A DNA stretch of 52,042 nucleotides from Acidimicrobiaceae bacterium. GTDB taxonomy: Bacteria > Actinomycetota > Acidimicrobiia > Acidimicrobiales > RAAP-2. Positions 1-52,042 of this stretch are shown here, piece after piece (within the stretch, counting starts at the first letter, position 1; the number at the start of each line of letters is the position of its first letter). The notes below the pieces were generated by a model. That model was not told where the DNA came from, searched no databases, and saw only the letters and a list, made by a program, of their open reading frames with translations. The translations under genes were made by a program, and so were the position numbers. The stretch is taken from assembly GCA_003133405.1 (NCBI GenBank), contig PKXH01000075.1, positions 7,386-59,427 of the forward strand, given 5' to 3'.

Positions 1-35
1 GGAAGGGACACCCTGGTCCTAGATAAGATGGCCCC

Positions 36-485
36 GTGAGAGTATCGACACGGGGGGACTACGCCAGCCGCGCGCTGTTGAGTTTGGCCCTCCGCGAAAA
101 TCACGGCTCACCTACGTCCGTTCGCGATCTCGCCGAACGCACCGGCCTCCCCCAACCGTATTTGGAACAGATCCTTTTGAGCCTGAAGGGCGCGGGACTC
201 GTTCGCTCCAAACGGGGCGTGGGCGGCGGCTACATTCTCGCGCGGACTTCAGAGTCGATCACCTTGGCCGAGATCGTCGCGGCCGTCGACGGGCCGATCG
301 CGGCGGGTGACTTCGGCGAGCCCCACCAAGACGGCGCGTGCGATCACGAGGGCCAGTGCGTCTTGCTCGGCGTCTGGGCCGACGTCGGTAATCACATGCG
401 CGAGCACCTTTCGAGCTTTACCCTGGCAGATATGGTCGACCAGGCCCGGGGCGGCAAACCCGTGGCGCGCACCCATAGCGGCTGA
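36..485 (+). CDS. Rrf2 family transcriptional regulator
   Basis: 149 aa, N-terminal winged HTH 'MRVSTRGDYASRALLSLAL...SVRDLAERTGLPQPYLEQILLSLKGAGLVRSKRGVGGGY' typical of Rrf2/IscR/NsrR. Confidence 0.93.
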   Translation: MRVSTRGDYASRALLSLALRENHGSPTSVRDLAERTGLPQPYLEQILLSLKGAGLVRSKRGVGGGYILARTSESITLAEIVAAVDGPIAAGDFGEPHQDGACDHEGQCVLLGVWADVGNHMREHLSSFTLADMVDQARGGKPVARTHSG

Positions 486-620
486 TGCCCCGCCAGGGAC
501 AAGCTCCCCGCGGGGCTTGAAAACTCCTTTACCTCGTGGTAAATTAGTAAGGCGTCCATAGGAGAAATACCCGGCCGAGGACGAATCGGCTTTGTGCCCC
601 CCGCAGAGAAGGAGATTGCA

Positions 621-1472
621 GTGAATACGACCCCCCGCCGATCGGCAGTGAACACCAACGACATGCTGGGTCTTTTGATGCGTGACCTGGACCGTTACCC
701 CATGCCCAACTACGACGAGCAGGTGGAGCTCGCCAAGCGCGTCACCGCCGGCGACGAGGAAGCCAAAAAGCAGATGGTCGCCGCCAACCTTCGCCTGGTC
801 TTGCACTGGGCTCGGCGATACCAAGACCGCGGCGTCGAGATGGTCGACCTGGTCCAAGAGGGAACCTTTGGACTGCTGCGCGCGGTGGAGAAGTTCGACT
901 GGGAGCGCGGCTTTAAGTTCTCCACCTACGCCACTTGGTGGATCCGTCAGGCGTTACAGCGCGCCGTCCAACAGCACGGTCGAACGATTCGCATCCCCTT
1001 AGAAGTCGGCGAGCAACTCCAGCGCCTTGAAGCCACGAGCGCTGAGTTGACTTCGTTGCTGGGACGCAAACCCACCGACCCCGAACTCACCGAGGCGACC
1101 GGCATGTCCAAGGCCGAGCGCGAGAACCTTAAGGGCCTGGCCGGCGTGACCGCCAGTCTGGACCAGCCCGCGTCCTCGGACTCAGCGACGACCCTGGGCG
1201 ACCTCGTGGCGCCGAGTCAACACGATTGGGTGAGTGACATCGAACAGACGATGATGAACGACCAATTGCACGGCGCCCTGACGAAGTTGACCGAACTTCA
1301 GCGTGACGTCTTGACGCTGCGCTTTGGCTTAAACGGCGCGACCCCCCTGTCGCTACAGGCCACGGCCACGAAGATGGATATCGGGGTGCGCCGGGTGCGC
1401 CGAGCCGAGGACGAGGCGCTCGCCATCTTGCGCGACGACTCCAACGTCCTCGCGGCCCACGAGGTCGCTTAG
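621..1472 (+). CDS. RNA polymerase sigma-70 family factor (primary-like/group 2)
   Basis: Region 2 'DLVQEGTFGLLRAVEKFDWERGFKFSTYATWWIRQAL' is canonical; GTG start at 621 preferred over 594 because of AGAAGGAG Shine-Dalgarno just upstream. Confidence 0.92.
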   Translation: MNTTPRRSAVNTNDMLGLLMRDLDRYPMPNYDEQVELAKRVTAGDEEAKKQMVAANLRLVLHWARRYQDRGVEMVDLVQEGTFGLLRAVEKFDWERGFKFSTYATWWIRQALQRAVQQHGRTIRIPLEVGEQLQRLEATSAELTSLLGRKPTDPELTEATGMSKAERENLKGLAGVTASLDQPASSDSATTLGDLVAPSQHDWVSDIEQTMMNDQLHGALTKLTELQRDVLTLRFGLNGATPLSLQATATKMDIGVRRVRRAEDEALAILRDDSNVLAAHEVA

Positions 1473-2443
1473 AGTCCCAGGCTCGAAGGAACCAGCGCCG
1501 CGAGGTCCAAGGGCAACGCGGCGTGCGTTTCGACGCGTTCGTTGGAACGCGGATGATGAAACGCCAGTGACGATGAGTGCAAGAAGACCCGCTCGTCCTC
1601 GAGACGCGCGTCGCGCCGGTGTCCGTAACGCAGGTCGTTGACGATTGGATGACCGATGGTCGCCAAGTGAACTCGAATCTGATGCGTGCGACCGGTCTCG
1701 AGCGATAGACGTAACAAGGTCGTGGCGAAGGGCTTGTCGACGCGCCCCATCACTTCGTAGTTGGTTCGCGCGCTTCGCCCGTCCGATCGAACGACCATCA
1801 AGGTGGGCGTGCGCGCCGAGCGTCCGATCGGGGCGTCGACGACGCCGCGCTCTTCGTCGATGTGGCCCTCCACCATGCCCAGGTACGTTCGCTCCATCAC
1901 CCGCTCCGTGAGTTGGCGACTGAGCGAGACGTAGCCTTCGGGGGTCTTGGCGACGACCAAGAGACCCGACGTTCCCTTGTCGAGACGGTGCACGATGCCC
2001 GGCCGTGAAGGTTCGCAATGACCGTCGACGCTGAGTTGATGGAGCTGGGGATAGCGCGCGAGCAGTCCCGCCACCATTGTGCCGTCGCGCTGACCGGCGC
2101 CCGGGTGCACGACCTGGCCGGGGGGTTTGTTCACCACCACGAAGTCCTCGTCATCGAGAACCACCTCGAGCGGGACCGTCGGGTCGGGGATCACATCGTC
2201 GCTCGGGCGAGGCGCCAGCACCGCCACGAGACGTTGACCCTCTTCTAAGGGTGTCGAGGGCTTGCGCACCACCTTGTCATTCACACTCACTGCACCACTG
2301 GTCAACGCGTCGTGAGCCCCGGCTCGCGAGAGACCGGTCAACATCGAGAGCACGCGGTCCACGCGAAGGTGGTGCAGGGCGCTGGGAACGTACAGGTCCA
2401 GGAGCTCGCCGTCGAAGGCGTCGCGCCCGTCGAACTCACTCAT
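1469..2443 (-). CDS. rluD: RluA/RluD family 23S rRNA pseudouridine synthase
   Basis: S4-like N-term plus 'GIVHRLDKGTSGLLVVAKT' catalytic motif and 'LETGRTHQIRVHLATIGHPIVND'. Confidence 0.93.
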   Translation of the reverse strand: MSEFDGRDAFDGELLDLYVPSALHHLRVDRVLSMLTGLSRAGAHDALTSGAVSVNDKVVRKPSTPLEEGQRLVAVLAPRPSDDVIPDPTVPLEVVLDDEDFVVVNKPPGQVVHPGAGQRDGTMVAGLLARYPQLHQLSVDGHCEPSRPGIVHRLDKGTSGLLVVAKTPEGYVSLSRQLTERVMERTYLGMVEGHIDEERGVVDAPIGRSARTPTLMVVRSDGRSARTNYEVMGRVDKPFATTLLRLSLETGRTHQIRVHLATIGHPIVNDLRYGHRRDARLEDERVFLHSSSLAFHHPRSNERVETHAALPLDLAALVPSSLGL

Positions 2444-2913
2444 CGCGCCACCAGCCTGTCGCCGCGCAGCGCAGCCACCAACAGTACGACAAAGCCGGCG
2501 GTGATCGCGACGTCGGCCAGGTTGAACACTGGAAAAGAGGACACCGCAATAAAATCCGTCACTCGGTGCGGCGAGGCCGCCAGCCGGTCGATCACGTTGG
2601 CGAGTCCCCCACCGATCAAGAGGCCAAAGCCGACGCCTGGCGCGCCCCGTCTCGCCAGCACGCCCACGACCAGAACGGCGAGGGCCACGAGGACGGTGGC
2701 AATCGTCGCCACGATCGGACCGGAACGGTCAACCGAGAACGAAATGCCGGCGTTGTACTGAAGTCGCCACCATAGGAAGCCCGCCACGTGAACGGCGTGC
2801 GTGGCGAGGGCCCGTCTCGCCCAGACTTTGGTCAGTAAGTCGAGAGCGGTGACCACGAGAGCCACCGTGATGACTGTGTAGTTGAGACGAGCGGCTAGAC
2901 GCTGGCGCGGCAC
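2440..2913 (-). CDS. lspA: Lipoprotein signal peptidase II
   Basis: 'LQYNAGISFS', 'GGGLANVIDRL', 'VTDFIAV..FPVFNLADVAI' signature; ORF extends to 2976 but internal GTG ~2913 is a more plausible start given overlap with upstream gene. Confidence 0.88.
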   Translation of the reverse strand: MPRQRLAARLNYTVITVALVVTALDLLTKVWARRALATHAVHVAGFLWWRLQYNAGISFSVDRSGPIVATIATVLVALAVLVVGVLARRGAPGVGFGLLIGGGLANVIDRLAASPHRVTDFIAVSSFPVFNLADVAITAGFVVLLVAALRGDRLVAR

Positions 2914-4061
2914 GACACGCAGGTAAACACGGGTAACTGCGCGCGCAGTCGAGGCTGGGAGATGGCTTCGTAGCACTCGTCACAGCGACCGTAACTGCCG
3001 TCATCAATACGAGCGAGGGCGACGTCAATCTCGTCAACCTTGAGACGAAGCGCCGTGGCGAACTCCTTTAGTTGATCGCGTTGAATATCCGACGCGACGC
3101 TGCTGCCGTCTTCGTCGTCGTACTCCAATCGTTCGCGGTCCACCAACATTTCGTTGGCTTCCGATTCACTCACCGCGATCTGGGCGTTCGTGGCGTCACG
3201 GGTGACCAGGAGCAGGCCGCGCAACTCGGCCAAGAAGGCCGTGTCGTTGGCGTAGGGCTTCGAGTGCATCTTGCGTTCCAGCGCCTCTTGGCGCTTGCGC
3301 TCTTCGGCGTCGCGACGTTCTTGGCGCTTGCGCTCTTCGGCGTCGCGACGCTCGATCTCGCGCAACTTGCGCAGTTTCTCCGCCTCGATCCCCTTGCGCT
3401 TGGCTTCGATCTCGCGTTGTTTCTTGGCCTCAATCGCCGCTTTCTCACGCGCTTTTCTCGAAACCTCACGCTCCTTCGCGGCGATCTTGGCTTTGGCGTC
3501 GTGCTCCTTTTTGGCCCGCGCCACCGCTTGGGCGCGCGCCTTTTGCGCGGCAGCCTTCGCCTTGGCGCTCGCACGGGCCTTGAGCTCACGCTCCTTCTTC
3601 GCCTTGGCAACGGCCTGGGCGCGTTGACGAGCGAGCGCCTTTTGGGCCGCGGCCCTCGTTCGAATCTCCCGTTCCTTCTTCGCCTTGGCAACGGCGAGCG
3701 CCTTCGCCTTCTTTAGCGCAGCGGCCCTCTGGATCGGAGTTTGGGCCTTGTGCTTCTTCGCCGGCGTCCTCTTCGCTGACGACTTCTTCGCTGGCGCCTT
3801 GCGGGTCGGCGCGCTCTTGGCGGAAGATTTCTTCACGACGAGCTTCGCGACAAGCTTTTTCGTCGGCGTTTTCTTCGACCGGCTCTTGGGAACCGGCGCC
3901 CGCTTTTTGGGGGTCTTTTTGACTACTTTCTTCGCGACAAGCTTTTTCGTCGACGCTTTCTTGGTGACCTTCTTCGAGAGAACCCTCGACGCACTCTTTT
4001 TCGCGCCCCCCCGCTTGATGGTGGCTGTTTTAAAGGCTTTCGTGCTCGTCGGCATACTCAA
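2895..4061 (-). CDS. Lys/Ala-rich (histone H1-like) N-terminus with long charged helix and C-terminal DksA/TraR C4 zinc finger
   Basis: N-term KK/AKK repeats; C-term 'ALARIDDGSYGRCDECYEAISQPRLRAQLPVFTCVSCRA' (CxxC...CxxC). Confidence 0.88.
   Translation of the reverse strand: MSMPTSTKAFKTATIKRGGAKKSASRVLSKKVTKKASTKKLVAKKVVKKTPKKRAPVPKSRSKKTPTKKLVAKLVVKKSSAKSAPTRKAPAKKSSAKRTPAKKHKAQTPIQRAAALKKAKALAVAKAKKEREIRTRAAAQKALARQRAQAVAKAKKERELKARASAKAKAAAQKARAQAVARAKKEHDAKAKIAAKEREVSRKAREKAAIEAKKQREIEAKRKGIEAEKLRKLREIERRDAEERKRQERRDAEERKRQEALERKMHSKPYANDTAFLAELRGLLLVTRDATNAQIAVSESEANEMLVDRERLEYDDEDGSSVASDIQRDQLKEFATALRLKVDEIDVALARIDDGSYGRCDECYEAISQPRLRAQLPVFTCVSCRASV
3290..3358. repeat. Two-copy 33-bp tandem direct repeat inside the DksA-like gene
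   Basis: 'cgcgacgttcttggcgcttgcgctcttcggcgt' nearly perfectly repeated; encodes (RRDAEERKRQE)x2. Confidence 0.75.
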
Positions 4062-4115
4062 CTCCTCGGGTTCCTAAGAACAAGTGCCCGCCGACACTAC
4101 CAGTCGAACGCGAAG

Positions 4116-4877
4116 TTACTGACGTTCGTCGCGAGAAGCTTGATCGAATTTCAGAACCTGACCGATAGTGGGCTGGGACGAGACGGGCGCCGGCGCCGGT
4201 GGCGGGGTCTCAAGAGGGCGCGGCGTCATCGTCGGGCGCGACGCCACGGCGCTCGGCGCCGACGGTGCCAAGGGGGCAGAGGGAGCTGAATGAGCGGACG
4301 AGCTCTGGCGAGAACCACCGGCTTGCAGCGACGTTTCCACCCATCGCGTGAACTCCGCCAGTACTTGCGCGATGCGCGTGCGCTCCGCCTGAAGCTGGTG
4401 GGCCAGCGTGTCCACGTCTTCGCTTAGGCGCTGCTTTAGACCGTTGAGCCGATTCACTTCGTCCTCGGCCCGACTGCGCGCCTCCGCCACGATCTCTCGG
4501 GCGCGCTCCTGAGCGGTGACGGTGAACTCACGCGCCTTCGCCTCCGCCTCTTGTTGAGCCTGATCGATAAAGCGCTGCGCGAGGGCGATCATGGATGTCA
4601 CCTGCTCGGCATCGGCCGCGCCACCGGTTCGAATCGCGGGCGCGCTCGGCGTGCTGAGGGGAGGCGCGCCTCGCACGTCGAGTTGACTGATTCGTTCCGC
4701 GGCTTGACGAAGTTGTTGGCGTTGCTGCTGGGCGAGGTCCCTCAGTTGGCGAACCTCGAGTGAGAGTCGCTCAAGAAACTCGTCAACTTCGTCGACGTTG
4801 TAGCCCTTGAGACCGACCTTAAAGGCCACCGAATCGATCGCGTCAAGAGCCGAAAGTGCGTTGTCTGTGCTGTCCAT
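4116..4877 (-). CDS. DivIVA/Wag31-like polar growth protein
   Basis: DivIVA N-terminal motif 'DAIDSVAFKVGLKGYNVDEVDEFLERLSLEVRQL', coiled coil, position downstream of sepF/yggT. Confidence 0.9.
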   Translation of the reverse strand: MDSTDNALSALDAIDSVAFKVGLKGYNVDEVDEFLERLSLEVRQLRDLAQQQRQQLRQAAERISQLDVRGAPPLSTPSAPAIRTGGAADAEQVTSMIALAQRFIDQAQQEAEAKAREFTVTAQERAREIVAEARSRAEDEVNRLNGLKQRLSEDVDTLAHQLQAERTRIAQVLAEFTRWVETSLQAGGSRQSSSAHSAPSAPLAPSAPSAVASRPTMTPRPLETPPPAPAPVSSQPTIGQVLKFDQASRDERQ

Positions 4878-4924
4878 GCAGCCACCATAGTGCTCGAAGC
4901 ACGACGCGGTTGGGGATTTAGAAC

Positions 4925-5176
4925 TTAGATAATGACGTTAATCACTTCCAGCGCGACCACCGCCACCAACACCGACAGGTCGATGCCGACGCCCCCAAAG
5001 TTCGGCCGAGGAAGGATCGATCGCAAGGGGCGCAACACTGGTTCGGTGAGCCGCGCCAAGACCCGCTTCGTGGCGGCTAACGCGCCGTCGCGATTCGCGC
5101 TCGGCAGCCAACTCAAGACGGCCGCAATAATCAAGATCCAGATATAGAGCGTGATGAGATCGTGGACGAGAATCAT
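4925..5176 (-). CDS. YggT family membrane protein
   Basis: 83 aa, two hydrophobic segments, 'RLTEPVLRPLRSILPRPNFGGVGIDLSVLV' signature; between sepF and divIVA. Confidence 0.9.
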   Translation of the reverse strand: MILVHDLITLYIWILIIAAVLSWLPSANRDGALAATKRVLARLTEPVLRPLRSILPRPNFGGVGIDLSVLVAVVALEVINVII

Positions 5177-5775
5177 GCCTGGTCGTACGCGTGATAGTTT
5201 GCCGCGCGCAACCGCTCTTTCGTCTCGGCGCTGACGTGCATGCCCTGGGGGCTGACCAGATAGACGCCGCGAATGAGCATCTCGATCTTGGCGTTCAGCG
5301 CGTAGGCCGTGCCGGCGGTGAAGTCCACGAGCCGTCGCGCGAGTCCCGGGTCGACGTCAAGGGTCGTGAGCACGACCGCCCGATTCGCTCGCAGCAGATC
5401 AGTGATGCGGCGCGAGTCGTCGTACGTGCCCGGCGCGACCACCGCCACGTCTCGCTCCGGGGCGAACGTTGAGAAGGCCCGCGACGCGTTCGGGTTGGCG
5501 ATGGGGCGAATGCGTGACGCGCCATTCTCGCCCTCGAGCACCGAGATCGAGCTCGTGCGCCGTGGCCCCGTCGAACCCGGCGCGCGAAAGGGCGACGGGT
5601 TCGCCGGCTGAGTGGGGAAGGTTCGAGCGACCGGCGCCGGCGTCGGGGACCACTCGGGTGCGACCTCCTCGGGCTGATCGGAAAAGGGGCGAGGCGAGTT
5701 GCTCGGCCCGTACTCGCCGTAATCGTCTTCGACGAGGCCGAGGAACCCGAGAAAACCCCGTAACTTTTCTTTCAT
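5173..5775 (-). CDS. sepF: Cell division protein SepF
   Basis: C-term domain 'RITDLLRANRAVVLTTLDVDPGLARRLVDFTAGTAYALNAKIEMLIRGVYLVSPQGMHVS'. Confidence 0.93.
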   Translation of the reverse strand: MKEKLRGFLGFLGLVEDDYGEYGPSNSPRPFSDQPEEVAPEWSPTPAPVARTFPTQPANPSPFRAPGSTGPRRTSSISVLEGENGASRIRPIANPNASRAFSTFAPERDVAVVAPGTYDDSRRITDLLRANRAVVLTTLDVDPGLARRLVDFTAGTAYALNAKIEMLIRGVYLVSPQGMHVSAETKERLRAANYHAYDQA

Positions 5776-5809
5776 CCACTTCTCCTTGGCGTCAGCGCCC
5801 AGAACTATG

Positions 5810-6526
5810 TTAGGTCAGGCGGCCCTCGCTCGACCGAGGACCGAAGAGCGCACGGCCCAGACGGACTTCGGTGGTGCCCAGTTCACAGGCCTGCTCCAAA
5901 TCGTCGCTCATGCCCATCGAGCGCTCCACGAGACCCCATTCGTTGGCCAACGCGATCGTGGCCAAAAAGGCCCGCCGGGTCGCCGCATCGCCCGGCGGCG
6001 CCACCACCATGAGTCCGCGCACGATTAACCCCAGCGCCCTCGCCCGTCGAACGATCTCTCCCACGTCGCCCGGCGCGGCGCCATTGCGCCCTCGGTCCTG
6101 GCCGTAGTCCACCTGGACGTCGATGACCTTCCCCGGCGCGAGCGCCGCGATCCTCTCGAGTTCTTTCACGCGCGCGACGGTGCTCAGTACGTCAGCACAG
6201 CGCACCGCGCGCGCGATCTTATTGGACTGCAGCGTGCCCAAAAAGTGCCACGAGACCGCGGCGTCGCCCGCCGCCGCTCGCTTCTCGCAAAGTTCGTCCA
6301 CGTAGTTCTCGCCAATGTCGGTGATGCCGAGTGCCAGCGCGGCGCTGACGTGCTCCACGCCAAAGGTCTTGGTAACCGCGACCACGCGCACACTGGTGGC
6401 GTCACGCCCGCTGGCTTCAATTCGTTCGCGCACCCTCGCCAGGTTGGCGCGTACGCGCTCGAGGAGCTCCGCGTTATCGAAGGAAGCTGGGGAGATCGTC
6501 ATCGCCACCGACGTCAAAGAAGTCAT
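5810..6526 (-). CDS. YggS/PLPBP family pyridoxal phosphate homeostasis protein
   Basis: '[34 protein letters not shown]...[11 protein letters not shown]', '[27 protein letters not shown]'. Confidence 0.93.
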
Positions 6527-7547
6527 CGCCGGTGGAGGTGAAGATGTCGCTGCGCGGACCTTCAGTCATCGACGGTTGACTCGTCGTGACTTTGGCCGCA
6601 CTCTGATCGAATCCGGCCGCGATCACCGTCACGCGCACCGTCTCGCCGATCGAGTCGTCGATCACGCTGCCAAAGATGATGTTCGCGTCGGGGTGGGCCA
6701 CCGAATGGATGATCTCCGCCGCCTGGGTGACCTCGCTCAAGGTCACGCCCGAACCGCCGACGATGTTCATCAAGATCCCGCGCGCCCCGTCGATCGACGC
6801 TTCGAGCAAGGGCGAGGTGATGGCGGCGCGCGCCGCGTTCACGGCCCGACCCTCACCGGTCGAACTCCCCACGCCCATGATGGCCGTACCGGCGTTGCGC
6901 ATGATGGTGTTCACGTCCGCGAAGTCGGTGTTGATCAGCCCGGGCACGGTAATGAGGTCCGTGACCCCGCGCACCGCCGAGAGTAAGACGTCGTCGGCGA
7001 TCTTGAAGGCATCGAGCATCGAGGTATCGGGGGCCGTCACCGACAGCAGCCGGTCGTTGGGGATCACGATCAAGGTATCCACCTTGTCGCGCAGTGACTG
7101 AATCCCCTTCTCGGCCTGGGTCGCTCGACGTTTGCCCTCGAAGGCGAAGGGACGCGTCACCACGCCAATGGTCAAGATGCCGAGGGCCCGGGCGATCTCG
7201 GCCACCACCGGTGCGGCGCCCGTGCCCGTGCCACCGCCCTCGCCGGCCGTGATGAAGACCATGTCGGTGTCCTTGAGGGCCTCTTCAATTTCGCCGCGGT
7301 GATCCTCCGCCGCCAGTCGGCCGATTTCGGGGTCGCTGCCCGCGCCCAGGCCTCGAGTGAGATCGCGACCGATGTCGATCTTGAGATCGGCTTCACTGAG
7401 CAACAACGCTTGCGCATCCGTGTTGGCCGCGATGAACTCGATGTTCTTCAGTCCCGAAGTGATCATCCGATTCACCGCGTTCGCTCCGCCGCCACCCACG
7501 CCAATTACTTTGATTACGGCGTGGTAGTTGCTCTGATTAAGACTCAT
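6474..7547 (-). CDS. ftsZ: Cell division GTPase FtsZ
   Basis: '[15 protein letters not shown]', '[15 protein letters not shown]', C-terminal 'DDDLPSFLR' peptide. Confidence 0.98.
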
Positions 7548-7614
7548 GGGCTCCCCTTGGCTACGTATCCATTGTTACCGCCTTCGCGGGGGCGGCGTCG
7601 CGAACAGTCACTGA

Positions 7615-7643
7615 AGGCTAGTCAGTGCCTACATCATGGTCAA
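7615..7643 (-). promoter_or_regulatory. Putative promoter upstream of ftsZ
   Basis: On minus strand TTGACC (7638-7643), 17-bp spacer, TAGCCT (7615-7620); spacing fits sigma-70 but -10 is weak. Confidence 0.4.
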
Positions 7644-7654
7644 ATGACCCGTTT

Positions 7655-8485
7655 TCACGACTTCGTCGGCGGTGTCACCGCCAACTCGTCGGGCACCGTG
7701 ACGTCAACGACGTCGCCCGGCGCGAGGGTGCTGTGCGCGATCACCGACGCGATGGCGACGAACTTGGCGTGAAGGTTCGTCGCGGGTCCGAGGACAAAAC
7801 TTACCGGGGTGGTCATCTTTAGCGTGACGACACCCTGCGCGTCCTCGGAGATCACCGAGACCTGAGAGCTAAAGGCCCGGGGCAGCTGGCTCGCCACGTA
7901 GGCCGCGCCTCTGCCGGCCCGCGTGTAGGGCCACGTGGCGTTCGTCGGGTGTAAGTACGTCAGTGTGGGCAGATTCGCCGACAGCGGGGCGGGGCCGAGC
8001 GCACGTCCGGCGTCGTCGACGAAGTCGAGCACGTGCGCCGCGCTGAACGCCACGGCCACCGCCGCGCTTTCGTGCACACTCACCACCACCGAGTTCGGCC
8101 AGTGTTTGGTGACCTGCAGGGTGCTGATCCAGGTGAAAGAGGCGAGGTTCTTCTCGATCTGAGCGTCGTTCAACCCAATCATCGAGGGATGGCTCGCCAG
8201 GCCCGAGGCCGCGAGCACCGCGGCGGCGGACTCGTGGCGCAGCCCCACGAAGGTGACGTGTTGGACCCGAAAGTAGGACTGGTTCAAGGTCCACTGCGCG
8301 CCGAGCGCGAGGGCCGTCACGACCAGCCCGATGCTGAGCGTCCACTTGGTGAGTCGACGGAGGCGCCGCCGGGGCCGCGTGGGGCGCTCGCTCTTTGCGC
8401 GCCGGGCCGAGGAGGCGTTGCCTCGAGACGTTTGGCGCGCGCGCGCCGGCGAGCCGGCGACGAGGGTGGCGCCTCGACGACTCAC
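7655..8485 (-). CDS. ftsQ: Cell division protein FtsQ/DivIB (POTRA domain)
   Basis: Single TM after basic N-term, 'YFRVQHVTFVGLRHESAAAVLAASGL...ASFTWISTLQVTKHWPNSVVVSVHE'. Confidence 0.92.
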   Translation of the reverse strand: MSRRGATLVAGSPARARQTSRGNASSARRAKSERPTRPRRRLRRLTKWTLSIGLVVTALALGAQWTLNQSYFRVQHVTFVGLRHESAAAVLAASGLASHPSMIGLNDAQIEKNLASFTWISTLQVTKHWPNSVVVSVHESAAVAVAFSAAHVLDFVDDAGRALGPAPLSANLPTLTYLHPTNATWPYTRAGRGAAYVASQLPRAFSSQVSVISEDAQGVVTLKMTTPVSFVLGPATNLHAKFVAIASVIAHSTLAPGDVVDVTVPDELAVTPPTKS

Positions 8486-9396
8486 GGCGTCACCCCAAAG
8501 CCCACGAATCGGTGTTCGCTGATCAGCGAAACGCCTGAATGTTCTAACACCCGTTCGCGCAACAGATTCATCAGGGCGTACACGTCATCGGCGCTGCCCC
8601 CCGGCTGAGCTTGAATGAAGTTCGCGTGCTTCTCGCTGACGTGGGCCGTTCGAACGCGCAGTCCCTTACCCCCGGCCGCCTCGATGAGGCGCGCCGCGTG
8701 ATCGCCGGGGGGGTTGCGAAAGACGCTGCCGCCGTTGGCGCCCCCGGGCTGGTGCTCGCGACGCCAGCGCACGACCTCGCGCACGCGCCCTTCGGCCGCC
8801 GCCGCCTCGCCCCGCGAGAGCGCCAGGGTCACCGAGAGCACGATGTCCCCGGGGACGAGCGCGCTGGTTCGATAGCCGAGGCCCAGTCGGTCCTTCGACC
8901 ACGACGTCACCTCACCGGCGCGCCAGATAGTGGCACATTCGATCGAACTGGCCATGTCTGATCCGTGACCACCCGCGTTCATCGCCACCGCGCCGCCGAA
9001 GGTACCAGGCACCCCGACCGCCCACTCGAAACCAACGACGCCGTCTCGGGCCAGTCGGCGCGCGGCGATCGGCAGGTCGAGTCCGGCGCCCGCGTCCACG
9101 ATGACGCGCTCACCTTCATCACGCCAGGACATCGTGGCGAACTCGCCCGAGAGATGAACGGCGAGCACATCGTGCTCACCGTCCTGGACGAGCAGGTTCG
9201 ATCCGTTGCCCACCGTCACGAGGTCGAGCCCACACTCGCTCATCAGCGGCGCGAGCTGCGCCAGATCATCGCGCGACGAGAGCGTCACGAGGAGGCGCGC
9301 GCTGCCGCCCACGCGGTAGGTGGTGCGCGCCCCGAGGGGCGCGTGCTGCTCGACCCGCGATCCGCCGAGCGCCACCAGGTCGTCGACGGCACTCAC
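8482..9396 (-). CDS. murB: UDP-N-acetylenolpyruvoylglucosamine reductase
   Basis: 'APLGARTTYRVGGSARLLV', 'VGNGSNLLVQD', 'GSVFRNPPGDHAARLIEAAGGKGLRVRTAHVSEKHANFIQ'. Confidence 0.97.
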   Translation of the reverse strand: MSAVDDLVALGGSRVEQHAPLGARTTYRVGGSARLLVTLSSRDDLAQLAPLMSECGLDLVTVGNGSNLLVQDGEHDVLAVHLSGEFATMSWRDEGERVIVDAGAGLDLPIAARRLARDGVVGFEWAVGVPGTFGGAVAMNAGGHGSDMASSIECATIWRAGEVTSWSKDRLGLGYRTSALVPGDIVLSVTLALSRGEAAAAEGRVREVVRWRREHQPGGANGGSVFRNPPGDHAARLIEAAGGKGLRVRTAHVSEKHANFIQAQPGGSADDVYALMNLLRERVLEHSGVSLISEHRFVGFGVTP

Positions 9397-10757
9397 GTCA
9401 AACCCCCGGGCAGCATGCCAACGATCGTGCCGACATCCCCCGCGCCGAGCACGAGAATCACGTCGCTGTCGCCCACCAGGGCGTTGAGCGACGTGACCAC
9501 GTCGGCCAACTCGGCGCGGTACGACGTGTCCATTGATCGGTCGTAGCGCCCGAGGGCGTCCGCCACGACCTCGCCCGTGACCGACGTGGGATTGGCCTCA
9601 CCGGCGCCGTAGAGATCGGTCACCACGACGTGGCGCGCGCCCTCAAAAGCCGGCGCGAACTGCTCGAGCAGCGCCAACGTTCGCGTGACCCGATGGGGCT
9701 GAAAGACCACCGTCACCCGTTCGTAGCCGGCGGCGCGCGTGGCCTCGAGGGTCGCGGCGATCTCACCGGGCAAGTGGGCGTAGTCCTCATAGACGTCGAC
9801 GCCGCGCCACGCGCCACGGTACTGATAGCGCCGCGGGGCGCCCACAAAGTTCGACAGACCCGCCACCACCGCCTCCTTGGCGATGCCGAGCGTGCGCGCC
9901 AATACCGCCACCACCGCGGCGTTCGCGACGTTGTGCGCGCCCGTGACGCGCAGCGAGATCGCCAGCGTCTCGCCCGGGCCCCGCAGCACGAATGAGGCCC
10001 GTCGACGTTCGAGCTCTAAGTCGCTCACGCGCCAGTCAAAGCCCGGCGAGGTCCCCACCAGCACGACCTCGCGCTGCAGCGTCTCCAGCACGCGCGCGAC
10101 CCCCGCGTCCTCACCCCACGCCACTACCGGTCCGCGGGTGCGAGTCAACAGGTCCGCGAAGGCCGCCTCCACGCCGGCGAGGTTTCGATAGTGATCGAGA
10201 TGATCGGCTTCGACGTTCAACAGGCCGATCGCGAAGGGCGCCAACTCACTAAAGGTGCCGAAACTCTCATCCAGCTCGACGATCAGGTCGCCGTGGCCCC
10301 AGTGGCCGTTCGCGCCCACGCCCAGCACCGGGGCGCCGACGAGCCATCCGTCGTCGCGGCCGGCCGCGAGCGAGACCTGGACCATCATCGAAGTCGCGGT
10401 GGTCTTGCCGTGCGTACCACAGAGCCCGATGACCCGCTTCATGGTGGCCAACTCGTTGAACGCGCCCGCTCGAGTGACCAGTCGTACGCCCGTCGAGCGG
10501 GCCGCGCCCACTTCGGGGTCGTCCAGCGCCACCGCCGGCGACCAGGTCAGCACCTCAACTCCCTCGACGTGGCTCGCGTCGTGACCGACGAACGTGGGGA
10601 TGTGGTGCGCGCGCAACTCCTCGAGCACCGGGGAGTCCACCGCGTCACAGGCACTGACCGACGCGCCCATTTCGCCGAGCAGCAACGCCAGGCCGCTCAT
10701 GCCCGTGCCCCCCGCGCCCATAACGTGCACGCGTCGATCCACTTGGAAGATGCTCAC
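9393..10757 (-). CDS. murC: UDP-N-acetylmuramate--L-alanine ligase
   Basis: 'VHVMGAGGTGMSGLALLL', 'GLCGTHGKTTATSM'; GTG start at 10757 gives GTGA overlap with murG; the ORF extension to 11081 is out-of-frame murG sequence. Confidence 0.95.
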   Translation of the reverse strand: MSIFQVDRRVHVMGAGGTGMSGLALLLGEMGASVSACDAVDSPVLEELRAHHIPTFVGHDASHVEGVEVLTWSPAVALDDPEVGAARSTGVRLVTRAGAFNELATMKRVIGLCGTHGKTTATSMMVQVSLAAGRDDGWLVGAPVLGVGANGHWGHGDLIVELDESFGTFSELAPFAIGLLNVEADHLDHYRNLAGVEAAFADLLTRTRGPVVAWGEDAGVARVLETLQREVVLVGTSPGFDWRVSDLELERRRASFVLRGPGETLAISLRVTGAHNVANAAVVAVLARTLGIAKEAVVAGLSNFVGAPRRYQYRGAWRGVDVYEDYAHLPGEIAATLEATRAAGYERVTVVFQPHRVTRTLALLEQFAPAFEGARHVVVTDLYGAGEANPTSVTGEVVADALGRYDRSMDTSYRAELADVVTSLNALVGDSDVILVLGAGDVGTIVGMLPGGLT

Positions 10758-11872
10758 GGGCCCGCTCGAAGCTCCACGATCACCGCGGCGATGGCGCGCG
10801 CCGCGCCGGGCCGCGCCAACGTCCCCGCGCCGAGTGACATCGCTCGCCACGTGGCCGGCGCCGCCAACTTCTCGAGCCGCTCGTCCAACGCCTCGCCGGT
10901 GCACTGATCGTTTCGCAGCAGCACCGCGCCCCCGGCGCGCACCACCGCGTCGGCGTTCTTCGTCTGGTGATCGTCGGGCGCGCCGGCCAACGGCACCAGG
11001 ATCGACGGAATCGACAGCGCCGTCAGTTCCGCCACCGTCGTGGCCCCGGCGCGACACACCGCGACGTCGCACACTCCCCACAGCTCGACCATGTCGGCGA
11101 ACGCCACGACCCGGTAGTCGAGTCCACTGGTCGAAGGCGCGCGCGAGCGCACGCGCTCGTAGTCACGTTGACCGGTCACGTGAAGGATCGCCCGATCCCG
11201 TCGCGACGCCCACCTCGTGGCCAACTCACTGACCGCCTCGTTCACGCGCAAAGCGCCCAGCGAACCGCTCATCACCACCACCACGACCTGTTCGGGTTCG
11301 ATCGGGGGCGTCGCGGCCGCCTTGGCGAGCACCCGGGCCTCGGGGGATCGGTCGAGGTGTTCGATCGCCTCGCGCAGCGGCGCACCCGTCACCACCACGT
11401 TCTCCCCGGGCGAAGGAAACGCGCAGCATCGCTTGGCGGCGTAGCGGGCAAACCTCCGCTGGGCCGCGCCGGGTGTCGCGTCGAGCTCTACGAGCACCAG
11501 GGGCGTGCCCCAACACCGCGCTGCGAAGGAGACCGCGAAGGACGCGTACCCGCCCACCGACACCACCACCGAAGGGCGCCAGCGCTTGACCAAGAAGAGG
11601 GACCCCAACACCGCAACGAGCAGGCCCAGCGTCGCCGCGACGTTACGCCCTAAGTCCGCCACGCGCCGCGAGCGTTGCAGACCGCGTCCCGGCAAGAGGG
11701 TGAGGGCAACGTCGCCCCCGCCGAGTAGTCGCCGTTCTTGGCCACGGCGACTACCGACGAAGCGAAGGTCGCCGCCCGATAGACCGTGTTGGCGCAGCGC
11801 CTCGGCGATTGCCTGCATCGGAAAGACGTGCCCCCCAGTCCCGCCGCCGGTGATGATGACGGGACCGGCCAT
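10754..11872 (-). CDS. murG: UDP-GlcNAc--lipid I N-acetylglucosaminyltransferase
   Basis: 'ITGGGTGGHVFPMQAIAEAL', 'VSVGGYASF', 'CRAGATTVAELTAL..PSILVPL'. Confidence 0.96.
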   Translation of the reverse strand: MAGPVIITGGGTGGHVFPMQAIAEALRQHGLSGGDLRFVGSRRGQERRLLGGGDVALTLLPGRGLQRSRRVADLGRNVAATLGLLVAVLGSLFLVKRWRPSVVVSVGGYASFAVSFAARCWGTPLVLVELDATPGAAQRRFARYAAKRCCAFPSPGENVVVTGAPLREAIEHLDRSPEARVLAKAAATPPIEPEQVVVVVMSGSLGALRVNEAVSELATRWASRRDRAILHVTGQRDYERVRSRAPSTSGLDYRVVAFADMVELWGVCDVAVCRAGATTVAELTALSIPSILVPLAGAPDDHQTKNADAVVRAGGAVLLRNDQCTGEALDERLEKLAAPATWRAMSLGAGTLARPGAARAIAAVIVELRAGP

Positions 11873-13110
11873 TAGTGCCCCTGTCGGTAGCGGCCCGCGA
11901 CCGGTTGACGTTCAGGGGGACGAGGACGCGCGCGCTCGACGGTCTTTCGAAAATCCGTCAGCCGGTACTCTCGGATCGTGAGGTCGCCCGCGCGACTCTT
12001 GTCGTGGGCGATGTTATAGAGCAGTCCGACCGCGAAGAGTTCGGTAATCAGCGCCGTACCCCCGTAGGAGAAGAAGGGCAACGGTACGCCCGTGACGGCC
12101 CACCACCCCACCACCGAAGAGATATTGATTAACGCCTCGACGCAGATCCACGTCGTGATGCCCACCGCGAGCATTCGATAGACCTGATTCGAGCACTGCT
12201 GGGCGATACGCACCGACACCATCAAGAACGCCACGAACAACGCCAGGACCGCCAGCGCGCCGATGAGGCCGAGCTCTTCGCCGATGATCGTGAAGATGAA
12301 GTCGGTATGGGGGTTGGGCAACAGCCCCCACTTCTCGCGGCTGTGGCCCAGTCCCAGTCCCGTCACTCCCCCCACGCCCAAGCCGATGCGCGACTGCAAA
12401 AGTTGATAGCCGCTGCCGAGCAGATTGGTGTTGGGGTGCAAGAACGAGAAGAAGCGCCGGGCGGCGTAGGGCTTGACGAGCAGATAGGCCCCCACGGCCA
12501 CGCCCGACAGCAGAACGATCCGAACGAGCAGACGAGAAGAGAGCCCGGCGACGGCGAGCATCGACACGGCGATCGCCAGCACCACTGACGTGGTGCCGAT
12601 ATCGGGTTCGAGCACGATCAAGCCACATCCCAACCAGATGGGCGAGGTCCAGATGAGCAACTGTCGCCAGTTGTTCAGTTCGTCGTGATGGTGCTGGACC
12701 AGCCACGCGATAAAGATCACGCAAAAGAGTTTGAACAGCTCCGACGGCTGCAGGTTGATCAGGTGCAGGTTGAGCCAGCGCTTTCCGCCGTTCGTCGTGA
12801 CGCCCACGGCCTTCACCGCGAGCAGGAGCACCAGGCCCACCACGATCAGCAGGGGTGCGTGACGTACCAGTTTCTCGAGCCGCACCCGCGCCGCGAGGTA
12901 GAGCGCGAAGACGCCCAAGCACAGGTAGGCCACGTCGTGCGCCATGATCGAAAAGGCCGCGCCGTTGGCGGCCTGACCCTCACTGGCCGAGGCGACGAAG
13001 ATCGTGCCAAAGATCACGAGGGCCGTGGTGATAGCGATCAGGGTCCGGCCCACGGCGCTCCCGCGAGGCAGCGGCTGAACGAAACGGTGGGCCGCCTGAC
13101 GCGTCGACAC
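11872..13110 (-). CDS. ftsW: Peptidoglycan glycosyltransferase FtsW (SEDS)
   Basis: Polytopic; 'NGGKRWLNLHLINLQPSELFKL', 'LPNPHTDFIFTIIGEELGLIG', 'GVPLPFFSYGGTAL'. Confidence 0.96.
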   Translation of the reverse strand: MSTRQAAHRFVQPLPRGSAVGRTLIAITTALVIFGTIFVASASEGQAANGAAFSIMAHDVAYLCLGVFALYLAARVRLEKLVRHAPLLIVVGLVLLLAVKAVGVTTNGGKRWLNLHLINLQPSELFKLFCVIFIAWLVQHHHDELNNWRQLLIWTSPIWLGCGLIVLEPDIGTTSVVLAIAVSMLAVAGLSSRLLVRIVLLSGVAVGAYLLVKPYAARRFFSFLHPNTNLLGSGYQLLQSRIGLGVGGVTGLGLGHSREKWGLLPNPHTDFIFTIIGEELGLIGALAVLALFVAFLMVSVRIAQQCSNQVYRMLAVGITTWICVEALINISSVVGWWAVTGVPLPFFSYGGTALITELFAVGLLYNIAHDKSRAGDLTIREYRLTDFRKTVERARPRPPERQPVAGRYRQGH

Positions 13111-14145
13111 TCACGCCACCTTGGCGATCTTGAGAAAGTCGCCGTAGAAGATGCCGAGCCCGAGCATCGCCAAAAGCCCCGCGAGAATCCAGAAACGGAT
13201 GAGGACCGTGGTCTCGGGCCAGCCCCGAAGCTCGAAGTGATGGTGAAAGGGCGCCATGCGAAAGACGCGTCGGCCGAAGAGACGAAAGCTCACGACCTGA
13301 AGGATCACCGAGGCGGTCTCGGCGACGAAGAGTCCGCCAATGACCACCAGCAAGAGATCGAGATTCATCAAGAGGCACAGCGCCCCCAGACCGGTGCCGA
13401 CCGCCAGTGATCCAGTATCGCCCATGATGATTCGCGCCGGCGCCGCGTTCCACCAGAGAAAGCCGAGACACGCGCCCACAAGGCCCACCGCGACGAGTCC
13501 GAGATCGAGCGCCGCGTGAAGTTGGTAGATCCCAAAGTGGCGAAACTGCCAGTAACCGATGATGGATAAGACGCCGAAACAGAAGGTGGCGGAACCGGCC
13601 GCCAGACCGTCCAGGCCGTCGGTCAGATTCACCGCGTTGGACGTTGCGATGATGACAAAGACCGCGAGCAAGAACCAGCCCGTCGAGGTCAAGTTCCATC
13701 CGGGCAGCGAGAACCGAGTGAAGGAGAGATTGGTCGACGTGTGCACCCACGTCAGCGCCAGCACCGCGAAGACTCCGGCAATGACGAGCTGACCGATCAG
13801 CTTGCCCAGTTTGTTAAGACCCAAATTGCGAGCGTTACGAATGGCCACGTAGTCGTCCACGAAACCCAAGAGTCCCGACGCGACGATGACCAGTACCGCC
13901 AGGATGCCCGCGCGCGTGAACGGGAACGACGTGGCGACGTGGCCCATCAGGTAGCCGAGCACCGCGGCCAGCACGATGATCACCCCACCCATGGTGGGTG
14001 TGCCCGCCTTATGGTGATGGGTCGAGGGACCGTCTTCACGAATCTGTTGGCCGAGAGATCGGGCCCGCAAGAATCTCATCCACAGCGGCGTGAGCAGCAA
14101 CGCACAGAGGAATCCGACGCCGCCCGACTTCATCAAACTCAACAT
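13111..14145 (-). CDS. mraY: Phospho-N-acetylmuramoyl-pentapeptide-transferase
   Basis: 'EDGPSTHHHKAGTPTMGG', 'NAVNLTDGLDGLA', 'MAPFHHHFELRGWPETTV'. Confidence 0.97.
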   Translation of the reverse strand: MLSLMKSGGVGFLCALLLTPLWMRFLRARSLGQQIREDGPSTHHHKAGTPTMGGVIIVLAAVLGYLMGHVATSFPFTRAGILAVLVIVASGLLGFVDDYVAIRNARNLGLNKLGKLIGQLVIAGVFAVLALTWVHTSTNLSFTRFSLPGWNLTSTGWFLLAVFVIIATSNAVNLTDGLDGLAAGSATFCFGVLSIIGYWQFRHFGIYQLHAALDLGLVAVGLVGACLGFLWWNAAPARIIMGDTGSLAVGTGLGALCLLMNLDLLLVVIGGLFVAETASVILQVVSFRLFGRRVFRMAPFHHHFELRGWPETTVLIRFWILAGLLAMLGLGIFYGDFLKIAKVA

Positions 14146-14152
14146 GTTCGCC

Positions 14153-15553
14153 TCACTTCAAGAGCTCCTCAGCCACGACACGATCATCGAAGGGCAACAC
14201 CAGATCGCCCACCGTCCGGGTCGATTCGTGACCCTTGCCGGCGATCACCACGACGTCGCCGGACTGCGCGCTGGCCAGGGCGCGAACGATCGCCTGACGA
14301 CGATCGGGTTCGCGAACGACTTGGGCGCCAGGCGCCGCGCCCACCAGCACGGCATCAATAATGTCATCTGGCCCCTCGGAACGGGGGTTATCCGACGTCA
14401 CGATCGTCAAATCCGAGTTCGTCGAGACGACCCGACCCATTTCGGGCCGTTTGGTCCGGTCTCGATCGCCGCCCGCGCCAAAGACGGTGATGATTCGCCC
14501 GCCGGGCTGAAGCTTTCGCACGTCGCTCAAGAGTCGTAACAGACCCTCGGGCGTGTGGGCGTAATCGACAATGACGGTGACGCCTTCGCCATAGAGCACG
14601 TCGAAGCGCCCGGGGATCGACGCCACTTCGCCCATCGACGCCGCCACCCGCTCGTCACTCACGCCAAGGGTACTCATGATGGCCATCGCGAGCAGCGCGT
14701 TGTCGACGTTGTAATCCCCCACGAGGGGCGAGTTGACGAGGTGACCGCGCCAAAAGAATGTCGAACCCCGCAGGGAGCTTTCGACGTCGACGGCGTCACG
14801 TCGTGAGACCCGCGTCACCGGCAGCGCGGTCATCTCGGCGAGACGCTCTCCGTACGCGTCGTCGGTCCAGATGACGGCGCGCTTGGCGTGCTCGGGCGTA
14901 AACAGTGAGGCCTTGGCCAAAAAGTACTGTTCCATCGTGTCGTGATAATCGAGATGGTCGTGGCTGAGATTGGTGAACGCCGCGACACAAAAGCGCAGTC
15001 CCGCCACGCGACGTTGATCCAGCGCGTGACTCGAGACCTCGATCGCGACGAGAGAATCGGGCGTCGCGGCATCGAAACGCACAATCAGCGCGGCGAGGCT
15101 TCGATAGAGTTCAGGCGCCGCGGGGGTCGTTCGAGGGTTGGTCAACGTACCGATACTCGCGGCGTTCCAGGACAACGCGTGGGCCAACGAGCCCACGAGG
15201 GTCGTGACGCTGGTCTTGCCATTCGTTCCGGTGACCGCGACCAACTTGGCCCGGGTTTCGGGATGCCCCACGACGGCGGCACTGGCGTGCGCGAGGAGGG
15301 CGGGCAACTGCGTCGTTGGCACCACGACGACGGGAACTGAACTCTCAACCGGCCGATCCGACACGACACAGACGGCGCCACGCTCCGTCGCGTCCTTGGC
15401 GAACTTGGCCCCGTGTTGGCGAGTGCCGGGCATCGCGAAGAAGAGCGTACCGGGCTCGCACTGGCGCGAATCGATCTCAACGCGCGTCACTTCAAGACTG
15501 CTCGTCGACACGTCGAGCGAGACGTCGTCCAGGATGTCGCCGAGTTGCATCAC
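14153..15553 (-). CDS. murE: UDP-MurNAc-tripeptide synthetase (meso-DAP type)
   Basis: 'VAVTGTNGKTSVTTLV', 'FTNLSHDHLDYH', 'DNPRSEGP' meso-DAP motif. Confidence 0.96.
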   Translation of the reverse strand: MMQLGDILDDVSLDVSTSSLEVTRVEIDSRQCEPGTLFFAMPGTRQHGAKFAKDATERGAVCVVSDRPVESSVPVVVVPTTQLPALLAHASAAVVGHPETRAKLVAVTGTNGKTSVTTLVGSLAHALSWNAASIGTLTNPRTTPAAPELYRSLAALIVRFDAATPDSLVAIEVSSHALDQRRVAGLRFCVAAFTNLSHDHLDYHDTMEQYFLAKASLFTPEHAKRAVIWTDDAYGERLAEMTALPVTRVSRRDAVDVESSLRGSTFFWRGHLVNSPLVGDYNVDNALLAMAIMSTLGVSDERVAASMGEVASIPGRFDVLYGEGVTVIVDYAHTPEGLLRLLSDVRKLQPGGRIITVFGAGGDRDRTKRPEMGRVVSTNSDLTIVTSDNPRSEGPDDIIDAVLVGAAPGAQVVREPDRRQAIVRALASAQSGDVVVIAGKGHESTRTVGDLVLPFDDRVVAEELLK

Positions 15554-17388
15554 GTCACGTCCGACGAGAAGCTGGCGCCCACGCCCGTGAGGGGTTTCTG
15601 TTGGACACCGTTGGAAGGAATTCCGTAGTGGTGCAGCGCGTACGACATGACCTCTTGGAACACGGGCGCCGAGACGGCGCCGCCGTAGATATCCGTCAAG
15701 GGACGTTCGATAACCACGATCATCGAAAGTACGGGGTTGTTCGCGGGCGCGAAACCCACGAACGTGGCGTTGTAGTTGCCCGAGAGCAGCAAGTCGCGTC
15801 CCGGGTAGGGCATCGACGCGGTGCCGGTCTTGCCCGCGACGCTGTAGCCCGGGATGATGGCGTTGGTGCCGGTCCCGTTGAGGACCACTTGTTCGAGCAT
15901 CTTGATCATCGTGGCGTCCACGCTCGTTGAAAGCGCGACGCGCGTGATACTCGCCGGCGTGGCCTTTAACGCGCCGTCGGCGTAGATGTAACCGCGAACC
16001 AGTTTCGGTTCGACGAAGACCCCACCGTTCGCAATGGCGTTGTAGGCGTCGAGCACTTGGATGGCGGGTACGGCGTCAACCTGACCGATGGGCAGCGCCA
16101 CTTGGTCGCTCGCGTACCAGTTGGAGGCATTCACGAGCAGGCCCGACGTCTCGCCGGGGTAGTTCACCGAGGTTGGCTGACCAAAGCCCAGCCGTTCGAC
16201 CTGGGCCAGGATTCCCGCTTCACCCACGCGGGTACCCACCTCGTAAGTGCCGATGTTGGAGGACTGGGCGAGCACCTCGGTCGCGGTCAGATGTTCCACG
16301 CCGTGACTCTCGGCGTCGTGGAAGAGTCGTCCGCCCACCACCACCGAATTGGGCACCGAAAAGACGGTGTTGGGCGTGATGAGACCGGCCTGGAGCGCCG
16401 CGGAGAACGTGACGACTTTAAACACGGAGCCCGGTTCGTACGCTTGTGAGAAGGCCAGGTTATTGATCGTCTGCTGAATGCCGGCGACGCCCACGTTCTT
16501 ACCCCACGTGGAGATCGGACCGAGAACCCCGGCGGTGGTCTTGGTATTGACGAGCGACGCGTCCGCGAGAATCTCGCCGGTCTTCACATCCATCACGACG
16601 GCCAAGCCCGTTAGTCCATCAGTGGTCGCTAACTCTTGGGCCAGATCACGCTCCGTGACGTACTGAAGTGAGGAGTCCAGTGTCAGTTCGAGACCAACGC
16701 CCGGTTTGGCTTTACGAATAACCGCGGAGTGCGAGGCCGGTAGATTGACGCCCGAAGAAGAGACGAACTCTCGAGTGATCCCCGTCTGGCCGGCCAGCAC
16801 CTTTTGATACTGGTATTCCAGGCCCGCTGATCCGGCCCCATTCGCGTTGACCCCACCCAGCAACGACGTCGCGAGCGTGCCGTCCGGGTACGTGCGCACC
16901 GACGAATTTTCAACGACGATACCGGGGAACACCAGCGACGCCACCCGGCGTCCATCGGCGAGATCGAGCTGGTTGTTCACAATCACGTAGCCACTCTTCT
17001 TCGAGAGCAGTGCCGTCAACTTCGGCACCGGTACGTGTACCAGGGGGGACATCGCGGCCGCTTCACTTGCCGCGTTCGAGATCTGAAAGTCGTCGGCAAT
17101 AACGAGCGACGTGGGTCGCGACACCGCCAACGTCTCACCGTGACGGTCGTAAATGCCGCCACGCAGGGCCGTCGTCGTGAGATCCACTCGAACTTGCGCG
17201 ACAGAGAGTTTGGCGTAGTGCGCGTGGTCGAGGACCTGCAAGAAGATGAGGCGAACGCCCAGCGCTCCGAAGGCCAAGGCGAGGACCGCGCGCAGCAAGA
17301 GAAGGCGCCGCCGTCCACGGGGCTTGACCGGTCGTGGATCGTTGGAGGCGCGTACGCGACTATGCGTCGAAGTCTGATGCGTGCTCAC
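15550..17388 (-). CDS. ftsI: Division transpeptidase FtsI/PBP3 (class B PBP)
   Basis: 'YEPGSVFKVVTFSA' (SxxK), 'SSN', 'AGKTGTA' (KTG); single N-terminal TM. Confidence 0.95.
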   Translation of the reverse strand: MSTHQTSTHSRVRASNDPRPVKPRGRRRLLLLRAVLALAFGALGVRLIFLQVLDHAHYAKLSVAQVRVDLTTTALRGGIYDRHGETLAVSRPTSLVIADDFQISNAASEAAAMSPLVHVPVPKLTALLSKKSGYVIVNNQLDLADGRRVASLVFPGIVVENSSVRTYPDGTLATSLLGGVNANGAGSAGLEYQYQKVLAGQTGITREFVSSSGVNLPASHSAVIRKAKPGVGLELTLDSSLQYVTERDLAQELATTDGLTGLAVVMDVKTGEILADASLVNTKTTAGVLGPISTWGKNVGVAGIQQTINNLAFSQAYEPGSVFKVVTFSAALQAGLITPNTVFSVPNSVVVGGRLFHDAESHGVEHLTATEVLAQSSNIGTYEVGTRVGEAGILAQVERLGFGQPTSVNYPGETSGLLVNASNWYASDQVALPIGQVDAVPAIQVLDAYNAIANGGVFVEPKLVRGYIYADGALKATPASITRVALSTSVDATMIKMLEQVVLNGTGTNAIIPGYSVAGKTGTASMPYPGRDLLLSGNYNATFVGFAPANNPVLSMIVVIERPLTDIYGGAVSAPVFQEVMSYALHHYGIPSNGVQQKPLTGVGASFSSDVT

Positions 17389-17837
17389 CGACGCGTCCTT
17401 GATGTTGCCGGTGCATAACCCAAGAACTTCGGTAGGGGCAGGGGCGCATCAAGAGACGTCGACGGTACTTGGGTGACCGAAGTGGGATCAACCAAGTGCA
17501 ACGCCCCGGCCTGGGTCGCAATCTGGCTCGGCGCGGACAGATTAGTGAGGGAACCCACTTGTACGGCGAAAGTTGACTGCGCTTGTAACAATTGGCTTTG
17601 CAGCGAGTGGATCTCTATCTGACGATTAGCTTCGACCATGCTCCCCGCGAGGGACAACGCGAGAGCGAGCACCACGATAATGGCGGACTTTCGCGACGTC
17701 GAGGTGCCTCGCCACCGTCGCGCGGCGACATCGCGTCGCGGAGCCCGAGCGCGATGTGACGCGGAGGGCGCGGAGGGAGTCTTCGGACGCAGTGGCCGGC
17801 GCGTGTCGACGCGGCGCGGAAAACTAATGACGCTCAC
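17385..17837 (-). CDS. FtsL-like small bitopic division protein
   Basis: Basic N-term, single TM 'AIIVVLALALSLAGSMV', then coiled-coil-like stretch; between rsmH and ftsI; GTG start 17837 overlaps rsmH stop (GTGA). Confidence 0.72.
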   Translation of the reverse strand: MSVISFPRRVDTRRPLRPKTPSAPSASHRARAPRRDVAARRWRGTSTSRKSAIIVVLALALSLAGSMVEANRQIEIHSLQSQLLQAQSTFAVQVGSLTNLSAPSQIATQAGALHLVDPTSVTQVPSTSLDAPLPLPKFLGYAPATSRTRR

Positions 17838-18775
17838 GGCGCCACCTTTCGAGCAATACGCAGTCGAGCCGCCCGGGCTCTCGGATTGAGCGCGATCTCG
17901 CGCGGATGGGCCAACTGCGCGCTGGCCCGAACGACCTTGACGCGCGCGATGGCGCCGCACACGCAACCCAGCTCGGGCGAGCAGCGACACCCTCCGCGTT
18001 GTTGGTCAGCCAGAAACGTCTTGACCGCCCGGTCCTCGCCCGAATGGTACGAGATCACCGCCACCACGCCGCCCACGCTCAACGCGTCCAGAGCCGCCGC
18101 CAGACCCAACGACAACTGTCCTTCTTCGTCGTTGACGGCGATTCTCAAGGCTTGGAAGACTCGAGACGCCACGTGACCGCGGCGACGCACGGCCATAGGA
18201 ACGGCGCGTTCCACCGCTTCGGTCAGCTCGAAGGTCGTGCGCGGTTGACGTTCGATGACCGACTTAGCGATTGCTGCGCCAAAGCGCGTCTCACCATTCT
18301 TTCTCAACAGATCCGCCAATTCGTGTTGATCGGCTCGGGCGAGAAACTGCGCTGCGGTCTCGCCTTTCGTCGGATCCATGCGCATGTCCAAAGGCGCGTC
18401 GGCGCGAAACGAGAATCCGCGGCTCGACTCGTCGAGTTGGTGAGAGGAGACGCCCAAGTCCATCAAGACACCCACGACCTGCTCACCGGCGAGAAAGTCG
18501 CGGTGGTCGCGAATGACACTGCCCAAGTCCGCGAAGGTGGCCCCGACGACGCGGACGCGATCGCCGAAAACGCGAAGTCGCGCTGACGCCGCGGCGCGCG
18601 CCTCGGGATCGCGATCAATGCCGAGCACCCGTAAGTGCGTGACCGATCCCAGGATCGCGGAGGCGTGTCCGCCCCCGCCCAACGTGGCGTCAACGATGAC
18701 CCCAGCCGGCAGGCTGGCAAATAACTCGACGAGCTCCTGCGCGAGTACTGGTTCGTGGTAACTGTCCTGGGCCAT
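17834..18775 (-). CDS. rsmH: 16S rRNA (cytosine-N4) methyltransferase RsmH/MraW
   Basis: 'HEPVLAQELVELF...VDATLGGGGHASAIL', 'LGIDRDPEA', 'MRMDP'; ATG at ~18775 ('MAQDSYHEPVL') preferred over the ORF start 18892. Confidence 0.95.
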   Translation of the reverse strand: MAQDSYHEPVLAQELVELFASLPAGVIVDATLGGGGHASAILGSVTHLRVLGIDRDPEARAAASARLRVFGDRVRVVGATFADLGSVIRDHRDFLAGEQVVGVLMDLGVSSHQLDESSRGFSFRADAPLDMRMDPTKGETAAQFLARADQHELADLLRKNGETRFGAAIAKSVIERQPRTTFELTEAVERAVPMAVRRRGHVASRVFQALRIAVNDEEGQLSLGLAAALDALSVGGVVAVISYHSGEDRAVKTFLADQQRGGCRCSPELGCVCGAIARVKVVRASAQLAHPREIALNPRARAARLRIARKVAP

Positions 18776-18891
18776 CCGCAGCCTTTCAATCGTGACAACG
18801 GGCGAGAGGGCGGAGGAGGTGTCTCGCCACGCTGTCACGATTGCCAGGCTGCGCGTGGTCCGCGGCCAGTACTGCTTGAGCGCTCCCTTCA

Positions 18892-19311
18892 CTAGTCACT
18901 GCCCTGCTTAAAGATCTCTTCGGCGGCGTTTACCTTCTCGGCGTAGGTCGCGGGATTCCAAAGTTCGACGTGATCGATCGCGCCCACCACTAAGACGTCA
19001 CCAGCCAACTGTCCGTACTCGCGAATAGCGCCCGGTAGAGCAAAGCGACCCTGCTTGTCAAACTCGACGTCGGATGAGTTCGCCGACCAGTAGCGCACCT
19101 GTTGGCGTTCCGATGATCCGCCCACACGACTCTGTTGGAGTCGCTCTTCCATTTGACGCGAGAACTCCCCCGGCGTCCACAGCGCAATGCATCCTTCCGT
19201 GTTCGGGCTTAGGTGGCCGCCGCGTTCGAACTCCACGCGAAATTTGGCGGGCAAGATCAGTCGGCCCTTGGCGTCTAGCGTGTGCTGAAACTGACCCACG
19301 AACCCGAGCAT
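18892..19311 (-). CDS. mraZ: Transcriptional regulator MraZ
   Basis: 'GQFQHTLDAKGRLILPAKFR', 'SDVEFDKQGRFALPGAIREYGQL' (two SpoVT/AbrB-like halves). Confidence 0.96.
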   Translation of the reverse strand: MLGFVGQFQHTLDAKGRLILPAKFRVEFERGGHLSPNTEGCIALWTPGEFSRQMEERLQQSRVGGSSERQQVRYWSANSSDVEFDKQGRFALPGAIREYGQLAGDVLVVGAIDHVELWNPATYAEKVNAAEEIFKQGSD

Positions 19312-19330
19312 CGCTGTCCCTTCGTGGGTT

Positions 19331-19380
19331 CACCACTTTCCCCCACTTCGTGACACATTACACCACTCTTAACCACTAAA
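19331..19380 (-). promoter_or_regulatory. Five 10-bp-phased AGTGG-type repeats (putative MraZ boxes)
   Basis: Minus strand reads tttAGTGGtt aagAGTGGtg taaTGTGTca cgaAGTGGgg gaaAGTGGtg, exactly 10 bp period, ending ~20 bp upstream of mraZ ATG. Confidence 0.8.
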
Positions 19381-19476
19381 CGCTAAATTGACTGGTCTTT
19401 GGAGGTTTTTGACGCCCTCGCCACCCCCGGGTCGTAAGGGGTCGGGCACACCGGTAGGGGGCGGACCCCCAGGGAA

Positions 19477-20139
19477 CTACGGAGCGATCTGAATCACCCG
19501 GAAACGCCAGGGACCGCTACCCGTGCGCATTTGCTCCAGCAGCCCCTTGGGATCGCTGAGACCGAGGGGGCCAGGGTCCTGGCCCTCAAGAGCGTCACGC
19601 AGACCTGGGGGCACCGCGGCAAGATACTCAATGACGTCAGCGGTGGGCTGGGCGGGCAAGACCGTAGAGAGCAGCACCCCTTCGCGGACCCTCCACTGGG
19701 TCACGCCCACGGTCTTTCGATCGCCCACGAATACCTCCCCGGGGCCCCGCCCCGCGAAACAGACCACCCGAAAGGCGGGGTTACCCTCCAGGGGACCAAC
19801 GTGTACGGACACGGTCTCACTGGTGAAATGACGTAACTCGCTGGCCCACCACCCACCGGCGCGAATCGAACTGACGTGAACGTCGCTCGACCATCGTGAA
19901 TCGTTCAGCGGTATCCACCAATCGATCCACACGTCATCAGGTCGCAATAAAACCAGTCCTCCGCCGCCGCGACGGCGCCGCAACGACGTCGCACCGAGTT
20001 TCGACGAGTCGACAACGCCAGGTGACTGATTTCCGCCCAGGACCAATGTCGGACGAGTGACGTGCGCCGCGAACATTGTGGCTTCGTCTTCACCGCGAAG
20101 CGTGCTGTAGTCGATGAGTTCTTCGAGCGCCTCGGTCAC
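19477..20139 (-). CDS. Lipoate-protein ligase A-like (BPL/LplA/LipB fold) protein
   Basis: 'LGATSLRRRRGGGGLVLLRPDDVWIDWWIP' resembles the RRxxGGG motif; GTG start at 20139 overlaps the HNH gene stop. Confidence 0.75.
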   Translation of the reverse strand: MTEALEELIDYSTLRGEDEATMFAAHVTRPTLVLGGNQSPGVVDSSKLGATSLRRRRGGGGLVLLRPDDVWIDWWIPLNDSRWSSDVHVSSIRAGGWWASELRHFTSETVSVHVGPLEGNPAFRVVCFAGRGPGEVFVGDRKTVGVTQWRVREGVLLSTVLPAQPTADVIEYLAAVPPGLRDALEGQDPGPLGLSDPKGLLEQMRTGSGPWRFRVIQIAP

Positions 20140-20642
20140 GACGCGCGAGGCAGATACGGCGCCCAGAGCGGATCGGGATCGGGCACGTGCCGCCATCGCC
20201 ACCAGGGTCCGTCGGGCACCCGCGGCTGAAAGTGCAGCCGCCAGCCGATCTCTTCGACCAATCGATCGCCCTTTTGCATGTTGTGGCGACGGCAGGCAGC
20301 GACCACGTTGGTCCATTCGTGGCGTCCACCTCGCGATCGCGGAACGACGTGATCAATGGTGTCGGCGTGCTCCAAGCAGTACGCGCAACGGTAGCTGTCT
20401 CGCAACAACAGCGATCGCCGGGTGAGCGGCGGCGTTCGAATTTTGGTCGGAAGTTTGACCATTTCGTGCAGGCGTACGATCGCGGGAATCTCCACGACAA
20501 GGCTTGCGGAGCGACAGACCTCGGGTTCCTCGGGCATGGCGATCGGCTCGGCTCGCCCGGCCAGCATCAACACGACCGCGCGACGCTGCGAGACCAATTG
20601 CAGTGGCTCAAAGGTGGCGTTGAGCAAGAGCACGCGACCCAC
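20136..20642 (-). CDS. HNH endonuclease
   Basis: 'CAYCLEHADTIDHVVPRSRGGRHEWTNVVAACRRHNMQKGDR'. Confidence 0.92.
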   Translation of the reverse strand: MGRVLLLNATFEPLQLVSQRRAVVLMLAGRAEPIAMPEEPEVCRSASLVVEIPAIVRLHEMVKLPTKIRTPPLTRRSLLLRDSYRCAYCLEHADTIDHVVPRSRGGRHEWTNVVAACRRHNMQKGDRLVEEIGWRLHFQPRVPDGPWWRWRHVPDPDPLWAPYLPRAS

Positions 20643-20651
20643 GGGCGGTAC

Positions 20652-20906
20652 CTACCGTCCCACTCGTTGGCGACGGGACCATTTGGCGAAGCTCACGACG
20701 TCGTCAACGCTCAAGGCTCGAGTTAGCGAGCCGTTCGCGGTTATTAGTCGAAAGTTCCAGTACTCGCGATCCGGCAGTGGCAGAAACGGCGCACGACGCC
20801 ACCAGTTCGTGGCTCGAAGACGCCACGCGGCCGCGGCGATGACCGGCGCTTGCGCCGGATGGCGAAGGAGATGGCGAAGGAGCGGCTTGATCTCAATCCC
20901 CTTCAC
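20652..20906 (-). CDS. Small conserved-looking hypothetical protein (84 aa)
   Basis: GTG start overlaps ROK stop (GTGA), codirectional between two genes; no family recognised. Confidence 0.6.
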   Translation of the reverse strand: MKGIEIKPLLRHLLRHPAQAPVIAAAAWRLRATNWWRRAPFLPLPDREYWNFRLITANGSLTRALSVDDVVSFAKWSRRQRVGR

Positions 20907-21778
20907 GGCGAACCTCGCCAACCCACGAGAGCGGCGCCGAGCAGCGGCCCGTCGACGCCGAGCCGCGAGCGGCGAATTTCGACGTCGTGCGAGTACGACA
21001 TCATCGCCGTCGTGCGCGCCGATTTATTCGCTTCGGCAAAAAACTCGTCGCCGTACCCCAGCGCCACGGATCCCGCGACGAAGCAGTGGCGAAAGTCGAG
21101 AACCGAACTCAACATGCCCACCGCTCGACCGACGAGTTCGCCCGTTCGCAGCCGCGTGGCCTGGTCGGCCTGGTCGGCCGGTCGCCCGGTACGTGCTTCA
21201 ATGGCCCAGCCCGACGCTTCCGCTTCGAGACACCCGTAGGCGCCGCACGAACACAATGCACCATTCGTCACGACGTTCAGGTGGCCCACGTGGCCCGCGT
21301 TCCCGGTGTCGCCGTCGAGCAGACGGCCGTTCAACACCAGTCCCCCGCCCACGCCCGTGGACACCACCATTGACAGATACGACGTCACGTCTTGCGCAGC
21401 GCCGAAGACGCCTTCGGCTAGCGCGAGTGCGCGCGCGTCACCGTCGACGTGCACGTTGGCGTTGAGGGCGTCGCGCAACGACTCACGCAGGGGAAACCCT
21501 CGCCAGTTCGGAATGTTGAGCGGCGACACCGTGTCGCCGCCGCGGGTCATCGGTCCCGCGCAGCCCACGCCGATCACATCGATACGTTGATCGCCTCGAA
21601 CTCTGCGCGCCAGCTCCACGAGTGCGCCAAAGAGATCGGCTGGATGGAGGGCGACGTCGAGACGACCTCGAGACTCAATAGCCCCGTCGGGCGCCACGAT
21701 CGCGGCCTCAAACTTGGTAGCCCCGATGTCGAGGGCCAGGCACGGAGACGCGTCACGCGCGCCCCCGGAGGCGATCAT
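20903..21778 (-). CDS. ROK family sugar kinase / regulator-like protein
   Basis: 'LALDIGATKFEAAIV', 'GTGVGGGLVLNGRLLDGDTGNAGHVGHL', 'CSCGAYGCLEAEASG' ROK zinc motif. Confidence 0.93.
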   Translation of the reverse strand: MIASGGARDASPCLALDIGATKFEAAIVAPDGAIESRGRLDVALHPADLFGALVELARRVRGDQRIDVIGVGCAGPMTRGGDTVSPLNIPNWRGFPLRESLRDALNANVHVDGDARALALAEGVFGAAQDVTSYLSMVVSTGVGGGLVLNGRLLDGDTGNAGHVGHLNVVTNGALCSCGAYGCLEAEASGWAIEARTGRPADQADQATRLRTGELVGRAVGMLSSVLDFRHCFVAGSVALGYGDEFFAEANKSARTTAMMSYSHDVEIRRSRLGVDGPLLGAALVGWRGSP

Positions 21779-22161
21779 TCGCTCTTATGGCGATGACGCG
21801 ACAACCAGTCGCGGAGCGAACTGGTTCGAGGACCATAGTTCGCTTGGGCGTCGTCGCCCTGGCCGGAACTGGTGATGTCCCGCCACGACGCACGCCCCAA
21901 TTTGCGAGCGTTTCGCTCAACGACAACTGCGGAGATGAACATTAAGGCCACGCCCACCAGCCCCAGGGGGACCGAGTGCGAAAAGAACAGGACCAAGATG
22001 GCCAATCCGACAAGAAAGCCCACAACGCCCCATCGAACGCGACGTCCACTGTGGGAGTAAATATTGGTCTCGCGGACATTCTTGGCGAAACGGGGATCCT
22101 GCTTGGAGAGCGAATCTTCCAACTCGGCCAGGATTTTCTGCTCGTGCTCTGACAGAGGCAT
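21775..22161 (-). CDS. DUF3040-type membrane protein
   Basis: 'MPLSEHEQKILAELEDSLSKQDPRFA' plus two adjacent TM segments; internal ATG 22161 preferred over 22242. Confidence 0.85.
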   Translation of the reverse strand: MPLSEHEQKILAELEDSLSKQDPRFAKNVRETNIYSHSGRRVRWGVVGFLVGLAILVLFFSHSVPLGLVGVALMFISAVVVERNARKLGRASWRDITSSGQGDDAQANYGPRTSSLRDWLSRHRHKSE

Positions 22162-22271
22162 CGCGTCTCCTTCCGTTTGTCCTAACGGTACTTTATCCGT
22201 CGCCAACCAGCGTTCGCACGTCGCGCTGGGCATTTCCGTCAACTAGAAAGCAGAAAATCCCAAAGAGGTTC

Positions 22272-22560
22272 GTGGCGCGCCCAACACTGCACGTGGCGAC
22301 GATCTGCACCGGCGATACCTGCCGTTCGCCTATTGCCGAGGTCGTCCTCAAACACTTCGTGGCCACCGATCCTCTGCTTAAAGTTCACGTCGTGGTCACC
22401 AGCGCCGGTACGGCCCGCTGGCACTTCTGCAGCCCGATGGACCCGCGAGCACGCGCCGCGCTCGACCGTTCTGGCCTGATGCTGCCGGGTACGAGTGCCA
22501 CCTCCGCCAGTGCCGCTTACAGCGCGTTGCAATCTCAGCGCAGCGCGCCGTGTTCTACGT
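22272..22560 (+). pseudogene. Truncated low-molecular-weight protein tyrosine phosphatase
   Basis: 'VATICTGDTCRSPIAEVVLKHF' P-loop (Cx5R) and 'SAGTARWHFCSPMDPRARAALDRSGL' but the C-terminal half, including the catalytic Asp region, is absent; the ORF then runs into antisense of the MFS gene. Confidence 0.7.
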
Positions 22561-22569
22561 TCATCCTTC

Positions 22570-24679
<2,110 letters not shown>

Positions 24680-24939
24680 ACAAGTATTCTAGCGGCCCAG
24701 TTCGCCTCGTGACCTCTCGGATCGGAGAAAATAAAAGGAAGCCGTCAAAGGTTCGAAGGGTCCGGCTACGTGAACACGCACTGCCGGCGTTGGGTGTCGA
24801 ACTTAGTTGGAGAAACGACGCGTTTATGACCATGCGCGCCGCCACCGTGGCGCTTTTAATGAGCACGCTCGTCGCGGCATTCTTGGGCGGGCACTACTGC
24901 GCTCGCATGGCCCTGCTGAGTAAGTTGAATCGAAGGACT

Positions 24940-25902
24940 ATGAAAACGCGACTAACCGACCTGTTGAAGATTGAACACCCGGTGATGCTGGCGGGCATGG
25001 GCGGAGTCTCCTACAGCGCTTTAACGGCGGCAGTGTCCAACGCTGGTGGTTACGGATGCCTTGGCGCATCAACGATGTCCAGTGAGCAATTAGCCCACGA
25101 GATCGCGTTAACCAAAGCGCTGACCACAAAACCTTTTGGCGTGGACCTCTTGACGGCGTTTCCCGACACGCTGGTTCACAACGTGGAACTATTGATCGAA
25201 GGCGGCGCGAGCACTTTTGTCGCCGGGCTGGGCGTGCCGCGCCACGTCATCGATCTCTGCCACGATCACGGCGTCCTCGTCATTTCGATGTGCGGCAAAG
25301 TCGAACACGCCAAACGGGCCCTCGACGCCGGCTGTGACGTAGTGGTCGCCCAGGGTACCGAGGCTGGTGGCCACACCGGCACCGTGGCCGCGATGCCCCT
25401 CGTGCCACTCATCGTCGACGCGATGCACGGCGCGATTCCCGTGGTCGCCGCGGGCGGGATCTTCGACGGTCGCGGCCTGGCGGCGTCGTTGGCCCTAGGC
25501 GCCGACGGCGTCTGGATCGGCACCCGGTTCATCGCGACGCCCGAGGCGCGTGCGATACCGGGCTTTCGCGAGAGCATCCTGGGCGCGCGCGAGGACGGCA
25601 CCGTCATTTCGAGGGCCTTCAGCGGCAAGACGATGCGCGTGATCAAGAACGACACGACGGACCGGTACGAAGCCGATCCCTCGTTGCTAAAGAAGTTTCC
25701 TGAGCAACTTTACGTGTCGCACCGAGATGGGACGTTCCATCTCGGCGGCGACGAGACGACCACGGACATCGATCCGCGTCGCGAAGGGTACCCGGCCGGC
25801 CAGGCGGTCGGGGCGATCAACGAACTCGTTCCCGCGGGCGAAGTGGTTCGACAGATGGTGGTCCAGGCCGAAGAGATTCTCGCGCGACTTTCGACGCTTT
25901 GA
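24940..25902 (+). CDS. Nitronate monooxygenase / 2-nitropropane dioxygenase-like flavoprotein
   Basis: 'EHPVMLAGMGGVSYSALTAAVSNAGGYGCLG', 'VVAQGTEAGGHTGTVAAMPLVPLIVDA', 'VVAAGGIFDGRGLAASLALGADGVWIGTRF'. Confidence 0.92.
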   Translation: MKTRLTDLLKIEHPVMLAGMGGVSYSALTAAVSNAGGYGCLGASTMSSEQLAHEIALTKALTTKPFGVDLLTAFPDTLVHNVELLIEGGASTFVAGLGVPRHVIDLCHDHGVLVISMCGKVEHAKRALDAGCDVVVAQGTEAGGHTGTVAAMPLVPLIVDAMHGAIPVVAAGGIFDGRGLAASLALGADGVWIGTRFIATPEARAIPGFRESILGAREDGTVISRAFSGKTMRVIKNDTTDRYEADPSLLKKFPEQLYVSHRDGTFHLGGDETTTDIDPRREGYPAGQAVGAINELVPAGEVVRQMVVQAEEILARLSTL

Positions 25903-26016
25903 CTCGTCATGAGACCCTACGAATACGTCGCGTCCTTTCGCCCAGTCCGCCGCATCGAAAGTGATTCCATGGCAAGAGGGACGCGCTGGAATTCGCCATC
26001 GCCCTAAGGTTGCTCC

Positions 26017-26481
26017 GTGACTACGCCCCGAGCCGATGAGGACACCGTCGTTTCGCTCATTCGTGGCGCCGCCAAGCGAGTGACCGTGGCCAAGCGCACG
26101 GTGGCCGAGGTGCTGGCGAGTACCTCGGGTCACCTCACGACCGATGAAATCACGCACGCGGTGCAAGAGCGCCTGCCCGACGTCAGCCCCTCAACGGTGT
26201 ATCGGATCTTGGAGGAGTTTGAAGAACTCAATATTGTCGTGCACGCCCACTTGGGCCAGCACGCCGCGGTCTACCACTTGGCGGGCGCTGTCCACGGCCA
26301 CTTGACGTGCGAGGACTGCCAGGCAACCTTCGAGATTCCGGCCGCTCACTTTGACGCGTTAAGCAAGAAACTGCTCACGACGTACGGCTTTCACCTTGAT
26401 CGTCACCACATGGCGCTCTCAGGTACGTGCGACGCGTGCCAAGCCGTGCGTCACGCCACGATCGCCACCAGGCCTGACTAG
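26017..26481 (+). CDS. Fur family transcriptional regulator
   Basis: 'SPSTVYRILEEFEELNIV', 'HGHLTCEDC...GTCDAC'. Confidence 0.92.
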   Translation: MTTPRADEDTVVSLIRGAAKRVTVAKRTVAEVLASTSGHLTTDEITHAVQERLPDVSPSTVYRILEEFEELNIVVHAHLGQHAAVYHLAGAVHGHLTCEDCQATFEIPAAHFDALSKKLLTTYGFHLDRHHMALSGTCDACQAVRHATIATRPD

Positions 26482-26570
26482 CGTCCTCTGGTCAGTGTCT
26501 CCGGTAAATCGCGCAATTCTTACTGGACGCTTAACGCTCGTGCGGGCCAGTTAACTAGATTGGATACTCC

Positions 26571-27485
26571 ATGATAAAAATCGACCACCTCACGAAGCGC
26601 TACGGCAAGACGCTCGCGGTGGACGACTTGGACTTCGAGGTGCGACCGGGCGTCGTCACTGGCTTTCTGGGACCCAATGGCTCGGGTAAGTCCACGACCA
26701 TGCGCATCATCCTTGGTCTCGATCACCCCACCAAGGGCAGCGCGACCATCGAAGGCAAGCGCTACGGCGAGTTGCGAGATCCTTTGCACGAGGTCGGGGC
26801 GCTGCTCGACGCCAAGGCGATCCATCCCGGACGCAGTGCGCGCAATCATCTTCGAGCGCTCGCCGCGTCGAACCGCATTCCCTTCTCGCGTGTCGACGAA
26901 GTGCTCGAGTTCTCCGGTATCGGTTCGGTCGCCGATAAGAAGGTTGGTGACTACTCGCTAGGCATGAGTCAGCGTCTGGGTATCGCGGGCGCCCTACTGG
27001 GCGATCCGGGCGTGCTGCTCTTCGACGAACCGGTGAACGGACTCGACCCGGAGGGCATTCGATGGATCCGCGAGTTCTTTCGCTCGCTCGCCAACGAGGG
27101 CCGTACCGTCTTCGTCTCTTCGCACCTCATGAGTGAGATGGCCGTCAGCGCCGATCAGATCATCGTCATCGGCCGGGGCAAATTCATCACGCAAGGTTCC
27201 GTCGACGCCCTCACGGCTTCGGCCAAAGGTACCGTCTTCGTACGCGGGGCCAACCACCCACAGCTCCTGGCCGTTCTCCGATCGCACCACGGCGTGGTCA
27301 ACGAAGTCAACGACGAGGGATTAAGCGTCAGCGATCTGACCTCGGAGCAGATCGGTCAAATCGCGTTTGACGCGGGTATTGCGCTCTACGAACTCACGCC
27401 GCAACGTGCCTCGCTCGAAGAGGTGTACATGGACCTCACGGCCGACGCCGTGGAGTACGGATCCACTGGGTCGCGCCATGAGTAG
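26571..27485 (+). CDS. ABC transporter ATP-binding protein
   Basis: Walker A 'GPNGSGKSTT', signature 'YSLGMSQRLGIAGALLGDPGVLLFDEPVNGLDPEGIRW'. Confidence 0.96.
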   Translation: MIKIDHLTKRYGKTLAVDDLDFEVRPGVVTGFLGPNGSGKSTTMRIILGLDHPTKGSATIEGKRYGELRDPLHEVGALLDAKAIHPGRSARNHLRALAASNRIPFSRVDEVLEFSGIGSVADKKVGDYSLGMSQRLGIAGALLGDPGVLLFDEPVNGLDPEGIRWIREFFRSLANEGRTVFVSSHLMSEMAVSADQIIVIGRGKFITQGSVDALTASAKGTVFVRGANHPQLLAVLRSHHGVVNEVNDEGLSVSDLTSEQIGQIAFDAGIALYELTPQRASLEEVYMDLTADAVEYGSTGSRHE

Positions 27486-28263
27486 CGACGTCACGCTCGG
27501 TTCAACGATTCGATCCGAATGGATTAAATTTCGCACCGTGCGCTCGACCATCATGGGCGTCGTCATCACCTTCGTTCTGACCATCGGTCTAGGCGCATTG
27601 ATTACGACGGCCGTGCGCGCGCACTGGCACTCGATGGACCCCGTCCGTCGACTGACCTTCGACCCGGTGTCGGCGAGCCTGAGTGGCATACTCTTCGCCC
27701 AATTCGCGGTCGGCGTGATCGGCACCCTCTTTATCACCAGCGAATACTCCTCGGGCTCGATCCGCACCACTTTGGCGGCGATCCCCAACCGACTCGAACT
27801 CGTCTGGGGCAAGTTGGTCGTGCTGGTCGCGTCGATGTTCGTTGTCACCGAGATTGCGTGCTTCATCACGTTCATGATGGGTCAGGCGATCTTCTCCGGC
27901 GTCGTGCCGACGGCCTCGCTGAGTAGCGGCGCCGTGCTTCGAACGGTGATCCTGGCCGGGGTCTACCTCACGTTGCTTTCGGTGCTGGGCTTCTCGTTGG
28001 GTCTCATCTTGCGCCAAAGCGCCGCGTGCATCAGTGTCTTTACCTCACTGTTGCTGATCCTGCCGATCATTGTCTTTCTATTGCCCCAGAGTTGGCAGAA
28101 CGACATATCGAAGTACGAACCGAGCGAGTTGGGCCACGCGATGACCTCGGTCACGGCCCAGTCCAACGACTTCGGTTCGTGGACCGCGTTGGTCATTTTG
28201 AGCATCTACGTCGCGGTCGTGTTGGGCGTCGGCACCACGATGTTGATTCGTCGCGACGCCTGA
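27478..28263 (+). CDS. ABC-2 type transporter permease
   Basis: 'SEWIKFRTVRSTIM...YSSGSIRTTLAAIPNRLELVWGKLVV', ~6 TM; internal ATG 27478 overlaps the ATPase stop. Confidence 0.9.
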   Translation: MSSDVTLGSTIRSEWIKFRTVRSTIMGVVITFVLTIGLGALITTAVRAHWHSMDPVRRLTFDPVSASLSGILFAQFAVGVIGTLFITSEYSSGSIRTTLAAIPNRLELVWGKLVVLVASMFVVTEIACFITFMMGQAIFSGVVPTASLSSGAVLRTVILAGVYLTLLSVLGFSLGLILRQSAACISVFTSLLLILPIIVFLLPQSWQNDISKYEPSELGHAMTSVTAQSNDFGSWTALVILSIYVAVVLGVGTTMLIRRDA

Positions 28264-28293
28264 GCCACGGACGCGACGTTCTAGGGTGACGCC

Positions 28294-28977
28294 ATGGAAC
28301 TGAGCGAGGCCCTTCGAACCACCGGCTCGGTGCGGGAGTTCACGGCACGTCCGGTTGACGGCGCACTGCTCTACGAAATACTCGACGAGGCCAGATTCGC
28401 GCCCTCGGGCGGCAACCGCCAGGCCTGGCGCGTGATCGTGGTGCACGACGCCACGCAGCGGCGAGCCATCGGCGAGGCGTATCTCGACGCCTGGCACGAC
28501 TACGTGGCGCACCTGCTCGCCGGGGTGGTCCCCTTCTCGCCACTGGCGAGCGACGAGGACCGCGTGGCGGCCGAGGGCCAGCGGGCGGCCGCGCTCGCCA
28601 AGTCGCGTCCCGACGGATTCGCCGAGACGTTGGCTGAGATCCCGGTGATGCTCGTAGTTTGCGTTGACCTCGGCGTGCTCGCCGCGACCGATCGCGATCT
28701 CGATCGATACCAGTTCGCCGGGGGCGCGTCGATCTACCCCTTCGTGTGGAACATCCTGCTCGCCGCGCGTAGCCGTGGACTCGGCGGCGTCATGACCACC
28801 ATGGCGACGCGCAACGAGCCCCGGCTCGTCGAAATACTGGACCTGCCCGCGAACTACGCCGTGGCGAGCGTGGTCGCCCTCGGGTACCCGCAGCGCCGCC
28901 ATACTAAATTGACTCGCAAATCGGTAAGCGAATTCACGACCATCGACACGTTCGGCGGCGCGCCCTTTACCTCCTAG
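28294..28977 (+). CDS. Nitroreductase family protein
   Basis: 'TTGSVREFTARPVD..LLYEILDEARFAPSGGNRQAWRVIVV', 'GLGGVMTTMATRNEPRL'. Confidence 0.92.
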   Translation: MELSEALRTTGSVREFTARPVDGALLYEILDEARFAPSGGNRQAWRVIVVHDATQRRAIGEAYLDAWHDYVAHLLAGVVPFSPLASDEDRVAAEGQRAAALAKSRPDGFAETLAEIPVMLVVCVDLGVLAATDRDLDRYQFAGGASIYPFVWNILLAARSRGLGGVMTTMATRNEPRLVEILDLPANYAVASVVALGYPQRRHTKLTRKSVSEFTTIDTFGGAPFTS

Positions 28978-30143
28978 GCGCCGTCGCGACCGAAGATCTC
29001 GTTCGTGTCTTGGCCGAGCGCGCGCGGACCTCGGCGAATTATCGGTCGTCGCCCGTCGATTCGCAGTGGCGTGCGCATGCTCTTCGTCTCGCCCGCGGGC
29101 GCGCTCATCGTGCCCACGAAGTCGCCTCGAACGATCTGGTCTTGCGCGAACGCTTGGGCCACGTCCAGAATCGGCGCGTAGGGCACGCCCGAGTTCGCCA
29201 GTGTCGCTGTCCAGTACGGGGTCGCGTGAGTGAGGAAGACACGATTCAACGCGCGAGCAAGCTCCTCTCGGTTGGCTACGCGTCCGGCGTTCGTGAACCA
29301 CTGTGGGTTATCTTCCAACGTTGCGTCGGCGAGAACGTCGAGGAGCTTGGCGTACTGGGCGTCGGTGCCCACGGCCAGGAGTAGAAAGCCGTCGGCGGTG
29401 GCGACCGGCCCGTAGGGCGCAATGCTGGGATGGTCGTTGCCCAGACGGACGGGATTCACATTGGTCGAGAGGTACCCTTGCGCCTGGTTGATTAACGCGC
29501 TCATCGTCGATTCGAGCAGTGGCACTTCAAAGTGACGACCCGCTCGGCCCCGCGATTTCTCATAGAGCCCGGCGACGAGCGCGATGGCCGCGTAAAGCCC
29601 CGTCACCACGTCGGCCAGCGGCGCGCCGACTTTCACCGGGGGGCCCTCGGGCTCCCCGGTGACGCCCATCAGGCCGGATCGGGCCTGGACCAAGAGATCG
29701 AAGGACGGCTGATCGGCGAGCGGGCCCCCTTGCGTGGCGGGCGTGACGCTGACCCAGACGCACTCGGGGTTGCGCGCACGAAGTCGCTCGATGCCGAGCG
29801 CGCGATTCTGACTGGGCAGAAAGTTCTCAACCACGGCGTCGGCCAATTCGACGAGTCGCGCGACGTCCGCGAAATCTCGCTCGTCTCTCAGATCGGCCAC
29901 CACGTTTCGCCGATGACGGTTGACCGCTAAGTAGTACGTCGCGTCGTCGCCGAATCGCGGCGGCGCCAGAGCCCGAACCGGATCGCCAGCAGGACTCTCC
30001 ACCTTGATGACGTCGGCGCCAAGATCGCCCACGATCATCGTGCACAATGGTCCGGCCAACACCCGCGATAGGTCCAAGACGCGCACCCCCTCAAGTGGCA
30101 GACCGGTGCCGACGTTGGTCGGATCGAGCTCCCACGCCATCAA
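28974..30143 (-). CDS. Class III (CaiB/BaiF family) CoA-transferase
   Basis: '[43 protein letters not shown]', '[11 protein letters not shown]', '[18 protein letters not shown]'. Confidence 0.95.
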
Positions 30144-30904
30144 AGGACCTTGGAGAGGAAGCTCCGTAGCCGTTCGGACTTGGGTGCGCTCAAGACCTCT
30201 CGAGGATTCCCCGACTCTTCGATGACGCCTGCGTCAAGAAAGTACAAAGTGTTGGCGACCTCTCGAGCAAAGTTCATCTCGTGCGTTACCACGATCATCG
30301 TCATGCCGCTGAGCGCGAGGTCCTTCATCACGTCAAGGACTTCACCCACTAGTTCTGGGTCGAGCGCCGAGGTTGGCTCGTCAAAAAGCATCAACTTGGG
30401 TTCCATCGCCAGGGCCCGGGCGATGGCCACGCGCTGTTGCTGACCGCCCGAGAGTTGGCTTGGATAGTTTTTCTCTTTGCCATCGAGGCCGACGCGAGCC
30501 AGAAGTTCACGCGCTTTCACTCGAGCGTCATCGGGTTCGACACCCTTCACTTTCACCTGACCAATCGTTATGTTCTCCAAGACAGTCAAATGTTGAAAGA
30601 GATTAAAGCGCTGAAAGACCATGCCGATGCGAGAGCGCTCGGCGCAGATCTGCTTGTCGTTTCGTTCATAGAGCTTGCCCCCGCGAGCTTCGTAGCCAAC
30701 CAAATCACCGTCCACTCGAAGTTCGCCCGCGTCGTGCTTCTCAAGGTGGTTGATGCATCGAAGCAGCGTGCTCTTTCCAGAACCGGAGGGACCAATGAGG
30801 CAAGTAACTTCACCACGCACGACAGTAAGATTTACGCCCCGCAGCACCTCGACGCCTCCGTACGATTTGTGTACATCGCGAACTTCGACCATTGGATCGC
30901 TCAT
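30140..30904 (-). CDS. Polar amino acid ABC transporter ATP-binding protein (GlnQ-like)
   Basis: '[20 protein letters not shown]', '[40 protein letters not shown]'. Confidence 0.96.
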
Positions 30905-31914
30905 CGCAGCGCTCCCACCGCGCCCCGTGGCGTTCGAAACTTAGAGAATATTCCCTTTGCGTCGCGGCGAAGCCGCTGTATCGGCGTTAGGGGCGGAGTG
31001 CGCAGCGCTCCTTTGGCGAAACGACGCTCCAAGTAGTACTGGCCAATCGAGAGGACGGTAGTAACCACGATGTACCAGAGACTGGCGACGATGAGCAGCG
31101 GCATGATGAGGTAGTTGTTCGCATAAATATTCGTCGCGGCCCCCAACAACTCAACGACGCCAATCACACTCGCCAGAGAGGTCGTTTTGAGCATCGAAAT
31201 GACCTCGTTGCCGGTCGGTGGAATAATCACTCTCATCGCCTGGGGTAGAACAACAAATCGTAAAGTCTGTCGCCGAGTCATGCCAATTGACGAGGCCGCT
31301 TCAGTTTGACCTTCGTCGACCGAAATCAATCCCGCACGAGCAATTTCGGACATGTAGGCCGCTTCGTTCAACCCCAGAGCTACCAAGGCCGCGGTGAACG
31401 CCGTGAAGACCGACACGGTACTGAAATGATAGAACGTGACGTTCGTAAAGGGAATGCCGAAACTAATTACTGGAAACAGAATCGCGATGTTGTACCAAAC
31501 GATTATCTGAACCAACACTGGCGTACCGCGAAAAAACCAGGTGTAGGTCCACGCGGTCGCCGAAAGTAGACGATTCGTTGACAGTCGCATGACGGCAATC
31601 GTCACTCCCAGGATGACGCCGACCAGCATCGACAGCACTGTCAATTCCAGAGTAAGGAATAGGCCATGAAGAATTTCAGACGTGAAAAAATATCGCCCCA
31701 CGATGTCCCAACTGAAGCGCCACTCGGATAGTTCATGGCACTTTCGCACGCCGCCGACTAAGTGACAGGCGTACTGACCGGTCGGCAACTTAGAGAAGAG
31801 CGTGTGGATCAGCATCGCTACGAAGACGATGGCGATCGCCGCCGCGATCCACTGACCCACGTGACGAACGGGGACGACCTTTACGGTGGCGTCCCCGTTC
31901 GTAGTCATGTTCAT
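30901..31914 (-). CDS. Amino acid ABC transporter permease (HEQRo/His-Glu-Gln-Arg family)
   Basis: '[21 protein letters not shown]', '[16 protein letters not shown]', '[48 protein letters not shown]'. Confidence 0.95.
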
Positions 31915-31931
31915 GCGTGGACTAGTGACTC

Positions 31932-32816
31932 TTAGGAGAGGGCTCCATTGAGAACAATCTCGCTCGAGGTCAACGCACCGGCCGTCTCGTGGTACTTGGC
32001 CAGAATCGCGTGATAGGTCCCATTCGCGATCAACGTCTTCATCGCGGCTTGAATGGCCTGGGCCAACTGCGCGCCGGCGGTGGTCTTGGGTGTGGCAATT
32101 CCATAGGGCGCCACGTTCACCGCACTACCGAGAACCTTGAACTTTCCTTTGCTGGTAGCCGCGATATAAGCCGCTACTTGGCTATCAACGAAACCAACGT
32201 CCGCCTGGCCCGACAACACCGCCAAATTGGCCGTCGTCTGTGTTGGGTATCCCGTAATTATGATCTGCTTGCCGGCCGGACACGCCTTCGACGCTTTTGT
32301 AGCGTCTTTCTGCTCACTGGTGTCCGTCTCCACTGCAACCTTCAAGCCGCAAAAGCTCTTGAAGCCTGTAAAGACAACCTTCGAGCTCGACTTCGCGTAG
32401 ACGCCTTCTCCCGCCTGGTAGTAGTCAACAAAGTTGACTTGCAGCTCGCGCGACTTCTCGTCGGTGAACGAAGAGTTACCTATCTGGTACCGGCCGGACT
32501 TGATGCCGGCCAGGATTGTGGCAAAGACTGCGGCGTTCTCGTTGATCTTGATGCCGAGGGTCGTGGCGACCGCCTTCATCAAGTCGACGTCAAAGCCCAC
32601 CATGGTGGTGCCGACCATGTATTCGTCGGGCGCGTAGGTGGCGTCCGTCGCCACCTGAAGGGTCGTGTGCTTATAGGTGGTCGGCACCAACTTGGCGTCG
32701 ACGGCGTTGTAGGTGCCTTTGGTGGAGGCGGCCCCGGCGACCACGCTGGAAGCCAGCATCAGCGAGCCAATTCCCACCATGACGAGTACCTGACGAACCC
32801 GCGATATCCGCTGCAT
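31932..32816 (-). CDS. ABC transporter substrate-binding protein, family 3 (amino acid type)
   Basis: Signal peptide; 'LQVATDATYAPDEYMV..TMVGFDVDLMKAVATTLGI'. Confidence 0.93.
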   Translation of the reverse strand: MQRISRVRQVLVMVGIGSLMLASSVVAGAASTKGTYNAVDAKLVPTTYKHTTLQVATDATYAPDEYMVGTTMVGFDVDLMKAVATTLGIKINENAAVFATILAGIKSGRYQIGNSSFTDEKSRELQVNFVDYYQAGEGVYAKSSSKVVFTGFKSFCGLKVAVETDTSEQKDATKASKACPAGKQIIITGYPTQTTANLAVLSGQADVGFVDSQVAAYIAATSKGKFKVLGSAVNVAPYGIATPKTTAGAQLAQAIQAAMKTLIANGTYHAILAKYHETAGALTSSEIVLNGALS

Positions 32817-32936
32817 GAAATCTCCCTATGTGTTCTGTTCCGCCGTGTGCGGCGTCAGGCCACCATTGATACCAGATTTCGGCGAAGGACGAGCGGCGGG
32901 TGGAGATCAGGCGTCAAAACGTGCATTCACCAGACG

Positions 32937-34403
32937 TCACGGGACGGACTGCCTCAATGGCGTCAAGCCGAGGTCGCTCGGCCAAAAGCCCAGGCGATCG
33001 CGCGACAAGAGCATGTCGGTCAGATCGTGACGCAAGTGCGCTTGGCGCCAGACCAGCTGCCGTTGCGCCGCGTGCAACACTCGCTCAAGGTCACGACATT
33101 CGGTACGCCACGTCGGATCCGCGGCCAAATCAAAGCACCGATACGAGCCATCGCCAAACTGCACGTAGGCGAGGTCGTCACTCACCGAGACCGCGAGGTT
33201 GCGTCGGGCGAGGGCGTGACTGGTCGGTTGTGGTGACGTCGCGACGCCGAGCCAAAGGTATCGATTGTCCCATTCGTAGTGCGCGGTGTCGCGCCACGCG
33301 ACCTCGGTCCCAGCAAAGAGTGGCGCCAACGAACGACCGTCGCACTGGACCGGCTCTTCCACTCCCAACGCGTCGGCCAGCGTCGGTAGCAGGTCCACGT
33401 TCTCCGTGAAATGGTGAATCGCCGTTCCGCCACTGACTCGAGGGTCGCGCCAGAGTCCAATGATGTGATAGCTCTGAGGAAAGAATCCCAACTTTTCAAT
33501 GAGTCCGTGGTCGCCGAGTTGCTCACCGTGGTCAGACGTGACGACCACCAGTGTGTCATCCCACTCTCCACGCTCTTCAATCGCACAAACCACTCTGCCC
33601 AGTTGGGCGTCAACCTCTGAGATCATGCCGAAGTACTGGGCAATGAGATACCTCATCGCGCCTTCGTCGCTCGGGGCCGCGGCGGCCCTCCATTTCAGCG
33701 CCGCCTCGTGAAGCGGATGACGCTGGCCGCTCTCCACCGGGGCGACGGGCATCGCCACGTCCGCGGGGTCGTACATCTTGGAGAACTCGCCGGCCGCCGC
33801 GTAGGGCGGGTGCGGGCGCAGGTAGCTGAGATGAGCGAACCAGCCGCCTTCTTGCACTTCGAGCCATTCGAGAAAACGAGTCGTCAAGAAACCACTCAAC
33901 GAGTCCTCAGCCGGTCTGTCGGGTTCGCCGCGCAGCGGACCCGCCCACCCACTCTCTACGTCGTAGCCCTTCGCTCGTAAGTACTGCACCCAACCGGCTT
34001 GACTTTCCGGCAGGTACAACCCGACCGAAAAACCCGGCAAGATCCCGTCGTAGTAATCGAGACGGGGGTCGTCCTCGCCGTTGGCTCGGTAGGGATCAAG
34101 GCCCTGATCCGTGTAGCCAAACAGGGTCGGGTCAAAGCCCGCCCGACGGGCCACCAAGGCGAGATTGTCAAAGCCGCGCGCCAAGGGCGTACCGTTCGCT
34201 ACCACCCGATTGTTCATCTGGTACATGCCGGTGTAGAGCGCAGCTCGTCCAGGCGAACACGGCGCCGCCTGGGAAAAGTGTCGCTCGAGGCGCACGCCCT
34301 CGGCCGCCACGCGATCGAGCGTCGGCGTGGCGACCAGCGGATGGCCCGCCGCGCCGTAGGCGTCACCTCGAAACTGATCGAGCGTGATGAAGAGCACGTT
34401 CAC
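32937..34403 (-). CDS. Sulfatase / phosphonate monoester hydrolase-like alkaline phosphatase superfamily enzyme
   Basis: 'NVLFITLDQFRGDAYGAAGHPLVATPTLDRVAAEG', FGly-type site 'CSPGRAALYTGMYQMNNR', 'VTSDHGEQLGDHGLIEK'. Confidence 0.92.
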   Translation of the reverse strand: MNVLFITLDQFRGDAYGAAGHPLVATPTLDRVAAEGVRLERHFSQAAPCSPGRAALYTGMYQMNNRVVANGTPLARGFDNLALVARRAGFDPTLFGYTDQGLDPYRANGEDDPRLDYYDGILPGFSVGLYLPESQAGWVQYLRAKGYDVESGWAGPLRGEPDRPAEDSLSGFLTTRFLEWLEVQEGGWFAHLSYLRPHPPYAAAGEFSKMYDPADVAMPVAPVESGQRHPLHEAALKWRAAAAPSDEGAMRYLIAQYFGMISEVDAQLGRVVCAIEERGEWDDTLVVVTSDHGEQLGDHGLIEKLGFFPQSYHIIGLWRDPRVSGGTAIHHFTENVDLLPTLADALGVEEPVQCDGRSLAPLFAGTEVAWRDTAHYEWDNRYLWLGVATSPQPTSHALARRNLAVSVSDDLAYVQFGDGSYRCFDLAADPTWRTECRDLERVLHAAQRQLVWRQAHLRHDLTDMLLSRDRLGFWPSDLGLTPLRQSVP

Positions 34404-35359
34404 GACGCCGGGTCCTCGACCAAGCGATGCAAATGGGCCGCAAGATCATCCACGACCTCCAGTGCCTCAGGCACCACGGCGCCCATCTCCAAGAATCCGT
34501 GGACCATGCCCTGGGCCTCGAGTAGCTCAACGGGTACGCCACAATGTCGAAGCAACCCCGCGTACGCCACCGCCTCGTCGCGCAAGGGATCACACTCAGC
34601 CACGACCACCACTGCCGGGGCAGAACCGGAGAGATCGAGGCGAAGTAACGGCGTCACGCGTGGATCGTTGTGGTCGCCGAAGTGGCCAAGGTACTGACGG
34701 TAGTCGTAGCGAAGGTGATCAAGATTAAGAAGGTACCCCGTGGCAAACGTATGCGCCGATTCGGTCATCAGCTCGGGACCCAACGTCGGATAGATCAATA
34801 CTTGAGCCGCGAGGACGAGCCCCTCGTCGCGCAGCAGCGCGGCGGCCACGGTGGTGAGGTTGGCGCCGGCCGATTCGCCCATGATGATGAGACGGGAGTT
34901 CGCCACACCGAATTCGCTTCGATGCTCCGCCACGTAACGAATCGCGTCCACCGCGTCGTTCAATCCCGCCGGAAAGGGGTGCTCGGGTGCGAGGCGGTAG
35001 TCGATCGCTAAGAACCGCATTTTGGTGTCCGACGCCAATCGACGACAGAGCCACTCGTGCGTGTCGAGGTCCCCCGTGACGAAGCTACCGCCGTGAAAGT
35101 AGATCACCAGAGCATGGGACTCCTCGCTCAATGGTACGTATAGGCGAGCACGAATCGTTCGATCGTCGACTTCGATGGTGCGCTCCTCTTGGCTCGCCAT
35201 TGGCGCCATCGCGCCCCGAAGGGCGAGCGCCTCATCGCGAAAGGACTGACGACGTTCTTCGACGCTCACGCTCGACGGATCCACTGGTGGCCGCTCACGC
35301 GCTTGACGAAGGATTGGCTCAAAGGCTGGATGGACCACGTGCACCTCCTGGGCCAACAC
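34400..35359 (-). CDS. Alpha/beta hydrolase (HSL-type esterase/lipase)
   Basis: Oxyanion 'YFHGGSFVTGDLDTHEWLCRRLA', nucleophile elbow 'MGESAGANL', 'DPLRDEAVAYAGLLR'. Confidence 0.94.
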   Translation of the reverse strand: MLAQEVHVVHPAFEPILRQARERPPVDPSSVSVEERRQSFRDEALALRGAMAPMASQEERTIEVDDRTIRARLYVPLSEESHALVIYFHGGSFVTGDLDTHEWLCRRLASDTKMRFLAIDYRLAPEHPFPAGLNDAVDAIRYVAEHRSEFGVANSRLIIMGESAGANLTTVAAALLRDEGLVLAAQVLIYPTLGPELMTESAHTFATGYLLNLDHLRYDYRQYLGHFGDHNDPRVTPLLRLDLSGSAPAVVVVAECDPLRDEAVAYAGLLRHCGVPVELLEAQGMVHGFLEMGAVVPEALEVVDDLAAHLHRLVEDPAS

Positions 35360-35421
35360 TAGGCAACGTTGTGATCATGGTCTCAACGGCGCAATGGGCG
35401 AGCCGTTTATAGAATCGACAA

Positions 35422-35970
35422 ATGGCGGCGAATGATTCAGCGTATCTTCGGGTGGCAAACGGGTTTGGCCATACGCTGTCATCCGTCCAGGATGGGCAAT
35501 GGGAGAACCGGACGCCGTGTGACGAGTGGAACGCGAGCGAACTCGTGGGACACGTCGTGGCGACGCATCAACGGGTGTACTCGATAGTGAATCCGAGTGG
35601 CATTGATGAACTCGACCACGACGCAACTCTTCTCGATCAGTGGAACGTCGTGACCACGACGTTGCGGCAAGCCCTTCACGACCCCGTGCTGGCTAATGCG
35701 CCAGTTCAAACCAGAGCCGGTGAACAACCGTTTTCCGCGCTCGTGGAGGGTTTGGTGATGATTGACACGCTCTGTCACACGTGGGACCTCGCGAGGGCCA
35801 TCGATGCCAACGAGTTGCTGGACGAGGCGGCCGTGGCGATCGCGTACGACAAATTGACAGAGATGGGTAGCGCCATCCGAGTTCCCGGGGGCTTTAAAGA
35901 CCCCGTTGCCCCGCATCCACACGCCGACGCCCAGACGCGGTTCCTCAATTTCACCGGGCGTAGCGTTTGA
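35422..35970 (+). CDS. TIGR03086-type DinB-like/mycothiol-dependent isomerase-fold protein
   Basis: 'QWENRTPCDEWNASELVGHVVATHQR', 'MIDTLCHTWDLARAI'. Confidence 0.85.
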   Translation: MAANDSAYLRVANGFGHTLSSVQDGQWENRTPCDEWNASELVGHVVATHQRVYSIVNPSGIDELDHDATLLDQWNVVTTTLRQALHDPVLANAPVQTRAGEQPFSALVEGLVMIDTLCHTWDLARAIDANELLDEAAVAIAYDKLTEMGSAIRVPGGFKDPVAPHPHADAQTRFLNFTGRSV

Positions 35971-35973
35971 GCA

Positions 35974-36798
35974 TTAAGTGTTCGCCGCGCGAACGGTCAC
36001 GGTAACGAAGAAGAGCCGGCTGGCCATCAGGCACTGGGGGTAGCAGGCTGGATTCCCGACGGCGGAGACGCGCGCAGTGCCTGGCGCGATGGCGCGAAAG
36101 ACGTAGAGACCGGCGACGGGGTTCATCTCAGGCAGGGCGACCAAAACTCGCGGATCAGAAGAGACCGCAGTGTTCCAGACCAGCGGCGAGGCGAGCAGGC
36201 GCACGGTCAATTGGTCGCCGACGGCGAGGGCGTAGTGGCGACCGGAGTCGACCAGCGTGACGGTGGCGTTGCGGGGCCGGGTGAGGACGAACGAGGTTGT
36301 GGTGCGCAGGGACAGCCCCGAGAAATTCACGCTGAAGATATAGCGTCCGGCGGGCGTGGGCAGATCGGGATGGCCGGTCCGCTGGTCCCAGGTGAGCCGG
36401 TCGCGATAGGTGGCCCCAGGGGCGAGGGTCCGTTGGCGCAGATAATAGGCGCAGGGCGCCGGGCCGCCACCGAACCAGCACGAACCCCAGACAGTGACGC
36501 CGGCGGAGTTGGTGAGGAGGAAACTCGGCGAGAAGGGACCGGTGGCGTACGAGCAGGCGGCGGCGGAGTGGTTGTGCAGCGCAACAGTGACGTGCACCAG
36601 GGCGCCGCTGGTGTAGTACTGCTGGTCGGGTGTGGCCGAAAGCGTGACCTGGGTCGAAGTGCAGCCCGAGGGTATGACACTAGAGGCGGCAGGACCGGAT
36701 TCGAGTAAGGGCGCCATGGCAGATGCCACCACCAGGGCGATAAGAACGGTGAGGGACCGAACATCACGTCTCATGCTGTCCTCCTCTGACATCTCCAT
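35974..36798 (-). CDS. Secreted hypothetical protein with two beta-rich domains
   Basis: N-terminal signal peptide 'LTVLIALVVASAMAPLLESGPAASS'; codirectional frame with atypical antisense ORFs; no certain family. Confidence 0.75.
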   Translation of the reverse strand: MEMSEEDSMRRDVRSLTVLIALVVASAMAPLLESGPAASSVIPSGCTSTQVTLSATPDQQYYTSGALVHVTVALHNHSAAACSYATGPFSPSFLLTNSAGVTVWGSCWFGGGPAPCAYYLRQRTLAPGATYRDRLTWDQRTGHPDLPTPAGRYIFSVNFSGLSLRTTTSFVLTRPRNATVTLVDSGRHYALAVGDQLTVRLLASPLVWNTAVSSDPRVLVALPEMNPVAGLYVFRAIAPGTARVSAVGNPACYPQCLMASRLFFVTVTVRAANT

Positions 36799-37109
36799 AC
36801 TGTCCGCAGCGGAATGAAACTGTCGCAGCGCTTGCGAGGAACCAGAAGTTCCGGCTCAGGATCACTGAACTGGGACATACATGCTTGTGAGGACGCATAT
36901 ACCTGCACACCCCGTGAAGGGGTACGCACCTAGGTCGCGAAGGCTAGGCGTTACTCGAGACTGGATCGTGACGATGTCGAATAACATCACTATTTCGGTC
37001 GTTTGCCAATGCTTGATTTCGTTGATATTGGTGAGTTTTCTCTTTTCCAACCGTACCTAGGTGTTCGGAACGACGTGCCTTGGCCCCTGGCGCGGGTACC
37101 GTAAGTCAG

Positions 37110-37349
37110 ATGAGTCCCTTTCACCGGCGCAAGAACGAGGTCGAGAAGGCTCCGAATCAGCCGGACTACCTCGAGGGATTCCTGGCAGAACCGGCCGACG
37201 TGGGTACCAGCGAGGCCGATGTCGAAGCTGTCGAAAAGGCTGACGCGGTTCGCTCAGCAGAGCAAGACCGGATCACTCAGCTCGTCAAGACCGAAGAGGC
37301 CTTTGACAAGAACGCCCCGGGGCCGACGATTCGCGACACACCTCTCTGA
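37110..37349 (+). CDS. Small charged hypothetical protein (79 aa)
   Basis: ATG with the ORF 'MSPFHRRKNEVEKAPNQPDYLEGF...'; followed by strong hairpin 37364-37398. Confidence 0.5.
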   Translation: MSPFHRRKNEVEKAPNQPDYLEGFLAEPADVGTSEADVEAVEKADAVRSAEQDRITQLVKTEEAFDKNAPGPTIRDTPL

Positions 37350-37363
37350 CCTCGGATCGAGCA

Positions 37364-37398
37364 GAAGTCCCGGGTGAGGGACTCTCAACCGGGACTTC
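37364..37398 (+). terminator. Inverted repeat, 10-bp perfect stem, likely terminator of the 79-aa ORF
   Basis: GAAGTCCCGG (37364-37373) ... CCGGGACTTC (37389-37398). Confidence 0.6.
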
Positions 37399-37445
37399 GG
37401 TGCATCAAAAGAGGCACTTATGTGCGAAACTCGTCGCGTCGGACG
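37392..37445. repeat. Left copy of a degenerate direct repeat of the tRNA-Gly 3' flank
   Basis: ggacttcggtgcatcaaaa (37392-37410) identical to 38785-38803, followed by degenerate similarity through 'aaactcgt' and 'cggacg'. Confidence 0.8.
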
Positions 37446-37521
37446 TCAGTCGATGAACTTTCCGAGCCGTCCTTCAGAGAATTAAGCAGGTTTGAGTTCG
37501 GCCGTAGCCCCGATGACGAAC

Positions 37522-38703
37522 TCAGTGAAGCGTATGGATCAAGGCGCCGGTGGCCGCCGAGTAGTCAAGTATTCCACTTAACGTGACGGTCAGCACTTGG
37601 CCGCCCGCGATGACTAGCGCCTCGGGGCTATAGGCCAAAGACCCACCGTTGCCGAGTGTGGCGACTCTGGTCAACGATCCGGAGATGGCACGAAACTCGG
37701 TCATCTTTGCAGTGCCCGAGTCGTTCACCCAGACGTTGGTCCCGTCGGTGACAATCCCTCCAAGTATCCCCCACGTCGAGCTGATGAGCGAAGTGGTTAG
37801 GGGAAAGCGATACGACAATCCCTTGACAACCCGCGTCACCTTGCCGGTCTTTGCGTTCACGAAGGCGATTCCATTGACTGACCCTTTCGGGGCGCCGAAG
37901 CCTGCATTGGAAGCGGTAATTTTTGATCCAGCAACGGTGACCGGAACGTAGAGAGTCGATGCGGTGGCGGCAAAGTACTGCGAGCCAGCCAAGAAGGGAT
38001 CAGTGAAGTGGGTTACTTCGGCGCCAGTGGCCGTATTAATCTCGATGAACTGCTGGGTCCCGAGGTGAGCGGGCACCGGCTCAGTGAAGACCCACAGGTC
38101 GTGGCTGCTCTGGGTAAAATTGGCGTGGAGTCCCAGAGAGCTCGTCTTGATAGTTCGTGTGATCTTACCGGTGGCGACGCTGATCTCGGTGACCGAAAAG
38201 TCGCTCCGGTAGCTGTTGGTGCTGGAGGAAGTACCGACGTAGACGGTCCCGTTGGCGACCGTCATGTTGCCACACTGCACTAAGCCCAGCGAGGCGCAGG
38301 TGAAGGTACGCCTCACAGCACCGGTGGTGACGTTCATTTCGGTAAAGGTGTAGTCCACATAAGGATCCTGCAGGCCAACCTTTCCCCCGCCAGCGTCGGC
38401 CTCGACGACGATCTTGCCGGTTATCGCCAGACCCAGCGGTATGGAGTCACCAGCCTTCTGCGCGGGCGTGGAGAGGGTTCCCAGTGTGCGGCCCGTCGCC
38501 AGGTCGAAGTGCTCAAGATAGGTAGTTTTAACTCCGGCGACAACGCTGGCCCACACCGATGTGCCGTTGCTCGCAATCTGGATGTAGGAGCGCGGGACGC
38601 TCGAAGCTCCCGCCGACTGCGCGGCGACAGAAGCGGCAGGCAGTAGCGCGGCAACTGCTAGTAGCGCGACCGTGGCGGCAGACCGAGGCGGGGACATGTT
38701 CAC
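37522..38703 (-). CDS. Secreted beta-propeller-like protein
   Basis: Signal peptide 'AATVALLAVAALLPAASVAAQSAG'; repeated 'V.VNDSGTAKMTEF..ISGSLTRVATL', 'DLATGRTLGTL', 'NVTTGAVRRTF', 'SVATGKITRTI' blade-like motifs. Confidence 0.82.
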   Translation of the reverse strand: MNMSPPRSAATVALLAVAALLPAASVAAQSAGASSVPRSYIQIASNGTSVWASVVAGVKTTYLEHFDLATGRTLGTLSTPAQKAGDSIPLGLAITGKIVVEADAGGGKVGLQDPYVDYTFTEMNVTTGAVRRTFTCASLGLVQCGNMTVANGTVYVGTSSSTNSYRSDFSVTEISVATGKITRTIKTSSLGLHANFTQSSHDLWVFTEPVPAHLGTQQFIEINTATGAEVTHFTDPFLAGSQYFAATASTLYVPVTVAGSKITASNAGFGAPKGSVNGIAFVNAKTGKVTRVVKGLSYRFPLTTSLISSTWGILGGIVTDGTNVWVNDSGTAKMTEFRAISGSLTRVATLGNGGSLAYSPEALVIAGGQVLTVTLSGILDYSAATGALIHTLH

Positions 38704-38750
38704 CAGGCTCCTACTTTGTGGTTAACAAATCTGTTCAGGGCAGCAGTTGT

Positions 38751-38781
38751 TTATAAGGGGGGCGGAGCGTGCTCTCGTCAA
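38751..38781 (-). promoter_or_regulatory. Putative promoter of the beta-propeller gene
   Basis: Minus strand TTGACG (38776-38781) and TTATAA(A) (38751-38756), 19-bp spacer. Confidence 0.35.
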
Positions 38782-38784
38782 GAC

Positions 38785-38837
38785 GGACTTCGGTGCATCA
38801 AAACGGTTACTTAGTTGCAAAACTCGTGGAGCGGACG
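38785..38837. repeat. Right copy of the direct repeat, extending into the tRNA-Gly 3' end
   Basis: Same 19-nt core as 37392-37410 plus degenerate continuation. Confidence 0.8.
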
Positions 38838-38902
38838 ACCGGGCTCGAACCGGCGACCTCGACCTTGGCAAGGTCGCGCTCTACCAACTGAGCTACGTCC
38901 GC
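38827..38902 (-). tRNA. tRNA-Gly (anticodon GCC), CCA encoded
   Basis: Minus strand GCGGACG TA GCTC AGTTGGTA GAGC G CGACC TTGCCAA GGTCG AGGTC GCCGG TTCGAGC CCGGT CGTCCGC T CCA. Confidence 0.96.
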
Positions 38903-38948
38903 GTGGTAGTTCAATTGTAGCCCACGAGAGGCCGCAAACGCCTCCCAG

Positions 38949-40379
38949 CTATCCCGGCGTCGAGGCGATGAGTGCCTTGGCCTCTTCGAACATATAGTCA
39001 CGCAGCGTGGCGAGATCGTGCATCCGATCAGCGCAGCCCAAGAGTCCGAACTCAAGGTACTGCTCGAATCCCAGCACCGTCACGTTGAGCGAAAACGCGC
39101 CGAAGAGCGGTCCCACCGGCGCGGCCGAGGCGACGCGGTGGCCGCTGAGCCACAGGGGCACCGGAGGACCAGGGACCGACGAGATCATTAGATTCGCCAT
39201 CGGCAAGTGATCGAAGAGTCCAAAGGCCGATATGAGCCTGGCGCCCAGCGAGATCAGCGTCGGACCCAGCACGCGCGGCAAGTCCTGGAAAATCTTCGCG
39301 CGGTGATCGCGTTGCTCGCCGAGCGTCTTGTTGGCGTCACTCGATATCACGCGCAGGCGTTCCTCGGGGTCCTCGATATCGGTATGCAGGGCCACCAGCA
39401 TGCCCGAGATCTGATTGCCCATTTCGGCGGTGTCACCCGCACCGCGCACGTTGATCGGCACAAAAGCGATGAGATCTCGTTTTAGGACCTCCCCGCGGTC
39501 ATGGAGGAGTCGCCGTAGCGCGCCGCTCGTGGTCGCCATCACAAAGTCCGTGACGCTCGCGCCTCGAACCTTCGCCGCGCGCTTCACCTCCGCGAGTGGC
39601 ACTCGCGTGCGGTGAAAGGATTTCTCGATGCCGGCCGCCCCGTTGAGTGACGTGCGCCGCGCTTCAAAGATTGAGGGTTGGTCCGGCGTGGCGTGTCGAC
39701 GCCCGTGCACCGCGATCACCTGGATCAGCGCGCGAACTATCTCATAGAAGCGACTCCCCCACGAGCGCAGGTTGTCCAGAACGAGTTGGGGACGTTGGCG
39801 CACTCGCCTAATGCCCAGACGTAAGAGACCCAGTGACGTCGTGGCCGTGGGCCCGACGTCGTCGACCTCGACCTTGGGTTCAGGTGGGCGCACCTCGGGT
39901 GAGATGTCAAAGAGGTTCGCAAAGGTCTCAGCCCCCGAAACGCCGTCAGCCAGCGCGTGGTGCACCTTTAGAGCCAACGCCGCTCGACCGTCTTCGAGTC
40001 CTTCGATCACGAGCAGTTGCCAGAGCGGGCGCTGCGGAGAGAGCGGGCGCGAGAAAAACTCGGAGATGAGGGCGTCGAATTGGTCAGGCGATCCCGGCGA
40101 CGGTACGACCACGCGCACCACGTGTCGATGGAGGTCGAATTTCTCGTCGTGAATCAATATCGGCCAGGTCATGTCCAAGGGCGCGCGCACAACACGTTGG
40201 GTCAAGACCGGAATCTCGTGGAGCCTCGAAGCGACGTTGGCCCGAATGAGTTCGAATCGCTCCCGGGGATCGGCCACGTCACCAAAATCGAGCTCAATAA
40301 CGGCACCGATGTTCATCGCGGTGCCGGGCGTCTCGAGCAAGAGAAAAGCGCTATCGAGGGGATCGAGAAATTTCGTCAT
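38949..40379 (-). CDS. Wax ester synthase/diacylglycerol acyltransferase (WS/DGAT)
   Basis: 'RPLWQLLVIEGLEDGRAALALKVHHALADGVSGAE' (HHxxxDG), 'NLMISSVPGPPVPLWLSGHRV'. Confidence 0.95.
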   Translation of the reverse strand: MTKFLDPLDSAFLLLETPGTAMNIGAVIELDFGDVADPRERFELIRANVASRLHEIPVLTQRVVRAPLDMTWPILIHDEKFDLHRHVVRVVVPSPGSPDQFDALISEFFSRPLSPQRPLWQLLVIEGLEDGRAALALKVHHALADGVSGAETFANLFDISPEVRPPEPKVEVDDVGPTATTSLGLLRLGIRRVRQRPQLVLDNLRSWGSRFYEIVRALIQVIAVHGRRHATPDQPSIFEARRTSLNGAAGIEKSFHRTRVPLAEVKRAAKVRGASVTDFVMATTSGALRRLLHDRGEVLKRDLIAFVPINVRGAGDTAEMGNQISGMLVALHTDIEDPEERLRVISSDANKTLGEQRDHRAKIFQDLPRVLGPTLISLGARLISAFGLFDHLPMANLMISSVPGPPVPLWLSGHRVASAAPVGPLFGAFSLNVTVLGFEQYLEFGLLGCADRMHDLATLRDYMFEEAKALIASTPG

Positions 40380-40810
40380 CGGCCGCTACTGCCAAAGCCG
40401 CCCTCGCCTCGAGCGGCGCCCGGTAGCTCCTCCACGACCTCAAAGTGCGACGCCACAAGGGGCACCACCACCAGTTGGGCGATTCGATCCCCCTTCTTCA
40501 CCTCGTAGTCGCGCTCTTCGTCCAAGTTGACGAGCGCGACTCTTAACTCGCCGCGATAGCCCGGGTCGATCAAGCCCGGTGCGTTCGCCAGCGTCACCCC
40601 GTGGTTGATGGCAAGTCCGCTTCGAGGCAAGACGAAGCCACCGTGGCCCTCGGGGATCGCGATCGCGAGACCGGTGGCGACGAGCGCTCTTCCTCCGCCG
40701 GCTTTGAGCGTGTACGATTCCACCGCCACCAGGTCACAGCCGGCGTCACCCTCGTTGGCGTAACGAGGCGTCACGGCGTCGGGACGCAGGACCTTGATGA
40801 AGATTTCCAT
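40376..40810 (-). CDS. dut: dUTP diphosphatase
   Basis: 'YANEGDAGCDL', 'LPRSGLAINHGVTLANAPGLIDPGYRGELRVALVN', 'RGEGGFGSSGR'. Confidence 0.97.
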   Translation of the reverse strand: MEIFIKVLRPDAVTPRYANEGDAGCDLVAVESYTLKAGGGRALVATGLAIAIPEGHGGFVLPRSGLAINHGVTLANAPGLIDPGYRGELRVALVNLDEERDYEVKKGDRIAQLVVVPLVASHFEVVEELPGAARGEGGFGSSGR

Positions 40811-40859
40811 TCCCGGAAGGCTACTCACGGCCCGAGATGTAATTCAGTAGTGTCGCACT

Positions 40860-41408
40860 GTGCTGGTGTGGATGGATCTGGAGATGACGGGATTAGAGCC
40901 CCGACGCCACGTGATCGTCGAAATCGCCACGCTGCTCACCGACGATCACCTCAACATCATCGCGGAAGGCCCCGACCTGGTGATCCACGCGACGCCCGAA
41001 CAGCTGGCCGAGATGGGTCCCTTCGTGACCGAAATGCACACCGTGTCGGGCCTCTTGCCCGAGATCGTCGCGTCCACGGTCACAGTCGCGCAAGCTGAAG
41101 CGGAAACCCTGGTGTTTCTAAAAGCCCACATCTCCGAGCCGCGCTCGGTGCCGCTTTGCGGGAACTCGATTGGCACCGACCGTCGTTTCCTTCAGGAGTA
41201 CATGCCCGAACTCGAATCGTTTTTGCACTACCGCAACGTCGACGTGTCAACCATCAAAGAGTTAGCTCGACGTTGGCAACCCGGCGTCGTCGCGACGTTA
41301 CCTGAGAAGGCGTCCACTCATCGCGCCATCGACGACGTTCGAGAGTCCATCAGCGAACTCACGCACTATCGGGCCACGCTGTTTCGACCACTCGAAGAGA
41401 CCAAGTAA
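40860..41408 (+). CDS. orn: Oligoribonuclease (DEDDh exonuclease)
   Basis: 'LVWMDLEMTGLEPRRHVIVEIATLLTDDHLNI', 'CGNSIGTDRRFLQEYMPELESFLHYRNVDVSTIKEL'. Confidence 0.97.
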   Translation: MLVWMDLEMTGLEPRRHVIVEIATLLTDDHLNIIAEGPDLVIHATPEQLAEMGPFVTEMHTVSGLLPEIVASTVTVAQAEAETLVFLKAHISEPRSVPLCGNSIGTDRRFLQEYMPELESFLHYRNVDVSTIKELARRWQPGVVATLPEKASTHRAIDDVRESISELTHYRATLFRPLEETK

Positions 41409-41419
41409 TCTCAAGCGCC

Positions 41420-43198
41420 ATGAACCAGGCCCCGCTCTCATTCGAAGAAGCGACCGCGCAGTTAACGGCGCCGGGCCAGATGTTCGAAACCGAGCGCGCA
41501 GTCGTGGACGGCGTCGAGATGAAGGTGTGGAAGTACTCACCGACCACGCTGCGCCAAATACTGGACCTATCGCTAACTCACGGGGCGCTCGATTTCCTCG
41601 TTTACGAAGATCGCCGCTTCAGCTTCGATGAGCACTATCGCATCGCGGCCACCCTCTCGAAGCGACTGATTGATCTCGGAGTGCAAAAGGGCGACCGGAT
41701 CGCCGTGGCCGCGCGCAACTCGCCCGAGTGGGTCATGGGCTTTTGGGGCTCAGTAATCACGGGCGCGGTCGTCGTGCCCCTCAACGCGTGGTGGACCACG
41801 GACGAGTTACTTTACGGACTCAGCGACTCGGGCACCTCGGTGCTCTTCGTCGACGAGGAACGACTCGAGCGAGTACGGCCCCGCTTCGATGAGCTTGACT
41901 TTCTCTCGACCATTGTCGTATTCAGCGATGACCCCGCTCGACGAGCTCACCTCGGGGATCCCCACGCAGGCCTGCGCCTCGTGAGTTTCGAAGATTTTCT
42001 CGGCGTGATCGACCCGAGCGCGACGCCGCCCGAAATTGAACTCGCGCCCGACGACGAAGCCACGATGTTCTATTCCTCGGGCACGACGGGCCATCCCAAA
42101 GGGGCACTCGGCACGCACCGCAACGCGACGACCAACATCATGAATCTGTTCTTTCGGGGCCAGATCGCGTCGTTGCGGGCCGGCATCGACGGCGACGAGC
42201 CTACCCAAGGGGCCGTCCAGAGTTCGAGCCTGCTCAGCGTGCCGCTCTTTCACGCGACGGGATGCTTAGCGGTCATGACCACCAGCACAGCGGCCGGCAT
42301 GAAGATCGTGATGATGCACCACTTCGACGCTGGTCTCGCCTTGAAGGTCATCGAGGACGAGCGGATCACCGCCATCGGTGGTGTGCCCACAGTCGCGATG
42401 CAGATCTTGGACCATCCAGATTTCAAGCAGTTCGACACGTCGAGCGTCACCAGTGTCTCCTACGGCGGCGCGCCCGCGCCACCAGAGCTGGTGAAGCGAA
42501 TCTGCGCGGCGTTCTCCGTCGGTCAGCCCGGCAATGGTTACGGACTCACCGAAACCTCCGCGGGCGTCTGTTTCATCGCGGGACCCGACTACATCGCCAA
42601 GCCCGACAGTTGCGGACCGGTGGTACCGACCTGTGAGGTCGCGATTGTGCCCGAGGAGTACGAGGGCGACGAACCTTCACCAACGTTGCCCCAGGGCCCC
42701 GACGTCGTTGGCGAGCTATGGGTGAAGGGACCCAACGTGGTTCGCGGCTACTGGAACAAACCGGAAGCGACGGCGAAGTCGTTCACCAAGGGTTGGCTGC
42801 ACACCGGTGACGTGGCTCGAATCGACGACGAGGGCTACGTCTACATCGTCGATCGTGCGAAGGACATGATTATCCGAGGTGGAGAGAACGTCTACTCGGT
42901 GATCGTCGAGGCCGCCCTCTTCGAACACCCCGACGTCGCCGATTGCGCCGTCGTGGGCGTACCGCACCCGACCCTCGGTGAAGAGGTCGCGGCGGTCATT
43001 GTGCTGCGACCGGGTCGAGTCGTTGAGGCCGAGGAGTTCACCCGTCATGTGGCCCACCGTTTGGCGCGCTTTGAAGTGCCGACCAAAGTGGTCTTTCGTT
43101 CCACGCCCCTGCCGCGGAATCCCCAAGGAAAGGTCCTGAAGCGCGAGCTACGTACTTCACTGCTCGAAGAAGAGAGCGAAGGGCCCTCACCGTCGTAA
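41420..43198 (+). CDS. Class I adenylate-forming acyl-CoA synthetase
   Basis: 'MFYSSGTTGHPKGALGTHRN', 'GYGLTETSAGVCF', 'KGWLHTGDVARIDDEGYVYIVDRAKDMIIRGGENV'. Confidence 0.96.
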   Translation: MNQAPLSFEEATAQLTAPGQMFETERAVVDGVEMKVWKYSPTTLRQILDLSLTHGALDFLVYEDRRFSFDEHYRIAATLSKRLIDLGVQKGDRIAVAARNSPEWVMGFWGSVITGAVVVPLNAWWTTDELLYGLSDSGTSVLFVDEERLERVRPRFDELDFLSTIVVFSDDPARRAHLGDPHAGLRLVSFEDFLGVIDPSATPPEIELAPDDEATMFYSSGTTGHPKGALGTHRNATTNIMNLFFRGQIASLRAGIDGDEPTQGAVQSSSLLSVPLFHATGCLAVMTTSTAAGMKIVMMHHFDAGLALKVIEDERITAIGGVPTVAMQILDHPDFKQFDTSSVTSVSYGGAPAPPELVKRICAAFSVGQPGNGYGLTETSAGVCFIAGPDYIAKPDSCGPVVPTCEVAIVPEEYEGDEPSPTLPQGPDVVGELWVKGPNVVRGYWNKPEATAKSFTKGWLHTGDVARIDDEGYVYIVDRAKDMIIRGGENVYSVIVEAALFEHPDVADCAVVGVPHPTLGEEVAAVIVLRPGRVVEAEEFTRHVAHRLARFEVPTKVVFRSTPLPRNPQGKVLKRELRTSLLEEESEGPSPS

Positions 43199-43238
43199 CG
43201 TGAGGCTCGACTTCATGACGCGTGGCCCGGTGACGCCA

Positions 43239-43268
43239 CGAGTCGGTCACCACAAGGTGACCGACTCG
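43239..43268. terminator. Perfect 13-bp inverted repeat with ACAA loop; likely bidirectional terminator
   Basis: CGAGTCGGTCACC-ACAA-GGTGACCGACTCG between convergent genes. Confidence 0.8.
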
Positions 43269-43281
43269 AGCAATGGACGTC

Positions 43282-43917
43282 TTATTTGTTGGGCTGTGGC
43301 GTGAAGCGCAGGTAGTCCTTGACCTTTCGAAAGCCCTTGGGGAACTTCGTCTTGGCGTCCTCGTCGGAAACCGACGGCGCGATGATGACGTCCTCGCCAT
43401 CTTTCCAGTCGATCGGCGTCGACACCGGATACTGCGCGCTCAACTGCAAAGAGTCCAAGACGCGCACGATCTCGTCGACGTTACGCCCCGTGGAGGCCGG
43501 GTAGGTCAATGTCAACTTCACCTTTTTGGCGGGGTCGACAATGAAGACGCTGCGCACCGTCATCGTGTCACTGGCGTTGGGGTGAATCATGTCGTAGAGG
43601 TCCGCGACCCTATGGTCCTCGTCACCGATGATGGGAAAGTTCAACTCGGCGCCCTGCGTCTCGCTGATGTCGGCCTTCCAGCGCTGATGGGACTCGACGT
43701 TGTCGACCGAGACCGCGATCAACTTGGTGTTGCGCTTGTCAAAATCGCCCCGGCGAGCGGCGAAGGCGCCGAGCTCGGTGGTGCACACCGGCGTGAAATC
43801 CTTGGGGTGAGAAAAGAGAATGCCCCAACCGTCGCCGAGGTAGTCGTAAAAGTTCAACGGCCCTTCCGTGGTGTCCGCCGTGAAATCAGGGGCCGCGTCG
43901 CCCAATCGAATTGACAT
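43282..43917 (-). CDS. Peroxiredoxin, 1-Cys/Prx6-like
   Basis: 'DFTADTTEGPLNFYDYLGDGWGILFSHPKDFTPVCTTELGAFA', long C-terminal region 'TGRNVDEIVRVLDSLQLSA'. Confidence 0.95.
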   Translation of the reverse strand: MSIRLGDAAPDFTADTTEGPLNFYDYLGDGWGILFSHPKDFTPVCTTELGAFAARRGDFDKRNTKLIAVSVDNVESHQRWKADISETQGAELNFPIIGDEDHRVADLYDMIHPNASDTMTVRSVFIVDPAKKVKLTLTYPASTGRNVDEIVRVLDSLQLSAQYPVSTPIDWKDGEDVIIAPSVSDEDAKTKFPKGFRKVKDYLRFTPQPNK

Positions 43918-44055
43918 GATTGCTCCTTGTGTGAGGTGTCAGTCGCTCGACCGCACTTCGATACCTTAGCGGTCACCTGTGAATTCCCGCAAATACCTAT
44001 TGGATTTGTAGATTATTGATTCCTCAGGCGCGGCGGACCCTGTGACACTAGAGAG

Positions 44056-44754
44056 GTGACCATAAGTGCCACGCCCGTCGTGGCGGCCTTTGACCTCGAC
44101 GGCACGCTTAGTAACGGCGGCAGCGTCTTTAAGTGGCTGCGCTACGTGGGTGGCGAACGCGCCACCCTGGGCGCGTCGTTTCGTCTCGCCGGTCCACTCT
44201 TCGTGGGCGCACTTCGAAGTGGCACCTGGGCCGACCGCGCGAAAGAGCGGCTCTTTCAGCGAATTCTCGCCGGCCGTGATAGCCACGAAGTCACCGACAT
44301 CTCTAGAAGTTTCGCGCTCGCGCACTTCGAGGCGCACGGACGCCCGTTCGTACTCGAACGCCTCGAGTGGCACCTTCGCCAAGGCCACGACGTCGTGATC
44401 GTCTCGGCGTCGCCCCAGATCTACGTCGAGGTGGTCGCCGGGGAGTTTGGCGCGGCCGGGGGGCTCGGCACGCGACTGGCGGTGGACCCTCAAGGCAAGC
44501 TCACGGGTAGCTATCTCGGTAAGAACTGCCGCGGCGAAGAGAAGATGCGCCGACTGAGCGAGTGGATCGATGCACGTCACTACGACCAAGCGCCTCAGGT
44601 CTACGCCTACGGCAACTCTCGAGGTGACCGAGCGTTGTTGCGCTCCGCCAACCACCCACGCAACGTCGGGCGACTCGGTCGACTCGGCTCACTCGGTCGC
44701 TTTCCGCGACTGAAGAACGGCGCGAAAGGACGTTCGGTTACTGCTGGCGAATAG
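44056..44754 (+). CDS. HAD-IB family hydrolase (SerB-like)
   Basis: 'AAFDLDGTLSNGGSVFKWL', 'HDVVIVSASPQIYVEVVAGEFGA', 'YGNSRGDRALL'. Confidence 0.92.
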   Translation: MTISATPVVAAFDLDGTLSNGGSVFKWLRYVGGERATLGASFRLAGPLFVGALRSGTWADRAKERLFQRILAGRDSHEVTDISRSFALAHFEAHGRPFVLERLEWHLRQGHDVVIVSASPQIYVEVVAGEFGAAGGLGTRLAVDPQGKLTGSYLGKNCRGEEKMRRLSEWIDARHYDQAPQVYAYGNSRGDRALLRSANHPRNVGRLGRLGSLGRFPRLKNGAKGRSVTAGE

Positions 44755-45889
44755 AGGCGCCCAGCTCGACGATGCCACCCTCTCTTCCGTCGTAGGTGAC
44801 CTGAATCGACGCAGCCTGTTCGCGCCAGGCGATGACCGAGTGCCCGTGGTGGTCCACGATGCCTACGTTGAGGTCGTACACCCCGTCCAAGAGTGGGATC
44901 TGGGCCAGGTCAATGCCGATGACGTTGGCACCCGGCACCAGATTTACCGGCGAGCCCTGCGCGTCGCTGCGACTGACCAGCAGGCCGCCGCGAGTGAAAA
45001 CCTCCATCACGAAGTTCCCGCTGTACGCCGTTTTGGAACTCACGCTCACGTCAAGGTGCAGTGCCGAACCGCTTCGAATCTCGAAAGAACCCGACGGCGT
45101 CGTGACAGCGTCAATGCTGATGGTGTCGTGGAGCTGGGCGACGTCGTGTGCGACCACGTCATCGAAGAGGTGCTCACGAAAGATTCGAAGCGACTCTTGG
45201 GTGGGACCGTCGGCAATCATCTGGCCGCCGTCGAGCACGACGGCGCGATCGCACAGCGCACGCACTTGGTCCGCGTTGTGCGTCACGAGAAGGATCGTGC
45301 GGCCCTCGTCTTGGAACCGGCTGATCCGGTCGACGCATTTGGCTTGGAACCTCTCGTCGCCCACCGCGAGGACCTCGTCCACCACCAAGATGTCCGGATC
45401 CACGTTCACCGCCACGGCGAAGGCCAAACGAACGTACATCCCACTCGAGTAGAACTTCACCTGCGTGTCAATGAACTGCTCGATCTCGCTAAAGGCGACG
45501 ACGTCATCAAAGATGGCGTCGACCATCCGCTTGGAGAAGCCCAGCATGGCGCCGTAGAGATAGACGTTGTCACGGCCCGACAGCTCGGTCTGGAAACCAG
45601 CCCCGAGCTCGAGCAACGCCGCGAGGCTGCCACGCAGTTTGATCTCGCCCGTCGTGGGCTTTAGCACGCCGCAGATGCATTTCAGCAGTGTCGACTTGCC
45701 CGATCCGTTTTGGCCCACGATGCCCACCGTCTCGCCCTGTTCGACGGTGAAATTGATCCCCGACAGGGCGTGAAAGACCTCGGTCGAACCCGAACGCGGA
45801 TGGAGCAGTCGCTCCTTGAGCGACTGGTGACGCTCATGGTGAATCTTGAACTGCTTCGAGACGCCCTGGACATCAATGACCGCCGCCAC
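44738..45889 (-). CDS. Polysaccharide/teichoic acid-type ABC exporter ATP-binding protein with Wzt-like C-terminal domain
   Basis: '[79 protein letters not shown]'; ~130-aa beta-rich extension after the ABC domain. Confidence 0.94.
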   Translation of the reverse strand: MAAVIDVQGVSKQFKIHHERHQSLKERLLHPRSGSTEVFHALSGINFTVEQGETVGIVGQNGSGKSTLLKCICGVLKPTTGEIKLRGSLAALLELGAGFQTELSGRDNVYLYGAMLGFSKRMVDAIFDDVVAFSEIEQFIDTQVKFYSSGMYVRLAFAVAVNVDPDILVVDEVLAVGDERFQAKCVDRISRFQDEGRTILLVTHNADQVRALCDRAVVLDGGQMIADGPTQESLRIFREHLFDDVVAHDVAQLHDTISIDAVTTPSGSFEIRSGSALHLDVSVSSKTAYSGNFVMEVFTRGGLLVSRSDAQGSPVNLVPGANVIGIDLAQIPLLDGVYDLNVGIVDHHGHSVIAWREQAASIQVTYDGREGGIVELGASIRQQ

Positions 45890-46824
45890 TACAGCTCCGA
45901 CTCAAAGTTTCCCTCGAGGCGTCCAAAGATCGCCTCGGCGATGACGAACAGCAGTACCGACACCCCGAGCAGCAGCAGGTTTAGAGCGAGGAACTTCTCG
46001 AACGACCAGGTCGGCAAGATGTGCAGGATCTGACCGGTTACCGTCGAGTGCACCACCGTGCTGACGTAAAAGACGCGCTGAAAGGTCACCACGACGAGCG
46101 TGACCGGATTCAAGAAGTACAGCGCGGAGAGCCCGTGGCGCGCCAGGTGCGGCGCGATCGAGTTCTCATAGGAGTAAACCACCGGCGTCAACCAGAACCA
46201 CAGCTGTAACAACACTTCCATCAGGTGTTTCATGTCGCGCAAGTAAACGTTGACGGCCGACATCACGATGGCCAGCGCCGACGTAAAGAAATACAGCGCC
46301 ACGAACGAGATCGGCAGGATTAAGAGGAAGCGCCACGCCGGCGCGTGGCCCAAGGCGGCCACAAAGATCACCAGCACCAGTAGCTGGACAACGAAGTACA
46401 CCACCGCCGCACCGACGTTAGAAAGAGCCAGGATCTCTCGAGGAAACGAGACCTTCTTTACCAGGGCCGCCCGATCGACGATAACGCCGGTAGCGGTATT
46501 GATGGAGTTCTGAAACATGTTCCACACAACGAGACCAGAAAAGAGGTAGATCACGAAGTTCGGAATGCCATTCTTCAAGAAGATAGAAAAGACCATGAAG
46601 TACACGGCCAGGGTGAAGGCCGGCGAGAGCATCGACCAAAAGAGGCCGAGCGTCGAATTCTTGTACTTGATGCGAATGTCCGAAGAGATAAGTCCCAGCA
46701 ACAGTTCTCGCCGTGACCAAAGGTTCCCTAGACGAGTCGAAAGAGTGGCACGAGCACTGACGACGCGCACCGGCGCGTCGTCAAGCGAGCGATGTCGTTG
46801 GCCCGCCGAAGGGGCGTCGCTCAC
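45889..46824 (-). CDS. Polysaccharide-type ABC exporter permease (Wzm/TagG-like)
   Basis: 'RRELLLGLISSDIRIKYKNSTLGLFWSMLSPAFTLAVYFMVFSIF', 'NVYLRDMKHLMEVLLQLWFWLTPVVYS'. Confidence 0.94.
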   Translation of the reverse strand: MSDAPSAGQRHRSLDDAPVRVVSARATLSTRLGNLWSRRELLLGLISSDIRIKYKNSTLGLFWSMLSPAFTLAVYFMVFSIFLKNGIPNFVIYLFSGLVVWNMFQNSINTATGVIVDRAALVKKVSFPREILALSNVGAAVVYFVVQLLVLVIFVAALGHAPAWRFLLILPISFVALYFFTSALAIVMSAVNVYLRDMKHLMEVLLQLWFWLTPVVYSYENSIAPHLARHGLSALYFLNPVTLVVVTFQRVFYVSTVVHSTVTGQILHILPTWSFEKFLALNLLLLGVSVLLFVIAEAIFGRLEGNFESEL

Positions 46825-47411
46825 TAAGCCCCTTGACGAACGGCCGAACGCTCAATGACGGCGTCAATAAAGCCGTACTCCAACGCTTCTTGTGCCGTGA
46901 ACCAGCGGTCGCGGTCCGAGTCGGTTTCAATGCGCTCGAGCGTTTGACCGGTGTGAAAGGCGATGCGCTCTGCGAGCGTCTTTTTCATGTAGATGATCTG
47001 TTCGGCCTGGATCGCGATGTCCGAGGCTTGGCCCTGCATACCGCCGATCGATGGTTGGTGCATCAAAATACGACTGTGCGGCAATGAAAGTCGCTTGCCC
47101 GGCGCCCCGGCGCACAGCAAGAACTGACCCATCGAGGCCGCCATGCCGATGCAGATCGTGCGTACGTCGCAGTTGACGTACTGCATGGTGTCGTAGATCG
47201 CCAGTCCGTCGTACACGGATCCGCCCGGTGAGTTGATGTAGAGACTGATGTCCTTATCTCGGTCTTCCGCTTCGAGTAGCAGAAGTTCGGCGCAGATTCG
47301 ATTGGCGGTGTTCTGGTCGACTTCGGATCCCAAAAAGACGATTCGCTCACGCAAAAGGCGCTGATTGAGATCGTTCACGCCAAAACCTTCAGACATTGAG
47401 GAGTTATTCAT
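46824..47411 (-). CDS. clpP: ATP-dependent Clp protease proteolytic subunit (ClpP1-like)
   Basis: '[42 protein letters not shown]', '[14 protein letters not shown]', '[11 protein letters not shown]', '[20 protein letters not shown]'. Confidence 0.97.
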
Positions 47412-47473
47412 GCGACCAATCTACCGTGCGAGCCTGCTCCCGCCCCCTAGTACGCCCTAGAGTGGAGTCACTC

Positions 47474-47553
47474 GCGGGCGTGGCGGAAATGGCAGACGCG
47501 CTGGTTTTAGGTACCAGTTCTTCGGAGTGTGGGTTCGAGTCCCTCCGCCCGCA
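47474..47553 (+). tRNA. tRNA-Leu (anticodon UAG)
   Basis: GCGGGCG TGGCGGAAATGGCAGACGCG CTGGT TTTAGGT ACCAG ... GGGTTCGAGTCCC TCCGCCCGC A; anticodon loop TTTAGGT. Confidence 0.95.
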
Positions 47554-47586
47554 CGATGCCTCCGCGCACGGTGGTGCCACGACGTC

Positions 47587-47595
47587 TGCTAGCAT
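47587..47595 (+). promoter_or_regulatory. Putative extended -10 element for the DEAD/CSD gene
   Basis: TGCTAGCAT (TGn + TAGCAT). Confidence 0.4.
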
Positions 47596-47607
47596 AGAAA
47601 ACGCTGT

Positions 47608-47681
47608 TTCATCGCATCTCGCGATGGAGACCGATTCGACTGATTTCTGCGAGTTGGGCTCATCTCAACTCGTAGGAGTTC
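47608..47681 (+). promoter_or_regulatory. Structured 5'UTR with one upstream hairpin and two mutually exclusive downstream hairpins around the SD
   Basis: CATCGC-ATCTC-GCGATG (47610-47626); TGCGAGTTGGG/CTCAACTCGTA-type stem (47648-47658 with 47664-47674); AACTC-GTAG-GAGTT (47667-47680) overlapping SD AGGAG. Confidence 0.55.
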
Positions 47682-47682
47682 C

Positions 47683-49287
47683 ATGTCCACGTCCTTTGCC
47701 GACCTCGGCGTCCCCCCACGTCTCGTGGAACGCCTTAACGCGCGCGGCATCACCGAAGCCTTCCCGATCCAAGAAGCCTCCATTCCCGACGCGCTCCAAG
47801 GACGCGACGTGGTGGGAAAAGCCATCACCGGCTCGGGCAAGACCTTGGCTTTCGCCCTGCCCCTGATGGCCCGTTTGGGCAAGGCCCGTCCGCGTAAGCC
47901 GCTCGCCCTCGTGCTCGTGCCGACCCGCGAGCTGGCGGCCCAAGTTCAAAAAGAGATCGCGCAATTGACCGACGACCGCGGACGTCGCGTGATCTCGATC
48001 TACGGCGGTACGTCGTACAACGTCGCGCGCAAGGCCCTCAACTTTGGCGTGGACGTCGTCGTGGCGTGCCCCGGGCGCCTGGAGGACATGCTCGAGCAAG
48101 GTGCGCTCGATTTGGGATCGGTAACGACCGTCGTCGTCGACGAAGCCGACCGCATGGCCGACATGGGCTTTTTACCCTCCGTGCGTCGCATCGTGGCCTC
48201 AACCTCTCCCGATCGCCACGTGATGCTGTTTTCGGCCACGATGGGTCCCGACGTGTCGTCGTTGGTACGAGAGTTCACCCACAACGCTGCCATCCACGAC
48301 GTCGTGGGTGACGAAGCCCCCAACGACGTCGATCACTACTTCTGGCGCGTGGCGCGTGATCGCCGGCCCGACATCACGGCCGAGATCGTCGAGCAGTACG
48401 AGCGCGCCCTCATCTTCACCCGCACCAAACACGGCGCCGACCGCTTGGCCCGCCAGCTGGGCGAGCGGGGAATCTCCGCGGTCGCACTGCACGGTGACCG
48501 TTCCCAGGCCCAGCGCGAGCGCGCCTTACGCAGCGTCAAGAACGGACAGATCAAAGTGCTCGTGGCCACCGACGTCGCCGCGCGAGGACTTCACATCGAA
48601 CTCCTGTCGGTCGTGGTGCACTACGACCCGCCAGCGCAGACCACGGACTACCTGCACCGTTCCGGCCGTACCGGACGAGCGGGCGCGTCGGGCGCCGTGA
48701 TCTCCCTCGTCGGCGAGGACGTCCTGGGACAGGTGAAGCGCTTGCAGCGCGCGCTCGGATTAGACCCTTCCATAGAGTCTCGTGAAGACGCCCCGGCAGT
48801 TCGCTTGGGCGCCGTCGACGACGCGGTGGCCGCGGAGCGGCTCGACGAGCGTTCGCCCAAGCGTCGCCCCGAGTCCTCGACGCCTCGAATGCGAGAGCGC
48901 GGTCCGCGGAACTTTGCGCCTCGCGAGCCACGCGAGCCACGCGAGCGTGTCGCGACCACTCGCCACCCCCGTCGTTCGAACGAGAGTTCGCCGCGTCCGG
49001 TGCGAGGTTTTGAACGCCGCGAGACGCCCCCGGCTCGCGGCGAGAATCCGCGCCGCGCTCGCGGCGGCGAGGCGGTGGTCAGTTTCTTCAACGACTCCAA
49101 AGGCTTCGGCTTCGCCAGCGACGACAAGGGCGACGACCTCTTCATTCACTTCTCCAACATTGTGGGCGACGGCTTTAAGTCGCTCAGTCAGGGTCAAAAG
49201 ATCACCTTTGAAGAGGCACAAGGTCCCAAGGGCCGCGAGGCGAAGAACGTTCGCGTGATCGGCTCTGGCCGCGCCCGGCGCCACTAG
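47683..49287 (+). CDS. DEAD-box RNA helicase with C-terminal cold-shock domain
   Basis: Q-motif/'ITGSGKTLAFALPL', 'VVDEADRMADMGF', 'HRSGRTGRAG', Arg-rich linker, then CSD 'VVSFFNDSKGFGFASDDKGDDLFIHFSNI...LSQGQKITFEEAQGPKGREAKNVRVI'. Confidence 0.95.
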   Translation: MSTSFADLGVPPRLVERLNARGITEAFPIQEASIPDALQGRDVVGKAITGSGKTLAFALPLMARLGKARPRKPLALVLVPTRELAAQVQKEIAQLTDDRGRRVISIYGGTSYNVARKALNFGVDVVVACPGRLEDMLEQGALDLGSVTTVVVDEADRMADMGFLPSVRRIVASTSPDRHVMLFSATMGPDVSSLVREFTHNAAIHDVVGDEAPNDVDHYFWRVARDRRPDITAEIVEQYERALIFTRTKHGADRLARQLGERGISAVALHGDRSQAQRERALRSVKNGQIKVLVATDVAARGLHIELLSVVVHYDPPAQTTDYLHRSGRTGRAGASGAVISLVGEDVLGQVKRLQRALGLDPSIESREDAPAVRLGAVDDAVAAERLDERSPKRRPESSTPRMRERGPRNFAPREPREPRERVATTRHPRRSNESSPRPVRGFERRETPPARGENPRRARGGEAVVSFFNDSKGFGFASDDKGDDLFIHFSNIVGDGFKSLSQGQKITFEEAQGPKGREAKNVRVIGSGRARRH

Positions 49288-49298
49288 GTTCAGCGGCA

Positions 49299-49670
49299 AT
49301 GTCAGAGCGCCCACTCGTCGAACCACACCTCGGCCCGGCACCGGAGATTCTGCTCATTGAAGACCTCACGGTCGGCGAGGGCGCCGAGGCCCAGCCCGGT
49401 CAGACCGCCGTCGTGCACTACGTGGGGGTGGGGGTATTGAGCGGCAAAGAGTTCGACGCCTCGTGGAACCGAGGCGAGCCGTTCGACTTTCACCTTGGCG
49501 CCGGTCAGGTGATCAAAGGTTGGGACGAGGGCGTCGTCGGCATGCGCGTCGGCGGCCGACGCCGACTAGTCATTCCTTCACACCTCGGATACGGAGCACG
49601 CGGCGCAGGGGGCGTGATCGCGCCCAACGAAACGCTGATCTTCGTCGTTGACTTGCTCGAGCTGCGCTAG
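49299..49670 (+). CDS. FKBP-type peptidyl-prolyl cis-trans isomerase
   Basis: 'VVHYVGVGVLSGKEFDASWNRGEPFDFHLGAGQVIKGWDEGVVGMRVGGRRRLVIPSHLGYG'. Confidence 0.96.
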   Translation: MSERPLVEPHLGPAPEILLIEDLTVGEGAEAQPGQTAVVHYVGVGVLSGKEFDASWNRGEPFDFHLGAGQVIKGWDEGVVGMRVGGRRRLVIPSHLGYGARGAGGVIAPNETLIFVVDLLELR

Positions 49671-50308
49671 TTGAGCGGCGCGCGCAACTCGTCCACGGCG
49701 AGCATGCGCTGGAAATCGCCGTAACGTTCGCAGCAGATCTCGGCGACCAGGCGGAGCCGATCATTGGGATTGCTCAGGCTCAACACCTTGAACTGGTCAG
49801 GGATCGACATCGGGGTGAGTGAACAGAGCTGCCAGCTGAGGACCTTGGCGTCGCTATCCATGGCAAAGTTTCGCTGCAGGCACTGATCGGTGACGATCTC
49901 GCTCTGCAACGAGCGCAGCGCGCGAACCGCGGACTCGGTGGATTTCAAAAGTGCCGATTCAATCGCGACCTCGTCGCAGCATCGTTCGCCCACCCGGGCT
50001 CGAGGATAGGGATCGTCCACGAGCCACTCGGCGATTTCGAAGCACTCGACGCCCTCAATGACGATCAGGATCTGTCCGTTGGACAAGCAGTGCGATCCGA
50101 GAATCTCCACGACGGTGCCCACCGAGGAGCGCTCGTCGTGACCCCCCACTTCTGATCCCCGCTCAATGAGACACGTGCCAAAACGTTGCTCGGCCTCGAC
50201 GTCGGCGAGGAGACGGTGATAACGCGGTTCAAAGACGCACAGGCCAACCGTTTGGTGGGGAAAGACCACCATCCCCAAAGGGAACATGGCCAACTCGCGC
50301 AACGTCAC
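49667..50308 (-). CDS. LON peptidase N-terminal (substrate-binding) domain protein
   Basis: 'LAMFPLGMVVFPHQTVGLCVFEPRYHRLL', 'GTVVEILG..CLSNGQILIVIEGVECFEI'. Confidence 0.9.
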   Translation of the reverse strand: MTLRELAMFPLGMVVFPHQTVGLCVFEPRYHRLLADVEAEQRFGTCLIERGSEVGGHDERSSVGTVVEILGSHCLSNGQILIVIEGVECFEIAEWLVDDPYPRARVGERCCDEVAIESALLKSTESAVRALRSLQSEIVTDQCLQRNFAMDSDAKVLSWQLCSLTPMSIPDQFKVLSLSNPNDRLRLVAEICCERYGDFQRMLAVDELRAPLN

Positions 50309-50343
50309 TCTTCCACCCTACGGGTGAACACTGCGTGAGCGCC

Positions 50344-50931
50344 CTAGGAACTCGCGAGCTTGGCCACCAACGCGCGCAGCGCGTGGCCCCGGTGCGAACG
50401 CGCGTTCTTCTCCGCCATGGTCAACTCGGCCAAGGACCTTCCGCCCTCGTCAACGGGGGCAAAGATGGGATCGTAGCCAAAGCCCCCATTGCCCTTAGGA
50501 CCGCCGAGAATGGTCCCTTCGAGCACACCATCGACCCACCACGACTCACCGTTGGGGTACGCCACGGCGATCACCGTTCGAAAACGGGCCCGTCGATCGG
50601 CGACGTCGACCCCTCTAAGTTCGCCCAGCACTTTCTTGACGTTCTCATCAAAGTTGACGCCCGCACCGGCGTAGCGCGCGCTATGCACGCCCGGGCGTCC
50701 GGCGAGCGCGTCGATGAACAGACCAGTGTCGTCGGCGATCGCCGCTTCGCCCGTCGCGTTGGCGAGCGCGCGCGCCTTTAGCAGAGCGTTGCCCTCGAGC
50801 GTGTCTTCGGTCTCCTCGACGTCGGGCACCTCGTCGGGTCGGGGCATCAGCTCCACGTCGTAGGGGGCGAGGATGCTGCGCATCTCATCAACTTTGTGCT
50901 CGTTCGCTGTGGCTAGGACGAAAGCGCTCAC
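50344..50931 (-). CDS. rdgB: RdgB/HAM1 family non-canonical purine NTP pyrophosphatase
   Basis: '[17 protein letters not shown]', '[26 protein letters not shown]', '[36 protein letters not shown]'. Confidence 0.96.
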
Positions 50932-51674
50932 TTCGTCCTTGGCAAAGGCGGCGTCGCGAGCACGGCGCGCTGGGCGTCGTTGATCCGCCCGATACCGAGC
51001 GCCGCCAAGTCCAAAAGCTGGTTGAGTTCCTGTCGATCAAACGCTTGGTGCTCAGCGGTGCCCTGGACTTCGACGAAGTGGCCCGCGCCGGTCATCACCA
51101 CATTCATGTCCGTGTCCGCTCGAACGTCCTCTTCGTAGGGCAGATCGAGCATGGCCACGCCCTCGACGATGCCGACCGACACCGCCGCGACCAGGTCGCT
51201 CAAAGGGTGCTCGCCAATTACGCCCTCCTGCACGAGGCGCGAAAGCGCGTCGTGCAGCGCGACGTACCCGCCGCAGATCGACGCCGTGCGGGTTCCGCCG
51301 TCAGCTTGGAGGACGTCACAGTCCACCACGATCTGCACGTCAGACAGCAGATCTAGTCGCGTGACGCTTCGAAGAGAGCGACCGATCAGCCGCTGGATCT
51401 CTTGGGTTCGTCCCGACTGCTTGCCCTTGGCGGCCTCGCGATTGGCGCGCTCGGGCGTCGAGCCCGGCAACATCGAATACTCAGCGGTGACCCAGCCTCG
51501 ACCTTTCCCCTTCAACCAGCGCGGCACGTCGCTGTCCACCGACGCAGTGCAGAGCACCCGGGTACGACCGAAGCTCACGAGGACCGATCCAGCGGCCATC
51601 TCGGTGTAGTCACGATCAAAGCTCAAGGGACGGGCCTCGTCGACGGCGCGCCCATCGGCGCGAAGTACGGACAT
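50928..51674 (-). CDS. rph: Ribonuclease PH
   Basis: '[43 protein letters not shown]', '[22 protein letters not shown]'. Confidence 0.97.
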
Positions 51675-51751
51675 CTCTCTCCTTCTGTCTCACAAAGAGT
51701 GCCTGTTAACGGTAGTGGAGATTTAGCCTCCACCCCCTTAGCAGCAGCCCT

Positions 51752-52042
51752 CTAGAAGTAGATGGTCGCCTTGGCGCGCTCGACGACCTTGTCGAGATCG
51801 TCGCTCCAGGCCCCGGTGGAAAGGTACTTCCAACCATCGTCGGCGATCATGACCACGATGGTCGCCGAGCGGCCCTCTTCAATAGTCGCGGCACACTTGA
51901 CGGCACCGGCCATCACCGCCCCTGAGGAGAGCCCGCTAAAGAGTCCGACCTCAGTTAGTCGCCGCGTCCACTCGATCGACTCGCGCGGGCGAACAATGAC
52001 CTTGCGGTCGAGAAGTCGCTCGCCGTCGTTGTCGCTGAAGAT
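51752..52042 (-). CDS. cysM: Cysteine synthase/CysM-like (3' end only, truncated by window edge)
   Basis: Translated from minus strand: 'EVGLFSGLSSGAVMAGAVKCAATIEEGRSATIVVMIADDGWKYLSTGAWSDDLD...ATIYF*'. Confidence 0.85.
   Translation of the reverse strand: MFSDNDGERLLDRKVIVRPRESIEWTRRLTEVGLFSGLSSGAVMAGAVKCAATIEEGRSATIVVMIADDGWKYLSTGAWSDDLDKVVERAKATIYF

Follow-up and report, generated by a model that had tools for sequence, protein, structure and literature searches.

Control of cold shock by RNA refolding is best known from the leader of the Escherichia coli cspA mRNA. PMC9947658, citing Giuliodori et al. 2010, describes that leader as a cis-acting, cold-related thermosensor with two conformations. 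The crhR gene of Synechocystis encodes a cold-induced DEAD-box helicase whose expression is temperature-responsive and autoregulated; its control is placed at the stability of transcript and protein, no leader RNA switch is named and the term 'UTR' is absent from the text (PMC3485376). The refolding of bistable RNAs is helped by RNA chaperones (PMC8565331).

The leader described here is about 80 nt long and precedes, in the window (the whole 52,042-nucleotide stretch of DNA that was analysed), the gene for a DEAD-box RNA helicase with a C-terminal cold-shock domain (CSD). Two mutually exclusive pairings are predicted in it, a hairpin (S) and an alternative helix (AH), which would correspond to the two alternative conformations of a cspA-type leader. 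It resembles the cspA leader (PMC9947658) in preceding a cold-response gene, in alternative conformations that would differ in the access of the ribosome to the Shine-Dalgarno sequence (SD), and in a tie to the RNA-chaperone action of the product. The analogy, already drawn in the preliminary description, holds as a concept. The present leader differs in its length, in the explicit helix between a linker and the 5' arm of the hairpin, and in its main target, a helicase with a fused CSD; homology is unsupported, which is judged from the lack of any Rfam 15 model match in the leader and not from a direct alignment. The likeness to crhR is that of a DEAD-box helicase with temperature-responsive, autoregulated expression, and we know of no leader shared by the two genes. 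With anti-sequestor/sequestor leaders (translational riboswitches and others) the element has in common two mutually exclusive helices on one strand, whose exchange is slow at low temperature, but here no ligand or conserved pocket is seen and the targets are of the cold type.

When the window was searched with Rfam 15, only tRNAs reached the gathering score. At permissive E-values the best match in the leader was a 13.2-bit chance match to a microRNA family, and a search of the relatives' sequences returned only a tRNA. No description of the leader was found in the literature searched, a body from which subscription papers were mostly absent, and no cold-shock RNA-refolding leader was found described there for this phylum. 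Since there is no Rfam match, and the papers describe analogous principles and not this element, we regard it as a new family of RNA, one whose kind, the bistable regulatory leader, is known but whose anatomy and set of targets are new.

The helicase gene, its promoter and the predicted fold

The helicase gene, which the leader would regulate, runs from its ATG at 47683 to 49287 on the forward strand (534 amino acids), and the Pfam domains of its product are DEAD (1.2e-45), Helicase_C (6.4e-29) and CSD (9.5e-19). The extended -10 promoter element reported earlier upstream of the leader is present on the same strand as TGCTAGCAT (47587-47595) and is conserved: of 84 leaders of the genus, 74 have TGNTANNNT at -102 to -88, where its frequency in the window would predict 0.003. 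Transcription of the helicase message is predicted to start at about 47602-47603. A consensus scan near the leader found no intrinsic terminator and no sigma-70 match. Upstream, on the same strand, a tRNA-Leu(TAG) (47474-47554) ends 32 nt before the extended -10, and in many relatives tRNA 3' ends lie at a similar spot ahead of the helicase leader. Elsewhere in the window ARAGORN calls a tRNA-Ile(GAT) at 40902-40996, which falls below the gathering score of the Rfam tRNA model.

Some relatives depart from the usual reading frame. The helicase homologues of L011 and L038 each carry one in-frame stop inside the match (TAA and TAG, respectively), which are either assembly errors or signs of pseudogenes. 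In L131, L132 and L241, all of genus g176, none of ATG, GTG and TTG is found where the start is expected, some 7 nt past GGAG; the region reads GTC or ATC, then ATC or ATT, before the usual N-terminus begins, so AUC or AUU may serve as a rare start codon in that genus.

The strongest predicted fold of the window's leader consists of a hairpin, P1, and S, one continuous hairpin of 17 base pairs, both on the forward strand. P1 (47607-47629, pairing 47607-47615 with 47621-47629) includes the upstream hairpin CATCGC-ATCTC-GCGATG (47610-47626) noted previously, which is present and conserved; its outer pairs overlap the linker. S spans 47642-47680 (47642-47658 with 47664-47680) and contains the SD, AGGAG (47674-47678), which in its lower part is paired with UUUCU. 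The fold of 47603-47685 has a predicted energy of -33.1 kcal/mol (z = -3.5), a stability reached by none of 200 shuffles, and a longer piece around the leader gives z = -2.9. S alone accounts for -21.7 kcal/mol at 37°C and is predicted to be fully paired even at 60°C.

The preliminary description had proposed a bistable 5' leader in which a first stem, CGAGTTG (47650-47656) with CAACTCG (47666-47672), left AGGAG free and a second, AACTC (47667-47671) with GAGTT (47676-47680), buried it. All four motifs lie at those positions. The first stem, however, is the top of S, the hairpin that pairs the SD. The second (stem B, 47667-47680, forward strand) is a real pairing but a weak one, at -4.5 kcal/mol alone, and it is poorly conserved, with 73% of alignment cells paired and the outer pair kept in 11 of 52 relatives. 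For want of conservation it was rejected as the second state, and it is at most a minor structure when S is open. The idea of a bistable leader of the DEAD-CSD gene survives, carried by conservation, covariation and the cold-type targets; both stems named as its switch were wrong.

Conservation of the element and its occurrence at other genes

A protein search found a helicase orthologue in 91 of the 99 genomes of the genus, and in some 85 species this same DEAD-box/cold-shock-domain gene is preceded by the roughly 80-nt leader, complete with an extended -10 that belongs to it. The order of parts is common to nearly all the orthologous leaders: extended -10, P1, linker GGAGACCGATTCGAC, CGAGTTGG, loop, 3' arm, GGAG and start codon. 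A covariance model (R1), built from 21 leaders (alignment A1), matches the element at the helicase gene in 86 of the 99 genomes, in a few as weak matches only. Second copies within the genus were looked for among the other R1 matches; those examined were chance, or came from duplicate or edge contigs of the same gene.

Covariation was counted in alignment A3, in which 52 leaders were aligned without reference to structure. P1 and S together have 87.6% of cells paired, with 47 double-change cells compared to 15.6 in shuffles, and their covariation score was reached by 0 of 500 shuffles. For P1 the paired fraction is 91.8%, and three of its pairs are changed on both sides. The upper and lower stems of S both covary across the genus, the lower one being rebuilt in single lineages as UGACUG/CAGUCA (L068), UGACGG/CCGUCA (L066) and AUAGAC/GUCUAU (L018). 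Leaders differ widely in P1, its loop and the junctions. The covariation expected in orthologous leaders is found in P1 and S, and the leader really is a conserved structured RNA.

With a broader, family-level model (R2, from alignment A4), and counting weak matches, the element is seen in 13 of the 21 genera sampled from the family; it is also seen in a few genomes from other families of the order. In G187, G338 and G172, which represent other genera and families, the element precedes the same helicase gene. At an E-value of 0.001, a phylum sample of 377 genomes gave matches in the window's genus alone; the class and phylum samples together added only a further genus of the family and a further family of the order. 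The named relatives are Acidimicrobiaceae and Acidimicrobiales MAGs, many of them from peat, permafrost-thaw sites and lakes, where a role in cold regulation is plausible.

The helicase is not the only target. Nine matches in nine genomes of genera g174, g179 and g183 (L239, L240, L246, L248, L249, L255, L257, L258 and L261) lie in the leaders of stand-alone CspA-type genes, and genome G441 has a second copy ahead of a fatty-acid desaturase gene (Pfam FA_desaturase, 2.9e-16). At the csp loci some 200-300 nt separate the element from the csp start downstream, and at the desaturase locus, too, the start codon of the gene lies far beyond it, so direct occlusion of the SD cannot be the whole mechanism at these loci. 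The possibility that the csp loci are remnants of a lost helicase gene was considered, and no convincing relic was found. The remaining weak R2 matches look like chance. Within the window's own genus no csp gene convincingly carries the element, and its own genome has no desaturase homologue at 1e-12. That the element is a structured cis-regulatory leader of cold-type genes we regard as very likely.

The alternative helix and the explanations it has to displace

The 5' arm of S, CGAGTTGG (47650-47657), is common to S and to AH. In AH the linker GAGACCGATTCG (47627-47638, forward strand) is the 5' strand and pairs in register with the shared strand CGAGTTGGGCTC (47650-47661, forward strand), whose other partner, over 47650-47658, is the 3' arm of S; AH and S exclude each other because both use this arm. 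The window's AH has 11 base pairs, 47627-47629 with 47659-47661 and 47631-47638 with 47650-47657, separated by an A47630.G47658 mismatch. The linker/5' arm helix is a better candidate than stem B for the competing second state.

AH was found by inspection, and all tests of it are post hoc. Duplex prediction gives it one and the same register across nearly all lineages, with an uninterrupted run of 13 base pairs in leaders of the L008 type. L081 has changes on both strands (GAGUUUAGAUUCG with CGAGUUUGAACUC) and keeps 13 pairs; the changed linker of L028 still matches its own arm, and in other genera, where the linker is GGCCTGATTCG, GGGCTATCTC or GGGCTCACTT, the match to the cognate arm persists with about one mismatch or bulge. 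Over 24 lineages cognate linker/arm pairs were more stable than swapped ones (-15.2 vs -13.5 kcal/mol, p = 0.0005, or 0.009 without L081). Complementarity exceeded that of shuffled linkers at p < 0.05 in 12 of 18 lineages and was not significant in L018, L072, L122, L124, L126 and L141. The shared-strand columns are near-invariant in A3, and within the genus the changes in AH are one-sided, with no excess of covariation over shuffles. Two conserved helices on one strand, as in a bistable leader, are therefore indicated by the covariation of S and by the register and cognate advantage of AH, though AH has no excess covariation within the genus.

A different explanation is autoregulation without a switch: P1 and S would make up a single fixed fold, the CSD-helicase or some other RNA-binding protein would bind it, and CCGAUUCG and GAGUUGG would owe their conservation to being read by that protein. 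Excess covariation within the genus is indeed found in P1 and S and not in AH, the linker and arm sequences are highly conserved, and the gene product is itself an RNA-binding protein. A protein reading, however, predicts no complementarity, whereas changed linkers still match their own arms in L081 (with both strands altered), in L028 and in several other genera. We consider such an explanation unlikely, albeit the best of the alternatives.

At equilibrium S is preferred over AH in the window by 7.9 kcal/mol at 37°C, and by more in the cold, so that a lower temperature gives AH no advantage. The preference is 2.5 kcal/mol in L008; AH is the minimum-energy fold of L075 and is preferred at 5°C in L081. 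S is nonetheless the predicted dominant equilibrium state in most lineages, as would be the case were these passive hairpins that set mRNA stability or basal translation. Stable hairpins are common in mRNA leaders, and at csp loci the element is far from the start codon. Passive hairpins, though, have no need of a strongly conserved linker and arm, or of AH complementarity kept in diverged lineages, and we find this reading improbable.

The temperature switch suggested in the preliminary description does not hold as a plain RNA thermometer, in which warming would melt S and free the SD. In its favour, the window's clade has the SD within the hairpin and other members have it in an internal loop. 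Against it, S is about 8-9 kcal/mol below the alternative at all temperatures from 5 to 37°C, and where the SD helix of a zipper-type thermometer has marginal stability near growth temperature, S has -21.7 kcal/mol at 37°C and is predicted to remain folded at 60°C. The targets are moreover cold-type and not heat-type genes, and a thermometer has no need of a conserved linker complementary to the 5' arm, all of which leaves it very improbable. Least probable is a leader that senses a metabolite, as a riboswitch does, or another ligand, with the AH/S switch retained and a small molecule giving the signal: mutually exclusive anti-sequestor and sequestor helices, which the AH/S arrangement fits, are the usual riboswitch layout, and the element does precede more than one kind of gene, but there is no Rfam match even at permissive E-values, the targets have a cold response and not a metabolite in common, and P1, loop and junctions are so variable that no conserved pocket is apparent.

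A co-transcriptional switch as the proposed mechanism

As S wins at equilibrium in the window, the AH/S switch needs kinetics. When folding was predicted for the growing transcript, AH formed with high probability once the arm had emerged, whereas S appeared only with the emergence of the 3' arm together with the SD or lower stem; this predicted order is the signature expected of a co-transcriptional switch. As proposed, RNA polymerase would leave the conserved promoter, P1 would fold, and the linker GAGACCGAUUCG would pair with CGAGUUGGGCUC to give AH. With the next 25 nt or so, the 3' arm would compete for the shared strand and S would form, burying the SD in this genome. Translation would be high in the AH state, with the SD region free or weakly paired, and low once S has formed. 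In the cold, strands would exchange slowly, AH would last and synthesis of the helicase would be favoured; a rise in temperature, or helicase/CSD protein that has built up, would hasten the conversion of AH to S and turn synthesis off. Autoregulation by the encoded protein, also suggested earlier, is possible. Which state is on, the signal and the feedback by the protein we infer.

We put the probability that a co-transcriptional two-state AH/S switch is the mechanism of this mRNA leader of cold-response genes at about 0.55. In its favour are the conservation of the leader at the gene, the covariation of P1 and S, the register and cognate advantage of AH, the AH-first folding, the related copies ahead of helicase, CspA-type and desaturase genes, and the comparable principle of the cspA leader. 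Against it stand the equilibrium preference for S, the AH covariation no higher than in shuffles within the genus, the six of 18 non-significant lineages, the distant csp element and the post hoc nature of the AH tests. SD burial is not general either: in the predicted folds it is complete in the window's clade, much of the genus has two stems with the SD in the internal loop that separates them, and SD accessibility over 35 leaders was equal to that of shuffled controls, so that general burial was rejected as a conserved function. When the 5' arm was blocked in silico, the SD was still partly paired.

The element is probably a switch for the cold response of the bacterium, with direction and signal as proposed above. 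More tentatively, RNA helicase, CspA and fatty-acid desaturase might make up a small cold regulon that this undescribed Acidimicrobiia RNA family coordinates through a kinetic anti-sequestor/sequestor switch, one reset by the helicase/CSD product under its control. If true, a compact leader unrelated to that of cspA would be common to three classic kinds of cold-response gene. The leader sits on a gene whose product unwinds RNA, which makes it testable whether the helicase adjusts its level by way of the rate at which its leader refolds; an RNA-remodelling enzyme would then sense the need for itself through its own message.

Two arrangements at other loci are recorded here. On contig C49 of G441 (L247) a short ORF follows the element, and its TGA overlaps the GTG start of the desaturase (CGGTGACGG), an overlap that would allow translational coupling. 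In G396 (genus g180; contig C20, 31698-33276; L276) the helicase gene is followed directly, on its own strand, by a stand-alone csp, in the place of the C-terminal cold-shock-domain fusion of the window's genus.
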